Assembly (NCBI GenBank): GCA_937922805.1
Contig: CALAJV010000003.1
Span: 62,001 to 126,000 of the forward strand
DNA from: an uncultured Acidimicrobiales bacterium
GTDB lineage: Bacteria; Actinomycetota; Acidimicrobiia; Acidimicrobiales; SZUA-35
Direction of reading: 5' to 3'
DNA: 64,000 bases
Below the pieces are notes generated by a model. It searched no databases, was not told the DNA's origin, and saw nothing but the letters and a program-made list of their open reading frames with translations. Position 1 is the stretch's first letter. Each line of letters opens with the position of its first letter. Positions 1 to 64,000 of this stretch are shown here, one piece after another. A program made the position numbers and the translations under genes.

Positions 1-2
1 AT

Positions 3-413
3 GCTCGGCTGTATTTCATGATCGCCGGGTCGTGGCACTTCATCGATGAGACATTCTCGTCGGCGTCAGTGGAAGGACCGAGTCGCGATGAGTTGGCCCG
101 AGAACTGCAAGATCTGGTCGGCGTCACGGTAGATGGCGACATCGGGCCTCGGAGCAAAGCCGCCTTGAACGCTAACTGGCTCGGTCGACCTGCCCGATTC
201 GATTCTTCCTTCGCTGATCGATTGGTTAACAACGAGGAGTTGGTGTCCTGGGCCCAGGGGCGCATTACTGCTCAAGGGGGCCCGGCACTAACCGTTGACG
301 GCAACTTTGGGCCCTCAACTGACGCGGCAGTTCGATCTCACCTTGGCCGGGGTGGCGTGGTCGCTGCTGAGTCCTTTATCCGTCTGCTCGACGAGCAGCT
401 CGAAGACGTTTAA
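3..413 (+). CDS. C-terminal part of a peptidoglycan-binding-like protein (truncated by window edge)
   Basis: The frame is open to the left edge (codons before the first ATG at 18 read A-R-L-Y-F), so the true start probably lies outside the window. The visible ~137 residues hold two short copies of a motif of the form VDGDIGP..KAAL and VDGNFGP..DAAV. This is the signature of PG_binding_1-like domains that attach secreted hydrolases to murein. No catalytic domain is visible in the part present. The gene converges with clpX, with a hairpin between them. The function of the missing N-terminus is unknown; a cell-wall hydrolase or a DUF1906-type glycosidase would fit but is a guess. Confidence 0.6.
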   Translation, partial: ARLYFMIAGSWHFIDETFSSASVEGPSRDELARELQDLVGVTVDGDIGPRSKAALNANWLGRPARFDSSFADRLVNNEELVSWAQGRITAQGGPALTVDGNFGPSTDAAVRSHLGRGGVVAAESFIRLLDEQLEDV

Positions 414-460
414 CCAGCGTTCGGTTCGGGACAGTGAAGCTCGTCCGAGGCCCGCAGATT

Positions 461-483
461 GAGCGACTCGGGTTGAGTCGTTC
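461..483. terminator. Hairpin between convergent genes
   Basis: GAGCGACTC (461-469) pairs with GAGTCGTTC (475-483), allowing one G-U pair, around a 5-base loop. It is nested inside a wider inverted pair (423-429 with 491-497). It sits between the stops of the left-edge gene and clpX. There is no clear T-tract, so its terminator role is inferred from position. Confidence 0.45.
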
Positions 484-501
484 TCTACGGCCGAACCCTA
501 G

Positions 502-1764
502 CTAGGAAGCAGCTCGATCTTGGCTTTCGCTGCGGGTAAGCAGTGTTGGCGCTTCGCCTTCAAGCACAACCTTGGCGTTAAGCACACAACGTCCCACATC
601 TTCTCGGCTTGGAATGTCGTACATGACGTCAAGCAACGTTTCTTCCATGATTGCCCGCAAGCCCCGGGCGCCGATCCCACGTTCTAACGCTTGGTCGGCG
701 ATGGCGTCGAGGGCATCATCGGTGAATTCAAGCTCGACGTCTTCCATCTCGAAGAACTTTTGATACTGCTTCGTCAGTGCGTTCTTCGGCTCGGTCAGGA
801 TTTGAACTAGAGCGTCTTTGCTCAGCTTAGTTACAGTGCCGAGGACTGGGAGCCGACCGACAAGCTCAGCTATGAGGCCGAACCTGAGCAAATCTTCCGG
901 CTTGATTTCGGCATATAGATCGTCGACCGTTTTGGTCTCCTCGATCGCATCAGTGCTGAAACCGACTGATCGGGTGCCGAGTCGGCCTTCGATGATTTGT
1001 TCGATCCCAGCGAAAGCGCCGCCACAAATGAACAATATGTTGGCAGTGTCGATCTGGATGAAGTCTTGGTGGGGATGCTTTCGCCCCCCTTGAGGTGGGA
1101 CCGACGCTACGGTTCCTTCCAAGATCTTAAGCAACGCTTGTTGCACACCTTCACCGGATACGTCTCGGGTAATCGATGGGTTCTCGCTTTTGCGAGCTAC
1201 TTTGTCGATCTCATCAATGTAGATGATGCCGGTTTCGGCTCGCTTCACGTCAAAGTCAGCCGCTTGAATCAGCTTCAGGAGAATGTTCTCAACGTCTTCG
1301 CCGACATAGCCTGCTTCGGTAAGCGCTGTGGCATCGGCGATAGCGAACGGAACGTTCAACATCCGAGCGAGCGTTTGAGCCAGAAGCGTTTTACCAGAAC
1401 CGGTTGGCCCGATCAGCAAAATGTTCGACTTCGCCAGCTCGACGTCGTTAGTACCAGCGGTGGCGGCACCAAATTGAATTCGCTTGTAGTGGTTGTATAC
1501 CGCTACTGACAGAATTTTCTTGGCATCGTTTTGGCCAACAATGTACTCGTCGAGAAACTCTCGAATCTCGCGAGGCTTGGCCATCTCTTCGAAACTGAGC
1601 TCAGTTCCTTCAGCCAATTCCTCTTCAATGATCTCATTGCAAAGATCGATACATTCATCGCAGATGTAGACGCCAGGACCAGCAATCAGCTTTTTGACCT
1701 GCTTCTGCGATTTACCGCAGAAAGAGCATTTCAGTAACTCGCCGCCTTCACCAAACTTTGCCAC
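502..1764 (-). CDS. clpX: ATP-dependent Clp protease ATP-binding subunit ClpX
   Basis: Hexameric AAA+ unfoldase that feeds proteins into ClpP in the cytoplasm. The 420 residues match the usual family length. An N-terminal zinc-binding domain has Cys13, Cys16, Cys35 and Cys38. Walker A is GPTGSGKT at 119-126, and a Walker B IIYIDEID lies near residue 180. The pore loop GYVG and the sensor region RDVSGEGVQ are present. The start is GTG. It lies 19 bases downstream of clpP in the order tig-clpP-clpX, so co-transcription with clpP is likely. The C-terminal tail is short and Ser/Arg-rich. Confidence 0.97.
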
Positions 1765-1783
1765 TAGAAGTTAGCCCCCCGGC

Positions 1784-2479
1784 CTATGAGTCCACAGCGC
1801 GTATCGCACCGCTGGAGTCGACAGCGTTCCGCTCTTCGATTACTTCATCAATGATGCCGTATTCTTTCGCTTCACGTGCGGTCATCACGAAATCTCGGTC
1901 AGTATCTTCTGAGATTTTTTCGGTTGTTTGACCAGTGTGATCGGCCAGAACCTTCTCAAGGCCCTGCTTTAGGCGCTCAATCTCGTTGGCGGCGATCTCT
2001 AGATCTGATACTTGGCCTTGGGCTCCGGTATAAGGCTGATGGAGCAAGATTCGGGCATTTGGCAGTGCGAGCCGCTTACCTGGGGCTCCCGCTGCTAGCA
2101 GAATGGCAGCTGCTGAGGCTGCTTGCCCGAAGCAAATCGTGGCTACATCCGGCCGAATATAAGACATGGTGTCGTATATGGCGAACATGGCGTTCACGTC
2201 ACCGCCCGGACTATTGATGTACATCGCAATGTCGCGGTCGGGGTTATTCGACTCTAGGTGTAACAGCTCAGCGCAAATCAAGTTTGCGATCTGGTCGTTA
2301 ATCGGTGTTCCCAAAAACAAGATGTTGTCTTTGAGAAGGTAAGAGAAAAGATCCCATGAACGCTCGCCCTTGGGCGTATCTTCGATCACGGCTGGTACAA
2401 AGGCGCTCTGGACCGGGTTCGCCAATGGCGACCCTGGACTGTTTGGTGGTTGTCCGAACGATGGTGGTAAATGGCTCAA
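1784..2479 (-). CDS. clpP: ATP-dependent Clp protease proteolytic subunit ClpP
   Basis: Serine peptidase of the S14 family, forming the proteolytic barrel that works with ClpX. The catalytic triad can be read as Ser122 (in GQAASAA), His147 (LLHQP) and Asp196 (DTDRD), with family spacing. At 231 residues it is a little longer than E. coli ClpP because of a Pro/Ser-rich N-terminal extension of about 35 residues, which may be removed by processing. The start appears to be TTG at 2479, with AGAGGA upstream inside the end of tig; the tig stop is only 3 bases away, so translation is probably coupled. Only one clpP is seen here, whereas many actinobacteria have two. Confidence 0.96.
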
Positions 2480-2482
2480 GTG

Positions 2483-3826
2483 CTAATCCTCTTCAAAATC
2501 TTCTTCGGGCAGTTCTAGCGCATCTGGACTGATTTGTTGGCCATCCTCATCAACAACTGTGGTTTGCTCAACTAACCAATCCAGCGTTTTCGTCTTCAAT
2601 AGATCGGCACGAACAGCTGGCAACTGACCTCCGGCGATCAAATCGGCCTTTACCTCTTCAAGCGGTCGATCGAACTGATCAGCCACTTTGTCGAACTCGT
2701 CAGCTATCTCTTCATCGGTAACTTCTAATGATTCTTGCGTAGCAATGGCCCTCAATGCCAAGTCGAGCTTGGAAGCAGTTTTCGCTCCCGACCTTAGCTC
2801 GGCGATCATCGAACCCTGATCTTGGCCACTGAACTGCATGTATTGCTCGAATGACAGGCCTTGAGCTTGAAGCCGCATTGCCATATCTTGAACACGGTTT
2901 TCGACTTCGCCTTCGATCATTGCTTCGGGAACGTCGTCTTCGCTGACTAGCTCGGCCACAGTTTCGGCGACCTTGTTGCGTCGAGCAGTGTGACCTTGTA
3001 CTTTGCGGGATTTCTCCATCTTTTCCCGATAATCGGCCCGCAGGGCGTCGAGGGTTTCAAATTCAGAGTTTTCTTTGACCCACTCATCGGTGGGTTCGGG
3101 CAGGACCGCTTCTTGTATTTCAGTTACCTTGATCGAAAACTGCAGCGGTTCAGCTTCGTCTTCGGCCGGATGATCGGCGCTGAAGCTCAGCTCATCGCCA
3201 GCGCTTGCTCCCTCGAGGTGCTCATCGATCTCAGCGATTCCGGTGGCGCCGCTGCCGACCTCGTAAACGTAGTCGTCGGCGGTCATGCCGGGGACGGATT
3301 CGCCTTCGTGCTCAGCGGCAATGTTGACCACCGCTCGATCACCCTTGGCTGCCGCCCGATCGACCGTTTCCAATTCAGAGAATTGTTGCCGCATTCGGTC
3401 TACTGCTTCATCAACGTCATCTTCGGAGACATAGACTTTGGGGATTTCTACTTCGAGACCGGTGTATCCCTCGACTGTGACAGCGGGGCGAACCTCGACC
3501 ACGGCATCAAAGGAGACCGGCCCGGACTCCATGCCATCGGTGATGTCGATCTCGGGTGGAGCGATGACATCTACCTCATGCTCTTTAACTGCTTCGGAGT
3601 AATAGTTCGGAAGCGCAGCTCGAAATGCTTCGTCGCGGGCATGTTCTTGCCCGATATGAGCTTCGAGCACTTTGCGAGGTGCTTTCCCCTGCCGGAAACC
3701 GGGCAGCTTGACCTGACCAGCTAACTTGGAGAAAGCGACATCGAGATCTTTTTCGAACTCGGCTTCCTCTACCTCGACCATGACTTTTACTTTGTTGCCC
3801 TCTAGCGGCTCAACGGTTGATTTCAC
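2483..3826 (-). CDS. tig: Trigger factor, ribosome-associated chaperone and prolyl isomerase
   Basis: Binds near the ribosomal exit tunnel and shields nascent chains. The N-terminal ribosome-docking signature GFRQGKAP lies near residues 42-50. The FKBP-like region (about 155-240) is diverged and acidic. A helical C-terminal chaperone domain follows, then an acidic tail. The length of 447 residues is typical. The start is GTG at 3826. There is no Shine-Dalgarno sequence, but TACACT sits at -13 to -8, as in other apparently leaderless genes of this window. It is first in the tig-clpP-clpX block. Confidence 0.95.
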   Translation of the reverse strand: MKSTVEPLEGNKVKVMVEVEEAEFEKDLDVAFSKLAGQVKLPGFRQGKAPRKVLEAHIGQEHARDEAFRAALPNYYSEAVKEHEVDVIAPPEIDITDGMESGPVSFDAVVEVRPAVTVEGYTGLEVEIPKVYVSEDDVDEAVDRMRQQFSELETVDRAAAKGDRAVVNIAAEHEGESVPGMTADDYVYEVGSGATGIAEIDEHLEGASAGDELSFSADHPAEDEAEPLQFSIKVTEIQEAVLPEPTDEWVKENSEFETLDALRADYREKMEKSRKVQGHTARRNKVAETVAELVSEDDVPEAMIEGEVENRVQDMAMRLQAQGLSFEQYMQFSGQDQGSMIAELRSGAKTASKLDLALRAIATQESLEVTDEEIADEFDKVADQFDRPLEEVKADLIAGGQLPAVRADLLKTKTLDWLVEQTTVVDEDGQQISPDALELPEEDFEED

Positions 3827-4021
3827 CCTAAGAAGTGTACCTATGAACAGAGACAGCGAGACGAGGTATCAGAGACTCTAGAACTCTGGGGTTGATCGAG
3901 AGGTTAGACAACCAACAGGCGGGGCACGCCGGAACAGCTACATCTGCTACCAATCAGCAGTAGGTGATCGAATCTGGCAAGCACTGGCCGACACCGCAGA
4001 GACGCCGGTTTGATAGGCGGC

Positions 4022-5134
4022 CTATCGTTGGTTCCGAATATCTGGCCCTGCTATCACGCATCCCCTGGCCCCCATATCAACCCGGCCTGGACACCAGTTT
4101 TCGTCACCAGCGTTGTTAGCTGGCCCGTTGCCACAGTTTATGTCGTTGTAAATGGCATCGGCTCGACCAATACCAGGCCCGTTCTGTGACGCCTGAATTT
4201 GCCGGGCCGACACGCCGTTCAAGCTCAGGTCGCCAGCTCCATGATCAAAGCTGCTGGCCACGTAGCACCGGTTCTGATACGAGTAGGAGTCGGCCCACGA
4301 CTGACCACCGGGTGATTTTGTTGGTACTGCTATTCCCAGTGTCTTGTATTGGGTCCTTGCCGACGCCGGCTCAGCAGCAGCCGGAGCTGTAGGCACCGAT
4401 CGCTCTGGAGCAGGCTCAGCAGCTGGAGCTGATCGTGCCTGGTCTTGCTGGGACGATTGCTGTTCAAGAATCGACTGAGCGACCTGCTCTCGCTCGGCAG
4501 CCGAAAGTTCCTGCAACCTAGCTACAAAATCTTGCTGCTGCTCGGGGGCCATCTGCGTCAACACGCTAACAAAAATCTCCTGCTGCTGTTCGACTGACAA
4601 CCCAGATGTCGGCTGACTGGACTGGGCAGGCGCTGACTGAGCTGGAGCCGCTGTTCGTTGAACCGGAGCGGACGACTGTTGCTGTTCAAGAATCGACTGG
4701 GCGACCTGCTCTCGCTCAGCAGCCGAAATTTCCTGCAACCTAGCGACAAAATCTTGCTGCTGCTCGGGGGCCATCTGCGTCAACACGCTAACAAAAATCT
4801 CTTGCTGCTGTTCGACCGACAATCCGGGACTGCTAGCGCTCGGTTGTTGAGGCTGATTTGCCTTGACCGACGATCGCTTATCTCCGCCCGGGCTGTTGGA
4901 CCCGATTTGCTCGCTAGAACAAACCCATCTGCCACCTAGGGGATCGCAATCTATCCTCGGCGCTCGACAGTTTTGGCTGTAAGCCGCTTTTGCCGAGCTC
5001 AACGAAGAGCCCGCAGCTTGACAACGTTCAGATGCCTCGGATTGTGACGAGTTCAAAGCAAACAGTGCCGCTACGCAAGCGAGCACCAAGCCAAGAACCA
5101 CCATATAACGGTTACAACGAATCGCTTCTACCAC
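4022..5134 (-). CDS. Secreted or membrane-anchored protein with duplicated 49-residue module
   Basis: Not recognised as a named family. I chose the GTG at 5134 because GGGAG lies 6 bases upstream and the product then opens with a basic stretch and a hydrophobic segment typical of a signal peptide or anchor; an ATG at 5104 is the alternative. After a short Cys-containing region come two almost identical 49-residue helical modules (GLSVEQQQEIF...ILEQQ), separated by an Ala/Pro/Gln linker. A second Ala/Pro linker leads to a Cys-containing C-terminal domain (Cys in NRCYV, DINCGN, NWCPG, RGCV). That layout suggests an exported protein with disulfides. Gln-rich modules of this kind could mediate self-association; this is inference. 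Confidence 0.7.
   Translation of the reverse strand: MVEAIRCNRYMVVLGLVLACVAALFALNSSQSEASERCQAAGSSLSSAKAAYSQNCRAPRIDCDPLGGRWVCSSEQIGSNSPGGDKRSSVKANQPQQPSASSPGLSVEQQQEIFVSVLTQMAPEQQQDFVARLQEISAAEREQVAQSILEQQQSSAPVQRTAAPAQSAPAQSSQPTSGLSVEQQQEIFVSVLTQMAPEQQQDFVARLQELSAAEREQVAQSILEQQSSQQDQARSAPAAEPAPERSVPTAPAAAEPASARTQYKTLGIAVPTKSPGGQSWADSYSYQNRCYVASSFDHGAGDLSLNGVSARQIQASQNGPGIGRADAIYNDINCGNGPANNAGDENWCPGRVDMGARGCVIAGPDIRNQR
4457..4825 (-). repeat. Two 147-bp near-identical direct repeats inside one gene
   Basis: Copies lie at 4679-4825 and 4457-4603, separated by 75 bases. By eye they differ at under ten positions, mostly synonymous, so the duplication is recent or maintained by conversion. Each encodes one 49-residue module of the flanking gene. 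Confidence 0.9.
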
Positions 5135-5396
5135 TAGAGTCTCCCACCAAACAGACTTTTGAAGGCCAACATTCGACCTTGTTAGATACCCACCCGTCGC
5201 TTTATCAAGCGAACAACTGGCAGGATACCTCAGACAAATGCATCTGTCCAAGATCCCTTAGATCCCTGGCTGGGCTGCTCGTCCCGAACAAACGTCAAAC
5301 TAGCTGAAATAACGCACCCAGATGGGTTCAACATCAGCTAGAGTGTGGGCTGCAAGAAATTGCCGTGAGCAATTGCGGCAATTTGTACAAATGGAA

Positions 5397-5474
5397 CGGG
5401 ATGTGGCGCAGCTTGGCTAGCGCACCTGCTTTGGGAGCAGGGGGCCGAGAGTTCGAATCTCTCCATCCCGACCA
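5397..5474 (+). tRNA. tRNA-Pro (anticodon UGG)
   Basis: The acceptor stem CGGGATG pairs with CATCCCG. The anticodon stem CCTGC/GCAGG encloses the loop TTTGGGA with anticodon TGG. The T arm GAGAG-TTCGAAT-CTCTC is perfect. The discriminator A is followed by an encoded CCA (5472-5474). A TTGCCG and a TGTACA about 18 bases apart just upstream could be its promoter, overlapping a 9-bp inverted repeat (5357-5384). Confidence 0.95.
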
Positions 5475-5500
5475 TTTAAGAACTTCTCAGCGAGTTCACT

Positions 5501-5543
5501 CCCGATGCGGCAGCACGAAAGTTCAAATCTCCCAACCCAACCA
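5501..5543 (+). repeat. Degenerate copy of tRNA-Pro sequence, mainly its 3' end
   Basis: Bases 5519-5543 align with the T arm, acceptor 3' strand and CCA of the tRNA-Pro 3' end (5449-5474), with about five differences and one gap. The preceding GATGCGGCAGCA resembles the tRNA 5' part. The anticodon arm is missing, so it cannot be a working tRNA. It may be an eroded tandem tRNA or an old attachment-site repeat. No integrase is seen nearby. Confidence 0.45.
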
Positions 5544-5683
5544 AACGCGACCACTGTCGCCATCCAGCGCCACGGTCAGGCCGCCGGGCGACGGACGGGC
5601 GGTGCTCGCCACTCATAGCAGCCAACTCCGCCCGACCCACCTGCGACCGATCCCCGTCCGGTCCCGGCGCCCTGCGACCGTGG

Positions 5684-7828
5684 CTACTGTCTCTCGACCG
5701 AACCAATGTCGCAACCGGCCCCGATCGGACGGGTCCGACCGCGACTGTCGGTGTCTGGGCAAGGGTACAAGCTGGCACTTTGCGACGATCCCCCATCGAG
5801 CGCCGGGCTCGACGAACTGATCATCCGGTAGTGCCGGTGGTCCCAAACCCATTTCGCTCCGAGGTGAGCATCGAGCGGCGCCCCTTCCGTCCCGTGCTCG
5901 ATCCAGGCGGTAGTTCCCCAGCTGTAATCACCAAAGTCGCAGTTACTATTCAGCACGCCGACCACGTTGTTGCGGTAGGACTTGAAGTCGTATTGATCTG
6001 GGCTGTAGCAATCCGGTGCGTGGAGGGGATCACCAGCCGACCAGCCGTCGGTATTGTCAGCCATAATCGAACTGGCCATGTAGGCCCAACCAGTGTTGTA
6101 CAACCCACCGCCGACTCGATGGCTCTGGGGCGGAGCAAAGCTGGTGCCAGCCTCGTTGTGAGCGACGGTAGCGAATGACAGGTGCAAGTTACCTTTGCGT
6201 TCGGTTGTGTGATGGTTCTCGATTCCGCCAGCGATAGCCAGAGCTTCGTTGTCGATGACCGACGAGTTCTCGATCCGCATCGTTCCGCCAACGTTAGATA
6301 GACCGCCGCCACGCACCGCGAGATTGTCGAAAATCGAGCTATGGCGAATAGTGACATTTCCTCGGAGATTGTAGATGCCACCTCCCCGCTGAGTTATTCC
6401 CCCGCCTGTGATTCCATCTTCCGGAGTGCCCGCGATGTTGTCCCGGATAGCGCTCGACGTCAGCGTCAAATCGCCGCCCCGCTGAAGATAGACGCCACCT
6501 CCGTAGTTGGCTTGACTTTCGCGAATCACGCTGTTCGACATCTGGACAAGGGCGTCATTGTCAATCCACATCGCTCCACCTCGACCGGTCGCCCCAGCCT
6601 GACCTTGGGTTAGGTCGAGGTCTCCGAGATTTACGATGTGGTCATCAGTGACATAGAAAATTCGAGAGTTGCCCCCGGCGTCGACAACGGCTCGATGACC
6701 GTGGCCGATTAGGTCGACACCGTCGTTTATCGAGACCTGACCCTTAGACAGCTCAAAGGGTCCTTTGGCCGAGTCGATGAGAATGGACTGCCGGCCTGGC
6801 AGAGCGTTCGCCTCCTCCACCGCGGCACGCAGAGTGCAGCCGGCCAGCGGGAACCAGTCTGGGATGTACCAGTCGAGCGGGCTGTCTGGTTCGAAACGGT
6901 AGCCGCTACCGAGATCAGATATCAGCGGTGCGTCGAAGGCGTCTAATTCCTGATAGGAATTAGACGCGTCTCCCCCGGTGTCGTGTTTGTCAAACCGGTC
7001 CGGTCGCAACTCACCTAGTTCAGGAATTTTGGCTGGTATCGGTTTCGGCGGTTCGATCTTATTTGCGGCTCTGATTGTGGATAGCCGTTCGATTTGGGCC
7101 TCCGCTGACTTATTGGCCTTGGCCGCAGCAGCTCTGGTGGCTTTCGAGGATTTCTGAGGGTCGACCTCGATCGTTGAGATAACACCGCTGACAGATCCGA
7201 TCCGGCGCTCTTGATTTCGGTCGACCTTCGCTAGCTCGGCTACGTCCGGCCGCAGCTTCAACGCCCCAATCGGCAACTTCGACACTTCGACACTGGCAAG
7301 ACTTTCGGTACCAAATGGAAGCGGTCCGATGGAGCAGAATCCGTCGCCGGGGTTGAAGTCGCCAACATCTAGTGGATTCTTAACCACAAAGTCAGGCTGG
7401 TGAAGGAACAAACGGAGCACAGCTTCCGATCCGGCTGTTCCAGTAGCATCAGGCCCAGCGAAAGGTTGGGCTGATATCGTCATCCAGCCAGGAACCCGAA
7501 GCTCTGGAGCCGGATTGAAATCACCGCTGGCGTCGCCGCGCAACGCATAAGGCTCAAGATTCTCAGACGACGACGGCGCATGATCGATACTCATCAAGAC
7601 GCTATCGGTAGCGTCATTGGCCACCGCTTCGATTGAGAGGTTGCCTGGCAGCATTGGCAGACGGAGCGAAGCGTAATCATCCAGCTTGTGAAGACGCACA
7701 TCGAAATCGGAATCGATCAACCAGAACTCATACACTTCGGGCGGATCATCTGCACTTGCCGCTGTGGGCGTCACCGCAATCAATGCCGCAGCCAACAAGC
7801 TCAGCACTAGTTTCTTTACCCTCTTCAT
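5684..7828 (-). CDS. Secreted right-handed beta-helix surface protein (choice-of-anchor Q type)
   Basis: 714 residues with a clear signal peptide (KRVKK, hydrophobic core, then ASA-DD) and GGAGGGATTGAA before the ATG. Residues ~1-300 are a non-repetitive domain with an Ala/Lys helical stretch. A CTLRAAVEEAN motif (CSLREA-like) then introduces a series of beta-helix rungs rich in GGG, N and S (about 340-620), as in polymorphic outer-membrane or pectate-lyase-like folds. The end carries the GCDIGSVE motif typical of choice-of-anchor Q proteins. It is likely displayed at or released from the cell surface; substrate and role are unknown. It could be an adhesin or a polysaccharide lyase, but no catalytic residues can be assigned. 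Confidence 0.8.
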   Translation of the reverse strand: MKRVKKLVLSLLAAALIAVTPTAASADDPPEVYEFWLIDSDFDVRLHKLDDYASLRLPMLPGNLSIEAVANDATDSVLMSIDHAPSSSENLEPYALRGDASGDFNPAPELRVPGWMTISAQPFAGPDATGTAGSEAVLRLFLHQPDFVVKNPLDVGDFNPGDGFCSIGPLPFGTESLASVEVSKLPIGALKLRPDVAELAKVDRNQERRIGSVSGVISTIEVDPQKSSKATRAAAAKANKSAEAQIERLSTIRAANKIEPPKPIPAKIPELGELRPDRFDKHDTGGDASNSYQELDAFDAPLISDLGSGYRFEPDSPLDWYIPDWFPLAGCTLRAAVEEANALPGRQSILIDSAKGPFELSKGQVSINDGVDLIGHGHRAVVDAGGNSRIFYVTDDHIVNLGDLDLTQGQAGATGRGGAMWIDNDALVQMSNSVIRESQANYGGGVYLQRGGDLTLTSSAIRDNIAGTPEDGITGGGITQRGGGIYNLRGNVTIRHSSIFDNLAVRGGGLSNVGGTMRIENSSVIDNEALAIAGGIENHHTTERKGNLHLSFATVAHNEAGTSFAPPQSHRVGGGLYNTGWAYMASSIMADNTDGWSAGDPLHAPDCYSPDQYDFKSYRNNVVGVLNSNCDFGDYSWGTTAWIEHGTEGAPLDAHLGAKWVWDHRHYRMISSSSPALDGGSSQSASLYPCPDTDSRGRTRPIGAGCDIGSVERQ

Positions 7829-8016
7829 TTCAATCCCTCCAAATGTGCATTCGTAGCGTTACCACCAATGACTCTCCGAAGGTGAGGGAAATACGTTGTT
7901 CGATACGCCGTTAGTCACACTGGGCCGCTCTCTAACGAGGAGACCAAAGCGACGTTCGGTTGGAGTGTTCCTGACCCCTAACAATCTCCTAACATTTGAA
8001 GGCGAGAATCGTGAGA

Positions 8017-8805
8017 ATGATCATTGCAAAGAACAGATTGAAAAGCGGTCTGATAGTGGGGCTCGGGATCAGCATGGCGCTGGTGGCCTGCGGAACCGAC
8101 ACAGACAACGCTGCGTCGGTCTCGGCAACCGAGGCGGCGGCCGAGACCGACGCTGAAACCGGAGACACCACAACCGACAGCTCTGAGGACAGCGAGGATA
8201 GTGAATCGTCCAGTTCAGACTCGACCACAAGTTTTCAAATCGAGGTATGGGCCGACAATTGGATGGCGGTGTATGTAGACGGCGAGCTGGTCGGAGAAGA
8301 CTCTGTCCCGATCACGACCGAGCGCTCGTTCAACGCCGAGATCTTCACCTTTGAAGCGGCCTATCCGTTCACTGTTGCCATCGAGGCCAAAGACTTCAAA
8401 GAAACCGACTCCGGCATCGAATACATCGGCGAATCGAACCAGCAAATGGGAGATGGTGGAATCATCGCTCAGATAACCGACACCGCCACCGGAGCAGTGG
8501 TAGCCAGTACCGACGCATCTTGGAGTTCCCTCGTAATCCACCGGGCACCACTAAACACTGAATGTGTAAGCGATGCCGATCCTGACGCAACTTGTGAGTA
8601 TGAGATAATTGATGCGCCGTCCGACTGGACGGCCGCGGACTTCGACGACTCAGCATGGTCGACAGCAACCGAGTGGAGCGCCAGCGATGTCGACCCAAAA
8701 ATTGGCTACGACGAGATCAGCTGGGACGATTCGGCACAACTGATCTGGGGCACCGACCTCGAAATCGACAACACCATCTTGTTGCGGACCAACGTAACTA
8801 GCTGA
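8017..8805 (+). CDS. Lipoprotein with beta-sandwich (galactose-binding-like) domain
   Basis: The ATG at 8017 gives a basic N-terminus, a hydrophobic segment and a lipobox ending LVAC, so the mature protein is probably lipid-anchored outside the membrane. An acidic Asp/Glu/Ser/Thr spacer of about 45 residues follows. Then comes a ~190-residue domain with the pattern WADNWMAVYVDGELV..., WSSLVIHRAP and a paired Cys loop (CVSDADPDATC). It resembles carbohydrate-binding jelly-roll domains; the ligand is unknown. In-frame TTG (7996) and GTG (8011) codons are alternative starts. It is divergent from the beta-helix gene, with which it may share a promoter region (7829-8016). Confidence 0.7.
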   Translation: MIIAKNRLKSGLIVGLGISMALVACGTDTDNAASVSATEAAAETDAETGDTTTDSSEDSEDSESSSSDSTTSFQIEVWADNWMAVYVDGELVGEDSVPITTERSFNAEIFTFEAAYPFTVAIEAKDFKETDSGIEYIGESNQQMGDGGIIAQITDTATGAVVASTDASWSSLVIHRAPLNTECVSDADPDATCEYEIIDAPSDWTAADFDDSAWSTATEWSASDVDPKIGYDEISWDDSAQLIWGTDLEIDNTILLRTNVTS

Positions 8806-8826
8806 CAACTATCTTTGGAAGGCTTG

Positions 8827-8865
8827 GAGAAGGCGGCCTAAGACTGTTCGCTTGGCCGCCTTCTC
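8827..8865. terminator. Bidirectional terminator hairpin
   Basis: A perfect 12-bp stem, GAGAAGGCGGCC (8827-8838) with GGCCGCCTTCTC (8854-8865), encloses a 15-base loop. It lies between the convergent lipoprotein and RTX genes. The T-tract is weak on both sides. Confidence 0.75.
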
Positions 8866-8882
8866 GTAGCCGCAAGTGCAAT

Positions 8883-9617
8883 TTAGTAACTACCAGTGTC
8901 ACCGGGGACGGGTGGAACCGGAAACGGCGAACCAGGATAGGGCGGAACAGGAGAAGGTTGGCCTGGGAACGGTGGACCTGGGTAGGGCGGATCCGGGAAC
9001 CGTTCGCAATTGACTACAACCTCACCAGATCGGCAGTAGTTGTAGCGATCGCTACCATCAAGGCGATCGTACCCTGGGCCGCCACTAAGCTGGTCGCCGC
9101 CGGCTCCGCCAATGACGACGTCGGCGCCTCGACCACCGTAGAGGCGATCAGAGTCAGCACCGCCGCGAACCTTGTCGTCGCCGTCTTGACCGTTGACTAT
9201 GTCAACACCGTTGTTACCGCTGAGGTCGTCGTTCCCATCACCTCCGACTATCCGATCATGCCCGGCCCCGCCCGCCACCACGTCGTTACCTGACTCGGCG
9301 AAGATCACGTCGTTTCCGCCGCCACCATATATTCGGTCGTTACCTGATCCAGCACAGATTGTGTCGTTGCCTCCAAGACCAAAGATGTGGTCCCGCCCGG
9401 CAGTTCCTAGTATTACATCGTCGCCACTGGTGCCAACGATTGATTTGTTCGGATGGACGGCCCTAACAGTCACCAGCATGCCACCACAGGTTGGTTGAGC
9501 GTTATTCGCTGATGCGGCCATCGGGGCTACCAGCACCGATACACCCAACAACGCCGCCGACAATGCGACCGCTGTCGTGAACCGAACCGATTTGTAAACA
9601 GTCTTGCCAGTTACCAT
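8883..9617 (-). CDS. Secreted RTX-type calcium-binding repeat protein with proline-rich tail
   Basis: The ATG at 9617 is chosen because AAGGAG lies upstream and a signal peptide (VYKSVRF, hydrophobic core, AASA-NN) follows; the longer frame upstream looks non-coding. About 14 nonapeptide repeats of the GGxGxD type (such as GLGGNDTIC, GGGGNDVIF) fill residues ~65-190, forming a calcium-binding beta-roll. The last ~40 residues are a Pro/Gly/Phe/Tyr repeat (PPYPG, PPFPG), unusual for an RTX protein and possibly wall-spanning or adhesive. No protease or lipase domain is present and no dedicated type I exporter is seen; the Sec-type signal peptide suggests Sec export. Confidence 0.8.
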   Translation of the reverse strand: MVTGKTVYKSVRFTTAVALSAALLGVSVLVAPMAASANNAQPTCGGMLVTVRAVHPNKSIVGTSGDDVILGTAGRDHIFGLGGNDTICAGSGNDRIYGGGGNDVIFAESGNDVVAGGAGHDRIVGGDGNDDLSGNNGVDIVNGQDGDDKVRGGADSDRLYGGRGADVVIGGAGGDQLSGGPGYDRLDGSDRYNYCRSGEVVVNCERFPDPPYPGPPFPGQPSPVPPYPGSPFPVPPVPGDTGSY

Positions 9618-9849
9618 TTCGAAATTCTCCTTCGCTTGGTTGACCGCACCTCGACGACGTACGGCTTCTATTTGCTGACCACGATGGCAGTTCCGTCCAG
9701 ATCCGAGAGTCAATTTTGCAGGTATCCGCAAACGAGAGGCGACGATCAAACGCTTCAGCGGCCGATGCCCCACGCAAAACATCTGAACATTGGAGGCCGA
9801 CTACCGCTTCGAACCTGACGACCACCGCGGCTCGAAGTAGTATCTGGTC

Positions 9850-10728
9850 ATGAAAGATTGGGCTGACACATTCGTTAGCGAGGGGTATCTCGTCGTCGAG
9901 CAACTAGTCTCAGCAGACGACCGCCAAGCGCTGATCGCCGAGCTCCTAAAATTTGCTCGGGGAGAGTACGCCGTCGCCAACCCGCCCCAGGTGCCAGATG
10001 ATGCGTCGGACCAGGATCGACTCGATCAAATCCTCGCGGTGCACTTTCCCCATTGGGTTAGCCCAGTTGTCGAACACGTCGTCCGCCATCCCGGATTGGC
10101 CGAAGTGTTAGGACAAATCACGGGAGCCCACATCCCATATTGGGACGGTCGGGTAAAAGCGATGCAATCAATGTTGTTCGCCAAGCCGCCAGGTTTGCCC
10201 GGTCAAGCGTGGCACCAAGACGAACGCTACATCCCAACCCGAGACCGCTCACTGGTCGGCGCCTGGATTGCTCTCGACGACGCCGACGTCGAGAACGGGT
10301 GCCTCCGAGTATTGCCTCAATCCCACCGACCGGGCAAGCTCTACCCGCTCCAAGCGCACGGCAATCCCGACGAGTTTGATCCAGGCGAAGAGGCGCACAG
10401 TTTTGATGGAGGGGGCGAGGTCCCAGTCGAGGTGAACGCCGGCGACGTGATCTTTTTCAACGGCTACCTGCTTCACAGGTCGAAACGAAACGCTTCAGTC
10501 AACCGGCCACGCCGAGCGCTAGTGAACCACTATTGCTCGGCCTGGTCCAACCTTCCGTGGATGACCAGAGAGGGCCTCGATATCGGCGTTCAGGATTACC
10601 GAGCCATACTTCCAATTGTCGGCGACGACCCCTACCCCGAACGCCCCATAGAACCGGGCCCAGGCGAAGTGTTCCTTCGGCCAGCAAGCGGCGCCTACAC
10701 CGACGCCCAGGAAATCATCGCAAACTAG
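9850..10728 (+). CDS. Phytanoyl-CoA dioxygenase (PhyH) family Fe(II)/2-oxoglutarate oxygenase
   Basis: 292 residues, usual length for PhyH-type non-haem iron oxygenases. The facial triad can be read as His and Asp in AWHQDERY and a distal His in YLLHRSKRN; the following Arg residues (NRPRRAL) fit 2-oxoglutarate binding. Substrate unknown. The ATG at 9850 has TAGTAT at -12 to -7 and no Shine-Dalgarno sequence, suggesting a leaderless message. It stands alone. The 295 bases downstream hold no gene I can support and probably carry the promoter of the glycan locus. Confidence 0.85.
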   Translation: MKDWADTFVSEGYLVVEQLVSADDRQALIAELLKFARGEYAVANPPQVPDDASDQDRLDQILAVHFPHWVSPVVEHVVRHPGLAEVLGQITGAHIPYWDGRVKAMQSMLFAKPPGLPGQAWHQDERYIPTRDRSLVGAWIALDDADVENGCLRVLPQSHRPGKLYPLQAHGNPDEFDPGEEAHSFDGGGEVPVEVNAGDVIFFNGYLLHRSKRNASVNRPRRALVNHYCSAWSNLPWMTREGLDIGVQDYRAILPIVGDDPYPERPIEPGPGEVFLRPASGAYTDAQEIIAN

Positions 10729-11050
10729 GCCTGACCCAACAGCCCACAGGCACAATGCAGACTCGAATAGTTCTGTCTTAGGGTCAATACGACATTTGAG
10801 GACAAAACCTTCTGCGATTAAAGTCCGAATCAAAACTCTCGATTTCGGAGCCCGACCAGCGTGGCACAACTATAAAGATACCGATTTGGTGCGACACGGC
10901 AGAGTTTTGCTACCTGCTTCTAGATGCACAATGAATCAGTAGGCAACAAAACTCACAAGCGTAGCCTTCGAACAGTGATGGATCGATTGGACGGACCGCT
11001 AGCATCTCCTTCGGCGACGGGCGATGAGGAGACATTGTACAAGGTGCCAC

Positions 11051-12907
11051 ATGACTGCCGACTCTTCTAATTTGAACTTTGATGAGATGCAACCACCGTC
11101 GAACGGGTGGTTTAGTTCAACACTTCACTGGGTTAGGGGATGTCCAAATCTATTTCCGCTTGCGACCGACTGCATGGTTTGGATACCAGCTCTCATTACC
11201 GGTGCGGTTCTAAAGCTAGCGTTTGCCTGGCAACAGGGCTTGACCGAGACGGTTCTCCTTGGCCTCACAGCAGTGATCATGCAAGTTGGCACTGGCTACT
11301 ACCTCGGCGTATACCGAAACAAGTGGCGGGTTACGTCATTCGACGAGGTTACAGCCACAGCTACTGCATGGGCAGCCGCCGCCCTTACGATCGGGCTTGT
11401 GGGATTGGTAACCCGGCAGGCCTCGCTTTCCGAGCTGCCAAATTCGGCTGTCATTATGGGCGCTCTCATCGCAGCGATGGGATTGGCCCTGACCCGAACC
11501 GTATGGCGGCGATTCTGGGAACGTGAGCTGCGGCCGGCAGATAACGCCCGACGTACCGTTGTTTTCGGCGCTGGACACGGCGGCGACATGATAGTCAAAG
11601 CCATGCTGTCCGATCCGGAGTCAGAGTATGTTCCGGTCGCTCTAATCGATGACGACCCGCTGTTGAGTCACCGGGTAATACAGGGCGTGCGAGTCGAAGG
11701 TGATCGGAACAAAATCGCCGAGGTGGCAAAGCGCCACCAAGCAGAAGTCCTTCTAGTTGCCGTTACAGCAGCCAAGGCCGATCTCATCAAAGCGCTCGCC
11801 GCCGTAACAGCCGAGGTGGGGCTCGATCTACGGATTCTTCCTAGGCCATCACAACTCGTAAACGATATGACAGCAGCTGACGTTCGGCCGCCCACTGTTG
11901 ACGATCTCCTGGGCCGAGATCCGGTAACGATCGATCTGCAAGCTGTATCTGGCTACATAAAGGGCAAGCGGGTTCTCATCACCGGAGCTGGCGGTTCAAT
12001 CGGGTCAGAGCTGTCTCGCCAGATTGCGTTATTCCGCCCGTCAGAGTTGTACTTACTCGACCGCGATGAGTCGGCGCTACACGGCCTCCAACTCAGCATG
12101 GAGGGGCGAGCACTTCTCGACACCGATCGACTCGTAGTTGCCGATATCAGAGACCGACCCCGGGTGCAGGAAGTCTTTCAGACTTTCCGCCCGCAGGTCG
12201 TGTTTCACACCGCCGCGCTGAAACACCTGACGCTGCTAGAAAACCACCCGGTCGAAGGCGTGAAAACGAATATGCTTGGCACACGAAATCTAATTGATGC
12301 TGCAACAGAGTTTAATGTCGAACGTTTCGTGAACATCAGTACAGATAAAGCAGCAGACCCCACGTCAGTTCTCGGCGCAACAAAACTCGCTGCTGAGCGA
12401 ATAACTTCCAAGGCTGCAATCGAAACTGGAAGACCTTACCTGTCGGTCCGATTCGGAAACGTTCTTGGCTCTCGCGGTTCAGTTTTGCCCACGTTCCTAC
12501 AGCAACTCGAAGACGGTGGCCCACTCACGGTCACAGACCCTGACGCGACCCGCTTCTTCATGACCATTCCTGAAGCCGTCAGACTCGTGGTGCAAGCGGG
12601 GGCAATCGGCGATGCTGGTGAAGTCCTAATTCTTGATATGGGAGAGCCAGTCAGAATCTACGATCTTGCCCAGCAACTTATCAACTTGCTTCGACCGGGC
12701 ACAGAAATCGAAATAACCGGCTTGCGTGCTGGTGAGAAGCTGCACGAAATTCTAGTTGCCACTGACGAAGCGGGCGTAGCGAGAGTCCACCCGCGTATAA
12801 TTCACGCGATAGCGAACGAAGCTAACCCGTTTGATGCGCTGAGCGTACTTTCGCCTGCAACCCAATCATCGGCCGCTCACCTCTACAAATCCGATGCGAA
12901 ACTCTGA
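11051..12907 (+). CDS. Membrane-bound nucleotide-sugar 4,6-dehydratase (FlaA1/WbpM/PglF family)
   Basis: Likely converts UDP-GlcNAc to UDP-4-keto-6-deoxy-GlcNAc, the first step toward UDP-bacillosamine. About four N-terminal membrane segments (residues ~40-150) precede a CoA-binding-like Rossmann unit (VVFGAGHGGD). The catalytic SDR domain follows, with GAGGSIGSE for NAD and STDKAADPTSVLGATK. In characterised short homologues the active-site dyad sits in MGxxK; here the Met position reads Leu. I chose ATG 11051 because AAGG and a TACAAG hexamer precede it; ATG 11024 in the same frame is possible. It heads the glycan locus. Confidence 0.88.
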   Translation: MTADSSNLNFDEMQPPSNGWFSSTLHWVRGCPNLFPLATDCMVWIPALITGAVLKLAFAWQQGLTETVLLGLTAVIMQVGTGYYLGVYRNKWRVTSFDEVTATATAWAAAALTIGLVGLVTRQASLSELPNSAVIMGALIAAMGLALTRTVWRRFWERELRPADNARRTVVFGAGHGGDMIVKAMLSDPESEYVPVALIDDDPLLSHRVIQGVRVEGDRNKIAEVAKRHQAEVLLVAVTAAKADLIKALAAVTAEVGLDLRILPRPSQLVNDMTAADVRPPTVDDLLGRDPVTIDLQAVSGYIKGKRVLITGAGGSIGSELSRQIALFRPSELYLLDRDESALHGLQLSMEGRALLDTDRLVVADIRDRPRVQEVFQTFRPQVVFHTAALKHLTLLENHPVEGVKTNMLGTRNLIDAATEFNVERFVNISTDKAADPTSVLGATKLAAERITSKAAIETGRPYLSVRFGNVLGSRGSVLPTFLQQLEDGGPLTVTDPDATRFFMTIPEAVRLVVQAGAIGDAGEVLILDMGEPVRIYDLAQQLINLLRPGTEIEITGLRAGEKLHEILVATDEAGVARVHPRIIHAIANEANPFDALSVLSPATQSSAAHLYKSDAKL

Positions 12908-13104
12908 CATGACCGAACCCTACTGGCCAAGTAGCTAAGCAAGAACAGTCGACAATAATGAACCCAGCAGCTGTGAAGAGTCGCTCGTCAGGACTGGCTC
13001 TCATAAACCGAAACGGCGCTTTTTGAAATGAAAGACAGACAAACCACGGAACGTTCCGCTGTCGAGCAAAGGCCTAGCGACGTCTACGCTGGAAGGCTTC
13101 GCTA

Positions 13105-14235
13105 GTGACACGGGAACGCATCCTACTGTCTGGTCCTGATGTCGGACCGGTCGAACGAGAAGCCTTACTTAACGCATTCGATAGCGGTTGGATCGCACCG
13201 GTTGGCCCCGAGCTAACAGCATTCGAGGCAGAGTTGGCCGAGTACGTCGGCGTTGAATCCTGTGTGGCCCTAACCTCAGGAACAGCTGCCCTTCATTTAG
13301 GATTGATGGACCTTGGTGTCGGGCCTGGCGACGAAGTAGTTGTTCAAACCGCGACGTTCGCGGCGAGCGCCTTCGCCGTCACCTACACGGGTGCCACTCC
13401 CGTTTTCTGTGACGTCGACAGCGAGACTTGGTGCCTAGACCCAGACCTCTTAGCGGAGCTACTAGCCGAGAAAGCTGCTAGCAACCAACTTCCGAAAGCC
13501 GTGATGCCGGTCGATCTGTACGGTAGCTGCGCAAATTATCGGTCCCTAAGCGCTGTTTGTGCTGAATATGAGGTGCCACTGATTGAAGACGCGGCGGAAG
13601 CACTGGGAACAATTGGCACGAACGGGCGAGCCGGTAGTTTTGGGGAGCTGTCGGTCGTCAGTTTTAATGGGAACAAGATTATGACCACGAGCGGCGGTGG
13701 AGCGCTTTTGGGGTCAAAGGATGCGATCGAGAAGGCTCGATATTTGTCGACGCAAGCTCGGCTGCCCGGCGTTCACTACGAACACATCGATATCGGTTAC
13801 AACTATCGTCTCTCTAATTTGCTCGCTGGACTAGGGCGGGCTCAGCTTGCGAATCTTGAGACGATGATCGACAGGCGGACGGTTACCGCAGAACGTTACC
13901 GATCAGACGAGCGCCTCTCGACCCTCGACTGGTGCCCCTACGATGGTACGCAACGCCCCAATCACTGGCTCAACGTCGGACTCCTTCCGCCTGGAATGAG
14001 TCCAATTCCGGTTTGTGAAAAGTTGGACGCTCAGGGGATCGAGGCCCGACCAGCGTGGAAGCCCATGCACCTACAACCGGTCTTCAAAGAATGCGAAGCC
14101 TTCGGCGGCAAGGTAGCCGAATCCCTTTTTGACAACGGGATCTGCTTGCCGTCTGGGTCAGGGCTTTCAGCCGACGACCAAGAGTACGTAATTGCAACGA
14201 TCAGCCCCCTACTGCTCGAGGGGTCATCTCTATGA
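13105..14235 (+). CDS. DegT/DnrJ/EryC1/StrS sugar aminotransferase (PglE-like)
   Basis: PLP-dependent enzyme expected to transaminate the 4-keto sugar made by the upstream dehydratase. The 376 residues match the family. The N-terminal LSGPDVGPVEREAL...GWIAP, the PLP contacts GTAALHLGL and EDAAEALG, and the Schiff-base lysine in SFNGNKIMTTSGGG are all present. The start is GTG. It overlaps the next gene by 4 bases (ATGA), so translation is coupled. Assignment to the bacillosamine pathway rests on the four-gene context rather than on sequence alone. Confidence 0.88.
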   Translation: MTRERILLSGPDVGPVEREALLNAFDSGWIAPVGPELTAFEAELAEYVGVESCVALTSGTAALHLGLMDLGVGPGDEVVVQTATFAASAFAVTYTGATPVFCDVDSETWCLDPDLLAELLAEKAASNQLPKAVMPVDLYGSCANYRSLSAVCAEYEVPLIEDAAEALGTIGTNGRAGSFGELSVVSFNGNKIMTTSGGGALLGSKDAIEKARYLSTQARLPGVHYEHIDIGYNYRLSNLLAGLGRAQLANLETMIDRRTVTAERYRSDERLSTLDWCPYDGTQRPNHWLNVGLLPPGMSPIPVCEKLDAQGIEARPAWKPMHLQPVFKECEAFGGKVAESLFDNGICLPSGSGLSADDQEYVIATISPLLLEGSSL

Positions 14236-14873
14236 TCGTGACACCCAATACTGGACTTTGGCCGCAGTACTTTAAGCGCGTTATCGACTGTGTAGTCGCT
14301 GGCCTAGGACTTATTCTCCTCGCCCCCATGTTCTTAGTTGTTGCCATCCTCGTAGCGTTGTTCCTTGGCCGCCCGATCTTCTTCCGCCAGAAGCGACCAG
14401 GCCGAAACGGTGAACCTTTTACGTTGATAAAGTTCCGATCGATGGCGGAGGGCGGCGAATCAGACACCAAACGACTTACTAAGTTTGGCACGTTCCTCCG
14501 ATCGACTAGCCTCGACGAAATCCCCGAGCTGTGGAACGTCCTCAAGGGCGAAATGAGCCTGGTCGGCCCGCGCCCATTGCTATTGCAGTACTTACCGCTT
14601 TACTCCGACCGCCAAGCGCTTCGACACTCTGTTCGACCCGGGTTGACTGGCTTGGCTCAGGTCAGCGGCCGGAACGCTCTCGACTGGAATAGCCGCCTCG
14701 AGCTAGACGCCCAGTACGTCGTACAATGTTCACTCGGAATGGACCTTCGAATAGCTGGCAAAACCGTTGTTCAGGTTCTACAGCGAAATGGTGTGACGGC
14801 CGAAGGGGAATCAACTGTCCAGCCTTTTCGAGGCGCTAACCTACACGCCTCTGTCGACCGCGACTCTGCATGA
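14232..14873 (+). CDS. Initiating phosphoglycosyl transferase (PglC/WcaJ-type sugar transferase)
   Basis: Moves a phospho-sugar from a UDP-sugar to undecaprenyl phosphate at the membrane, starting a lipid-linked glycan. 213 residues with one N-terminal re-entrant hydrophobic segment, as in the small PglC form. The family motifs are clear: FFRQKRPG, KFRSM, SLDEIPELWNVLKG with the catalytic Asp-Glu, GPRPLL, and RPGLTGLAQV. It is coupled at both ends by 4-base ATGA overlaps. The partner genes suggest UDP-diNAc-bacillosamine or a close relative as donor. Confidence 0.92.
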   Translation: MIVTPNTGLWPQYFKRVIDCVVAGLGLILLAPMFLVVAILVALFLGRPIFFRQKRPGRNGEPFTLIKFRSMAEGGESDTKRLTKFGTFLRSTSLDEIPELWNVLKGEMSLVGPRPLLLQYLPLYSDRQALRHSVRPGLTGLAQVSGRNALDWNSRLELDAQYVVQCSLGMDLRIAGKTVVQVLQRNGVTAEGESTVQPFRGANLHASVDRDSA

Positions 14874-15514
14874 GTCTCGCTCTCCTTGGTGCCGGTGGGC
14901 ACGGTAGTGACGTTTTCGGTCTGGTTGAAACCCTGGTTGCGAGTGGAGAGTCGTTTGGAAAGATCGCCATTGCGGACGACCTGTGGTCTCGTTCAGAGCG
15001 ATTCGCAAAACGAATGAATTTCGAGCGGATCGACTCACTAGAAGCAGGCGCTGAATTTGGTGATGTCGTGCTAAGCGTGGGGTATCCAGCTGCCAAGAAC
15101 GCTTTTGTCGAACGACTCAGTTCACTCGCCTGGTCGGCTGCTCGACCTCTCGTTCACCCAAGTTCGGATATCGGTTCGCTAGCACGATTGGACGACGGTG
15201 TGGTCATAATGGGCCAAACTTGGATATCGCCGCTCGTCGAGCTCGGCCCCCACGTTTACGTTGGTTACGGCGCCACGATCGGACACGACACAACCGTCGC
15301 AAGCTTGTCTAGTATCATGCCTGGAGCGTGCCTAGGTGGAGATGTGACTATTGAGGAATCGGTTTTGGTGGGAGCTAATTCCACTGTCTTTCAAGGCATA
15401 ACGCTTGGGAAAGGGTGCCAGGTGGGCGCTGGCGCTGTTGTTACTCGCAACGTCGCACCCGGCACTACTGTTTTCGGCGCTCCGGCTCAGGTGCATAAGG
15501 GCCGATCGGACTAA
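14870..15514 (+). CDS. Left-handed beta-helix sugar N-acetyltransferase (PglD/NeuD family)
   Basis: Likely acetylates the 4-amino group of the UDP-sugar. The N-terminal Rossmann-like half begins SLALLGAGGHGSD, the usual PglD UDP-binding loop. The C-terminal half shows hexapeptide repeats (VIMGQTWISP, VGYGATIGHDTTV, VLVGANSTV, QVGAGAVVTRNV) and the conserved His in IGHDTTV expected to be the catalytic base. The length of 214 residues is typical. It ends the tight three-gene run (aminotransferase, phosphoglycosyl transferase, acetyltransferase). Confidence 0.9.
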   Translation: MSLALLGAGGHGSDVFGLVETLVASGESFGKIAIADDLWSRSERFAKRMNFERIDSLEAGAEFGDVVLSVGYPAAKNAFVERLSSLAWSAARPLVHPSSDIGSLARLDDGVVIMGQTWISPLVELGPHVYVGYGATIGHDTTVASLSSIMPGACLGGDVTIEESVLVGANSTVFQGITLGKGCQVGAGAVVTRNVAPGTTVFGAPAQVHKGRSD

Positions 15515-15586
15515 GCGGTCGCCTCGACATCGGCTGAAAGCGCTAAGTATAACTCCCCTAACCGTTGAGCCAGATTGCTACAACTT

Positions 15587-16762
15587 CTACGGCCGAAGTA
15601 ACTCCATGAACTGATCCGTTGTGGCCTCGCGACCAAACACTCGAACCGAGTGCTCGATCCGTTTCGATCGAGAGGATCTGAACTCTTCCTTCTCTGAATT
15701 CAGGGCACCAAATGCGTTGAACCATCCGCTGGCAGAACCATCGACTCGCGTACCACAGCCAATATCGTCTATCACTGCACCTGTTGCTGGGTCGAGAGTG
15801 TGTAGAACAAGCAATCCGGCGGACAAATAGTCGAAAATCTTGTTACCAAGCGAATGCCCCCACTCTTTGGTTGCAGGAGCGAGCCCGACGTCAAACTCGC
15901 ATAGCAGACTATGGACTTCGTCTGCTGGTACCCGTCCGGTTACTTCCAACGCCACCCCTAGTCGGTCAGCCTCTGCGGCTATCTCCTCCGGGATAGAGGA
16001 AGGTCCGATTATTGCCATCCGTGATTCTTTATCACCCAACGCTGAGGTGTATTCGCTCCACCCTTGAAGCAGCGGGACAAAGTCGTATCCATGTATGTGT
16101 GAAGACAAAAAACATGCGCTAATCGCCGCATCCAGCGCTGGTCGTCGATCAGGGATATCAGGCCTATCGTCCATCCCAAGCGGAAGCATTTGAACTTGTA
16201 CCGAATCCGGAGCCCACGCTGCCATTGCAGGCGTTACTGCGGCAACAGCATCAGCTACTCGCATTTCTTGAGATAGAAGAAACCCGCCAACGCTCGCGAC
16301 ACTGTGCAGTGCTTTGAGCTTCCCGACTGCTAGCGCCTGTGGCCAGATGTCACGAATATCGGCTACAACAGTTACTTCGGGCGAGACGCTCCGGCTGATC
16401 CGTCGGACCATCCCCGGCGGCGGGACCCCAACGAGGACGGCATCAAACTGATCACGACGCTCGCTCAGATACCTTCCACTACCGGCGACAAAACATCGGA
16501 GAAAGTTAGCCCGGCGGACGCTGAACGAGGCACCATACTTCGGCGTCTCGATCAGCACATGCCTGCCCTCGCTAGTCCGACCACATTCTGCATTCCAATC
16601 GCGGTGTAAATGGTTGAAGGCAGGCGAGACTCGAACGACGTCGGCACCTCGATCCGTTAGGTCTTCGGCTAACCGGCCATAGCGGAGTGGCACATATCCA
16701 GCTCTATTCGGAAGGTTCTCCCCGTGATGAATAATGCAAAGACGAAAATCTTCAAGATCCAT
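15587..16762 (-). CDS. Glycosyltransferase family 4-like protein, antisense to its locus
   Basis: GT-B fold transferase with the early DIRDIWPQ motif typical of WbuB-like GT4 enzymes, and a C-terminal donor-site region (GLAPATKEWGHSLGNKIFDYLSAGL) where the EX7E-type acidic residues are partly replaced. I chose the ATG at 16762 because TTGGAG lies 6 bases upstream; the longer frame starts with a TTG inside that site. It is the only glycan gene on the minus strand, so it must have its own promoter in 16763-16993, divergent from the next glycosyltransferase. Confidence 0.82.
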   Translation of the reverse strand: MDLEDFRLCIIHHGENLPNRAGYVPLRYGRLAEDLTDRGADVVRVSPAFNHLHRDWNAECGRTSEGRHVLIETPKYGASFSVRRANFLRCFVAGSGRYLSERRDQFDAVLVGVPPPGMVRRISRSVSPEVTVVADIRDIWPQALAVGKLKALHSVASVGGFLLSQEMRVADAVAAVTPAMAAWAPDSVQVQMLPLGMDDRPDIPDRRPALDAAISACFLSSHIHGYDFVPLLQGWSEYTSALGDKESRMAIIGPSSIPEEIAAEADRLGVALEVTGRVPADEVHSLLCEFDVGLAPATKEWGHSLGNKIFDYLSAGLLVLHTLDPATGAVIDDIGCGTRVDGSASGWFNAFGALNSEKEEFRSSRSKRIEHSVRVFGREATTDQFMELLRP

Positions 16763-16993
16763 GTCTAACTCCAAATCTGGCCCTGCTGCCTTTGTCCGTG
16801 ACGCGACATCAGACTACCGACCCAGGTGTTCATTGGGTTGCTCACTGGAGCGAGTAGAAAGCAACGTTATCGACCTCCATTCCCAACTGCGTTAGTAGCG
16901 AAGAGTTAGCCACATGCCCCTAGACGCTATATTCGTCGGCGCTGGGACGCCCCCACCCGAACGCGAACTCCCTATTGGCGCTAGCATGCTGGT

Positions 16994-18025
16994 GTGAGTC
17001 TTCTCTGCCTTTGGCCTGGTCGCGAAGCTGGTTCGATGAACCCGTACGTCGAGAACTTCTGTTCGGCACTCGAATCTCACGGTCACACTACCCGATCCTT
17101 TACCCCAGCTAGATGGCTTCGCTCAATGTCAAGTTATGACGCCATCGTCATTCATTGGCCTGAGGCAGCTGTACTGGGGCGCTCGGAACGGGTACAACAA
17201 TTAGCTCATTCTGGATTCGTCGCCACGTTACGCCATTATCGCCGGGGTGGAGGAAAAGTCATTTGGGTCTTCCACAACGCACAACCGCACGAGCGAAAGT
17301 TCCTTGATCTGACCGGGTTCGCAAAACAGGTCGACGGAATCATCAGTCCGAGCAAAACCGGACTCGATGTTGCTGTGAAAACGTATCCCTTCCTGGATGG
17401 GTTGCCACAAGCCATCGCTTACATTGGCCGCTACGATCTGACTCCCTCTACGCCGGCCGCAAAAGGAGCGGCCCGGAAAGAGCTGGGGATTTGTCCGACA
17501 GCAACCGTAGCCATTAACTGCGGAGGAATCCGTCGATTCAAGGGTCTTGAATGGCCAGTGAACGCTTACGTTGATGCCGACCCGGACGAGAACTGCTTAC
17601 TCATTGTTGGAAGCGGATTCTACAAAAGCTATGTCGATGAGATAACCGGCCTCGCTGCTCAGTCGCCCGCCATACATATTCGAGGTGATGGAATTTCGCA
17701 TGCAGAGTTGGATCTCTACCTCCAGGCTAGCGACATCGGGGTATTCACCTTTTCGCAGACCCTTCATTCGAGCTCGGTGGTTACGGTTAGGTCTATGGAT
17801 CTACCCGTCATTTGCAGTCGCGTCGGATCGCTACCCGAATATGCCGCTTTCGATGATGGAATGGTTCTGATCGACACCGACGAAGACCTCCTCGGCAAAG
17901 TTAACCTAACTGCCTCGCAGTGGGCCAAGAAGCCGGTGCCGATGCCACCCGAATATGATTGGTCCAACATCGGTGAAAATCTCAATTCGTTTTTCAACGT
18001 TGTGCTCGCTGATGACGATCACTAG
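16994..18025 (+). CDS. Glycosyltransferase (GT4-like, GumK or mannosyltransferase type)
   Basis: 343 residues with NPYVENFCSALE near the start and a conserved IHWPE motif, as seen in GT-B enzymes annotated as beta-1,4-mannosyltransferase-like. A C-terminal donor-binding half reads LQASDIGVFTFSQT...SLPEY. The sugar specificity cannot be read. The start is GTG with TAGCAT at -12 to -7, suggesting a leaderless message. The 3' end overlaps the start of the polymerase gene by 14 bases, so the two are translated together. Confidence 0.8.
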   Translation: MSLLCLWPGREAGSMNPYVENFCSALESHGHTTRSFTPARWLRSMSSYDAIVIHWPEAAVLGRSERVQQLAHSGFVATLRHYRRGGGKVIWVFHNAQPHERKFLDLTGFAKQVDGIISPSKTGLDVAVKTYPFLDGLPQAIAYIGRYDLTPSTPAAKGAARKELGICPTATVAINCGGIRRFKGLEWPVNAYVDADPDENCLLIVGSGFYKSYVDEITGLAAQSPAIHIRGDGISHAELDLYLQASDIGVFTFSQTLHSSSVVTVRSMDLPVICSRVGSLPEYAAFDDGMVLIDTDEDLLGKVNLTASQWAKKPVPMPPEYDWSNIGENLNSFFNVVLADDDH

Positions 18026-19346
18026 GAATCCAAGCTTGGTCCGCAACGCAATCTACTTTCCGGAGACCAATCTGAAGGCCGAACGCATCAAACCAGTTGC
18101 AACCGCCAGGCGGCGAACGGGTATCGCTACAACGCTTTTCTTATTCGCAGCAATCACGTCATCGATCACGCTTGGCGAAAGCGGAATTTATTCCTTCATT
18201 ATTCTGGGCGACATTGTTTTGGTTTGCGTACTCGGAGCGTTGTTTGTTTCAAAGACCAAATCCGAACGGCTGTCGTTGAAAAACCTCAGAATGGGCGTCG
18301 CTGCTTTAGCTGCAGTATTCGTAGTCACAACATTGTTCGAGATAATCGACTCGAAACCTTGGTATTCGGGCACAGAGACCATTTCTAGCGTCGTGCGATA
18401 TCTTCTGTTCTTTTACGCCATCGATCAATTCACTGCCGTATTAAAGCGAACCGATGGGATTCCACGAATATCGTTGGCATTTGTCGCAACGACCTGTGTA
18501 TTGGCCAACTTCTTGCAATATCTATCTTTCGCAGGCGCTATTCCGGTCCTACCTTTTATAGAGGATCCGAGTGTTGATTGGGACCCCTTCGCTGGGCTCC
18601 CAAGGCTCTACGGTTTGTTCTCTGAACCATCTACCGCCGCAATATTCTTCACGATGATGATCTTGTTCTCAGTCGAATCAAAAAGGCGGAGTCCCGTACT
18701 GATTGTCACGTTTGCTGCATTGCTCGTCGCCACATTTGCGTTGACAGCTGGCATTTTGATTCTAGGCGTCGGCTTCGGATACCTGCTGAGCGGGCTCTCG
18801 GGGATTCGACAAGTCGTTCGTTGGATTCCAATACTTCTTTTGGTACTTGGATTTTTCGCGCTAATACCTCAGACGAGAGGTGCTTTTGAGAGCCGGATAC
18901 TGGACCGAACACTCAGCGGCGCAGACGATAACTCGACCTCTATTCGACTCGTCGATTCGTGGACGGCATCGTATCGCGTCAATCCACCACCGTTCGTTGG
19001 CGTCGGAATCGGTCAATACCCAGGCGCAATAGATCAAGCGGGAAGAGACGGTCTTCTTTCCGACGTTTCACCGGCATTGGTGAAACAGCGCTCAGGTTGG
19101 AATGTGTTTGCTTTCGCCTTGGCCGAGGGCGGGCCAACCGGAATTGCCGCCTTGGTTGGTGCAATATTCACAATCCGAAATAAGCGGATGCGATGGTTCA
19201 TGGTAGCGCTCGGGTTTACAACAGGAACTCTAGTTGGATGGCTATTTTGGTGTTGCTTCGCCCTAGCAACCTCAGTACCGGCAATTCCAAATGCGCCAAG
19301 CCGCACGCGAAGATCGCCAACTGCTGTTCAAAGCCGGACGCGCTAA
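18012..19346 (+). CDS. O-antigen-polymerase-like (Wzy) polytopic membrane protein
   Basis: The ATG at 18012 gives 444 residues with about ten hydrophobic segments and a large loop near residues 285-345 (...ESRILDRTLSG...STSIRLVDSW...VGVGIGQYP). The pattern SxRL..W followed by G.G.GQYP is typical of Wzy/O-antigen ligase family periplasmic loops. It probably polymerises lipid-linked repeat units made by this locus. The sequence looks more AT-rich than the flanks, as is common for polymerase genes. Its end overlaps the flippase gene by 56 bases. Confidence 0.72.
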   Translation: MTITRNPSLVRNAIYFPETNLKAERIKPVATARRRTGIATTLFLFAAITSSITLGESGIYSFIILGDIVLVCVLGALFVSKTKSERLSLKNLRMGVAALAAVFVVTTLFEIIDSKPWYSGTETISSVVRYLLFFYAIDQFTAVLKRTDGIPRISLAFVATTCVLANFLQYLSFAGAIPVLPFIEDPSVDWDPFAGLPRLYGLFSEPSTAAIFFTMMILFSVESKRRSPVLIVTFAALLVATFALTAGILILGVGFGYLLSGLSGIRQVVRWIPILLLVLGFFALIPQTRGAFESRILDRTLSGADDNSTSIRLVDSWTASYRVNPPPFVGVGIGQYPGAIDQAGRDGLLSDVSPALVKQRSGWNVFAFALAEGGPTGIAALVGAIFTIRNKRMRWFMVALGFTTGTLVGWLFWCCFALATSVPAIPNAPSRTRRSPTAVQSRTR

Positions 19347-20616
19347 TGTCAGCCAGTCTCTCTTGAGTCGCCTCAGCCGAATCGCTGGAGTAACTGTTGC
19401 CCTTGCCGACCAAGGAAGTCAATCAGTCGCGAGTCTGACCCTAACAATCTTGGTCGCTCGACAACTTGAATCCTCCGACTTCGGAAAGTGGGCAATCACC
19501 ATTGTTGTGCTCACTGGTGTTTGGGGTCTGGTTCGAACTATTTTGGTTGAGCCGTTCCTGATCACCCAGGCCTCAAGGCCACCTAATATGGTTAGGCAAG
19601 AGGCGCGCAAGTTGCAAACCTTTCTGATTCTAGGTTTTTCTGGCCCTGCGAGTCTCTGTCTGTCAATTGGATTCGCTTTAGATGATATTTGGCGGGATGC
19701 TTTCGTCTTCGTAGGGCTGGCGTTCATTCCGGTGGCTGTACTCGAATGCGCCCGCGCAATCGCCATTGCCAGTAGTGATCATCAAAGGACCATCCTTATC
19801 GGATGCACATGGCTACTTGCCCTCGGCGCCGGTGTACTAATGACTGGCGGCTCGCCTAGTTTCCGCGAATCGCTGATTATTGCGTGGACGGCTATCGCTA
19901 CCGCGTCGCTGTGGGGAGTTCATTCGCTCCTCACTAGCGAACGACACCGACCGCTAACCTCATCAACTGAATTCACTGATGGATTTAGCTACGACAATGT
20001 TCGCTCAATTGGATTTCCGCTTGCACCTGAATTCGGGTTGACGGTGCTTTCGACCCAGGCTCTCGTTCCTTTGATCGGAGCCGTCGGGACAGTATCAGCC
20101 GCGGCCGGTTTCCGAGGTGCGACTGCGATTAGCGGCCCCATGTCAACGCTGATCGGCGGGCTACGGCTCGGCATACTGGCTGACGCGACGCGATTCGATG
20201 GTGAAAGTACGGAAACCAATTGGTGGCGCTACTTCGTCCAAGGATGCGGGTTGCTAGGGCTTGCTTCCCTGCCGTTGGCTACTGCTCTGTGGTTAGGTAC
20301 AAAGTCCATCGGAGTCGAACTTCTCGGCCCAACCTGGCCTTTGGCAGAGCCTTTGGTATTGCCGATTCTTGGAACGTCGCTGCTTAGCATCCCACATTTG
20401 ATCGGGCTTTCGATTCTGCGAGCCCGCAAGGAAACGCAAATGCTGTTGAAAATACGGATCGCTACGACCATCGCCATTCTTGTGCCTGCTGGTTCCGGAG
20501 CTGTTGTGGCCGGCGAGCGGGGAGCCGCCTATGGTTATTTCTTCGGAATGGTGCTGTCGCTACCTCTCTGGATAACTCCTATGTGGCGGTCTCGAAGTCT
20601 TGTCTCATCGAAATAG
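19291..20616 (+). CDS. Wzx-like polysaccharide flippase (MOP superfamily)
   Basis: 441 residues with about twelve predicted membrane segments and an N-terminal ADQGSQSVASLTLTILVARQL...DFGKWAI pattern typical of the oligosaccharidyl-lipid flippase family. It would move lipid-linked units across the membrane before polymerisation. The ATG at 19291 lies inside the preceding gene; a TTG at 19362 in the same frame is a possible shorter start. It is the last plus-strand gene of the glycan locus. Confidence 0.75.
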   Translation: MRQAAREDRQLLFKAGRANVSQSLLSRLSRIAGVTVALADQGSQSVASLTLTILVARQLESSDFGKWAITIVVLTGVWGLVRTILVEPFLITQASRPPNMVRQEARKLQTFLILGFSGPASLCLSIGFALDDIWRDAFVFVGLAFIPVAVLECARAIAIASSDHQRTILIGCTWLLALGAGVLMTGGSPSFRESLIIAWTAIATASLWGVHSLLTSERHRPLTSSTEFTDGFSYDNVRSIGFPLAPEFGLTVLSTQALVPLIGAVGTVSAAAGFRGATAISGPMSTLIGGLRLGILADATRFDGESTETNWWRYFVQGCGLLGLASLPLATALWLGTKSIGVELLGPTWPLAEPLVLPILGTSLLSIPHLIGLSILRARKETQMLLKIRIATTIAILVPAGSGAVVAGERGAAYGYFFGMVLSLPLWITPMWRSRSLVSSK

Positions 20617-20643
20617 AAGACGCGTAGCGATACCGAACCAGGA

Positions 20644-21327
20644 TCAAACCGTCCAGGCTTGACCAAACGTGTTCTCAAAAGCCATTTCGGTGGGCGGGAG
20701 ACGGGTGATCGGACCGTGGCCTTTGCCGACTGGATAGCCGATCGGAACCATAGCTACGGTAGCCCAACCGTCAGGCACGTTAAGGAGCGACATCACGGCA
20801 TCTTCGCGCAGACAGTGCAGTGTTGTGATCGTGCACCCTAATCCTTCAGCGACACATGCCAGCATTAGATTTTGAACCGCGGGATACACCGACCCTCCCC
20901 CAACCATGCTGATCCGATCTAGCTTGGCGTCGGTAATGGCCATCATCTTCGGGTTAGCACAAAACACTAGGATTGCTGGTGCTTCATGCAGGTTGTCGGC
21001 CAAATAGTCGCCAGACGTTATTACCTTTTCCCACTGAGCCTGATCGTCTTCAGGCATAGCTTCTAGTCGTTTCCGGAATCCAACTAGATACTTCTCCCAC
21101 TCCGGTCGGTAGATATCAGCCAATCCTTGTTTGATGATCGGGTCAGTCGCCACGATGACACGCCACGGCTGCATATTCCCCCCGGTCGGAGCCCAGCACG
21201 CTGCTTGCAGAATTCGCTCCATAACCTCTTGGGGAATTGGATCGGGCCGCAACCGACGGACCGCCCGGAGCGTGCTCATCGCGTGGTAGAGATCAGTCGA
21301 GGCGTCTGTTGATAATGATTCGGGCAC
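20644..21327 (-). CDS. Nitroreductase-family flavin oxidoreductase
   Basis: 227 residues with the FMN-binding RAVRRLRPDPIP near the N-terminus, CWAPTGGNMQPWRVIVA, and the C-terminal half VQNLMLACVAEGLGCTITTL. These are standard for the nitroreductase family, dimeric FMN enzymes using NAD(P)H. The natural substrate is unknown. The start is GTG (ATG at residue 17 is possible). It lies 35 bases downstream of the acyl-CoA-dehydrogenase-like gene on the same strand, so the two probably form an operon; it could supply reduced flavin, which is inference. Confidence 0.85.
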   Translation of the reverse strand: MPESLSTDASTDLYHAMSTLRAVRRLRPDPIPQEVMERILQAACWAPTGGNMQPWRVIVATDPIIKQGLADIYRPEWEKYLVGFRKRLEAMPEDDQAQWEKVITSGDYLADNLHEAPAILVFCANPKMMAITDAKLDRISMVGGGSVYPAVQNLMLACVAEGLGCTITTLHCLREDAVMSLLNVPDGWATVAMVPIGYPVGKGHGPITRLPPTEMAFENTFGQAWTV

Positions 21328-21362
21328 GTTGGCCGTCCTTGCTTTAGTCCTTCGACTACGTG

Positions 21363-22532
21363 TCAGAAGAGTCCAGTGTTCGTTTCGAGACCGAAGGCGA
21401 ATCGGCCCAATGGCTCCATTGTGCGGGGAGCGATCATGCCGTGGCTTTGCGCTACCTGCGCATCGCGAAACACCCGTTGTAGCGGGTTCGATTCATAGAC
21501 TGCAGCGCCTCCGGCGGCGTGATAACACAACGTCACCGCTTCAAGGCTCCTGCGGGCGGCAGCAGTGGCCGCTAGACGAAGTTCAGCTCGAATCTCATCG
21601 GTAACATCGCGCCCATGATCGCCGTCGGCCCAAACTTGGTCGGCGGTCGCATACAAATAGCTACGAGCCTGGGCCACGTTCGCTCGGGCCAATGAGAGGT
21701 CGGCTTGGATCGCCCCTCGTTCGGCCAAACTTCTCGATGACCCGGCCGATCGTTTAGGACCAAGAAGAACCAGTTCGTCAATAGCTCGTTCGGCGAGACC
21801 GATAGTTACCGCAGCAACTCCAGCGGCCAGAGCCCCGAAGAATGGATAACGTCCCAGAGGCCCATCGAGTCGAGGGCCTTGACCGAAGATCTGGGCCCAG
21901 CGCCCTTCGGGCACGAAGGCCTTGTCGACCGAATAGTCAGTGGATGCAGTTCCTTTAAGCCCGGCAACATGCCAGGTATCGAGTAGTTCGACATCGTCAG
22001 GGTGGAAAAACACGAAAGGAACCACGCAGCCGTCGCGGGTCGCCGCTGGTTCACCGTCTTCGCCGACGATTCGAACTCCACCACCGATCCAGGTGCAGTG
22101 ACTCGTGCCTGAGCCCCAGGCCCAGCGCCCGGTAACTTCGATTCCGCCGTCGACTAGGCGGCCGGTGGCAGCAGGCATCCCGTACCCCCCGGTGCAGGCC
22201 GCCGGGTCGCCGTAGATCGTGGCCGCCCACTGCTCGGGAAGCCGGTGGGAGCACAGTGCAGTAGCGTTGGCAATCATCACGCACCAGCCGGTGGCGCCAT
22301 CGGCTCTACTCGTTCGTTCGATGGTGCCAAGCACATCAACTACGGTGGCCGCTTCCCCACCAAGGTCTTTCGCCACCCAACGGCGCAGCATGCCTGAGCC
22401 TACGAGCGCATCAACAACCTCGGCATGAAGATACCCAGCTTGTTCGGTCTCGACCGCCCGGGCATCGGCGACCCGAACAACGTCAGCCTCGGTAACAGTT
22501 CCATGTTCAATGTCTTGGCTAGGATTCGGCAT
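21363..22532 (-). CDS. Acyl-CoA dehydrogenase-fold flavoprotein (HsaA/DszC-like monooxygenase type)
   Basis: 389 residues. It has the N-terminal helical domain with GGEAATVVDVLGTIERTSRADGATGW, the beta-domain GGYGMPAATGRLVDGG and WAWGSGTSH. The C-terminal four-helix bundle ends in AGGAAVYESNPLQRVFRDAQVAQSH. The missing catalytic Glu of true dehydrogenases and the overall pattern point to flavin-dependent monooxygenases such as HsaA or p-hydroxyphenylacetate hydroxylase large subunits, which need a separate flavin reductase. The 11-bp palindrome ACTTACTAAGT (22548-22558) just upstream could be an operator. Confidence 0.78.
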   Translation of the reverse strand: MPNPSQDIEHGTVTEADVVRVADARAVETEQAGYLHAEVVDALVGSGMLRRWVAKDLGGEAATVVDVLGTIERTSRADGATGWCVMIANATALCSHRLPEQWAATIYGDPAACTGGYGMPAATGRLVDGGIEVTGRWAWGSGTSHCTWIGGGVRIVGEDGEPAATRDGCVVPFVFFHPDDVELLDTWHVAGLKGTASTDYSVDKAFVPEGRWAQIFGQGPRLDGPLGRYPFFGALAAGVAAVTIGLAERAIDELVLLGPKRSAGSSRSLAERGAIQADLSLARANVAQARSYLYATADQVWADGDHGRDVTDEIRAELRLAATAAARRSLEAVTLCYHAAGGAAVYESNPLQRVFRDAQVAQSHGMIAPRTMEPLGRFAFGLETNTGLF

Positions 22533-22679
22533 TACTTTAAAACTCTAACTTACTAAGTCAGAACTGAGCTAAACGGTACAGAATGACACATTGATCAGAT
22601 GCTATCTACCGTGACAAATAGGGATAAGTAAGCCGCCCATGGGTGTATTTGACCAGCGGCTTGGTCTTTCATCGACAAA

Positions 22680-23357
22680 CTATGTCCGACCGTAAAACGT
22701 ACCCAGAGCTGATTCGGAAAGCCTTACCCCAGCCTGGTCGTTGAATGCGAACACAACGAGCATGCGTGTGACATCTCCAACAGTGGGCGTAACTCGATGC
22801 AATGCATCGCGGCCACGAAACACTACAAGGTCACCGGGCGCAAACTCTAGCGTTTCGACAACCTCATTTCCGTCGAGGATTGAGTTAACCCGATCAAAGC
22901 CCATCTCGCCACGGTCGGCGTTGCGAACCTGGGGTACGTATTCGAAACGACCGCCAGATTTGGGGGCCTGAAGCATCATGGTTACGGCAAACGAAGAGTT
23001 ATCGAAGTGCCAACCGAGTTCTCGGCCTTCGTCAGCAAAATGAACGTTGATCGACGACAAGTCGTCGTCGTATGGATAGAGCATGTCTACCCCCAAGATG
23101 CCACACAAGAACTGACGGAACCCGAGATGTTCGTATAGTTCCCGAAGCGGTGAGTCAATGGGAATCTGGTCATCAGCAATCAGCCCTTTGCTGCTAACCA
23201 CTTGGCGATTGAATGGGTGAGTCTCATCAAGGTCTGGGTCGGATTCAGTCAGGTAGACGTTGTGGGTCTTGTCCGCGTAGAAGGCGTCCTGTTCGCGCCC
23301 ATCCCATTCAGCCACAATTTGGCTGATGACATCGGCCGGCACAAATCCAGTAAGCAC
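22680..23357 (-). CDS. ArpA/HalD-like Fe(II)/2-oxoglutarate oxygenase, N-terminus apparently frameshifted
   Basis: The catalytic core is intact: LGWHFDNSSFAVTMMLQ gives His and Asp of the facial triad and ALHRVTP the distal His, with ARG-type 2-oxoglutarate contacts after it. Because the acidic ligand is Asp (HxD), this looks like a hydroxylase rather than a BesD-type halogenase, where that residue is Gly. The open frame begins at a GTG (23357), but homologous sequence (...DSAKHPTTDLEYVAECRGRL...) continues upstream in the same frame to a TGA, while MVDLRRF from the ATG at 23458 is in another frame. The 53250-54137 protein aligns across this junction. One base is therefore missing near the AAAA run 23437-23440, by mutation or sequencing error. 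Confidence 0.75.
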   Translation of the reverse strand: MLTGFVPADVISQIVAEWDGREQDAFYADKTHNVYLTESDPDLDETHPFNRQVVSSKGLIADDQIPIDSPLRELYEHLGFRQFLCGILGVDMLYPYDDDLSSINVHFADEGRELGWHFDNSSFAVTMMLQAPKSGGRFEYVPQVRNADRGEMGFDRVNSILDGNEVVETLEFAPGDLVVFRGRDALHRVTPTVGDVTRMLVVFAFNDQAGVRLSESALGTFYGRT

Positions 23358-23591
23358 AAGCGCGCCAAATCGGTTCAGCCGACCTCGGCATTCGGCGACA
23401 TACTCAAGATCTGTAGTGGGGTGCTTTGCAGAATCGAAAACCGTCGTAGGTCAACCATAGTCCGTGGCCGAAGCGGTCTGGACTCGTAGAAACATAAACG
23501 CTGCTAAGTATGTCGTCAGCCATCAGGCATCTCCGACTCAACCCATCTTGTTGATCGACTCGACACTAGTATGAGTAGGTTGGGAGGAATA

Positions 23592-23972
23592 GTGAGCGCA
23601 GAAAACCCCCCTCTGGGAGAACAGAGTCAGAGTGTGAGCCAATCAGGGCAGCGAAACAAAACGGTTCTTGTAATCGTTTGGCTTGTTCTAACCGGTTTAT
23701 GGATCGTGCCGTCGGTGCTTTTGAACCTATACATCTTTGGTGGCATCGACTTCCCGAGCGAACGTTTTAGCTCGATCTACTACGGAGCCGGCATGTTCTT
23801 GTTGTACGGAACAGCAATTGTGCTGCCGATCACGGCACTGATCCTTGTCCGAGCTCGAGATATTGGCTATCGGCGTCTTACTACCCTGCTCGCCGTTCCG
23901 GTCTTGATTCAAGTTGTGGGTATAGCTGCATACGTGGTGTTCAGCAACCGTTATGGAACCGTTTGCTGCTAG
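23592..23972 (+). CDS. Small membrane protein, three predicted transmembrane segments
   Basis: Not recognised. The GTG at 23592 is chosen because GGAGG lies 4 bases upstream; an ATG at 23571 is in frame but has no ribosome site. A ~20-residue polar N-terminus is followed by three hydrophobic segments (VLVIVWLVLTGLWIV, FLLYGTAIVLPITALIL, LLAVPVLIQVVGIAAYVV) and a Cys-Cys end. It lies 87 bases before the DUF3592 protein gene and may be co-transcribed with it. Confidence 0.6.
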   Translation: MSAENPPLGEQSQSVSQSGQRNKTVLVIVWLVLTGLWIVPSVLLNLYIFGGIDFPSERFSSIYYGAGMFLLYGTAIVLPITALILVRARDIGYRRLTTLLAVPVLIQVVGIAAYVVFSNRYGTVCC

Positions 23973-24059
23973 TGCCAATACTGTGTCGAATGCATCGTTC
24001 GGCAAACCGTTCGAAGAACCCGAACAGTCGCAGTCTGGATAGCATCGAGCAGACAGATT

Positions 24060-24758
24060 ATGAGCTACAGAAAAGGCCACCATCGCCCAAATCGGCGCTT
24101 CCTGAACCTAGGCCTTGTGCCACTTGCAATCGGGATGGTGGGGCTTGGATTCGCTGCGCTACTAACCCAATCAGCTCGGACGTTCGCCGCTACGTCACAA
24201 TCTGCTAACGGCCAAGTAATTCAACTTGTGGACCGAGGCGATGTTGTCGCTTCAAAGGTTCGGTTCACGACCGCAGAGGGCGAACGTATCACCTTCACCA
24301 CTAAGTCAGCTTCTGACCCGCCTGCGCATGAAGCCGGAGAACGAGTAGATGTTCTGTACCAGGCGGACAATCCCAATGACGCCATTGTCGATAGTTGGGC
24401 CGAGCAATGGCTCTTCCCAACAGTTACCGGTGGCATTGGAACCGTTTTCTTTCTCGTTGGTGTGCTGATCTACCTTGGCGGCCTCAACCTGACAAGTACT
24501 CGTTCCCGAAACCGAACGACCGTCGACGCTGATGCTGATGCTGATGCTGATGCTGATGCTGATGCTGATGCTGATGCTGACGCTGACGCTGACGCTGACG
24601 CTGACGCTCTCAAGCGAGGCAAGCTAACGGCAACGCAGCGTTACCTCATCAAGCCGGCTACCGGTGAGGCTGACGATCAAGACGATTTCCCATCAGACAC
24701 GAACTACATCATCGAGCCGAATCGAATCGCTAAAGACGGCTCAAGCGACTGGCCGTAA
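24060..24758 (+). CDS. DUF3592-like two-TM protein with (Asp-Ala)14 repeat
   Basis: 232 residues. A first membrane segment (GLVPLAIGMVGLGFAALL) is followed by an extracytoplasmic beta domain with ANGQVIQLVDRG..., RFTTAEGERITFTT and VDVLYQADNPNDA, then a second segment, the standard DUF3592 layout. The cytoplasmic tail then carries fourteen consecutive Asp-Ala pairs encoded by a hexamer microsatellite, followed by a polar end. Function of the family is not established. The repeat would make a highly acidic flexible linker. Confidence 0.75.
   Translation: MSYRKGHHRPNRRFLNLGLVPLAIGMVGLGFAALLTQSARTFAATSQSANGQVIQLVDRGDVVASKVRFTTAEGERITFTTKSASDPPAHEAGERVDVLYQADNPNDAIVDSWAEQWLFPTVTGGIGTVFFLVGVLIYLGGLNLTSTRSRNRTTVDADADADADADADADADADADADADADALKRGKLTATQRYLIKPATGEADDQDDFPSDTNYIIEPNRIAKDGSSDWP
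24525..24608 (+). repeat. In-frame hexanucleotide microsatellite, 14 units of GAYGCT
   Basis: Fourteen tandem GA(T/C)GCT units. One GACGCT is followed by eight or so GATGCT units and then several GACGCT units, so the array shows internal homogenisation. Copy-number change would alter linker length without breaking the frame. Confidence 0.95.
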
Positions 24759-24864
24759 CACCAAAGCACACCTCACCGACAGAAGGTCGTTAGGTAGAAC
24801 GAAACTCTGAGCCTGCTCTGACCTGAGATTGCGTCTGATACCCGACCGCACTACGTTCGAGCCG

Positions 24865-26082
24865 ATGAGCAACCACGGGCCAAGCCAGGTCGAAGGGGTA
24901 GCCGAGAGCACCGCCGATGTTCGACCTGGCGTCGATTCGAATCGATCCTGGGTCGTTGTGTTCTCGGCGTTTCTAGCGACATTTTCTGTGTTTGGAGTTG
25001 CGTATAGTTTTGGTGAGTTCTTCGGGCCCATGGCCGACGAGTTCGGAACTGACCGATCGACAACTGCCCTATTCTTTTCGATCACCACCTTTGCCTACTT
25101 CGGACTCGGAATCATTAGCGGACGAGTCGCTGATCGAGTAGGGCCGCGAAAAGTTCTCATATTCGGAGCGGTCGTGATGGTTGTTGGACTACTCCTAACC
25201 GCCGAAGTGTCGTCGATTCAACTTGGCTACCTAACCTACGGACTAGGGGTCGGCATCGGAGTAGCGTGCTGCTACGTTCCGATGGTTGCAGCGGTTGGTG
25301 GTTGGTTCGTCGAGCGCCGGACACTTGCCTTGGGTTTGGCCGTTGCCGGAATTGGTTTCGGAACGCTTGTGTTAGTACCAGTTATCGAGCAAGTAATCGA
25401 AGTCTACGGATGGCGAAACGCCTACCGATTCTTTGCCGTCACCACCGGAATCTTGCTTGCAATCGCCGCCGTTGGGGCCCATCGCCCTCCCGGTTCGGCC
25501 GCCGCTCCCCGACCGATCCGAGAAGTTATCGGGGGGCGAAACGACTTCTGGCTTCTCTATGTTTCCTCGTTCTTCATGTCTTCATCGCTCTTTACTGCAT
25601 TTGTTTACATGGCTGACTACGTCGACACCACAGGCACGCAAGGCTCAGCGGCGCTACTTCTCGGCCTAGTTGGCTTAGCGTCGATAGTCGGTCGCCTCGG
25701 ACTCGGCGCACTGGGAGCCAAGGTCGGCATCCTGGTATTGTTCAAACTATCTTGCCTGGCGCTTGGCTTGAGCTATCTCATTTGGATCGTGGCCGGGACA
25801 AACTACGCCGTTCTCGTTCTATTCTCGTTGGTTCTCGGCGTCGCTTATGGCGGCATAATTGCGCTGTCGCCAGCAGTGGTTGCTCAGCTGTACGGAACTG
25901 CCGGGATGGGCGGTGTTCTTGGAGCTCTCTATACCGCCAATGGGTTCGGCGGTCTCATCGGTCCGCCGGTGATCGGGAGAATCATCGACACATCGGGCCA
26001 CACTGCAGCCCAAGTGGCCGCCGTTGCTGCTGGCCTTTTGGGAACTGCGCTACTTTACCGACTCAAGCCTTTGGTCAACTAG
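24865..26082 (+). CDS. Major facilitator superfamily transporter (monocarboxylate or oxalate/formate-type)
   Basis: About twelve hydrophobic segments. The loop 2-3 motif appears as GRVADRVGPRKVL, and WRNAYRFFAV and the N-terminal FSVFGVAYSFGEFFGPMADEFG match the MCT/OFA-like branch that carries monocarboxylates. The substrate is not determined. The ATG at 24865 follows a TACGTT at -13 to -8; the longer frame opens with a TTG at 24829. The stop overlaps that of the convergent DUF2867-like gene by 4 bases. Confidence 0.82.
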   Translation: MSNHGPSQVEGVAESTADVRPGVDSNRSWVVVFSAFLATFSVFGVAYSFGEFFGPMADEFGTDRSTTALFFSITTFAYFGLGIISGRVADRVGPRKVLIFGAVVMVVGLLLTAEVSSIQLGYLTYGLGVGIGVACCYVPMVAAVGGWFVERRTLALGLAVAGIGFGTLVLVPVIEQVIEVYGWRNAYRFFAVTTGILLAIAAVGAHRPPGSAAAPRPIREVIGGRNDFWLLYVSSFFMSSSLFTAFVYMADYVDTTGTQGSAALLLGLVGLASIVGRLGLGALGAKVGILVLFKLSCLALGLSYLIWIVAGTNYAVLVLFSLVLGVAYGGIIALSPAVVAQLYGTAGMGGVLGALYTANGFGGLIGPPVIGRIIDTSGHTAAQVAAVAAGLLGTALLYRLKPLVN

Positions 26083-26624
26083 ATTTGCGTCCGCTCGCCA
26101 GATTCTTCTGCAGAGGCTTCAGCCGTTGCCATCCGCCGAACCAGCAGTGGAGCGATCAGGGCATGAGGCCACCTAACCACCATCAGGTACCCAAGGCCGA
26201 CGCGATCGTTGTGATATGCCCTAGTAGTTACCTGGACCCGCTGTTCATCGGCCGGTAGCCAAACCGAGATCTCAAGACTGAATCGTTGATCTGAGCCACC
26301 CATCACTATTTCGTCATCACAGCGATCGAGCACCGTGAATGTTCCGATTTGTTCGCCCACAGCAAAATGTTGCGGCAAGGACGTTCGCTCGCTCGGTCCC
26401 GTTTCGAATCCAAGGCGAGACACGATGGCGTTACGAATCCGCAGCAGTCGACGAAGCCACCCTGGCGCTTGAGAGAAGAAGGCCCGGAGCGCCGCGTCTA
26501 CGTCGGTCAAAGCTGGGCTAGTCACCGGTTCACTGTGGCGATCGAGAATAGTTGGCGGGGGCCCATCCTTTTTGTTGTGCTTGGAGGCTGCTAAAAGCGG
26601 TGTGGTTATTGTCGATTCACCCAT
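26079..26624 (-). CDS. DUF2867-like protein under TetR-type operators
   Basis: The ATG at 26624 gives 181 residues. The domain reads DAALRAFFSQAP..., FEVLDR-like TFTVLDRCDDEIVMGGSDQRFSLEISVW and ends RWPHALIAPLLVRRM, matching DUF2867 proteins that resemble SRPBCC-type ligand-binding folds. A GTG at 26648 is in frame, but an operator copy (26633-26647) would then be coding; the ATG stands exactly 8 bases past that operator, the same spacing as for the gene at 27373. Ligand unknown. Confidence 0.75.
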   Translation of the reverse strand: MGESTITTPLLAASKHNKKDGPPPTILDRHSEPVTSPALTDVDAALRAFFSQAPGWLRRLLRIRNAIVSRLGFETGPSERTSLPQHFAVGEQIGTFTVLDRCDDEIVMGGSDQRFSLEISVWLPADEQRVQVTTRAYHNDRVGLGYLMVVRWPHALIAPLLVRRMATAEASAEESGERTQI

Positions 26625-26632
26625 AGGTCGAT

Positions 26633-26683
26633 TGTCGCATAGTGCCACTTATTTGAAAATGGGATATCTGTCACACAGTGCCA
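26633..26683. promoter_or_regulatory. Divergent promoter with two TetR-type operators 36 bp apart
   Basis: Copies TGTCGCATAGTGCCA (26633-26647) and TGTCACACAGTGCCA (26669-26683) fit the imperfect palindrome TGKCRC-N3-GYGMCA. They lie between the DUF2867-like gene and tetR. The distal copy overlaps a TGTCAC that stands 18 bases before TATCAT (26693-26698), which is 6 bases before the tetR ATG. Confidence 0.8.
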
Positions 26684-26704
26684 TAAGCGCACTATCATGA
26701 GGGC

Positions 26705-27292
26705 ATGGTTTCACGAGCCGAACACCGCCGCGACGTACTATCCAAACTGAGCGATGCCGCAATCGAACTGTTCGAGTCCGGTGGGCCATCGACAACAATC
26801 GACGCCATTGCCGAAAAAGCAGGGGTTTCCCGGCGGACCGTCTTTCGCTATGTCGACTCCAAAGAGGACTTGGCCTACATTCAACCCGTACTTTGGCTTG
26901 ACGTTTTCGAAGCCGGACTGGAAGCAGTCAAGACCGAGCCCGCACTCGTCGAACGACTTCGCCTGGCGTCACTCGACATCGCACACTACATCGACGCCGA
27001 CCCCGAACGACCAAGACGGGCATTCATGGTCGCCGGACTTAACCCGGAACTACAAAGAGGTTTCGCCGGAATCTTTCAGCGATGGGTCGACCGGGTAGCC
27101 GCTGAAGTCTTGGCCGACAGCGACCCGGAAGACTCAAACAATCGATTCCGGTCGCGAATTATCGGCTCCGCAGTAATGGGGACCGTCGATGCGGTCAGCC
27201 GAGAATGGATCTTCTCACCCCCGACCGTGACGTTCACAGAACTGTACGAGAAGGGTTTCGAGTTTCTTCGCCCAATGTTGGTGGACGACTAA
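26705..27292 (+). CDS. TetR/AcrR-family transcriptional regulator
   Basis: 195 residues. The N-terminal helix-turn-helix reads TTIDAIAEKAGVSRRTVFRYVDSKEDL, the classical TetR pattern; the C-terminal ligand/dimer domain is family-diverse. TATCAT lies at -12 to -7 with no Shine-Dalgarno sequence, so the message is probably leaderless. Two pairs of near-identical operators flank the gene and point to autoregulation plus control of the DUF2867-like gene and the membrane-protein gene at 27373. The effector is unknown. Confidence 0.9.
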   Translation: MVSRAEHRRDVLSKLSDAAIELFESGGPSTTIDAIAEKAGVSRRTVFRYVDSKEDLAYIQPVLWLDVFEAGLEAVKTEPALVERLRLASLDIAHYIDADPERPRRAFMVAGLNPELQRGFAGIFQRWVDRVAAEVLADSDPEDSNNRFRSRIIGSAVMGTVDAVSREWIFSPPTVTFTELYEKGFEFLRPMLVDD

Positions 27293-27313
27293 CGCCCCCG
27301 ACCATTAAGGTTT

Positions 27314-27364
27314 TGGCACTTTGCGACAGAAAACCCTTGACAGCCAATCTGGCACTATGCGACA
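27314..27364. promoter_or_regulatory. Promoter with second pair of TetR-type operators 36 bp apart
   Basis: TGGCACTTTGCGACA (27314-27328) and TGGCACTATGCGACA (27350-27364) are the same operator in opposite orientation, again with 36-bp start-to-start spacing. TTGACA (27337-27342) lies between them and is 18 bases before GACAGT (27361-27366). The controlled ATG is at 27373, 8 bases past the operator. Confidence 0.8.
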
Positions 27365-27372
27365 GTTGACTT

Positions 27373-27879
27373 ATGACAACCACATACGCCAACTCGCGAA
27401 TCAACAACCCGGGCTCGGTTAGCGCCTCCGCAAGCAACATCAACCGCATCACCGAGCGGGACTCAGATCGCCTTCGTCGAATTGGTCGACGCACCTTTAA
27501 AGCCGGCAGCATTCTGTTCGTCGTGATCGGGCTGCTACACACGTTCGTCCAACTAACCGACATGGCCGCCGACGACATTCAAGGTGATCTCCGAGCGATC
27601 GGAATGGTTGATCGAGTGGGAGCTGAGGCCTGGGATCTCTGGCAAGGTTTGGGCTTGCTCATGGGCTTTTTCATGATCGCTCTCGGATTGAGCAACCTGG
27701 CTGGCCTCAAGGGGCGGATCGACAACTACCCGGCACCCGGTGTGTGTGGAGTCAATGTCGCCATGTTCGTCTGCATCACCACAATTGGCTACATTCACCT
27801 GGGCCCAATGCAACTCGTTGGGGGCCCAATTGGAGTCATCATGTTCACCATTCCGCTGGTGGCTAACCGAAACCGATAA
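27373..27879 (+). CDS. Four-TM membrane protein of the TetR regulon
   Basis: 168 residues with a ~40-residue polar N-terminus rich in Ser/Asn/Arg and four hydrophobic segments (AGSILFVVIGLLHTFVQL, LWQGLGLLMGFFMIALGL, GVCGVNVAMFVCITTIGYIHL, GGPIGVIMFTIPLVA). I do not recognise the family with certainty; small four-helix proteins of this sort are common in actinobacteria. The operator pair directly upstream makes it a probable main target of the adjacent TetR. Confidence 0.7.
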   Translation: MTTTYANSRINNPGSVSASASNINRITERDSDRLRRIGRRTFKAGSILFVVIGLLHTFVQLTDMAADDIQGDLRAIGMVDRVGAEAWDLWQGLGLLMGFFMIALGLSNLAGLKGRIDNYPAPGVCGVNVAMFVCITTIGYIHLGPMQLVGGPIGVIMFTIPLVANRNR

Positions 27880-27973
27880 CGTCGACCGGTCCCAAACAAG
27901 CCCAATGCACTAGTGGACCCCGACCGCCATGCTCGCAATCGATCGTGACAGCGAATCGGCTACGATCCAGGCC

Positions 27974-28618
27974 ATGCTTGAACCGACTCGAGTGCTGGTG
28001 TCTGACCGGGCCCGTTGGGTAATGATTGCCAACATAGCCATCAAGATCGCCCTGGTAACCGCTTTCGCAATCGCCATCATCGTCCAGCCAGAAGGGGCCC
28101 AAGGCAAAGGGATGGAATACCGGGCCCCGGCTTTTCTTGGCTCGGCAATCCTGGTCCCAATTATCGCGCTAGTTCGAAAGTGGGAGCCGTTCCCGCACAC
28201 TGCCGATGCGTTGTTGGCATCTCCATTTCTCCTTGACACGGTCGCCAACACCGCCGGATTCTACGAACAATTCAACGCCACCGACGACGTTCTTCACCTA
28301 GTCAACTGGATTCTCTTGGTTGGAGCCTTCCACGCTTTTCGATTCCGAAACGTTCACCACCGGCGAGACGCCGTCCTGCTGGGGTATGGCATAGGTGGTC
28401 TCGCCATTATCTGGTGGGAGGGCTTCGAATGGCTGCTTTCGACTGAAGGCCCACTAGTCGGAGACGGCGGCGGACTGTCCCTCGGCTACACCGACACGGT
28501 TGGTGATCTAATATTGTCCTCCTCAGGCGGTTTGGTTGGATCAATTCTGGCGATCTACGTTCTGGGCCCGATCGCAAAATCCGACCCATCGCCGGTGCAG
28601 CCCGCTAGCTCGACCTAA
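27974..28618 (+). CDS. Polytopic membrane protein resembling DUF2238/YjdF
   Basis: The ATG at 27974 follows TACGAT at -13 to -8; an in-frame ATG at 27929 is less likely. The 214 residues have about six hydrophobic segments with conserved-looking polar positions inside them (DDVLHLVNWILL, WWEGFEWLLS, YTDTVGDLILSSSGG), which resemble the DUF2238 pattern. Function unknown. It follows the TetR-regulated membrane gene by 94 bases with its own apparent promoter. Confidence 0.65.
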   Translation: MLEPTRVLVSDRARWVMIANIAIKIALVTAFAIAIIVQPEGAQGKGMEYRAPAFLGSAILVPIIALVRKWEPFPHTADALLASPFLLDTVANTAGFYEQFNATDDVLHLVNWILLVGAFHAFRFRNVHHRRDAVLLGYGIGGLAIIWWEGFEWLLSTEGPLVGDGGGLSLGYTDTVGDLILSSSGGLVGSILAIYVLGPIAKSDPSPVQPASST

Positions 28619-28892
28619 CTCAACCAGAACCTGGGTCTGAGGACCTGGCCTACAACAACCAAGATTGCACATTACTAATGGAACCTGCTTGGGCATCGGC
28701 TGACTACGCTCAGTTCTTGTCGCCCGACAACGCCAACAGACAGTGGTTGATCATGCTCCCTCCCGGGACCAGAATCGTCAGGTATTCTAAATTCTAAGAA
28801 AATTTGGGGATCGGAACGAGGCCTGAGTTCAATACGGCAGCTTCGGCGTCGTTCGAACGGATCTAGATCCCCAGCTATTGCAGATCTGAGTT

Positions 28893-29414
28893 GTGGTGAG
28901 GAAAATGTCGAAAGTTGTCGCGATAACGGCCGTTGTTATGTTTGCCGCGAGCGCATGCAACGCCGAAGTTGACTTCAACATAGACGGCTTAAGCCTCGAC
29001 GAGGCAGGGGAACAGCTGGTTGAAGGAGAGCTGTCCGAATTACTTTCGCTCGAGCTCGTAGGCGAATGCGACGAAGTCAAAGATCCGAAGGTCGGGGTAA
29101 CGTTCGAGTGCACGGGAACCGACGCTAATGGTCGGGTGATCACCTTTGATGGAGTCTTAGAGCGGGAGGATTTCGTCAATGTCGTGTCGACCAATGCGAT
29201 TCAGGCTCAGCTTGTACCTAGTGTCGAAGAAGCGGCCGTGGCTGCGCTAACGCCGCAAACCGGGCCCGTTGAAGTTGCGTGCGGAACCGAAACGCTTGTT
29301 CTAGACGACAATGATGAAGTCCGCTGCCTGATTTCAGATGGCAACGACACCAGAGATGTAATTTTGACGTTCTCTTCGCTGAATCCTATTCAGTTCAATG
29401 CCAGCGTTCAGTAG
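28893..29414 (+). CDS. Lipoprotein with two DUF4333-like segments
   Basis: The short product opens with a signal sequence ending in the lipobox SAC. Two related halves follow, each with a Cys pair: ECDEVKDPKVGVTFECTGTD and VACGTETLVLDDNDEVRCLI. This is the spacing seen in DUF4333 domains of actinobacterial envelope proteins. Start choice is uncertain: GTG at 28893 or 28896, or ATG at 28905 just after GAGG. The 274 bases upstream and the 283 bases downstream show no gene I can support. Confidence 0.7.
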   Translation: MVRKMSKVVAITAVVMFAASACNAEVDFNIDGLSLDEAGEQLVEGELSELLSLELVGECDEVKDPKVGVTFECTGTDANGRVITFDGVLEREDFVNVVSTNAIQAQLVPSVEEAAVAALTPQTGPVEVACGTETLVLDDNDEVRCLISDGNDTRDVILTFSSLNPIQFNASVQ

Positions 29415-29697
29415 CTAACGTACAACTCTGAACGACTCGGGCTTAAGCACTCAGGTAGGCCGCGTTTCCTGAATCTTTGCCCTCGGTAGAGAGATTGACC
29501 TACCTAAGTTGCGTCCAACAGCGCCTGTCTATCGAATCATTGATCAAGCGAAGGCGATTCTCGCCGCCAGTTGCGCCTGTTCAAGGTTTATACTTGGATA
29601 TGTAGTGTGGCTGCGGGGTCTTGGCGGTGGGTGTCACACAGAGGTAGAGGCGGTCGGCAGCACCGATCTGTGAGGTTTTGGAGTCCGTAGGTGAATA

Positions 29698-32235
29698 GTG
29701 TCTAATCCGGACCGGCGGGTCCCCAATTCAGGCCAGCGACGTGGCTCCGGCGATGGCTTTTTCGTCGATATCACCCCGCCCGAATTCGGAGACAAGCGGC
29801 CGGGCGAAAATGCGTCCGTTCATCAACCGGCATCTGTACCCGTCACCCCAGATCCGCCAAACGTACCGGGCCAATCAACATTTGTTGAGCGCCGAGTAAC
29901 CCCAGCCAGTACAAGAGATTCAAACGGCCTTTTCTTTCGGACCCCGAAAATCAAGCCAGAAGAACAGACTGGTAAGAGCGAGTCTGCTGCCGATTTAGAA
30001 ACAACTGACGAAGTGCCAAGCGTGCCGGATCGAATCCCGCTGTCGGGAGAGGAATCGAACGAGGCCGACTCTAGTTTCCCCGCGGAAGCACCGCTGGCTG
30101 ATGCCGGACAGGTGGGGTCGGTAACTGAACATCCGTCGGAGTCAGTTACTCAAGACATTCCAAACCCAGCTGCGCCCGGTTCGGAGCATCCGACCGATCA
30201 GCTCGAGGTAATAGACCCTTCGGTTGTCAGGCCTTCAGACGACACGGATACGCATGCGGCCCCGACTAGTCAGCAGACGACGCCACCTGAACCGACAGAA
30301 CAGTCGCACGATGACCAAACTACGGGCCCGCCTGAACCAACCGAGACCGGTTCCATCCCTGCCTCCGCCGACACATCAGACGAGAATCTTTCTCCAGCCC
30401 AGGTTCAGCTAGCTGAGTTGCGGGCCATGCTCTCCAAAATGAGCAAGCCTGCTCGACAGCCATCGGATGAGATTGCAGAACGAACAACTCACGAACATCC
30501 GATTGGCGATGAGTTGCAGGCAAAGCTTGCTAGTGGCGAACCGGATGAGACGGCAATTGAAGTTCTACCGAAAGGCGGTGACAGCCAGCAATTGCCGCCA
30601 CCCCCGCCAGTTCGACCTTCTGTCCCGTACTTCCCTACCCCAGAGCAAAAGAAAGCGCACGCCCGATTTCTTCCGCCCGACACTCGGCCGACGGCAAACC
30701 CAGCGCCACTCCGCCTGTCGACGCCAGCGGATGATCGCTATGGATTGCATGAACAAGGGGTCCCACCTCTACCGCTTCAATCGGAATCCCTTGTGTCGCC
30801 GAGCGAAGAAGGCGAAACAGCAACATCGGCTATGGACCCGGAGGTCACCGGTCAGTACGAATCGATCAACGCCGAGAGCGGCGCCCGTCCCGGAAGTATT
30901 GCGCGTGATGGGGAACCGGGCCAGAATATCGACGATACCGGAAGCAATGCGGGGGCCGAAAACTTCCAACGAGACGGTTTTTTCACCAACGATGATCCCG
31001 ATCTAAACGCAGCTCCCGATCTGCCACAGCTCGACGCCGAAGTCGACGCAGATTCGACCCGCCCTGCTGGCAACGCCAGTTTCGACTACGACGACGGTCG
31101 TCGGCGACCGAGGCGACCTGCCGATGAGCGAAGCGACTATCAAGTTGTTGATGCTCGAAATGGCGAGTACGACTACGACCACGAATACTATGCCGCTAGT
31201 CGAACCAGCCAGAATCGCAATCAACCGTCACCCGACGGTGGGACCTATCGCAGGTCCGCTTCTGTCGAGGACCGCCCCGACGACCATAGCTGGGCTCCGG
31301 TAGTACAAGGTCGACGATCTGAGAACGCGAATCGCAGCCGGGCCGGTGACGCCGTCGATCGGATGCGAATCGGCCGAGTTATCTTCCTGTTTCTTATCGC
31401 TGGCGTTATCGGCGGATTTTGGTGGGCTAACAGCACCGGTTTGATCAACCTCGGCGAGCTGACGGGCCTCGGGTCCAATTCAGAAACAACAGAGAACTCA
31501 ACCAATCTTTCCGACGACAACGAAGACGATTCATCAAACGCTTCCTTGCCGCAAGACGTTGCTGAACAAGAGCGAGGAATCAACGACGAGGCCCTTGGCC
31601 TTGTCCAGCCCGAATCTAGCGAGACTTTGAACGTTGCCGACCCAGACGAAGCCGTTGGCTCGGTATCTGAAGTTCGCCTTCTGATTCAGGCCGAATCGGT
31701 TGACGGAGATCCAGTACCGGGTGTGCCGGTAGAGGTTGTTACCGCACAAGATTCAAGGGTCTTAGCTCGAGTCGAGACCTCGATTACAGGTATCGCAACC
31801 TATAACTCGGACAACCCAGGCTGCTATCGAATCCAGGTTCAAACTCCTGCCGGGTGGGTCCTAGATGATCCGACCGGTGGGAAATTTGCCTCCGTTTGCG
31901 GTGAAGATTCCCACTCGTCAGTATTCAAAGCTGTCTTCCGGCCGGCGACAACTGCGGCTCCGGAGTACTGTCTGGTTCGAGCAGGCGGTGTACCAAAGGA
32001 AACGGTCATTGTCTCCGAGGGTGACGCCGGCTACGCCGACTCGTACACGCTCTACGATCGTTTCGGCCGCAAGTTGGCCGAAACGCAAGATCCTATCCCT
32101 GACGAAGAACCCGGCCAGGCAGTGCTTGAGTGGCCACCAACCGTTGACTTCGCGTCGGACGAAATTGCGGCACTGTCGGCCACTACTGGGGGCGAAGAAT
32201 CATTACCGACCCCGTGTGACCTGGTCCCAGCATAA
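29698..32235 (+). CDS. Single-pass membrane protein with long disordered N-terminus and extracellular beta domain
   Basis: 845 residues. Residues 1-555 are low-complexity, rich in Pro, Glu, Asp, Ser and Thr, ending in an Arg/Asp/Tyr-rich stretch. One membrane segment (VIFLFLIAGVIGGFWWA) lies near 560-580, then an acidic Ser/Asn linker. A carboxypeptidase-regulatory/SdrD-B-like beta domain occupies about 655-760 (VRLLIQAESVDGDPVPGVPVEV), with paired Cys in NPGCYRI and ASVCGED, and a final domain has two more Cys. The charge pattern suggests N-terminus inside. The downstream gene is a shorter paralogue. Start is GTG. Confidence 0.75.
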   Translation: MSNPDRRVPNSGQRRGSGDGFFVDITPPEFGDKRPGENASVHQPASVPVTPDPPNVPGQSTFVERRVTPASTRDSNGLFFRTPKIKPEEQTGKSESAADLETTDEVPSVPDRIPLSGEESNEADSSFPAEAPLADAGQVGSVTEHPSESVTQDIPNPAAPGSEHPTDQLEVIDPSVVRPSDDTDTHAAPTSQQTTPPEPTEQSHDDQTTGPPEPTETGSIPASADTSDENLSPAQVQLAELRAMLSKMSKPARQPSDEIAERTTHEHPIGDELQAKLASGEPDETAIEVLPKGGDSQQLPPPPPVRPSVPYFPTPEQKKAHARFLPPDTRPTANPAPLRLSTPADDRYGLHEQGVPPLPLQSESLVSPSEEGETATSAMDPEVTGQYESINAESGARPGSIARDGEPGQNIDDTGSNAGAENFQRDGFFTNDDPDLNAAPDLPQLDAEVDADSTRPAGNASFDYDDGRRRPRRPADERSDYQVVDARNGEYDYDHEYYAASRTSQNRNQPSPDGGTYRRSASVEDRPDDHSWAPVVQGRRSENANRSRAGDAVDRMRIGRVIFLFLIAGVIGGFWWANSTGLINLGELTGLGSNSETTENSTNLSDDNEDDSSNASLPQDVAEQERGINDEALGLVQPESSETLNVADPDEAVGSVSEVRLLIQAESVDGDPVPGVPVEVVTAQDSRVLARVETSITGIATYNSDNPGCYRIQVQTPAGWVLDDPTGGKFASVCGEDSHSSVFKAVFRPATTAAPEYCLVRAGGVPKETVIVSEGDAGYADSYTLYDRFGRKLAETQDPIPDEEPGQAVLEWPPTVDFASDEIAALSATTGGEESLPTPCDLVPA

Positions 32236-32378
32236 CGGCAAACCAACGTTGCATTTCCGATCACAGGGCCCGGTAGCTGGAGGCGTCGAGACGCAAACGT
32301 AACTCGGTTGCACAGTTTCCATGACCTAGATGCGCTAGATTGCGGTATCAAGGCGGATCAAAGAGGCGGGCGGTTGCG

Positions 32379-33749
32379 ATGGAAGACGAGCTGATTGTCG
32401 ATCGGCGAAGACCACGTCCAGATCGATTAGAGAACGTTGGATCAGTGCCAGGGGCGGCTTGGGCTGTTACCGCCGAAGTAGACGTTTTTGTCGATCCACA
32501 GACCTTTGAGCAAGAGCGCCGATTAGCCGACCGACCAAAGCAGGATCATCAGATCACGATTGAGCAAAAAGCGGAAACCCTTCGCGCTGGCATTGAGCCA
32601 GTCGACGATCTCAATCGAGCAAGGCTCATCAGAGTATTTACTGGACTGATCGTGCTTTTCCTAGTGTCGGGGATGATCTGGTTCGTCGCCACCAGAAGTG
32701 GCAACGGAAATTTCGATTCGGTTCCGGCCGGAGACAATACTCCCCCGCAAACGGAGCGAACCGAGTCCTCTGAGCCAACCAATTCTCAAGCCAGTGAAGG
32801 CGACAACGGTAGCGAGATCGGCCAGTTCACCAGTGATGACCCTCCCGAGGACCAGAATTCCCAAGTACGTGAGGACGATCGGTCGGCACCTGAAAGTGAC
32901 GAAGCTCAAGTTGATATCGACGACTCCCCTGGCAACGGTGACGCCCCTGAAAAAAACACATCTACCGGCAATGAAGGGCTTCAAGAAGGAACGGCCGACC
33001 AGGAAAGTACCGATAGCCAAGATCCCACTAGCCCCGTCAATGGATCAACTGACCCGGCAAAAAGCGACGACAACAGCCCGGCTGAACCTGCCCCAACAAC
33101 AGTAACGACGGCCCTTCCAGTCAGGTCGGAAACGCAGACGGTCTCGATCGTCCGGGTCCAAACTCAGTCTCGGCTGGACGGCGGCACGTTGGCCGGTGTC
33201 AGCGTGACTTTGGTAGCCGAACCGGCAGGTCAGATATCATCTGCGACCTCCGGCAGTTCTGGCTTCGCCTTCGTAAGCATGCCATCAGGTTGCGGCACAC
33301 TTACCTATCGACCTCCGGCTGGATACGAGGTTGTATCCCCGGCCGGAGGCTCGATCCGAGTTTGCTCGGAGGATTCTAACGCCATTCAGTTCGCCTCGTT
33401 CCGGTCGGCTGAGAACGCAACTTCGGAGGCGGCTGCTACAACGGTCTCGTGGGATACGTCACCTGGTCCTTGTGATGTAAACGATAAGCGATCCTTCGGC
33501 GCCGACGTAACCCACACCGGGCCAGCTGTCATCCGCGTAAGAATGGCTGTCCTAGATTCGTTTAGCAATGTCGTTCATCAAAGCCACGTGATAACCACGA
33601 ATCCCAGTACTCAGACATCGGTTGAGCTCGAAGGTATTCCGACCGGACGGCTCACTGTGAGGATCATTAACGCTTCAAACAACGAAACGATCAAGGAAAC
33701 GAGTCAGTACTTTAGTCCCTGCCGAACCGGGGAGCTGGCGGAAGAATAG
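32379..33749 (+). CDS. Paralogous single-pass membrane protein with beta domain
   Basis: The ATG at 32379 gives 456 residues (the longer frame opens with TTG). Layout matches the upstream protein but with a short cytoplasmic part (~85 residues): one membrane segment (LIVLFLVSGMIWFVA), an acidic Ser/Asp/Gln/Asn linker of ~150 residues, then a beta domain (VSIVRVQTQSRLDGGTLAGVSV) whose GCGTLTYRPPAGY...PAGGSIRVCSED aligns with the paired-Cys core of the upstream protein, and a last Cys-containing domain. Tandem duplication followed by divergence of the disordered parts is likely. Confidence 0.75.
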   Translation: MEDELIVDRRRPRPDRLENVGSVPGAAWAVTAEVDVFVDPQTFEQERRLADRPKQDHQITIEQKAETLRAGIEPVDDLNRARLIRVFTGLIVLFLVSGMIWFVATRSGNGNFDSVPAGDNTPPQTERTESSEPTNSQASEGDNGSEIGQFTSDDPPEDQNSQVREDDRSAPESDEAQVDIDDSPGNGDAPEKNTSTGNEGLQEGTADQESTDSQDPTSPVNGSTDPAKSDDNSPAEPAPTTVTTALPVRSETQTVSIVRVQTQSRLDGGTLAGVSVTLVAEPAGQISSATSGSSGFAFVSMPSGCGTLTYRPPAGYEVVSPAGGSIRVCSEDSNAIQFASFRSAENATSEAAATTVSWDTSPGPCDVNDKRSFGADVTHTGPAVIRVRMAVLDSFSNVVHQSHVITTNPSTQTSVELEGIPTGRLTVRIINASNNETIKETSQYFSPCRTGELAEE

Positions 33750-33785
33750 CTGGTTACTAGCGCTCACCTCCGCTAAGTTCAACCT

Positions 33786-34568
33786 ATGCAACCGTCTGAT
33801 GTTGAAGCGGCAGCCGCGATGCTGATCGAAGCGCGAGTTAGCCAAAGCCCACTCGACGAACTGCCAGAACAGCTGCGACCACGGTCAGTTAGCGAAGCTC
33901 TAGCAATCGAAGACAAAGTTGCTTCTGTTTCTGGATGGCCAATGCTCGGATGGAAAGTTGGTTGTACGTCAGTTGCCTCTCAGGAACTGCTTGGCACTGA
34001 TAGCCCGTTTGCCGGACGAATTTACAGCATTTCCGAGTCCGGGGCTCCCCTGCCTTCTGATTCAATCACTGGTACCGTCTATATCGAAGGTGAGTTTGCG
34101 TTCACTTTCGATAAAACGCTTGCCCCTGGCGGCAGCCCATTTTCTACCGACCAGATTTTGGAAGCAATCGGAGATCTCCAATTGGCAATCGAGATTGTTG
34201 GCGGTCGATTTAGAGAGTTCGTCGGCATGCCAGCGCCGTCCATAATCGCCGACGCCGGAAGCAACGATCATCTTGTTGTGGCTAAGCCATCAGCTTCATG
34301 GAAGACTGCCGAATTGCCGACCCAAAAGGCCACGATGGCAATCGACGGTAAGATCGCAACTTCTGGTTCGGGCCTCGACGTCCTGGGGAACCCCGTTAAT
34401 TCGCTGGTGTGGCTAGCGAACCACCTCGCCGATCGAGACCTAGCGATCGAAGCCGGACACGTTGTCACCACCGGCACGGCCACCAAGGTCACGGTTCTTC
34501 CAGTCGGGTCAACGGCGGTAGCCGACTTCGGGGTGCTTGGCTCGGTTTCGACCTCGCTGACCGGCTAG
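33786..34568 (+). CDS. 2-keto-4-pentenoate hydratase / fumarylacetoacetate-hydrolase-related enzyme
   Basis: 260 residues of the MhpD/HpaH type. The core reads GWKVGCTS, GRIY, a metal-binding EGEFAFTF, AIEIVGGRF, IIADAGSNDHLVVA and NSLVWLANHL. Such enzymes hydrate 2-hydroxypentadienoates or decarboxylate related keto acids in meta-cleavage pathways. No ring-cleavage genes are in the window, so its pathway is open. TAAGTT sits exactly at -12 to -7 of the ATG with no Shine-Dalgarno sequence. Confidence 0.85.
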   Translation: MQPSDVEAAAAMLIEARVSQSPLDELPEQLRPRSVSEALAIEDKVASVSGWPMLGWKVGCTSVASQELLGTDSPFAGRIYSISESGAPLPSDSITGTVYIEGEFAFTFDKTLAPGGSPFSTDQILEAIGDLQLAIEIVGGRFREFVGMPAPSIIADAGSNDHLVVAKPSASWKTAELPTQKATMAIDGKIATSGSGLDVLGNPVNSLVWLANHLADRDLAIEAGHVVTTGTATKVTVLPVGSTAVADFGVLGSVSTSLTG

Positions 34569-34805
34569 TCGTTCTCACCTCTTTTCAACAACCCAACCGA
34601 TCTCAACCCATCCCAACTGGCGACTCCGGTGAGCCGACGATCTCATGTTCGAGTCGTTGAACACGTGCCTGGTTTCGATGGGCTGACCAGAGAGTCCGTC
34701 CACCAGGTATGGGAAAGCACACTTGCCCTCCGCCAGGAGCCAAAATTCGCCGGTTGCTAGTTTTGAGCCTTGTGCTGGCCCGTCCGGGCGAGCAGGATAG
34801 GGTCT

Positions 34806-37286
34806 ATGAACAGGCCTCCTTCTAGTCCGATGAATAGCGCCACCTATGAGAATTTTCCGTCCCGAGCCCGGGTGGTCGTCATTGGCGGAGGTGTCGGCGG
34901 AGCAAGTACCTTTTACCATCTGACCACGCATGGGTGGAAAGATGTGGTCTTGATCGAGCGTGATGAATGGGCGTCAGGTACAACGTGGCATTCGGCTGGA
35001 CAGGTAACTCAATTCGGGACCGTTCAAACAATGGTCGGGTTGAAAAAATACTCATGTGAACTCTACGCTAAACTGGCTGCCGATCCTGATCGTCCCATCA
35101 CGTACCGAAGTCACGACGGCGGCATTCGCCTCGGCTACGACCAACAAGACCTCGATGGATACTCTCATTTTGTGGGCATGGCCAAGGGTATGGGCGTAGA
35201 CTTTCAAGTCATCTCTCCGAGCGAGATGGCCGAAGCTCACCCCCTGCTCGATGTGACCGGATTGACGTGTGGTCTGTGGGATCCAGTCGACGGCGACATC
35301 GACCCAACCGGGCTCGTTATGGGCCTAGTACACGCCGGACGCAACAATGGCGGTCAGGCGTATCGGTTCACCGACTGCGCCGGGTTAACTCAAACTGCTA
35401 CCGGGTGGATCGTCCATACCAACCAAGGCGATATCGAATGTGAAAGCATCGTGAACGCTGCCGGATACCGGGTTCACCAGGTCGGCAACTTCTACGGTCT
35501 CGAGTCGGCAGTTTCATCGATGGAACATCAGTTTTTCTTAACCGAAGAACTTCCTGAGTTGACCGAGCTTGGCCGCCGAGTCCCGCTGCTTCGAGACCCT
35601 GGCGATGACTTCTACAGCCGACAAGAACATCACGGTCTTCTGGTTGGCATCTACGAGCAAGGCTGCAAGACATGGGGTCGAGAAGGTATCCCGGTCGACT
35701 TTGCCAACAAGCTCGAACCGCCCGACTTAGATCGCTTGGAAGATAACATGATGCGAGTTTTCGAGCGGCTACCCATACTTCAAACTGCCGGAATCTCGTC
35801 TGTGGTCAACGGTCCAATCACATACTCCGGTGATGGTGTCCCGCTGGTTGGTCGGCTACCGGGCCGTCGAAATGCTTACTGCATGCTGGGTTTACGGGCG
35901 GGCGTGGGCGAGGGCGGTGGCCTCGGCAAAGTCTTGGCCGAAATAATCGTCGACGGTCAATCCGAGTGGGACACCTGGGTTCTAGACCCTCGGCGCTTCA
36001 CCGAATACGCCGACGAAACGTATGCATCCGCTAAGGCAGTCGAGGAATATCAGCGCGAGTTCGTATTCGACCACCCTGACGAGCATCGACCGGCTGGCCG
36101 ACAAGCCAAGGTCACCCCGTTGACTGAGGTTCTAGCCGAAAAGGGCGCCGAGTTTGGAGCCATAAACGGCTGGGAGCGTAGTCTGTATTTCCACCCGGCA
36201 CACGGCAACTTCGAACATGTTCCCGCCTTCCGCTTCTCCACCTATCATGACCAGGTTGGCCGAGAGGTGGCGGCGGTACGGTCGAACGTGGGCGTGGCTG
36301 AGATTAGCGGCTTCACTCGCTTCAACGTCGAGGGAGACGACGCAGTTGCTTGGTTCGATGGTCTCACCGCCGGTCGAATCCCAGCGGTTGGCCGGACGTC
36401 GTTGGCCTACGTCAGTGACGAAGCCGGCCGCTTCCTATCTGAGTTCACGATGACCCGACTGACCCCCGACAGCTTCTGGTTACTTAGTGCTGCTGCGGCC
36501 GAGTGGCACGACCTTGATGTGCTGACCGATGCCAACCCGCCCGAGAGCGTCACCATTACAAACCTCACCCATGATCACAATGCACTAATGATTGCTGGTC
36601 CGAACTCGCGCTCTGTCCTTGCCGCTGCTACCGATACCCCGCTCGACAATGCGTCGTTCCCGTGGCTGGCGACTCGCCCTATTGAAATCGCCGGTTTCAG
36701 TGTGGTCGCGCTCCGGCTTGGTTTCACTGGCGAACTGGGCTGGGAGCTACACATGCCGATGGAAGCGTCGCTTCCGGTCTACAACGCAATCCATGAGGCT
36801 GGGGCCGAACTCGGAATAGTCGACTTTGGACTGTTGGCCACAGAGTCGATGCGGATCGAAAAAAACTACCGAGCCTGGAAGACAGACCTTCATACCGAGT
36901 TCACCGTGCTCGAGGCTGGTCTCGACCGATTCGTAAACATGGACAAGAAGTTTCAAGGTCGCGACGCTATCGCTGCTCAACGAGACGTCGGACACCGACG
37001 CCAATTTGTTTCCATGGAACTAGACAACGAGATCGCTCCAGCCCACACCGGAGATCCGATCTACCGGAGCGGCGAGCTCATCGGCGTGGTTACTAGCGGG
37101 GCCTACGGACACCACATGGGTGTCAACATTGCTATGGGATACGTCGAACCGGCCTGCACCGAGCCCGGAACAGAGCTAACCGTGGAAGTGATCGGGAAGC
37201 CGTGCGCCGCTATAGTCCGCTCTGAACCGATGTTCGACCCCGAACACGTTCGCCCTCGAACAAACGCACAAGATCTCGATCTCTAG
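34806..37286 (+). CDS. FAD-dependent dimethylglycine/sarcosine dehydrogenase-like protein with GcvT domain
   Basis: The ATG at 34806 gives 826 residues. A DAO-type FAD domain starts with VVVIGGGVGGAS and carries TTWHSAGQV, whose His is the covalent flavin site in dimethylglycine dehydrogenase. An FAO_M linker, a GcvT folate-binding domain (about 440-720) and a GcvT C-terminal barrel follow. Family members demethylate N-methyl glycines, passing the one-carbon unit to tetrahydrofolate. The downstream decarboxylase starts 8 bases after the stop, so the two are in one operon. Exact substrate unknown; many paralogues act on other methylated amines. Confidence 0.88.
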   Translation: MNRPPSSPMNSATYENFPSRARVVVIGGGVGGASTFYHLTTHGWKDVVLIERDEWASGTTWHSAGQVTQFGTVQTMVGLKKYSCELYAKLAADPDRPITYRSHDGGIRLGYDQQDLDGYSHFVGMAKGMGVDFQVISPSEMAEAHPLLDVTGLTCGLWDPVDGDIDPTGLVMGLVHAGRNNGGQAYRFTDCAGLTQTATGWIVHTNQGDIECESIVNAAGYRVHQVGNFYGLESAVSSMEHQFFLTEELPELTELGRRVPLLRDPGDDFYSRQEHHGLLVGIYEQGCKTWGREGIPVDFANKLEPPDLDRLEDNMMRVFERLPILQTAGISSVVNGPITYSGDGVPLVGRLPGRRNAYCMLGLRAGVGEGGGLGKVLAEIIVDGQSEWDTWVLDPRRFTEYADETYASAKAVEEYQREFVFDHPDEHRPAGRQAKVTPLTEVLAEKGAEFGAINGWERSLYFHPAHGNFEHVPAFRFSTYHDQVGREVAAVRSNVGVAEISGFTRFNVEGDDAVAWFDGLTAGRIPAVGRTSLAYVSDEAGRFLSEFTMTRLTPDSFWLLSAAAAEWHDLDVLTDANPPESVTITNLTHDHNALMIAGPNSRSVLAAATDTPLDNASFPWLATRPIEIAGFSVVALRLGFTGELGWELHMPMEASLPVYNAIHEAGAELGIVDFGLLATESMRIEKNYRAWKTDLHTEFTVLEAGLDRFVNMDKKFQGRDAIAAQRDVGHRRQFVSMELDNEIAPAHTGDPIYRSGELIGVVTSGAYGHHMGVNIAMGYVEPACTEPGTELTVEVIGKPCAAIVRSEPMFDPEHVRPRTNAQDLDL

Positions 37287-37294
37287 GAGACCAA

Positions 37295-38794
37295 ATGGTT
37301 GACTCACTCCAGGAGCGAATTGCCGAACGTTCGCTGTCTTATGTTGTCGACCCTCCCCGAGGTCGTGATCCGGTAATAGATCTCGTTTCGCCCAGGGAAC
37401 TTACGGCGTTGTTCGAAAACGCAACAGCTCTCGGATTTAGTGACCAAGCAGCCGCCTACGACGATGATTCGGTGTTAGCCGCAGTCGACCTGGTTATTAA
37501 ACATTCGGTTCATACCAGTCACCCGAGGTTCGTCAACCAAAACTTCGCTGGTCCTGACCCAGTTTCGGTCGCGGGAGATTGGCTTGGCGCTGCGCTCAAC
37601 ACAACTGGCGCGACCTTTGAAGCGGCACCAGTTTTCACCCTGATGGAAAGCGCTGTTTTGTCAAAACTAGGCCGGGTCGCCGGGTACCTTCACCAATCAG
37701 CCGATCAGGTTCCGCCGCTTCCTCCTGGTTTGTTTTGCCCCGGCGGCTCAACTGCGACGCTGTACGCTCTGCAGTTGGCTCGTCACCGAATTCGGCCTGA
37801 CGTTCGGGTAACAGGATCAACCGGTGAACAACTAACAGTGTTCGTATCCGATTCGGGCCACTATTCAGCGTCTAAATCGGCAGCTTTGCTAGGAATCGGA
37901 ACAGACGCCGTGATCAAGGTTGCGTCGGACGACGACGGAGCCATGATCCCTAGTGCTCTTGGATTAGCCATCACTAGCTCGCTTGCTGCCGGGCAAGTCC
38001 CGTTCGCCGTAATTGCCACGTCCGGGACAACGGTCACGTCGGCTTTTGACAATCTGAACGCTGTCGCGGACATCGCTCAAGCTCATGACCTTTGGCTTCA
38101 CGTCGACGGTTGCTACGGCGGCTCAGCGCTATTCTCACCTAAACATCGCCACCTACTAAGCGGCGTTGAGCGCTCTGATTCATTCGTTTGGAACCTTCAC
38201 AAGATGATGGGAATGACTCAGCAGTGCACCGCTTTACTGGTTCGCGAACCTGCTCTACTAGAACCTTGTTTCGCTCTCAAAGCCGACTACTTGTTTCAAC
38301 CTGACAAGTTGCATGCCGAATACGACTCGGGTGATCGGACGTTTCAATGTGCCCGCCGAGTCGACGTTTTGAAGTTGTGGCTAGCCTGGAAGCACCACGG
38401 AGATAGCGGATTCGCCGCCCGAGTCGAGCATTCGGTTGAGATGGCGGCCTATGCCCGGCAACGGATCATGCAGTCCGACGGAGAGTTCGCACCAGTTACG
38501 GGGACGTTCACCAACGTGGTGTTCGCATGGATCCCTCCACACCTTCGACCGATTTCTTTGTCGCCTGATTCGATTCGATCGTTGGCGCCCGAAGTTCGGA
38601 GCGAGCTTCATAATCTCGCTCCTCAGATTAAGGCCATGATGCAGGCAGAGGGCACTGCCATGATGGGGTTCCAACCAGTCCATGGGCTCAACACGTTTCG
38701 GCTTCTGTTTATGAACCCGGCTGTCACGAAAGCTGATGTAGACGCCATGTTGGCCCGAGTGTCCGAATACGGCCGTGCCGTTAGCGGACACTGA
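37295..38794 (+). CDS. Group II PLP decarboxylase (cysteine sulfinate/glutamate decarboxylase-like)
   Basis: 499 residues. The N-terminal HPRFVNQNFAGPDPVSVAGDWLGAA and FEAAPVFTLME are characteristic of the CSAD/GAD branch. The cofactor site reads GGSTATLYALQ, HVDGCYGGSALF and the Schiff-base lysine WNLHKMMGM near residue 302. CSAD-type enzymes make hypotaurine or taurine from cysteine sulfinate or cysteate; aspartate and glutamate decarboxylases look similar, so specificity is not fixed. Its place next to an HpsN-like enzyme makes a sulfonate substrate attractive. GGAGACC upstream is a good ribosome site. Confidence 0.85.
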   Translation: MVDSLQERIAERSLSYVVDPPRGRDPVIDLVSPRELTALFENATALGFSDQAAAYDDDSVLAAVDLVIKHSVHTSHPRFVNQNFAGPDPVSVAGDWLGAALNTTGATFEAAPVFTLMESAVLSKLGRVAGYLHQSADQVPPLPPGLFCPGGSTATLYALQLARHRIRPDVRVTGSTGEQLTVFVSDSGHYSASKSAALLGIGTDAVIKVASDDDGAMIPSALGLAITSSLAAGQVPFAVIATSGTTVTSAFDNLNAVADIAQAHDLWLHVDGCYGGSALFSPKHRHLLSGVERSDSFVWNLHKMMGMTQQCTALLVREPALLEPCFALKADYLFQPDKLHAEYDSGDRTFQCARRVDVLKLWLAWKHHGDSGFAARVEHSVEMAAYARQRIMQSDGEFAPVTGTFTNVVFAWIPPHLRPISLSPDSIRSLAPEVRSELHNLAPQIKAMMQAEGTAMMGFQPVHGLNTFRLLFMNPAVTKADVDAMLARVSEYGRAVSGH

Positions 38795-38804
38795 TGGTGC
38801 CACC

Positions 38805-41288
38805 GTGACTTACTCATATCTCAAACGCAGCACCGCAGACGCTGCTTCACGCGACCTGGAAGTTTCTGATTCAGTTCGGGCCATGATTACCCGGTTGCGA
38901 GCCGGCGGCGCAACTACGGCGGCCGAGCTAGCTCAAACGTTCGACGGCTGGAGCGGCCCGATTCTAGTCGACAAGGAGACGATACGAGATGCCAAAGCAA
39001 CGCTTGCTCCAACGTTGCTCGACGACATCGCCGAGGCCCACCGTCACATTCGGTCGTTTGCTCAAGCGCAACGACAGTCGCTGCGGCCGTTTGAGGTAGA
39101 AGTCTCACCGGGGCTGCGGGCCGGGCACCGGCTGGTGCCGGTGAACGTATCGGGTTGCTACGTCCCCGCTGGCCGCTTCGCTCATATCGCCTCAGCCTTG
39201 ATGAGTGTTACCACATCGAGTGTTGCCGGGGTTGAAACGATCGTGGTTGCCTCACCGGCCCGAGCCGATCGAGGCGGTGTCCACCCAGCGATCCTGGCGG
39301 CCGCCGATATCGCTGGTGCTGATTTGGTTCTCGGTCTAGGCGGAGTCCAAGCCATTGCATCGTTAGCGTTCGGATTTTTCACCCAAATGCCAGCTGATAT
39401 CATCGTCGGGCCCGGGAACGCTTACGTCGCCGAAGCGAAGCGGCAGCTGTTCGGTGAAGTTGGGATTGATGTCGTCGCCGGACCAACCGAATCGATGATC
39501 GTCGCCGATCAGAGCGCCCAACCTGATCGAGTCGCTACCGACCTTGTCGGTCAAGCTGAGCATGGAGTCGACTCCCCGGTTTGGCTCGTCACGACCTCCC
39601 CCGCTCTGGCGGCTGAGGTAGCCGAACTAGTACCGCAAATGGCAGCCGACCTCCCGGAGCCGGCCCGAACTTCGGCCTTGTCGGCCTGGGCAGATCACGG
39701 CGAGATCATCGTGGCCGACACTCGAGAACAAGCAGCGGCCATTTGTGATGAGTACGCGGCCGAACACCTTCAGGTAATGGCCAACGACCTCGCCTGGTGG
39801 CATAACCGGTTAACCAACTATGGGTCTCTGTTCTTAGGCCAAGAGGCAACGGTAACCTTTGGAGACAAGAGCGCAGGGCCGAACCATATTCTCCCTACTC
39901 GTCGAGCGGCCAGATACACCGGCGGTTTAAACGTTCTCAAATTCTTGAAGCAACTAACGTATCAACAACTAACTCCTGAGGCAGCTCGCCAACAAGGTGA
40001 GTTGGCAGCCAGGATCTCCCGGTATGAGGGAATGGAAGGACACGCCCGATCAGCCGACCTCCGAGCCGAGCACCCTCTAGTACCGGACACCTCGGCATCG
40101 GCAAACCTCGACCTCGACTTCACCGCCCAAGAATCACTTCCGCCCGAAGCTGTTCAACGAGCCAATCAGCTTTTTCAGTCGGGCAAACTGTTCCGCTACG
40201 GCGAGGGCGGAGCCGAACAGATGGACGCGGCCCGGTTAGAGGAAGAGTTCGCCGCAGTCGTTGGTCGACAGTTTGCTGTGGCCTTCAACAGCTGCGGAGC
40301 GTCGCTCGCCGTCGCTCTCATCGCTGCGGGGGTCAAACAAAACGACAAAGTCTTGATGAATGCCTTTACCTTGGCTCCGGTACCGGGCGCTATCGCTCAC
40401 GCTGGCGCCCAACCTGTGTTCGTTGATATCACCAACAAGTACCACATCGATCTTGATGATCTGAAACGACAACAGTCAGCTACCGGGGCCAAGTGGCTGC
40501 TTCTGTCGTATATGCGAGGACACATTCCGAACCTAGACGATGTGATGGGTATCTGCGAAGAGCTCGACATCACCGTGATCGAAGATTGCGCCCACACCAT
40601 GGGAGCGAGTTGGGACAACCGACCAACTGGTACCTTTGGTCTGGCCGGGTGCTTTAGTACCCAAACCTTCAAACACGTCAACTCCGGTGAAGGTGGGTTG
40701 CTTGTAACTGACGATGAGGACCTGGCCGCTAAAGCGATATTAATGTCAGGCTCATACATGCTTTATGAGCAACACGGAGCCCGACCTAGCGCTGCCGCTT
40801 TCGAACGACACCGGCTGACGACACCCAACTTCTCTATGAGAATGAGCGCATTATCGGCCGCCCTCGCCCGACCGCAGCTCGAGCTTCTCCCCAAGCGGGC
40901 CGACATTTGGAATGCCCGCTACACCCAATTGGCGGAAGCAATCGGACGAATCGATGGGGTTCGAGTGCCCGGCCGTGATATCCGGGAGCAATACGTGGCT
41001 TCATCAATCCAATTCAACCTCGATCAGCTCAGCTTCGGCCACGATCAGATTGAATCGTTTGTCGCCCGAGCAGCTGCAGCTGGGGTTGCCCTCAAATGGT
41101 TCGGGTCAGATCGGCCAAAAGGCTTTACGAGCCGCTTCGATCATTGGCGATACGCCCCTGAACAGTCTGTTCCGCGGGCCGCCGAAATTCTTGCCACAAT
41201 GATCGACATGCGAATCCCGCTGATCATGACCGATTGGCAGGCTGACCAAATCGTTCAGATCATTGCCACGTCGCTAGAGAACGGTTAG
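38805..41288 (+). CDS. Fusion: HpsN-like (histidinol dehydrogenase family) enzyme plus DegT-type aminotransferase
   Basis: 827 residues from the GTG at 38805, where homology to HpsN begins (TYSYLKRS); a GTG at 38775 would overlap the previous gene. Residues ~1-430 match sulfopropanediol 3-dehydrogenase more than biosynthetic HisD: FDGW near residue 55, PVNVSGCYVPAGRFAHIAS, GPGNAYVAEAKRQLFG, and the zinc/catalytic set QAEHG, AAEHL, GDKSAGPNH and GMEGHARS. Residues ~445-827 form a complete DegT/DnrJ/EryC1/StrS aminotransferase with PLP contacts in FNSCGASLAVAL and EDCAHTMGA and the lysine in TFKHVNSGEGG. No stop or frame change separates the two. Substrate handover between them is inference. 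Confidence 0.85.
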   Translation: MTYSYLKRSTADAASRDLEVSDSVRAMITRLRAGGATTAAELAQTFDGWSGPILVDKETIRDAKATLAPTLLDDIAEAHRHIRSFAQAQRQSLRPFEVEVSPGLRAGHRLVPVNVSGCYVPAGRFAHIASALMSVTTSSVAGVETIVVASPARADRGGVHPAILAAADIAGADLVLGLGGVQAIASLAFGFFTQMPADIIVGPGNAYVAEAKRQLFGEVGIDVVAGPTESMIVADQSAQPDRVATDLVGQAEHGVDSPVWLVTTSPALAAEVAELVPQMAADLPEPARTSALSAWADHGEIIVADTREQAAAICDEYAAEHLQVMANDLAWWHNRLTNYGSLFLGQEATVTFGDKSAGPNHILPTRRAARYTGGLNVLKFLKQLTYQQLTPEAARQQGELAARISRYEGMEGHARSADLRAEHPLVPDTSASANLDLDFTAQESLPPEAVQRANQLFQSGKLFRYGEGGAEQMDAARLEEEFAAVVGRQFAVAFNSCGASLAVALIAAGVKQNDKVLMNAFTLAPVPGAIAHAGAQPVFVDITNKYHIDLDDLKRQQSATGAKWLLLSYMRGHIPNLDDVMGICEELDITVIEDCAHTMGASWDNRPTGTFGLAGCFSTQTFKHVNSGEGGLLVTDDEDLAAKAILMSGSYMLYEQHGARPSAAAFERHRLTTPNFSMRMSALSAALARPQLELLPKRADIWNARYTQLAEAIGRIDGVRVPGRDIREQYVASSIQFNLDQLSFGHDQIESFVARAAAAGVALKWFGSDRPKGFTSRFDHWRYAPEQSVPRAAEILATMIDMRIPLIMTDWQADQIVQIIATSLENG

Positions 41289-41404
41289 AACCGCTCCGCA
41301 TCGCTGGCCGAACAAGAATTAGGATCTATAAGTGCGCCAAAGTGCACCAAAATCGAGCTAGTATAAGCAATTCCGAACTGCTCAGCAGTCGGACCGCAAA
41401 ACCT

Positions 41405-41479
41405 GCGGGCGTAGTTCAATGGCTAGAACCTCAGCCTTCCAAGCTGATGATGTGGGTTCGACTCCCATCGCCCGCTCCA
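41405..41479 (+). tRNA. tRNA-Gly (anticodon UCC)
   Basis: The acceptor GCGGGCG pairs with CGCCCGC (41469-41475). The D arm is GTTC/GAAC. The anticodon stem TCAGC/GCTGA encloses CTTCCAA with anticodon TCC. The T arm TGGGT-TCGACTC-CCATC is followed by discriminator T and an encoded CCA (41477-41479). Confidence 0.95.
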
Positions 41480-41498
41480 CGTGATGCGTCACGCATCT

Positions 41499-41528
41499 GA
41501 AGCCTCTGAACCGTGGTTCAGAGGCTTC
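41499..41528. terminator. Terminator of tRNA-Gly
   Basis: Perfect inverted repeat GAAGCCTCTGAACC / GGTTCAGAGGCTTC with a two-base centre, followed by GCTTGTTT. It lies 20 bases after the tRNA and before the convergent ATC-hydrolase-like gene. Confidence 0.85.
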
Positions 41529-41576
41529 GCTTGTTTAGGCGAGAGCAACGGGCTAACAATGGGGCTATCACCTTTG

Positions 41577-42107
41577 TCAATTGGTGGGGCCGGAAAGCTC
41601 GACTGGCGTGGAGCCGTCGGGCAGGGTGTAGCGGAAGTCGCAGTGCGAGGCTCCGTTCATTATTGTCTGTGTTCGCTCGAAAGTTATGTCCGAGTTGAAG
41701 CCCTCAACCATGGTTGCGTCCCGGTTGCACGACATCACGGCTCCCAATTCGGGGATGCCCAACGCTCGGTACATTTCGGCGTAGCGACATCGAGTTACGT
41801 TGAAGGCATAGGTGTCGTCGCTCTTCTCGATTACTTCGATCTCAAGCGCTCCGCCCTTGGTCCAATTGTCCATACTCCCAGAAAACGTCGCCAGATCGTT
41901 GCCACCGAGAGCGTCAGCTAACCCTGCTCCTTGGTTCTTGGCCACTTCGACTACAACTTCTGTCGCTAGTTCCAACACCCGCTGTCGCCCGAACTCTTCG
42001 CCCAACCTATCGAGCAGCGGTGCCACTATCCGGGCCTCAATCTCTCGGCGTTTCAACACACCTATTTCGTTGAGTGAGTCGGCACGGGGTTCTTGGTTGC
42101 TGTCCAT
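41577..42107 (-). CDS. L-2-amino-thiazoline-4-carboxylate hydrolase family protein
   Basis: 176 residues matching the ATC hydrolase family (AtcB-like), which opens the thiazoline ring in bacterial conversion of ATC to cysteine. The family signature CNRDATMVEGF followed by DITFERTQTIMNGASHCDFRY near the C-terminus is clear, with conserved Cys and His. No carbamoyl-cysteine amidohydrolase (AtcC-like) is nearby, so this may be a homologue with another role. It is alone on its strand, with the SWIM gene 52 bases upstream. Confidence 0.82.
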   Translation of the reverse strand: MDSNQEPRADSLNEIGVLKRREIEARIVAPLLDRLGEEFGRQRVLELATEVVVEVAKNQGAGLADALGGNDLATFSGSMDNWTKGGALEIEVIEKSDDTYAFNVTRCRYAEMYRALGIPELGAVMSCNRDATMVEGFNSDITFERTQTIMNGASHCDFRYTLPDGSTPVELSGPTN

Positions 42108-42159
42108 GGTTCAAGTCTCGCAGTTTGCTACGTGATCGAGCAATCTGAGCCGTCAGGTC

Positions 42160-43293
42160 TCAACTCGCGGTGGGCTCGATCAGCTCAGCCGGATCACGGG
42201 ATGGCCCCGAGTCTAGAATCCAACCCAATGAGTCGTCGGCGACGAAACGCCACCAACAGCCGTCTTCAGTAAGTCGCAGCTGCACTGAGCCCTTTGTGAC
42301 AATGTTGGCCCGGGCTGTAGCGGCCTCGCCCATAGCCTCGACCGCTACTGTCAACTTATTTGGTTCGGGCTCCCAGCTTGATCGGCTCGCTTTGAACCCT
42401 GCGTGCCCTCCTAACTGCCATGCTTTAGCCGCTCCAGTTAACTCGTCGATCGGGACTTTGGTGATTTCGCTGATTCGGTCGATATCGCCGGTAACTGCCC
42501 GCCGGACAACGTCGGCCCCAACGCTCAACCCAAGTTCGCTCTCTCCATTGCCGGCCAGCATGGCCTGAGCCCTGGCTGCACCATCGGCTACCAGCGCCGC
42601 CAAGTCATCGTCATCGATTCCGGAACCGGCCGGTGGCGGTACCGCTAGGGTTGGCAATGTTCCCGGCCTACGCGGCGCTGGAGGGGCAACCACTGGGGGT
42701 TCCGGTTCTCGCCGCCATGCGTCTGCCGCCGAAACTCCTTGATCACCGCCGCGGGGTAGGCCAGAAACCGACAGTTGCTCTACTCCCATCAATTCAGCTC
42801 TTGATGCTCGTAACGATGCTAAGACCGATGCTCGATCTCGGCCTCTCATCAGCATCAAAGCGAACGGGTCGATGTCGAGCCGGGCCCCGATCTGATGAAG
42901 CACAGCGGCAGCATGGCGACACAAAACGTCGCCACCCTTGCAGGTGCAATCTGATGAGATTTGGCCCTTGCCAGGTAGCAGAGCCGAGGCGAACTCGATC
43001 GGCAATTCGCCCGCCAGTAGCGCCGCCGCTTGAGCAGCGGCTTCGGTTGTTCGCTGGACGAGTCGGTCCCACTGAGATGGTTCGAGCGACGTGACACCGA
43101 TCGTGACCACCTCAGGTTCGCCAGTTCCGGCAACTTCTGCCCGAACAAGACCCGGTTCGAACTCAACAGTGCTGACCCGACCCTTTTGTGTGGCGGTGCT
43201 CCCTCGAGCTAACGCAGTTGAGTCGAAACCTGCATGGGTTTCTAGCTGTTGCAGCCACGCACTCCCCCAACTCGCCTCTTCAGCGCTCATCAT
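42160..43293 (-). CDS. SWIM zinc-finger protein
   Basis: 377 residues. The SWIM motif CxCx(n)CxH is visible as DCTCKGGDVLCRHAAAVLHQ around residues 115-132. A Pro/Ala-rich linker separates it from a C-terminal ~130-residue domain. SWIM domains bind DNA or partner proteins. The start ATG overlaps the stop of the SNF2 gene by 4 bases with GGAGG upstream, so the two are coupled; this SWIM-SNF2 pair is a common actinobacterial arrangement of unclear role. Confidence 0.85.
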   Translation of the reverse strand: MMSAEEASWGSAWLQQLETHAGFDSTALARGSTATQKGRVSTVEFEPGLVRAEVAGTGEPEVVTIGVTSLEPSQWDRLVQRTTEAAAQAAALLAGELPIEFASALLPGKGQISSDCTCKGGDVLCRHAAAVLHQIGARLDIDPFALMLMRGRDRASVLASLRASRAELMGVEQLSVSGLPRGGDQGVSAADAWRREPEPPVVAPPAPRRPGTLPTLAVPPPAGSGIDDDDLAALVADGAARAQAMLAGNGESELGLSVGADVVRRAVTGDIDRISEITKVPIDELTGAAKAWQLGGHAGFKASRSSWEPEPNKLTVAVEAMGEAATARANIVTKGSVQLRLTEDGCWWRFVADDSLGWILDSGPSRDPAELIEPTAS

Positions 43294-46217
43294 CCAACCT
43301 CCAACGTGACCAACTCGGCTAACTCGTCGTCGGCTAGCTCACCAATCCAGGCATCTGACCCAACGACGCGATCAGCCAGCGCTCGTTTGTTGTTTAGCAG
43401 CTCAGCGACTCTGTCTTCGATCGTGCCCTCAGTTATCACTCGGTGAACGGTTACGGTTTGGTCCTGACCAATACGGTAGGCCCTATCGGTTGCCTGATCT
43501 TCAACGGCAGGATTCCACCATCGATCGTAGTGAACCACGTTGGTGGCCGCCGTTAAGTTCAGCCCAGTGCCGCCTGCCTTGAGGGAAAGAACCAACACAT
43601 CGAGGTTCTTAGCCTGGAACCGATCGACCAGTTCCTGACGGGCTTTGACGCTTTGGCCCCCGTGGAGCATTTCTACCGAATAGCCACTGGTGGTTAAGAA
43701 GTCGACGAGCAACGACCCCATCTTCACGTACTGGGTGAAAATAATTGTTGATTCGCGATTCTGCTCAGCCGTTTCGACTAACCGGCCGACGGCCTCCAGC
43801 TTCCCCGACCGTTCTGGGAGCGGGCCCGCCTCTCCCAAGAACTGGGCTGGGTGATTGGCAATCTGTTTCAGGCTGGTGAGCAGCTTAAGCACCAACCCTC
43901 GACGGGCGATACCTTCGGCCTGTTTAACTTCAGCCAGTGAGTGCTCAACCGTTGCCTTATACAAGGTGACTTGTTCCGCTGTGAGCGGCACTACCAAATC
44001 TCGCTCGATCTTTGGCGGTAGCTCCGGAGCGATCCCGGGGTCGGTCTTGCGGCGGCGAAGCAGAAATGGCTTAACTAGCCGATGTAGCTCCTGGGCCGCG
44101 TTCCGGTCATCATCTCGCTCTATAGGGGTAGCTGTCTGGCGCTTGAATGTGGCTAGTGGACCAAGAATCCCAGGGACAGTCCAATCAAGAATGGCCCAAA
44201 GCTCACTCAAACGATTTTCAACTGGGGTTCCTGTCAACGCTATTCGGGCCCGGGCCGGGATTTTTCTAATGGCTCGAGCGCTGTGAGAGTTGGGGTTTTT
44301 AATGAACTGGGCTTCGTCGGCAGCAGTCAGGTCCCATTCAATTTCAGCTAGTTGATCGGCGTCGCCTCTCACGACCCCATAGGTGGTTAAGACCAGTTCG
44401 GTGTCCTCCAGGTTGGCGAGTGAACGTCGATCGCCGTGAAAGATCCGGACCGAGCCGTCGGGCAGGAAGCGTTCTGCTTCTCGACTCCAGTTGTTCAGCA
44501 GCGAAGTCGGGCAAACAACCAGCGTCCGACCAGGGCGCATAGCATGAAGTGCTAGCAGCTGGACGGTCTTACCTAGTCCCATATCGTCGGCCAAACAACC
44601 ACCAAGGCCCAGCGAACATAGATCAGCCATCCACCCCAGGCCGCGTTGTTGGTAGGGCCGCAACTCGGCCCCGAATCCTGGTGGCGCCATCTGAAGCCGC
44701 TCTTCGGTCAGGGTTTCAAGACACTTTGCCAGTTCGGCGATAGCTCCTTCGAGCCGAACGTCGACTTTCGTTTCCCCTAGCCCAAGAGGTGGTCCCGAAG
44801 CCGAGGTAAGCGCGGCGAGATCTAGCGAACCTTCACGAGCCGCTCGGAGCAGATCAGACGTGGTGAGATGCGGTGCTTTAGACTTGAGCTGCTCTCTCGT
44901 TTGGCGGTCGAGTTGAACCCATTTGCCCCTCAACGGGACGACCGCTCTTTTCGCGTCGCTCAACACCTCAAGCTCTTCGGTGGTGAGCTCAACCCCATCG
45001 ATCAAAAACTCCCAGTCGACGGTGAGCAAACTTTCCAAGTCAAGAAGGCCAGGCAACGCTCCCGTCGGTGCCGATTCGGAGGTAACCACCAACTTTCGTT
45101 CGATTCTCGGAGCGACCAGTTCCGAAGGCCAACGAACCTCGACGTCGGCGTCGGCTAGCTCGTCCAGTTTGTCGAGTAAGGCATCGATCTCGTCTTCGCG
45201 TAGCCATGCCTCAACAGGCATCTCTTCGTCGAGCACCGCGGCCAACGGTCGGACGAGCAAACTAGTTCTACGGAGGCCAGCGAGTAACGTGATTTCAGCC
45301 TGTTGCCCAAGTCGTTCCATGACTACGGCCGGTGCTTTCCAGAAATCGGCGGCATCGACGATAAGCGACGGATCAGCTTTGCTTTGTAGCTGAAATCGGA
45401 GATTCCAGTAGTGATCGGCCAACTCGCCGCTATCACACGTTTTGTCTGAATTAGGTTGAGCTTGTTGGCTGGCTGGCCGATCGGCCGGCGGTTCGGCTCT
45501 TATGACCAGCTTGGCCTCAGCACAATGAGCAGCCGCCAACTCGTTGACCCAGGGGGCCAAATGTCGGACCCGGGTTGGTCGGCGATCAGCAAATACCGAA
45601 AGCCGACTAACCCTGTGGGCGGCCGAAGTCCGTAGCAACGTGTCAGCCACGGCATCAAAAACGGCACGAACAACAAACTCAGGGTCAGCGATTTTGTGCC
45701 GCCCCGGCACTGGAGTGGCATGAGCTTCGGCCGGCAGGGAACTGACGCAAGCCTGAACCAAGTTGAGTTCGTTCGGCCCCAGCGGATCGACTCGCCAACA
45801 GTCATAGCCTTGCGGGCTAACCCACGGCAGAACCCGGCCTTGTGCAATCATGGCTAAAGCAACGCGAACCACTCCGGCCCAGCTGTGAGCCGAGCGGCTG
45901 CCTACAGAAGTACGACAGAGCTGAGCGAGCGCATCGATCGCTGTCGCCATCTCATACCGTTCGGCCACAACGCCTGTAACTGCGGTACCTCGTTTAGCGG
46001 GTAGGGCAAGGCTGAGCTGTGTGCGGGGCGCATTTTCAACCTTCGACTCGCTTCGATCAACTGACTCCACAACGATGTTCTCGCCGCCAGTCGAAGCTAC
46101 TGGTTCGCCCGGTGCCGCGCTCAGTAGACCGCCGGGATTGAGAGGGTCCCAAAGCCCAAACCACGACGAGCGCGGCGGATCCTCAGCCACAAAAGTCACG
46201 TTCTTGACTAGCTCCAC
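43290..46217 (-). CDS. SNF2/RapA-family DEAD-like helicase
   Basis: 975 residues. The C-terminal ~500 hold the motor: motif I LADDMGLGKT, motif II as DEAQ rather than DEAH, motif III LTGTPVENRLSELW, and the helicase-C end HYDRWWNPAVEDQATDRAYRIGQ. The N-terminal ~450 residues are poorly conserved, as in HepA-like proteins with a DUF3670-type region. ATP-driven translocation on double-stranded DNA is the family activity. The start GTG follows TAAGAT at -13 to -8. It is first in the operon with the SWIM gene. Confidence 0.9.
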   Translation of the reverse strand: MELVKNVTFVAEDPPRSSWFGLWDPLNPGGLLSAAPGEPVASTGGENIVVESVDRSESKVENAPRTQLSLALPAKRGTAVTGVVAERYEMATAIDALAQLCRTSVGSRSAHSWAGVVRVALAMIAQGRVLPWVSPQGYDCWRVDPLGPNELNLVQACVSSLPAEAHATPVPGRHKIADPEFVVRAVFDAVADTLLRTSAAHRVSRLSVFADRRPTRVRHLAPWVNELAAAHCAEAKLVIRAEPPADRPASQQAQPNSDKTCDSGELADHYWNLRFQLQSKADPSLIVDAADFWKAPAVVMERLGQQAEITLLAGLRRTSLLVRPLAAVLDEEMPVEAWLREDEIDALLDKLDELADADVEVRWPSELVAPRIERKLVVTSESAPTGALPGLLDLESLLTVDWEFLIDGVELTTEELEVLSDAKRAVVPLRGKWVQLDRQTREQLKSKAPHLTTSDLLRAAREGSLDLAALTSASGPPLGLGETKVDVRLEGAIAELAKCLETLTEERLQMAPPGFGAELRPYQQRGLGWMADLCSLGLGGCLADDMGLGKTVQLLALHAMRPGRTLVVCPTSLLNNWSREAERFLPDGSVRIFHGDRRSLANLEDTELVLTTYGVVRGDADQLAEIEWDLTAADEAQFIKNPNSHSARAIRKIPARARIALTGTPVENRLSELWAILDWTVPGILGPLATFKRQTATPIERDDDRNAAQELHRLVKPFLLRRRKTDPGIAPELPPKIERDLVVPLTAEQVTLYKATVEHSLAEVKQAEGIARRGLVLKLLTSLKQIANHPAQFLGEAGPLPERSGKLEAVGRLVETAEQNRESTIIFTQYVKMGSLLVDFLTTSGYSVEMLHGGQSVKARQELVDRFQAKNLDVLVLSLKAGGTGLNLTAATNVVHYDRWWNPAVEDQATDRAYRIGQDQTVTVHRVITEGTIEDRVAELLNNKRALADRVVGSDAWIGELADDELAELVTLEVG

Positions 46218-46296
46218 AGATGAGATCTTAGCCGATTAGAACACTTGTTCGATTGACTATTGCTACAGAATTTCTCGAGACCTAGTTGTTCAGTCG

Positions 46297-46974
46297 CTAA
46301 TCGGCTGCGTTGTCGATCTTCCAGTCCGCGATGACGCTATGGGTAACCACGTACCGTGCGTTTGGGAGATCGTTGTTGTCCGCTTTTGCCTCAGCCTCGG
46401 ATTGGGTAAAGCCATAGCCGATCCAACGTTTCACCAAGCGTTGCCGCAGTACCGGCTCGGCAACCTCGACCATAATCGTGGCGTCAAATTGCTGATGCAA
46501 ATCACGCCAACCGGGTTGTCCGCTAAGCAAGTAGTTCCCTTCCACTATGACTAGGCGAACCTGTTGGTCGACTAGTAGCGCGGCGGCACGAGACATTTCG
46601 ATCGAGCGGTCAAAAGCAGGCACCGCTACGAACGGCTCATCGTTTCGCTTGATTCGTTCCAGCGTAGAGGCCAACCCACCGGTATCGAATGTGTGAGGTG
46701 CTCCCTTTCGATCGCTCCAACCTCGGGCCGCTAGCACTCTGTTATCGAAGTGAAATCCGTCCATACCAACAACGGCGCTCGCCCCAGCACCACCAACCGT
46801 CTCATCGGCCGATAGTTGATCTGCTAACCACTGACAGAGCGTGGATTTACCTGAGGCTGGGGGCCCGGCGACGGCCACGACTCGGCGATCGCCCTCACCG
46901 GTGTCGGCAAGTAACGTAGCCAACTCCCCCGCGAGCTCATACCGACCTTGGACGACCGTTCGATCAGAAGACAC
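46297..46974 (-). CDS. P-loop nucleoside/sugar kinase (uridine kinase-like, YggC/FrcK group)
   Basis: The GTG at 46974 is chosen because TACACT lies at -13 to -8; the longer frame opens with TTG. About 225 residues with Walker A AGPPASGKST, a substrate loop MDGFHFDN (typical of the pantothenate/uridine kinase-like group called fructose transport kinase), and VEGNYLL. The last part reads RWIGYGFTQSEAEAKADNNDLPNARYV, also typical. The phosphate acceptor is unknown. Confidence 0.82.
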   Translation of the reverse strand: MSSDRTVVQGRYELAGELATLLADTGEGDRRVVAVAGPPASGKSTLCQWLADQLSADETVGGAGASAVVGMDGFHFDNRVLAARGWSDRKGAPHTFDTGGLASTLERIKRNDEPFVAVPAFDRSIEMSRAAALLVDQQVRLVIVEGNYLLSGQPGWRDLHQQFDATIMVEVAEPVLRQRLVKRWIGYGFTQSEAEAKADNNDLPNARYVVTHSVIADWKIDNAAD

Positions 46975-47094
46975 TGCTCTAAGTGTAAACGCTAACACTC
47001 GAGCGGTTGATGCCGAACAGAACAAGGTAGGTCGTTAGGCCTACGACTAATGACCCGCCCAATCGCTACCTCTGCCCAAACGACGGCTCGCTAA

Positions 47095-48498
47095 ATGCTC
47101 TTCAACTCAGTCCAGTTTCTCCTGTTCTTCGTTACGTTCGCTGCCTTGTACTGGGCGCTTCCGGGGCGCGCTCGTAATGGGCTTCTGCTGGCCGGCTCTT
47201 ACCTTTTTTACGGTATGTGGGACTGGCGGTTTCTCAGTCTGCTGGCCCTATCGACCGGTGTCGATTACGCCGTTGGCCGCAAGCTAGCGTCAAGCCAAAC
47301 CGACCGGCGGCGCAAAGTGTTGCTGACTGTCTCGATCGCGGTAAATCTTGGAATGCTTGGTGTGTTCAAGTATCTGAACTTCTTTGCCGCCAGTTTTGCC
47401 AGCCTTCTAGACAACGTTGGGCTAGCCCCAAACCGGCCATTGTTAAACGTGTTGTTACCGGTCGGAATCAGCTTCTACACGTTTCAGACAATGTCCTACA
47501 CAATCGATGTGTACCGACGGAAGCTAGATCCGGTTAAAAACATCATTGACTTCGCGACCTTCGTCGCCTATTTCCCACAACTAGTAGCAGGGCCGATTGA
47601 ACGAGCTAAAGTTCTGCTTCCACAGATCACCTCCTCGCAGCGGTCGCTGACAAAAGATTCTGTCGCATCCGGTTTGGGACTTATCGTTCTCGGGCTAGGC
47701 AAAAAGGTGGTGCTAGCAGACGGCGTGGCTCATATCGCCGATCGAGCTTTCGACGATCCAACGAAGCTGTCGTGGATTGCGATCACCGCTGGGGTGCTGG
47801 CATTCGCCATCCAAATCTACGGGGACTTCGCTGGGTACACCGACATTGCCCGAGGGGTATCTCGGCTGCTCGGCATCGAACTTAGTGTCAACTTTGCCCA
47901 GCCGTACTTGTCTCGAAGCATCACTGAATTTTGGCGACGATGGCACATTTCGCTTTCGAACTGGCTTCGCGATTACCTTTACATTTCCCTCGGCGGCAAC
48001 CGTCAAGGAACTGCTCGAACCTACGTGAACCTGATGGCGACCATGCTGCTTGGAGGCTTGTGGCATGGGGCCTCGTGGAACTTTGTTGTGTGGGGCGGCC
48101 TTCACGGTTTGTATCTCGTAGTCCACCGACTGGCCCGCGGTGGCGCGGTTTCAGACCGGTCGGTGGCCTTTCGCGACATCCCAGCGATGACGACGACGTT
48201 TTGTGTTGTCGCTAGCACCTGGATCTTCTTCCGAGCCCCTGATTTCACAACCTCAGCACAAATTTTCCGGGGTCTCGCCGCTCAATCTGGGGCTTGGGTC
48301 CCGTCCGAGGTCGTTCTCGTTGGCCTAGCCGCCTTTGCGATGTTCGTCACTGATTTCGTGGCTCGATCCGGACGCCTCAACTTGGAACTCCTCGTGAGAC
48401 GACCTGCACTTAGCGGCGCTCTGACCACCGCAGCCCTAGCGGCCATCATCTTGTTCTCTGGAGAAGCCCCTCGACCGTTCGTCTACTTCCAATTCTGA
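47095..48498 (+). CDS. MBOAT-family O-acyltransferase (AlgI-like)
   Basis: 467 residues with about ten to twelve membrane segments. Family motifs include GISFYTFQTMSYTIDVYR, FPQLVAGPIERA, SRSITEFWRRWHISLSNWLRDYLYISLGGNR and the catalytic His region MLGGLWHGASWNFVVWGGLHG. AlgI-type proteins pass acetyl groups through the membrane onto extracellular glycans. Two SGNH-like proteins follow within 3 and 7 bases, together forming an O-acylation operon. Confidence 0.92.
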   Translation: MLFNSVQFLLFFVTFAALYWALPGRARNGLLLAGSYLFYGMWDWRFLSLLALSTGVDYAVGRKLASSQTDRRRKVLLTVSIAVNLGMLGVFKYLNFFAASFASLLDNVGLAPNRPLLNVLLPVGISFYTFQTMSYTIDVYRRKLDPVKNIIDFATFVAYFPQLVAGPIERAKVLLPQITSSQRSLTKDSVASGLGLIVLGLGKKVVLADGVAHIADRAFDDPTKLSWIAITAGVLAFAIQIYGDFAGYTDIARGVSRLLGIELSVNFAQPYLSRSITEFWRRWHISLSNWLRDYLYISLGGNRQGTARTYVNLMATMLLGGLWHGASWNFVVWGGLHGLYLVVHRLARGGAVSDRSVAFRDIPAMTTTFCVVASTWIFFRAPDFTTSAQIFRGLAAQSGAWVPSEVVLVGLAAFAMFVTDFVARSGRLNLELLVRRPALSGALTTAALAAIILFSGEAPRPFVYFQF

Positions 48499-48501
48499 GC
48501 C

Positions 48502-50403
48502 ATGAACAAATTTCAAAACACCTACGTCAAAAACGCAAACCGAATTGTAGCGAAACCAGACGCTCCAAGGCGGTGCCGCCTTCGGTTTACTGTCGCGCTA
48601 GTGTCCGGGTTCTGTCTTATCCTGACCGCCTGTTCTTCCTCTCCCGCAGCGGAGCGAGGCTATGACACAGCCCAGGAAATCGTCGCCCAAATCGAAGGCA
48701 CGTCGGCATCAGGGTATGCAGTCGAACCGCGATCAAACGACGATGGCCCCGGGCTCCGAGTAGCTGGTAGCCAATGTGAACGTACGATAACGACCGATGA
48801 ATACGGTTTCGAACAAGAGGTCGTCGACTGCGGCGATATACCGGAAACAGAATCCTCAGGCGATACCTCGATCGACGCTGTCGCTAGCGACACTCCTACC
48901 AACGGGCAAGCGGCCAGAACCAACAATGCCTCGAATCTCGTCGATCGCGCAACCTCTTCGACAAGCAACAACGATTCGGTTGCGTCAACCAACCCATCGA
49001 ACGCTCAAGGATCGACGACTTCCGCCTCGGGCACCGTTCAACCTCCTCCATCAACATCGGTTTCGAACCGAGGAACAGGTACTTCTAAGCGAGCGCCGGC
49101 AGTGCAGACCAGTCCAACCACGGCAACAACTTCAGGAGGAGCGAACCTCGCCAAGACGACCCGACCAGCCACAATTAGAGTCGACGACGTCCTAGCCTAT
49201 GAGGGGTTCCTACCCCTCGATTATTACCCGGCCTTGGCCGCGACCGCTCCGACTCAGATCCTCCAAGACGGCTTCGCCGAAATCGGCCGCCTTCTTGATC
49301 TGGTTGAAACCTATTGCGGTCGCGATTTGGATCAATGGATGAACGCGCTCTCCCAACTAGGCATTAAGGCTAAGAACCTGGCTACTACCACCGCCGCCAG
49401 TGGCTCGTTCGCCGGATCGATCGAGGCCAAGGCACTAGCTCGCTCACTCATCGAACGAGCCCTTCACGAGTCAGGTTGCGCTAACCCTGGAGCTAGCGCT
49501 CTCTCATCAAGCCAGAGCCGAGCGGCCCTTGCTCAAACCAAAGCCACTACCGAAACCGTCGTTTCGCTCGACAATGCCCTTCGCTCGTCAACAAACGGTC
49601 CGCTGTTCCATCAATTTTCCACCTACCCCAACTACCTGTGGCTTCGAAACGAGACCGTTCCCACCGAGGTGATTCTGGTCGGATCTTCTCAGGTCGGAGC
49701 GGGTTTGGACGTCAAGGCCCTGAACCAACAGTTCGACCTTGAGTTCGGATCGGTTCAGCTACCAGGTGGGTTGGCTGAGGTTCAACAGTGGTGGATACCC
49801 GAAGTCACCAGTTTGGTGAACCCCAAAACGGTAGTTTGGTTCGTCGGCCCCCTCGACTTGTTCACAGGTTGTGATGTTGGCGGTCGCAAGGGGCAATACG
49901 TTGCCAACCACCAAGCTCGAACCAAGACGTTCAATCGCAATGGTTGGCTTCGCAACTACGACGCGCTCGATCGAATCATCGGGCCTCGTTTCCCCGACGA
50001 AACGGTTAGAGGCGACGCCCCTAAACGAATTGGGCGTGACGCAGAAGGACTCAAAACCCAACGCGCCCAGTACGCGGGCGACTTCAACCATTTCTGTACT
50101 GATCGAGCTCAACTAATTCAGCAGCAAGTAAGCGACCTGAGAGCCCAAAACCGCAAAGTAATCGTTATTGGTATGCCGGTTCATCCAGAACTGACGGCGG
50201 CCAGACAAGGCGGGCAAACAACGACTACGAACGACATGGCCACCTTTGCCGAGCGGTACCTGGCGGGCGCTCAGTTCATTGATCTAACCACCACGATGCA
50301 AACCTCCGACCCCTGGTCTGACTTGACCCATCTCACCCAACCGGGCTCGGTCCAATTCACCAACCACGTAATCGATCACCTCTACGCCAACGGAATTAGG
50401 TAG
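48502..50403 (+). CDS. Lipoprotein with C-terminal SGNH-like esterase/acyltransferase domain
   Basis: 633 residues. A signal segment ends in the lipobox LTAC. A Ser/Thr/Asn-rich linker of about 160 residues and a helical region follow. The last ~240 residues form an SGNH-like domain with the nucleophile loop VILVGSSQVGAG and the terminal Asp-His in SDLTHLTQPG. This is the layout expected for an AlgX/AlgJ-type partner that takes acyl groups from the MBOAT protein. It starts 3 bases after the MBOAT stop. Confidence 0.75.
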   Translation: MNKFQNTYVKNANRIVAKPDAPRRCRLRFTVALVSGFCLILTACSSSPAAERGYDTAQEIVAQIEGTSASGYAVEPRSNDDGPGLRVAGSQCERTITTDEYGFEQEVVDCGDIPETESSGDTSIDAVASDTPTNGQAARTNNASNLVDRATSSTSNNDSVASTNPSNAQGSTTSASGTVQPPPSTSVSNRGTGTSKRAPAVQTSPTTATTSGGANLAKTTRPATIRVDDVLAYEGFLPLDYYPALAATAPTQILQDGFAEIGRLLDLVETYCGRDLDQWMNALSQLGIKAKNLATTTAASGSFAGSIEAKALARSLIERALHESGCANPGASALSSSQSRAALAQTKATTETVVSLDNALRSSTNGPLFHQFSTYPNYLWLRNETVPTEVILVGSSQVGAGLDVKALNQQFDLEFGSVQLPGGLAEVQQWWIPEVTSLVNPKTVVWFVGPLDLFTGCDVGGRKGQYVANHQARTKTFNRNGWLRNYDALDRIIGPRFPDETVRGDAPKRIGRDAEGLKTQRAQYAGDFNHFCTDRAQLIQQQVSDLRAQNRKVIVIGMPVHPELTAARQGGQTTTTNDMATFAERYLAGAQFIDLTTTMQTSDPWSDLTHLTQPGSVQFTNHVIDHLYANGIR

Positions 50404-50410
50404 CGCCCAA

Positions 50411-51400
50411 ATGGCATTAATACTGACGCAACCTCAACCAGCCCGGCCGTACAAAACAGCGGCCCGTTTCTTCATCGGGCTTCTGGCCATGGCTATGGCA
50501 TTAGAACTAGGAGCCCGTGCCGCAGTGCTAGCTGCAGGAACACCGACTCTACGGTGGCATGACTACAGTGCGCAGCTGAAAATCGAGCAGCTCGATACGA
50601 AATCAGACTCATTCGACACGATCATCATTGGTACCTCGATGGCCCAGCAGGGCCTGGTTCCCGACGCACTCGCTGCCCGGTCGACCTATAACGCTAGTCT
50701 CAACGGCGGCGTTCCGGTGGTGATGGAACCTTGGTTGACAGACCACGTCCTCAATCGGATCAGCAACGACGGTCCACCAACAACCGTCATCTGGGGCTTG
50801 TCGAGCCTGGATCTGTCAGCTACCTACGGCCAAGCCACTATCGATGCCTACAACCAATCGCCATCGGGTCGAACTGGAATGCTCGCCACACTCGACCGAG
50901 CGCTCGCAGAACACTCGACGTTCGTTGCCAATCGGGCCGCTCTTCGAGACCCCTCAGCATTGGCTGGCCAACAACGACAGACGTCTCTTGTCCAGTACGA
51001 CGAAGCGGTCCAATCCCTAGGTTCATCGGGGGAACGGCGAGACTTCTCTCGGTCCACATCAGCCGAGCGGGCCGAGGAGATTCGACAGCGGATTTCATCC
51101 TACGCGCTTGATATCGACGATATAGCTGCCATCATCCGTACGATTGAAGACCTACAAGCCCAGGGCATCGAAGTTGTCCTTGTCGAGCTTCCGGTTCCGC
51201 CGAGGTTCCTGGCTCTCTACGAAACCGGGCAGGCCCACAACGCATTTCAAATGGCTTTGGAAGCTATTTCAGAGGAGATGGATGTGCGACTGGTTGTCAG
51301 CCCGGACAACTACACCGACAGTGATTTCGTAGACTTTACGCACCTGAACGAATCCAGCGCTCGACTGTTCACCGAAACAATTAGCGCCCAGGTCGGCTAA
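50411..51400 (+). CDS. Membrane-anchored SGNH-like protein, second acylation partner
   Basis: 329 residues with an N-terminal anchor (FFIGLLAMAMALELGARAAVLA). The SGNH domain has the nucleophile loop TIIIGTSMAQQGL and the terminal FVDFTHLNESS Asp-His dyad. Its motifs parallel those of the preceding lipoprotein, so the two are distant paralogues. It is separated by 7 bases from the preceding gene and is last in the operon; its stop is 12 bases from the convergent EEP gene. Confidence 0.75.
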   Translation: MALILTQPQPARPYKTAARFFIGLLAMAMALELGARAAVLAAGTPTLRWHDYSAQLKIEQLDTKSDSFDTIIIGTSMAQQGLVPDALAARSTYNASLNGGVPVVMEPWLTDHVLNRISNDGPPTTVIWGLSSLDLSATYGQATIDAYNQSPSGRTGMLATLDRALAEHSTFVANRAALRDPSALAGQQRQTSLVQYDEAVQSLGSSGERRDFSRSTSAERAEEIRQRISSYALDIDDIAAIIRTIEDLQAQGIEVVLVELPVPPRFLALYETGQAHNAFQMALEAISEEMDVRLVVSPDNYTDSDFVDFTHLNESSARLFTETISAQVG

Positions 51401-51411
51401 ACCACAACCAT

Positions 51412-52119
51412 CTAGTTCGCTACGTTCGCGCTGGCCGCTTTTGCGTAAAGAGCAAAATGGTCCGAGACGTGAAATTGCTGTCCTCCGTGTTCGACCGGCT
51501 GGGAACGAACCACTTGTTCGGTAAGGCGTAAACTGGGCGTGACAAAACATCTGGTGAAGTACGCAGTGAATCTGTGGTCGCCAGCTCGGAAGTTATTGGT
51601 CTTACTGTTCCACGTCGGTTGAGGCGGCTTGGGAGCTAACAACGAGAATCGAGTGACAAGATCGTCGACCTCGTCGATCCGGGTGTTCGTGTCACCAACA
51701 ATAATCAAATCTTCAGTTTTGCTGGCCTGAACGATAGAGGCGAGCTGATCCCGACGTTCGGCTTCTGAGCCGGGCCCAGGGCTGAGGTGGACGTTAGCGA
51801 TCGTTAGGTTGATCGACTTCAAGGTAGTAACAACGGCGCATCCCTCAACCGTTGCGAAGTCGGCCTCGGAGTCCAGAAGTTCATGGCGAACGAGCGTGGC
51901 CAAATTTCCACTATGAGAACGAGGGTTGGCTCGAATCATGTCATGAGTTTCGATGAACGGCACCTGTCCCGGCAGCTCTTGGAACACCACGACATCGGGC
52001 TCCAACTCCAACACGACGTCGCGAACATGAGCCTCAGTATCGTGTTGAGCCCACGCTTGCGGCGCCGCAGAAGAGCGCTCATACATCGCTAAGTTCCAAC
52101 TCAAAAAGCTAACGCCCAT
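51412..52119 (-). CDS. Endonuclease/exonuclease/phosphatase (EEP) family protein
   Basis: About 235 residues from the ATG at 52119 (GTG at 52155 is the longer option). EEP catalytic blocks are in order: SWNLAMY, DVVVFQELPG, NVHLSPGPG, IIVGDTNTR and the final VSDHFAL. These enzymes are metal-dependent phosphodiesterases acting on DNA, RNA or phospholipids; no signal peptide is visible, so a cytoplasmic nuclease or nucleotide phosphodiesterase is possible. Substrate unknown. Confidence 0.82.
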   Translation of the reverse strand: MGVSFLSWNLAMYERSSAAPQAWAQHDTEAHVRDVVLELEPDVVVFQELPGQVPFIETHDMIRANPRSHSGNLATLVRHELLDSEADFATVEGCAVVTTLKSINLTIANVHLSPGPGSEAERRDQLASIVQASKTEDLIIVGDTNTRIDEVDDLVTRFSLLAPKPPQPTWNSKTNNFRAGDHRFTAYFTRCFVTPSLRLTEQVVRSQPVEHGGQQFHVSDHFALYAKAASANVAN

Positions 52120-52287
52120 GATCGCGACGATACCTGGGCTATCAACGGCCGACACCCGAGATGTGTCAACGCCGATAATTAGCGCATACTCCGACGCGGC
52201 AAACCCTTACATGGCGTCGACACAGGTGGTAATGCACGAGGAGAAACCGGCTCTTGACCGGACGATCGTTCAGTGTAAGATCCGAAC

Positions 52288-53253
52288 GTGGCACAAATCA
52301 CCTCGAACTCATCAACCAGTCGTGGCGACCGCAACCGAAGCACTAAAGAACGGATCGGGTTTGTTGGGCTGGGCAATATGGGTGGCCCAATGGCCAGACG
52401 GCTAGCCGAAAACGGCTACGACGTGACGGTGTTCGACATCAACGCCGAAGCGCAAGCAGCAACAGTGGCGGCTGGAGCCACCGCTGCTAAGTCAGCCAAC
52501 ACGTGCGCAGCTGATGCCGACCTGTTCTTAACGTCGCTGCCTAGACCTGATCATGTCGTTGCCGTGATGGATCAAGGCGGCGCGCTGGCCGAGCTCAAGC
52601 CAGGCAGTATCTGGGTTGATCTAACGACCAACCGCACTGCTCTAGTTCAGGAACTGGCGGCCAAAGCGCCGCCAGAGGTTTCGGTTGTTGATTCACCAGT
52701 GACCGGAGCAGTAGATGGGGCCAGGAACGGGACGTTGACGCTGTTTGCTGGCGGGTCCGATGCCGACCTTGATCGCGTGGTGCCGGTGCTAGAAAACTTG
52801 GGACGTACGATTCGATGTGGCCCGCTGGGAACCGGCAACGTAACCAAGCTAGTCACGAACCAGTTGTGGTTCATCCACGCCGCTGCTCTAGGCGAGGGGT
52901 TCGCTCTCGGCATGGCTAACGGAGTCAAGCTCGACGTGCTCTGGGAAGCGATGAAGGACTCGGTGGCCGATAGCTTCGTGGCGCGCCACGATGCTCCATC
53001 AATCTTCGCCGGCCACTACGACCCTAGCTTCACCCTCGATTTGTGTATGAAAGATCTGGGGCTGACGATGGAACTAGCAACCAACGTCGATACCGACCTA
53101 CCAATGACTGAACAGGCTCAGACCACATTCGCACGGGCCACCGAACGGTATGGCAGCGACGTTGGCGAGCTCCATGTCGCAAAACGAATTGAAGATGATG
53201 CCGATCTCTCATTCCGGATGGACGGCGACTGGATTCCACACTGGGAGGCATGA
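52288..53253 (+). CDS. 3-hydroxyisobutyrate dehydrogenase family NAD(P)-dependent oxidoreductase
   Basis: 321 residues. The dinucleotide loop reads IGFVGLGNMGGPMARRL and the substrate loop VVDSPVTGAVDGARNGTL; the catalytic lysine region is GNVTKLVTNQL. The family oxidises short beta-hydroxy acids such as 3-hydroxyisobutyrate or tartronate semialdehyde. The GTG start has TAAGAT exactly at -12 to -7. The stop overlaps the ATG of the downstream oxygenase gene (ATGA), so the two enzymes probably act on the same pathway. Confidence 0.87.
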   Translation: MAQITSNSSTSRGDRNRSTKERIGFVGLGNMGGPMARRLAENGYDVTVFDINAEAQAATVAAGATAAKSANTCAADADLFLTSLPRPDHVVAVMDQGGALAELKPGSIWVDLTTNRTALVQELAAKAPPEVSVVDSPVTGAVDGARNGTLTLFAGGSDADLDRVVPVLENLGRTIRCGPLGTGNVTKLVTNQLWFIHAAALGEGFALGMANGVKLDVLWEAMKDSVADSFVARHDAPSIFAGHYDPSFTLDLCMKDLGLTMELATNVDTDLPMTEQAQTTFARATERYGSDVGELHVAKRIEDDADLSFRMDGDWIPHWEA

Positions 53254-54137
53254 TGACCGCCGGACCAAACAACAACATCCCCGACAGCCTTGATGACCTA
53301 ATCGACACGGACCGCTACCCTCTTTCATCCCCGGATTCGACTCTCTACCGCCAATCGGTCGAACAGGCCCGTGCGGGCCTGCGGTCAGTTGGATGCGCAG
53401 TTATCAAAGACTTCATCAGGCCGGAGGCGCTCGCAGTACTAAGCCAAGAAATTTGGGACCGAAAACCCACGACCCACTTTTCGACCGAAACAATCAACCC
53501 ATACTTCCACGTCACAGAAAATGTTGATTTTCCGGCCGACCATCCGGTCAACACGTTCCTCGAACGATCAAGCGGGTTCATTCCGGGCGACTCGTGGGAA
53601 GAGACAACCTCGACCCGAACGCTGTTCGAGCACCCAGATCTTTGCCGATTTCTAGCCGACTGCCTGGAACTACCCGAGCTGTTCCCCTATGCCGACCCTC
53701 TAGCCGGGCTCACCGCCAACATTCTCGACCCAGATCAGATCTTCACCTGGCACTTCGACACCAACGAGTTCGCCGTCACCGTTTTGGTCGAAGAGGCCGA
53801 TGAGGGAGGATTATTCGAATACGTGCCGAACATCCGCTCCAACGGAGACGAGGGCTTCGAAGCAATTGCGTCTGTTCTCAGCGGGGGACGCACCGGTGTT
53901 CACACCCTTGACCTACGACCCGGTGACTTACAGATTTTCCGGGGCCGGTATTCCCTGCATCAAGTGTCTCGGGTTGCCAGCGATTCCAAGCCCCGGCACG
54001 CCGCTATCTTGGCCTACACCGAGCAGCCAGGCGTCATCGGGCGGGTCGAACGTACTAGGCAACTGTTCGGACGGGTCCTCCCCGCCCACGTTGATGCGGA
54101 ACGGCAGAGGGTCCGTAGTGATCAGCTCATCGACTGA
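53250..54137 (+). CDS. ArpA/HalD-like Fe(II)/2-oxoglutarate oxygenase
   Basis: 295 residues with the complete N-terminus that its paralogue at 22680 lacks. The facial triad reads His and Asp in FTWHFDTNEFAVT and the distal His in RYSLHQVS, followed by SDSKPRHAAILAY. Because the acidic ligand is retained, hydroxylation rather than halogenation is expected, although databases may label it HalD/BesD-like. It is translationally coupled to the dehydrogenase, suggesting hydroxylation followed by oxidation of the new alcohol, or the reverse. Substrate unknown. Confidence 0.82.
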   Translation: MMTAGPNNNIPDSLDDLIDTDRYPLSSPDSTLYRQSVEQARAGLRSVGCAVIKDFIRPEALAVLSQEIWDRKPTTHFSTETINPYFHVTENVDFPADHPVNTFLERSSGFIPGDSWEETTSTRTLFEHPDLCRFLADCLELPELFPYADPLAGLTANILDPDQIFTWHFDTNEFAVTVLVEEADEGGLFEYVPNIRSNGDEGFEAIASVLSGGRTGVHTLDLRPGDLQIFRGRYSLHQVSRVASDSKPRHAAILAYTEQPGVIGRVERTRQLFGRVLPAHVDAERQRVRSDQLID

Positions 54138-54192
54138 ACCCAACACTTAGACCTCCCAAGTTCTAGGCCAAGTCCGCTCGGCCGAACCTCAA

Positions 54193-54224
54193 ACCGTCCG
54201 GCTTGGCTGTCCAAGCCGGACGGT
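54193..54224. terminator. Strong bidirectional terminator hairpin
   Basis: A perfect 14-bp stem, ACCGTCCGGCTTGG with CCAAGCCGGACGGT, closes a 4-base loop (CTGT) between the convergent oxygenase and lipoprotein genes. No long T-tract follows. Confidence 0.85.
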
Positions 54225-54249
54225 CAGTTGCTGGGTAGATTCATTTTCG

Positions 54250-56028
54250 CTAGCCGTCGAGGCCAACGAGATACTTATATGTGATTAGCGGCTCGTACGC
54301 GTTCGTGACCCGAAACGTTAAGTTCGATCGCTCAAACGAAAGTCCGGCGCCGTTCTCGCACGTCATCTGGCTCCGAACCTCGAAACCCTGCCCGATCGCC
54401 TCGCCCATCGCCTTCTCGCAGTGTTGCGGGAACATCCCGTCGTTAGCGTAATCAATCTCGAGGTCGACCTGTTCAGCCGACACAATTCGCTCGAGCTTTA
54501 CCGGATTCTTGCTCGGCTGAGTTGACCAACTCGGAACCGATGCCGCCACGATCTCAGCCACATCATTGTTCGACGGAGCTTTGAACGTGACTATCGCTCT
54601 GCCGCCTTTGAGGGGAACAAAGCGGAGCCTCGAATCATCAACATCTCGTTTCAGCGATGCGTGACCTCCTCCGACACAATCGTCATTGACCTCCACATAC
54701 CCTTGGGACCGCCATGTTTCAACGAATCGATCGCACAGGTCGGCATAGCTATCCTCTGACTGGAAATCTAACTCGTGGTTGTAGGTGCCGTCCTGTTCTA
54801 TAGACGTAGTAACGACGTCCAATTCGATGTCATCAGCGAGATCTCCGAGCTCAATTGGGTTCCGACCGGTTGGTGCCATTGCCGCTACCACTCCATCCTG
54901 GCAAACAGACCCATCAGCATTGACGACGATCCCTTCTCCTACACAAGAGGCCCGAGCAGCATTGTCTTCACCAGCATTGTCTTCACCAGCCTCAGAGCCG
55001 GATTGAGCCTCTTTCGTGTCGCCTTGAACAGCGTCAGAGTCGGATTGGGTCTGTTCTGTATCGTCAACTGGGTCAGCTTCTTCATCAGCTGGGGCTTGCT
55101 CGGTTGGCAGAATCGCACCGTTAGCGGCAGCCCATTCCTCAAGGTCTAACTGGGTTTCAAAGCGCATGATCGGCTCATACGCGTTGGAGATCTTGACTTG
55201 AGCGGGACCGTTCTTGAACGAAACACTCGGCAGCGAATCAGCATCACATTCCTTACTACTAATTCTCTCAAATCCCTGTTCGAGCGACTCCGCCGCTAGT
55301 TGGTTGCACAGCCTCTCGAAGTTGTCTTGGCTGTCGTAGTCGAACTGGGTCACGACTCGGGTGCCATACATCGTTCTTCGCATCTTGATGGCTTGCTCCA
55401 CAGGCAACGTCATCCACGTTGGGGCCTGCTCGTCAATTTCGACGTCGATTTGGTCGCTACTAGGAACTTCGACGATGATGACCGCTCTCTCTCCGTTCAC
55501 CGTTAAGAATCGCAACTCCGAGCCGTCCTCGTGGTCGAGCAAGGCATCGCCTTCGGCAGCGCAATTGTCGAAACCCTCATACCCTGCGCCAGCTCCCGCT
55601 GAGACAACAGTCGAACATAGCTCGGGATAAGAAACATCAGCGGTGAAGTCAACTTGATACTCGTAGGTGCCGTCTCTTTCCAACGTCTCCGCTACTCGTG
55701 AGATATTGAGATCAGCGAGTCCTTGCATGAATCTTGGCGCCAGCCCGGTGATCGGTGCCTCTTCCACCTCAACCGCTTCGGCGTCTTTCGCTGGTGCTCC
55801 AGCAATTATGAAACCACCATCAGCACTGAGTTTGAGCTGACGCTCACCACCAGCCGTTGGGTCTTCCCACATCGTTTCGTCGACTGGCGTATTTTCTTGG
55901 CGGTTAGCGTCGGTTTGGGAAAGCTGCTCGACGCCAGCATCGGCCTGGCCGACGGCATCGCCGCACGCTCCCAAGAATAACGCTGCCATCGCTCCAATGG
56001 CGATTAGTTTCTTTGTCGAGTACTGCAT
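54250..56028 (-). CDS. Lipoprotein made of two homologous ~200-residue units
   Basis: The ATG at 56028 gives 592 residues with a signal peptide ending in the lipobox LGAC. Two copies of one unit are visible. Copy one runs from about residue 80 to 310, copy two from about 390 to 592. Each goes from an ERDGTYEYQVDF / EQDGTYNHELDF strand through an LRF...ERAVI / LRF...GRAIV core to an ISNAYEPIMRFE / VTNAYEPLITYK end. An acidic Gln/Asp/Glu linker joins them. Conserved Cys positions suggest disulfides. I do not recognise the family; it is probably an exposed envelope protein. Confidence 0.75.
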   Translation of the reverse strand: MQYSTKKLIAIGAMAALFLGACGDAVGQADAGVEQLSQTDANRQENTPVDETMWEDPTAGGERQLKLSADGGFIIAGAPAKDAEAVEVEEAPITGLAPRFMQGLADLNISRVAETLERDGTYEYQVDFTADVSYPELCSTVVSAGAGAGYEGFDNCAAEGDALLDHEDGSELRFLTVNGERAVIIVEVPSSDQIDVEIDEQAPTWMTLPVEQAIKMRRTMYGTRVVTQFDYDSQDNFERLCNQLAAESLEQGFERISSKECDADSLPSVSFKNGPAQVKISNAYEPIMRFETQLDLEEWAAANGAILPTEQAPADEEADPVDDTEQTQSDSDAVQGDTKEAQSGSEAGEDNAGEDNAARASCVGEGIVVNADGSVCQDGVVAAMAPTGRNPIELGDLADDIELDVVTTSIEQDGTYNHELDFQSEDSYADLCDRFVETWRSQGYVEVNDDCVGGGHASLKRDVDDSRLRFVPLKGGRAIVTFKAPSNNDVAEIVAASVPSWSTQPSKNPVKLERIVSAEQVDLEIDYANDGMFPQHCEKAMGEAIGQGFEVRSQMTCENGAGLSFERSNLTFRVTNAYEPLITYKYLVGLDG

Positions 56029-56230
56029 GTGTTGACGTTCCTCTCCATTGCTGTCAAAACTGACATTGGCTTGGATCTTCCAAGCGTTCAACCAATGGTG
56101 TTGTTGGTTGACAGTTCCGACGGGAACGAACCTCCTTCGGTTCAAAATTGCTCCAGAAACTTTTGTTGTCGAGCTCCCTTCGCCCCAGTTGATCCTGTGC
56201 CCCGACGCCTCGGACGGCTACTATTCCTCT

Positions 56231-57535
56231 ATGGGAAACAAGGTTGCGGCCAGCCTGGCCAAACTCGGACCCCACTTCGAACGAGCTGGAAACGACGGCA
56301 ATCATATTGCTATGGGTCCAGGACAAGACCTCGAATTGGAATGGCGGTCGGCTGGACTTGAGCTTCCTGATCTTGATCAGCTGCGCGAGTACCGACTCGA
56401 CCGGGTCGTCGATCAACTGAACCAGCACGGCTACGGCGGCATCATCTTGATGGATCCGATGAACATCCGATATGCGACCGACACTACCAACATGCAAATC
56501 TGGGTAATGCACAACGCTTCGCGCTATGCCTGGGTCGGCGCAGACCGGTCAGTGATTTTGTGGGAGTTCTATGAGTGTGACTTCTTTGCCGGTCACAATC
56601 CCAATGTCGACGAAGTCCGCCCAGCCATCGGCTCGACCTATTTCTTGGCTGGCAATCGCCATGCCGAAAAGGCCAAGGCGTGGGCCACAGAAATGGCCAG
56701 CGTGATCGCCGAACATGCAAGCTTCGACTCGCCGATTGCAGTCGACCAGGCGAGCTACTTGTCGTACAAAGGTCTAGAAGACGCCGGGGTGACAGTAGCC
56801 TTTGGTCAAGAAGTGATGGAGCTAGCTCGATCCATCAAAGGTCCGGACGAGATCAAAGCCATGCGATGCGCCGTGCACGCCTGCGAAGCAACAATGGCCG
56901 AAATGCATGCAGCGTTGAAACCAGGAATGTCCGAACGGGAACTGTGGGCCATGCTTCATGCCGGCAACATTCGGAGAGGTGGCGAGTGGATCGAAACCCA
57001 AATTTTGGCATCCGGGCCCCGAACCAACCCGTGGATGCAAGAGGCCAGTAGCCGCATCATCGAACAAGGCGACATTGTTGGCTACGACACTGACCTCGTC
57101 GGTGCTTACGGGATGATGGTTGACATTTCGCGCACTTGGGTTGCAGGAGACGTCAACCCAACCTCAACCCAACGACAAACGTTCGAGCTAGCAGTGGAAC
57201 AAATCGATCGGAACAGCCAGCTTCTTGTTCCGGGCCGGTCCTTTGCTGAGCTAACTCACGAATCGTGGGCCCCGCCAACAGCCGATTTTCGCCATTATTG
57301 CGTTCTGTTTCATGGCGTTGGTCAATGCGATGAGTACCCAGAGATCTTTTTCCCCGAGCAATGGGATAGCGCCGGCTATGACGGTGTGGTGGAAGCTGGC
57401 ATGGTGTTCACTACTGAAGCTTATGTAGGCGCTCGAGACGGCGCATCTGAAGGCGTTAAATTGGAAGAACAGTACCTGGTCACCGAGACCGGGCCAGAGA
57501 AACTCAGTACCTATCCCCTAGATCTAGTCTTTTGA
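56231..57535 (+). CDS. dddP: DddP-like DMSP lyase (M24 fold)
   Basis: Expected to cleave dimethylsulfoniopropionate to dimethyl sulfide and acrylate. The ATG at 56231 follows TACTAT at -12 to -7 and gives 434 residues. Sequence blocks known from roseobacter DddP are present: RYATDTTNMQIW, SIKGPDEIKAMRC, GGEWIETQILASGPRTNPW. The metal set reads Asp286, Asp288, Asp298, His361, Glu396 and Glu412, and the proposed nucleophile Asp367 stands six residues after His361, matching DddP spacing. A general M24 creatinase or Xaa-Pro peptidase is the alternative. It is coupled to a DMT-family transporter gene. Activity itself is inferred. Confidence 0.82.
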   Translation: MGNKVAASLAKLGPHFERAGNDGNHIAMGPGQDLELEWRSAGLELPDLDQLREYRLDRVVDQLNQHGYGGIILMDPMNIRYATDTTNMQIWVMHNASRYAWVGADRSVILWEFYECDFFAGHNPNVDEVRPAIGSTYFLAGNRHAEKAKAWATEMASVIAEHASFDSPIAVDQASYLSYKGLEDAGVTVAFGQEVMELARSIKGPDEIKAMRCAVHACEATMAEMHAALKPGMSERELWAMLHAGNIRRGGEWIETQILASGPRTNPWMQEASSRIIEQGDIVGYDTDLVGAYGMMVDISRTWVAGDVNPTSTQRQTFELAVEQIDRNSQLLVPGRSFAELTHESWAPPTADFRHYCVLFHGVGQCDEYPEIFFPEQWDSAGYDGVVEAGMVFTTEAYVGARDGASEGVKLEEQYLVTETGPEKLSTYPLDLVF

Positions 57536-58431
57536 ACACTAGGTCGCTGACAGCGAGACTGTCCCATCCGCAAAGTTCAAAGAACCGTGGCTATTTTCTC
57601 GCTCTGGGTGGGATCCTGCTAATCAGCACTGATTCACTCATAGCCAAAGCAGCAAACGCCGATGGATGGTCCGTCGCCTTCTGGTATGGGATTCTGACCG
57701 CACCGGCAATGTTGTCGTACTACCTGGTAGCGCAACGATCGTCCGAGTCGAAATCGGCTCCTAAAGCTACCGGCGGTCTGTGGCTAGTCGTCTCAGGCGC
57801 ATTGCAAATGGTTAGTACGACCGCCTTCATTCTGGCCGTTAAAGCTACAGCGGTCGCCAATGTTGTTGCCATCATTGCTGCCTTGCCGATCGTGGCCGCG
57901 CTGGTTGCGTGGCTGCTGTTGGGAGAGCGAACCGATCGCAAAACCTGGTTCGGCATTGTCGGCGTGATGCTCGGAGTTGCCATTATCGTGTCGGGGTCAC
58001 TGGCCGGTAGCGGAATTGCCGGTGATTTGTTGGCACTGGTTGCTATCACTGCGTTTGCTCTCAACCTTTCGCTGTGGCGGAAGTTCCCGGGAATGAATCG
58101 AGTGTTAGTCATTGCTCTCGGAGGGGTGATCACTGCTGTTGCCGCTAGCACCCAAGCGCAAATTACTGGACACAGCGCTACCACCTATCTTTTGCTGGTT
58201 CTAATGGGGCTACTTTTGGGTCCCGTTGGCCGGGTCTGGCTGGCCACGTCGACCAAGTACCTGACCGCGGCCGAAGTCGGATTGTTCGCCCCGATCGAGA
58301 CGGTGGCGGCCAGCCTTTGGGCCTGGCTCGCCTTTTCAGAGGTGCCAAGCATGGCCACGGTGACGGGAGGAAGCGTCATCATCGCTGTCGTTGTGTTGAC
58401 CACATTGGTCGGAAGCCGTTCGTCTACATAA
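57532..58431 (+). CDS. EamA/DMT-family transporter coupled to dddP
   Basis: 299 residues with ten hydrophobic segments arranged as two EamA repeats (each ~5 helices), as in drug/metabolite transporters. The TTG start overlaps the dddP stop (TTGA), so translation is coupled. It could move DMSP, acrylate or a related small molecule; this follows from context only. It ends with a short basic/Ser tail. Confidence 0.82.
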   Translation: MNTRSLTARLSHPQSSKNRGYFLALGGILLISTDSLIAKAANADGWSVAFWYGILTAPAMLSYYLVAQRSSESKSAPKATGGLWLVVSGALQMVSTTAFILAVKATAVANVVAIIAALPIVAALVAWLLLGERTDRKTWFGIVGVMLGVAIIVSGSLAGSGIAGDLLALVAITAFALNLSLWRKFPGMNRVLVIALGGVITAVAASTQAQITGHSATTYLLLVLMGLLLGPVGRVWLATSTKYLTAAEVGLFAPIETVAASLWAWLAFSEVPSMATVTGGSVIIAVVVLTTLVGSRSST

Positions 58432-58589
58432 GAACGAGCCAAAAATCTCGGTTAGCTGGGCTCCTGCTCCCGATTTGTCGAGATGCCAAGAGGTTTATTT
58501 TCCTATCGCTAATCTCAATGTGTCGTTAGCCGACCGTAACTACGAGCGCGGACTGTCGCGCCTCTTCACGTAGTACGAAAGGGATAGCG

Positions 58590-59684
58590 GTGCAGCGCCA
58601 AGCTCATACCGAAGACGCTCTCAGCGAGCAACTAAACATCGTTCAAAAGCACAACTCAAGGAAGAACAAATCAAAAAGTAAACCAAGCTATTTGGCCCGA
58701 TTGAGCCTTCTCTCCATCGCCGCGGCTGCAACCGTTCTCGGCTTAGTCGCTAGTCCTGCTGCTGGACAGCAAGATTCAATTTCGATCGAACTACTTGTCA
58801 ACAACGACGACGCTGACTCATCGCCAGGACCAGTACTTGCTCCTGGCTCCGCAATCGAGTGGACCTACGTTGTTTCGGTCAACGGATCGACCAAGCTCTA
58901 CGACTTCATCGTGACAGACACCAGTGGGACTAATCCTGATTGCGACATCGATGGCGACGGCACCCCTGATGGTTTCAACCTTCACCCTGGGCCGTTAACT
59001 GCAGGCGATAGCTTTATCTGCAAAACTACCGGCGCCGCAGCTGGCTCAGCATCTGTGCCTTATCAAACGACTGGAGCAGTCAAAGCGGTTGATAGCACCG
59101 CTACCCAAGTCTTTGAAGCGAGTGACCCAGCGTACTACTCCTCTTTTGCCCCTTTCAGTCCGGAACCCGCTGTATCGATCGAAGCCGCTATCAACGGCAC
59201 CGACGCTGACACGAGCCCAGGGCCCGCCATTCCTGAAGGCCAACCGGCAGAGTGGAAGTTTGTGGTTACAAACACTGGCAATGTGGCACTTGCCGACATG
59301 ACGGTCACCGACGATGTTGGCGTTGACGCCAACTGCGGAGACGGCACCAATGTTATCTCGGGCCCAGTAGCGCCCGGAGCATCGATTACTTGTACCGGAG
59401 TTACCGACCTATTGGCATTTGCTACCGGTGAAACGATCGGGGTCAGCACTGTTGTCGCCACGCCGATTGATCCGACAACGGGTCAGGAGTTAACCAAAAT
59501 CGCCGACCACGAATCGACCTCCTTTAGCATGCTGCAAGCGCCGGAAGAGCTCGCTTTCACCGGAACGTCAACCACCCTGGCTGCTGCCTTGGCGTTGGCC
59601 ATGGTTATTAGCGGACTGGTTCTGTTGCACCTCTCAACTGGACGCAAGCCGCTAGCTGTTGCCGCCGCCTATCATTCCGATTGA
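58590..59684 (+). CDS. Surface protein with two DUF11-like domains and LAFTG sortase signal
   Basis: 364 residues. A long basic N-terminus precedes a signal peptide (LSLLSIAAAATVLGLVASPAAG). Two DUF11/DUF7507-type beta domains follow, each with the DADxSPGP...P.G..IEW(T/K) opening and one with paired Cys. The end carries LAFTG, a hydrophobic segment and GRK, i.e. an LAxTG class E sortase signal for anchoring to the wall. The start is GTG with AAAGGGA upstream. No sortase gene is in the window. Confidence 0.82.
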   Translation: MQRQAHTEDALSEQLNIVQKHNSRKNKSKSKPSYLARLSLLSIAAAATVLGLVASPAAGQQDSISIELLVNNDDADSSPGPVLAPGSAIEWTYVVSVNGSTKLYDFIVTDTSGTNPDCDIDGDGTPDGFNLHPGPLTAGDSFICKTTGAAAGSASVPYQTTGAVKAVDSTATQVFEASDPAYYSSFAPFSPEPAVSIEAAINGTDADTSPGPAIPEGQPAEWKFVVTNTGNVALADMTVTDDVGVDANCGDGTNVISGPVAPGASITCTGVTDLLAFATGETIGVSTVVATPIDPTTGQELTKIADHESTSFSMLQAPEELAFTGTSTTLAAALALAMVISGLVLLHLSTGRKPLAVAAAYHSD

Positions 59685-59782
59685 GTTGTCCGTCCCGGTC
59701 CATGAGCCGGGCAAACCATATTCGATAGCCAACCCGGCATTGTTGCCTACGCTCCAGTGATTCTCGGCTACTGAGACAGAAC

Positions 59783-59812
59783 GGTGATTCAGCCCGATTG
59801 GGTTGAATCACC
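59783..59812. terminator. Hairpin between surface-protein genes
   Basis: A 13-bp stem (GGTGATTCAGCCC with GGGTTGAATCACC, one G-U pair) closes a GATT loop. It lies 99 bases after the DUF11 gene and 57 bases before the oxidase ATG, so it could terminate the first or form a leader structure of the second. Confidence 0.55.
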
Positions 59813-59868
59813 CTTAAGTCAGCGCGGTCTGGCCCGTACTTTCAGGTTTCTGAAAGGCGGATCAGATC

Positions 59869-62220
59869 ATGGTTCAATCAACAGGCGCGTGTTCTCAGGC
59901 GGAAGCGAAACCCTTAGAGCGAAATCGCTCGGCGGAACGTTCGATTCAATCGAATCTAGCACCGGGTCTCACGCTAAACCCGAGGCATAGTCGAAGCCGT
60001 GCCCTTTGTGCTGCGGTGGCGTTCCTACTCGTGCTTGGAACGATCGGCCTCGCCACTCCGGCCAGCGCAGCACCGGAGTTAGATCAAGGCGGCGAGTGGG
60101 GGCCAGTCGAGGACTGGCCGCTAATGGCTATCCACGCGGCCCTCGACAAGAACGGACGCGTCGTAACCTATGGAACCAACGGTGACGGTTTGCAGACCGG
60201 ACGCTTCTACTACGATGTTTGGCAGCCGAATGCTAGCGCCGCAGCTGGACACACGACGCTGAGCAACACAACGCAAACTGACATTTTTTGCAGCTTCCAA
60301 CTCAACCGACCCGACACCGGCGACATGCTGTTGTTCGGAGGTGACAACTGGACCGGTTCGTCGACAACAAATACCGGGAATCCAGATATCAACCTGTTCA
60401 GTGCTGACACCTCGAAACTGTCGACGTTGCCTGGAATGAAGACTTCGCGTTGGTACGCCACTGGAACAACTCTCCCAGATGGCTCGATCTACGTTCAGGG
60501 CGGAAAGGGCGGCGAGAGCCGGCCCGAGCATTGGACCCCTGAAACCGGATCAAATCTCTTACCGTTTAGCACAACCAATTTGCGGTATTTCTATCCGCAC
60601 AATTTCGTAATTCCCGATGGGCGAATATTCGGGATCGACGTGTACGGAAAAATGTATTTCATTAGCGCTGATCTGACCTCGATTACTCGGGCTGGACAGT
60701 TCCCTTCTGGTGCCTCGGTCGGTCATTCCACCACCGCGGTAATGTACCAGCCAGGCAAAATTCTTCATTTCGGCGGCAACCAAAAAGCGGCCTATCTGAT
60801 TGATGTAACCAGTGGACAGGCTGTCGTGTCCCGAACTGCTGATGTGAGCTCGGCTAGAAACTGGGTTAACGGGACACTCCTCCCCGACGGCCGGGTTCTT
60901 GCCACCGGCGGAGCTGTCAAAGACTCTCAGCTTCGAGCTAACGACCCGCTAGCTACCTACGGAGTCAACTATGCGGCTGAAATTTGGGATCCAGCAACTG
61001 GACAATGGACGGTTGGCGACGAGGCACAAGTCGCCCGTCTTTACCATTCAACAGCGATACTACTTCCTGATGGTCGAGTGCTAACTGCCGGTAGCGGATC
61101 ACCTGGCCCAGTCACGAGCACCGACGCCGAACTGTACTCTCCCGACTATCTAGTATCGGCCAACGGTCAGGCGACTGCTAGACCGACCATTACTGCGATG
61201 ACTCGTTCTGCTGTCACGCCTGGACATGAACTTAACTTGTCAGTCAATGCCCCAAGCGGTGTCTCCCGAGTGACGCTGGTGAAATCAGGTTCGGTTACCC
61301 ACTCGTTCGATATGGAACAGCGTTTTGTAGAACTCGCATTTACCCAAACTGGTTCACAATCGAACACGGCGGTGTCGGCGTGGCTACCTGAGAGCAGTGC
61401 CGTGGTCACCCCTGGGTACTATTTATTGTCAGTTATCGATGGCAATGGCATTCCTTCGGTTTCTAAGATGATTCACGTCGTCGTGCCGAAGCCGGCCAAC
61501 GCCAAAAGTGCCACCGATGGCCGGGCGGCCCGCCTCTATCAGGCCTACTACCAGCGACCGGCGACCACGTATGAGTACGTTGAGGCAAGAACACGCCTGC
61601 TGAACGGCCAGTCGCTTGTTCAACTCTCGAACGAGTTGGCTAATAGCACCGACTTTCAGGCCGCCTACGGGACAGTGACCAACTCGCAGTTCATAGACCT
61701 TGCCTACAACAACGTTCTTCGTCGGCAAGCCGAGCCGTCAGGCAAGGCCTACTGGTTGAACCAGATAGCTAACGGGATGAGTCGGGGAACCGTGATGGTA
61801 GCTCTAGCTGAATCACCTGAGTTCGTTGCCCGCACGCAGACTCCACCTCCAAATACCGTGTCGACTGCGCCCGCGCCGAGGAATAGAGTCTATGAATCCG
61901 AGATTCGCCGGCTCTACATCGGGTACTTTGACCGTCTGCCAGACCAGGCTGGTCTAAACTATTGGACTGACCTGCGGGCGAAAGGGGTAAGCCTCGAACG
62001 GGTTTCGGCCCAGTTCGCCTACTCTCCGGAGTTCGTTGGCGCCTACGGCAACACATCGAACAGCCGGTTCGTTGATCTAGTGTACGCCAACATTCTCAAC
62101 CGACAGCCCGATGCAAGCGGTCGAGCCTATTGGATCAACCAACTCAACAACGGGATGAGCCGTGGCCGGCTTGTGATCGGTTTTACAGAATCACCCGAGT
62201 TCGTACAAGCCAATCCGTAG
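59869..62220 (+). CDS. Secreted galactose-oxidase-like copper-radical enzyme with two DUF4214 repeats
   Basis: 783 residues. A long basic N-terminus and a signal peptide ending in ASA are followed by a kelch-type propeller and a DUF1929 domain. The copper/radical residues of galactose oxidase have counterparts: Cys in TDIFCSFQL (~140), Tyr in SRWYATGT (~195), Tyr-His in ARLYHSTAILLPDGRV (~390) and His in VTHSFDMEQR (~478). Such enzymes oxidise primary alcohols or glycans with O2, giving aldehyde and peroxide. Residues ~550-783 hold two DUF4214 units (RLYQAYYQRPA..., RLYIGYFDRLPD...). A good AAGGCGG site precedes the ATG. Confidence 0.82.
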   Translation: MVQSTGACSQAEAKPLERNRSAERSIQSNLAPGLTLNPRHSRSRALCAAVAFLLVLGTIGLATPASAAPELDQGGEWGPVEDWPLMAIHAALDKNGRVVTYGTNGDGLQTGRFYYDVWQPNASAAAGHTTLSNTTQTDIFCSFQLNRPDTGDMLLFGGDNWTGSSTTNTGNPDINLFSADTSKLSTLPGMKTSRWYATGTTLPDGSIYVQGGKGGESRPEHWTPETGSNLLPFSTTNLRYFYPHNFVIPDGRIFGIDVYGKMYFISADLTSITRAGQFPSGASVGHSTTAVMYQPGKILHFGGNQKAAYLIDVTSGQAVVSRTADVSSARNWVNGTLLPDGRVLATGGAVKDSQLRANDPLATYGVNYAAEIWDPATGQWTVGDEAQVARLYHSTAILLPDGRVLTAGSGSPGPVTSTDAELYSPDYLVSANGQATARPTITAMTRSAVTPGHELNLSVNAPSGVSRVTLVKSGSVTHSFDMEQRFVELAFTQTGSQSNTAVSAWLPESSAVVTPGYYLLSVIDGNGIPSVSKMIHVVVPKPANAKSATDGRAARLYQAYYQRPATTYEYVEARTRLLNGQSLVQLSNELANSTDFQAAYGTVTNSQFIDLAYNNVLRRQAEPSGKAYWLNQIANGMSRGTVMVALAESPEFVARTQTPPPNTVSTAPAPRNRVYESEIRRLYIGYFDRLPDQAGLNYWTDLRAKGVSLERVSAQFAYSPEFVGAYGNTSNSRFVDLVYANILNRQPDASGRAYWINQLNNGMSRGRLVIGFTESPEFVQANP

Positions 62221-62246
62221 CAGCATGTTCGAGTTCTTACCTGTAA

Positions 62247-63998
62247 CTAGGCGACGGGGTTTTTGCTCCAGCATGACTTACTTGCATTCCACGGGCGGGT
62301 GCCGTCGGCCTGCCATGTCTTGAGCGCAGCTTCGTCTTGTTGAGCCGGTGAAGCCAAGTGGGCAAACGCAACGCCATAACGTTCGGCATGGCCATAATGC
62401 TTCCAGCTTCCAGTCAAGAACTGATAAGCGCCGCGGGCGCTCGATGCAGTGTTGGCGGCTTGATAGTCGCCTCTCGATTCGCAGTAGCGAATGTCGAGCA
62501 TTACTGCTGGTAGCGAAACGCCGTTCCCGGCATCAACCCAAGCTTCCTCAGTCGAGGTGGCGGCCGTGGTCGTGGTTGCTTCGGCCACCGTAGTCGAGGT
62601 TTGCTCGGCGGTTGTTTCTGTTGGCGACGAATCTGTGGTGGTAGCGGTTTCATCAGCCACGGTCGTTTCAGTTGACGGGTCAACCGTGGTGTCGGTTTCT
62701 GAACCCTGACTTTCGGCCGCAGTCGTCGAGGACGATTCGCTATCGGCGGCGGCGCTCGTTGCAGTGTCGCTTTCCGCTCCATCGACCCCATCAGTAGTTG
62801 TACTTGGAGCTACCGAGGTGATCGCCTGTTCGGTCGTCGTTGGGGCAGCGGTGGTTGTCGGCGCTTCTGCACTCGCAGCTTGCATTTGCTTGCGAGCTTC
62901 GAGGTTCGGCTCTTCGACTACCGTGGTGATGGCTGCTGTCGTCGTAGTCAGTTCTGGCACATCGACATCGTCGTTCAGAACCTCTTGCTCAACCAGCGAA
63001 TCTGACGATGACGGTTCAACAAATGATGCGACGTCAAATGCAGGTTCGGCCGCCTGGTTCCTCTGGACCGATACGCCGATTGCAGCCGAGGCTACAACGG
63101 CGACAAGGCCAAGAACGACAGCTTTCCGCATAGGGCTACCATCGGGCGCTTCTGGTAGGTATGACGGGGCTACGTAGTCGCCGACCAGAAGGTGCGGGTT
63201 ATCGACTGTCCGAACCGCCTGGGCCTGAACGGCCGGCACCGGTCGATCAAAGGCCAGCACCTTCGACGTTCTTTCTCTGGTGCCGATCTTGTCGGCGAGA
63301 ATGTCTCGGTTTCTGGCCCGCCCGCTATCTCTGAGATCGGCCTGTTCGAGCGATGCGCTGTAGTTGGGGTCATGGGCGAGGACCTGATGGTCGAAAGCCA
63401 CGGTGTCAGGCTCTTCTATGGCCAGCTGCTCGGGGGCTAATGCTTCGTATCCACCAGTGCTACGAGCGAGCTCTTCTAGATCTACTGGTTCCGACCCATC
63501 ATCAGTCAGAGCGAGGAGGCTTGACGCTGGATCAGCCAGCGGTGCTTCGATGGCGCTCGCTTCGGTCGCAACTGGTTCATCCGGTTCTGGAAGCGGACCT
63601 GATATTACTGCGAGACGTCGCAACGCCTTTTCTTGTACGGTCAACTCGCTTTCGGGCGAAGTCGATGTTTGAGTGCCAACTTCGATCGTCGGTGCATTCG
63701 AGATCATTGGAGCTTCAGGCGAACTAACCGGCAATTCCGGAGTTACCGAACCTTCGAGACCAGGGGTTTGACTAACCGGCAATTCCGGAGTTACTGAACC
63801 TTCGAGACCAAGGGTTTGACTAACCGGCAATTCCGGAGTTACTGAACCTTCGAGACCAAGGGTTTGATCTGTGCTGGCCTCGGTTCGAGCTTGGACCGCC
63901 TGCGCTTCGGCTTCACTGATCCATTCGGCGAAATATCCTTGATGTGACGAATCTGTTTCGTGTCCCTGGGCATCAGACGTCGTCGATGTTGAAACCAC
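62247..63998 (-). CDS. Rpf-like transglycosylase with long repetitive N-terminus (start may lie beyond window)
   Basis: 583 residues from a GTG two bases inside the right edge; the real start may be upstream. The last ~80 residues form a resuscitation-promoting-factor/transglycosylase-like domain with catalytic Glu in RYCESRGDYQAAN and GAYQFLTGSW. A hydrophobic segment near residue 290 (AVVLGLVAVVASAAIGV) separates an acidic ~285-residue N-terminal part from a Thr/Ser/Ala-rich spacer, so the N-terminal part should be cytoplasmic and the enzyme outside. Three 16-residue repeats (TLGLEGSVTPELPVSQ) sit near residues 45-92. Likely acts on peptidoglycan during growth. Confidence 0.8.
   Translation of the reverse strand: MVSTSTTSDAQGHETDSSHQGYFAEWISEAEAQAVQARTEASTDQTLGLEGSVTPELPVSQTLGLEGSVTPELPVSQTPGLEGSVTPELPVSSPEAPMISNAPTIEVGTQTSTSPESELTVQEKALRRLAVISGPLPEPDEPVATEASAIEAPLADPASSLLALTDDGSEPVDLEELARSTGGYEALAPEQLAIEEPDTVAFDHQVLAHDPNYSASLEQADLRDSGRARNRDILADKIGTRERTSKVLAFDRPVPAVQAQAVRTVDNPHLLVGDYVAPSYLPEAPDGSPMRKAVVLGLVAVVASAAIGVSVQRNQAAEPAFDVASFVEPSSSDSLVEQEVLNDDVDVPELTTTTAAITTVVEEPNLEARKQMQAASAEAPTTTAAPTTTEQAITSVAPSTTTDGVDGAESDTATSAAADSESSSTTAAESQGSETDTTVDPSTETTVADETATTTDSSPTETTAEQTSTTVAEATTTTAATSTEEAWVDAGNGVSLPAVMLDIRYCESRGDYQAANTASSARGAYQFLTGSWKHYGHAERYGVAFAHLASPAQQDEAALKTWQADGTRPWNASKSCWSKNPVA
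63724..63867 (-). repeat. Three tandem 48-bp repeats in the Rpf-like gene
   Basis: Units at 63724-63771, 63772-63819 and 63820-63867. By eye units two and three differ only at their last bases, and the first differs from them at a few positions, so expansion is recent. Each encodes 16 residues, keeping the frame. Confidence 0.93.
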
Positions 63999-64000
63999 AA

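Follow-up and report, generated by a model that had tools for sequence, protein, structure and literature searches.

The locus examined here raises the question of what a bacterium would gain from a histidinol dehydrogenase (HisD)-fold enzyme and a DegT aminotransferase joined in one polypeptide and encoded behind a FAD-GcvT oxidoreductase and a PLP decarboxylase. It lies in a stretch of 64,000 nucleotides (the window) from an uncultured Acidimicrobiales bacterium. The analysis points to a module that most probably forms cysteate from a C3 sulfonate, with (N-methylated) cysteinolic acid as the best guess, and taurine from cysteate. The three genes occupy positions 34806-41288 of the + strand with intergenic gaps of 8 and 10 bases (Table 1), in agreement with the head-to-tail trio with gaps of about 10 bases described in an earlier, sequence-only reading. 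The GTG codon at 38805 was preferred as the start of the fusion since HpsN proteins begin at that point; an alternative longer start at 38775 overlaps the decarboxylase gene. Downstream of the operon, the pattern scan highlighted a possible terminator, the number of terminator-like sites in the region being not above that of shuffled sequence.

Table 1. Coordinates of the operon features in the window.
Feature	Positions	Strand	Evidence
FAD-GcvT oxidoreductase, DMGDH type	34806..37286	+	Pfam DAO+FAO_M+GCV_T+GCV_T_C; human DMGDH best solved relative; TTWH
PLP decarboxylase, cysteine-sulfinate/glutamate decarboxylase group	37295..38794	+	PF00282; CSAD, GAD, GADL1 best solved relatives
HpsN-type half of fusion, GTG start	38805..40064	+	PF00815, 413 bits; 54% to CpHpsN
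His codon matching CpHpsN His126, marker of sulfonate dehydrogenases	39183..39185	+	Alignment; role from PMC11382572
Asp, Lys codons matching CpHpsN Asp352 (Zn), Lys353 (sulfonate)	39864..39869	+	Alignment; role from PMC11382572
Linker core between fusion halves	40065..40091	+	Seven fusions compared: variable length, sequence; low pLDDT, residues 425-432
DegT/DnrJ/EryC1/StrS aminotransferase half	40092..41288	+	PF01041, 170 bits; fold match AHBA synthase, BtrR, perosamine synthase
PLP lysine codon of DegT half (TFKHVNSGEGG)	40671..40673	+	Lys in 27/27 aligned relatives
Possible operon terminator hairpin, 14-pair stem, weak T tail	41498..41529	+	Pattern scan only

Several neighbouring genes of the window were also read. 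The upstream FAA-hydrolase gene (33786-34568) was rejected as an operon member, as it is missing from the other module loci. A small protein of the PF14196 family (L-2-amino-thiazoline-4-carboxylate hydrolase), encoded on the - strand at 41577-42107 and convergent with the operon, possibly plays a role in sulfur amino acid metabolism. Two neighbouring long proteins at 29698-33749, which contain a membrane segment and acidic low-complexity regions rich in Ser, Thr and Pro, look like paralogues when judged by eye, and a membrane protein at 24060-24758 carries a long perfect (Asp-Ala) repeat close to its C terminus.

As previously described, the third gene (38805-41288) is a single open frame without stop in which a PF00815 domain is followed by a complete PF01041 domain. 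Full-length fusions with 73-75% identity were detected in three others among 61 related genomes, one of them from another family of the order, and three more came from public genome contigs whose records are titled Acidimicrobiales or Acidimicrobiaceae. All seven fusions are stop-free, and their linkers, flanked by conserved ends, vary in both length and sequence. An assembly artefact, about which the sequence-only reading had worried, was therefore rejected: seven independent assemblies contain the fusion, six of which belong to further Acidimicrobiales or their relatives and have differing linkers. In ten further loci (L026-L028, L033-L035, L043-L045, L104), the HpsN and DegT genes are adjacent but unfused. 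The HpsN halves of fused and unfused Acidimicrobiia loci form one clade (100/100 support); in the best trees three unfused rows stand among the fused ones in one subclade, and the tree test is compatible with the fusion having arisen once (p-AU 0.157). The pair is rare, the DegT half being present in 4/395 genomes drawn from the class and 1/396 from the phylum. In the predicted structure, both domains are reasonably folded and their mutual placement is uncertain (pTM 0.49). DegT enzymes are dimeric. With HpsN being an obligate dimer (PMC11382572), a larger assembly is the probable form of the fused protein. Neither the pair nor the fusion is described in the open-access literature searched on HpsN, DegT, CuyA and cysteinolic acid, so the statement that no enzyme with this pairing is characterised holds for that literature. 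What is new is the covalent joining and the pathway setting of enzyme families that are themselves known.

The best solved relatives of the HpsN half were the HpsN enzymes of C. pinatubonensis (CpHpsN, 476 bits; 54% identity to the crystallised protein) and R. pomeroyi (432 bits), against at most 231 bits for any HisD, which bears out the resemblance to HpsN first suggested by motifs. In CpHpsN, His126 separates the sulfonate enzymes from HisD and holds the sulfonate together with Lys353, while Glu318, His319 and Asp352 are required for activity (PMC11382572). In the alignment, His126 (in a GR[YF]xH motif) and Lys353 are kept in the window and in all DegT-linked relatives, the sulfonate-site residues being intact in 26/26 DegT- or CuyA-linked HpsN. 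The zinc and catalytic residues Gln248, His251, His411, Asp352, Glu318 and His319 and the NAD-binding Asp46 are all conserved in the HpsN half as well. At position 126, Met is found in a sugar-transporter-linked paralogue and Tyr or Leu in HisD, which has Tyr at position 353. On the basis of these residues, the HpsN half should work like HpsN, and it is predicted to oxidise the CH2OH group of a sulfonate to COOH in an NAD- and Zn-dependent reaction. The possibility that this half is the sole biosynthetic HisD of a complete his operon was rejected, since the HisD of this genome is a separate gene (contig C7:125047-126261, 496 bits) and His126 and Lys353 are not HisD residues. A second HpsN-like clade (L036-L040, L115), from Acidimicrobiia and Mesorhizobium, carries Met instead of His126, with several genes adjoining sugar-type ABC transporters and LacI regulators, and it probably represents a polyol enzyme. 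The L036-L040 genes were rejected as module members because they belong to this different clade devoid of the sulfonate His.

The DegT half matched PF01041 far above the cut-off (170 versus 19.8 bits), and its PLP lysine was present in all 27 aligned relatives. Both halves have thus kept their catalytic residues, as had been claimed. A PMP-dependent dehydratase was rejected since Lys is kept instead of the dehydratase His. The predicted structure shares its fold and PLP lysine with the sugar aminotransferases AHBA synthase, BtrR and perosamine synthase; however, identity in these fold matches is about 20%, the gene lies outside any sugar cluster and, unlike those enzymes, the DegT half is predicted to act on a C3 sulfonate. 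A close relative with a characterised function was not found. DegT enzymes generally take ketones or aldehydes of the sugar type rather than alpha-keto acids. A ketone-to-amine role is proposed tentatively, with more doubt than confidence.

The neighbours of related genes in other phyla bear on the nature of the sulfonate. Plasmids of Alpha-, Beta- and Gammaproteobacteria yielded ten records with a DegT relative (46-52% identity), and in all of them (10/10) an HpsN-like gene lies at most a few kilobases away. The typical order is a D-cysteine-desulfhydrase-like gene, DegT, an amino acid racemase, tauABC (or TRAP) and hisD, often with a YeiH-type exporter. In the copies scanned, curated models identified, over their cut-offs, the desulfhydrase-like protein as CuyA (cysteate sulfo-lyase) and the racemase as CuyB (cysteate racemase). 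No CuyA gene is listed in the Polaromonas record, whose HpsN frame is broken: in this plasmid of Polaromonas sp. P1-6 (L099:7587-8868), the HpsN-like gene of the cysteate operon consists of two overlapping frames, due either to decay or to a sequencing error. A Ruegeria plasmid carries cuyA, cuyB and an hpsN-like gene, and within 25 kb there is neither DegT nor an annotated sulfolactate dehydrogenase, in keeping with a direct formation of cysteate. In the simplest interpretation, cysteate is the direct product of the HpsN-like enzyme, whose substrate would then already bear the amino group and be cysteinolic acid, and the recurrence of cysteate as a node (CuyA/CuyB in Proteobacteria, the decarboxylase here) indicates that this group belongs on C2. 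The CuyA/CuyB operons have in common with the Acidimicrobiia module the DegT and HpsN-like genes, often TauABC-type uptake and sometimes a related FAD-GcvT gene, but they cleave cysteate by CuyA whereas the Acidimicrobiia module seems to use the decarboxylase to taurine. Cysteate can be named as the product node with good confidence, and the chances that cysteinolic acid is the main substrate are about even.

Operons for dihydroxypropanesulfonate (DHPS), the substrate suggested in the sequence-only reading, are built differently. Besides hpsN and LacI regulators, they encode HpsO and HpsP, an SDR and an alcohol dehydrogenase. No DegT gene was seen in the HpsO/P operons read, and most of these also have SuyAB-like genes, or ComDE together with an alpha-hydroxy acid oxidase. 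Conversely, no HpsO, HpsP or sulfolactate dehydrogenase is annotated in the DegT-linked operons read, and HpsO and HpsP are absent from the operon and the module loci examined. These differences, together with the unusual alpha-keto acid substrate that the DegT half would have to accept, make it unlikely that the HpsN half converts R-DHPS to sulfolactate, an unlinked dehydrogenase gives sulfopyruvate and the DegT half forms cysteate on the way to taurine. DHPS is nevertheless a possible substrate: the HpsN half is nearest to true R-DHPS dehydrogenases, and the published account of the CuyA pathway of R. pomeroyi leaves its sulfopyruvate aminotransferase unassigned (PMC11382572), a gap that the DegT half would fill. 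Moreover, clean clades of DHPS-type and cysteate-type HpsN were looked for in Proteobacteria and not found: genes linked to CuyA/DegT and genes linked to HpsO/HpsP intermingle in the tree, so that HpsN sequence alone does not distinguish amino from hydroxy substrates. The HpsN half has the fold of the C. pinatubonensis and R. pomeroyi HpsN and every one of their residues for Zn, NAD, catalysis and sulfonate, but differs from R-DHPS HpsN in its fusion or pairing with DegT, its cysteate and taurine neighbours and its own Acidimicrobiia clade. In genome G019 (L030:8449-10913), an iron-type alcohol dehydrogenase gene precedes an HpsN-like gene whose DegT partner is on another contig; this enzyme is a possible C2 dehydrogenase for DHPS.

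The fate of cysteate was addressed through the genomes that carry the module. In G036, one 15 kb stretch runs from the decarboxylase, HpsN, DegT, a taurine-type class III aminotransferase, TauA, TauB and TauC onward to Xsc, with a phosphotransacetylase-family gene, one gene without identity and CobT- and CobS-like genes between TauC and Xsc. The genome of the window has its taurine locus on contig C15, with Xsc (1014 bits against a curated cut-off of 676), Pta, TauABC and the aminotransferase (79%); this Tpa-like aminotransferase is marginally below the cut-off of its model, which is not taurine-specific. Xsc was over the cut-off in 10/12 module genomes versus 6/49 others (Fisher p = 5e-6) and, within the same family, in 9/11 genomes with the module versus 6/26 without (p = 0.0014). 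A decarboxylase orthologue was present in 11/12 module genomes versus 6/49 others, and the decarboxylase tracked Xsc (14/17 versus 2/44); kinship is ignored in all these counts. CuyA over its curated cut-off was found in 0/12 module genomes and SuyB in none of the 12 (a search without positive control), while ComE gave weak matches in 3/12. From the co-occurrence of Xsc and decarboxylase with the module and the absence of CuyA, cysteate seems to leave Acidimicrobiia by decarboxylation to taurine, followed by Xsc. The module would then feed taurine dissimilation (Tpa-Xsc-Pta with TauABC) from above via cysteate. These results are in agreement with the tie to taurine and cysteate expected from the sequence-only reading. 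CobS- and CobT-like genes adjoin Xsc in several taurine loci (L073:8515-13997, L035, L086, L088, L092), mostly between Xsc and the phosphotransacetylase-family gene.

The module could instead make taurine as an osmolyte, the taurine breakdown genes being a separate trait. Such a role would suit G009 and G016, two module genomes in which true Xsc is absent, and the location of the window module and its Xsc locus on different contigs. It is rather improbable given the contiguity observed in G036, the proteobacterial versions that end in C-S cleavage by CuyA and the YeiH-type exporter of several of them.

The catabolic reading also gives a place to the first two genes of the operon. The FAD-GcvT protein has the domain order, the covalent-FAD His (motif TTWH) and the folate domain of dimethylglycine dehydrogenase, in line with the demethylating type previously proposed, and is predicted to be an N-demethylase passing methyl to tetrahydrofolate; it differs from that enzyme in having sulfonate genes as neighbours, and this linkage makes an N-methylated aminosulfonate its likely substrate. 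Beside its plasmid relatives (46-52%) lie genes for MttB-like trimethylamine methyltransferases or for a Rieske enzyme of the GbcA-like kind, and several of these relatives are near a cysteate operon. On the Ruegeria pomeroyi DSS-3 megaplasmid (L127:8010-11256), a relative (47%) is immediately followed by CuyB (276 versus a 190-bit cut-off), whose gene in R. pomeroyi is called unknown in a published paper. These demethylase, methyltransferase and CuyB neighbours suggest an N-methylated aminosulfonate as first substrate. Two closely spaced FAD-GcvT paralogues, 31-35% identical to that of the window, lie beside Xsc in G036 (L085:3927-9453) and G021 (L087:5467-11142) and are perhaps N-methyltaurine demethylases.

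The decarboxylase, assigned as before to the cysteine-sulfinate type, keeps the catalytic lysine of its HKM motif. The 2013 work of Agnello is said to have found F/S/Y at the selectivity positions of CSAD and S/N/F at those of GAD. Conversion of cysteate to taurine is predicted for the enzyme; a point on the other side is that these residues are F/T/A in 20/21 orthologues read, compared with F/S/Y in human CSAD. It is very unlikely that the decarboxylase and the FAD-GcvT protein serve other substrates (e.g. aspartate, glutamate, dimethylglycine) in a loose neighbourhood with the fusion. In favour of such a reading, no NCBIfam equivalog was over its cut-off for either protein, and the decarboxylase is missing in G021 and lies away from the fusion in G052. 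However, both genes recur beside HpsN-DegT in Acidimicrobiia loci in shuffled order and on either strand, the decarboxylase follows Xsc as described above, and the FAD-GcvT relative of R. pomeroyi adjoins the cysteate racemase gene. The neighbours of stand-alone decarboxylase copies (SbcCD, caprolactamase-like) shed no light on the substrate.

From the gene content, the fusion, the kept residues, the cross-phylum link to cysteate genes and the Xsc co-occurrence, all directly observed, we infer every reaction and substrate of the following pathway and the direction of the DegT step. The FAD-GcvT enzyme would remove N-methyl groups onto tetrahydrofolate. The HpsN half would bind the sulfonate via His126/Lys353 and zinc and, using 2 NAD+, oxidise CH2OH to COOH to yield cysteate. 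The DegT half would move the amino group at C2 of this C3 skeleton, interconverting 2-oxo-3-hydroxypropanesulfonate and cysteinolic acid, which would let the ketone, or the wrong stereoisomer, enter the pathway. The decarboxylase would then form taurine, and the separate locus (Tpa-like aminotransferase, Xsc, Pta) would convert it to acetyl-CoA and sulfite. The order put forward in the sequence-only reading (oxidation of an alcohol, e.g. DHPS, then transamination of the carbonyl), under which the HpsN half would take DHPS only as far as sulfolactaldehyde and the DegT half would transaminate this aldehyde to 3-amino-2-hydroxypropanesulfonate, would suit a handover of a reactive aldehyde between fused domains but is highly improbable, because HpsN and HisD enzymes go from alcohol to acid, the equivalents of Glu318/His319 needed for the second oxidation are kept, no operon gene seen would obviously use the 3-amino product, and the neighbours act on cysteate, the recurring node.

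A pathway starting from cysteinolic acid could in principle do without DegT, which counts against this substrate. The algal form of cysteinolic acid is generally given as D. HpsN is R-specific (PMC11382572), and stereochemistry may be the reason for the HpsN-DegT pair, since an amino-group move could fix the mismatch. On balance, the chances are about even for a catabolic module that forms cysteate, with cysteinolic acid (2-amino-3-hydroxypropanesulfonate) and N-methylated derivatives of it as the most likely substrate. A dedicated pathway of Acidimicrobiia and Proteobacteria for cysteinolic acid and N-methylated betaines, with demethylation, DegT/HpsN conversion to cysteate, then CuyA or decarboxylation, and with a bifunctional fusion in some Acidimicrobiia, falls somewhat short of an even chance.

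Cysteinolic acid is abundant in marine algae, up to DMSP-like levels (PMC8703288), and no bacterial gene for its breakdown is named in the open-access literature searched. Two enzymes that stand side by side in cysteate-breakdown operons elsewhere are here one protein, which suggests, rather than proves, a new route for using algal sulfonates such as cysteinolic acid via cysteate and taurine. Through the fusion, a single gene pair that can be followed from one phylum to another becomes a candidate for cysteinolic acid breakdown. If this is true, genes annotated merely as histidinol dehydrogenase and DegT aminotransferase beside cuyA and cuyB would gain a role, hpsN counts in metagenomes would not all reflect DHPS use, and cysteate would have a second exit, by decarboxylation to taurine.
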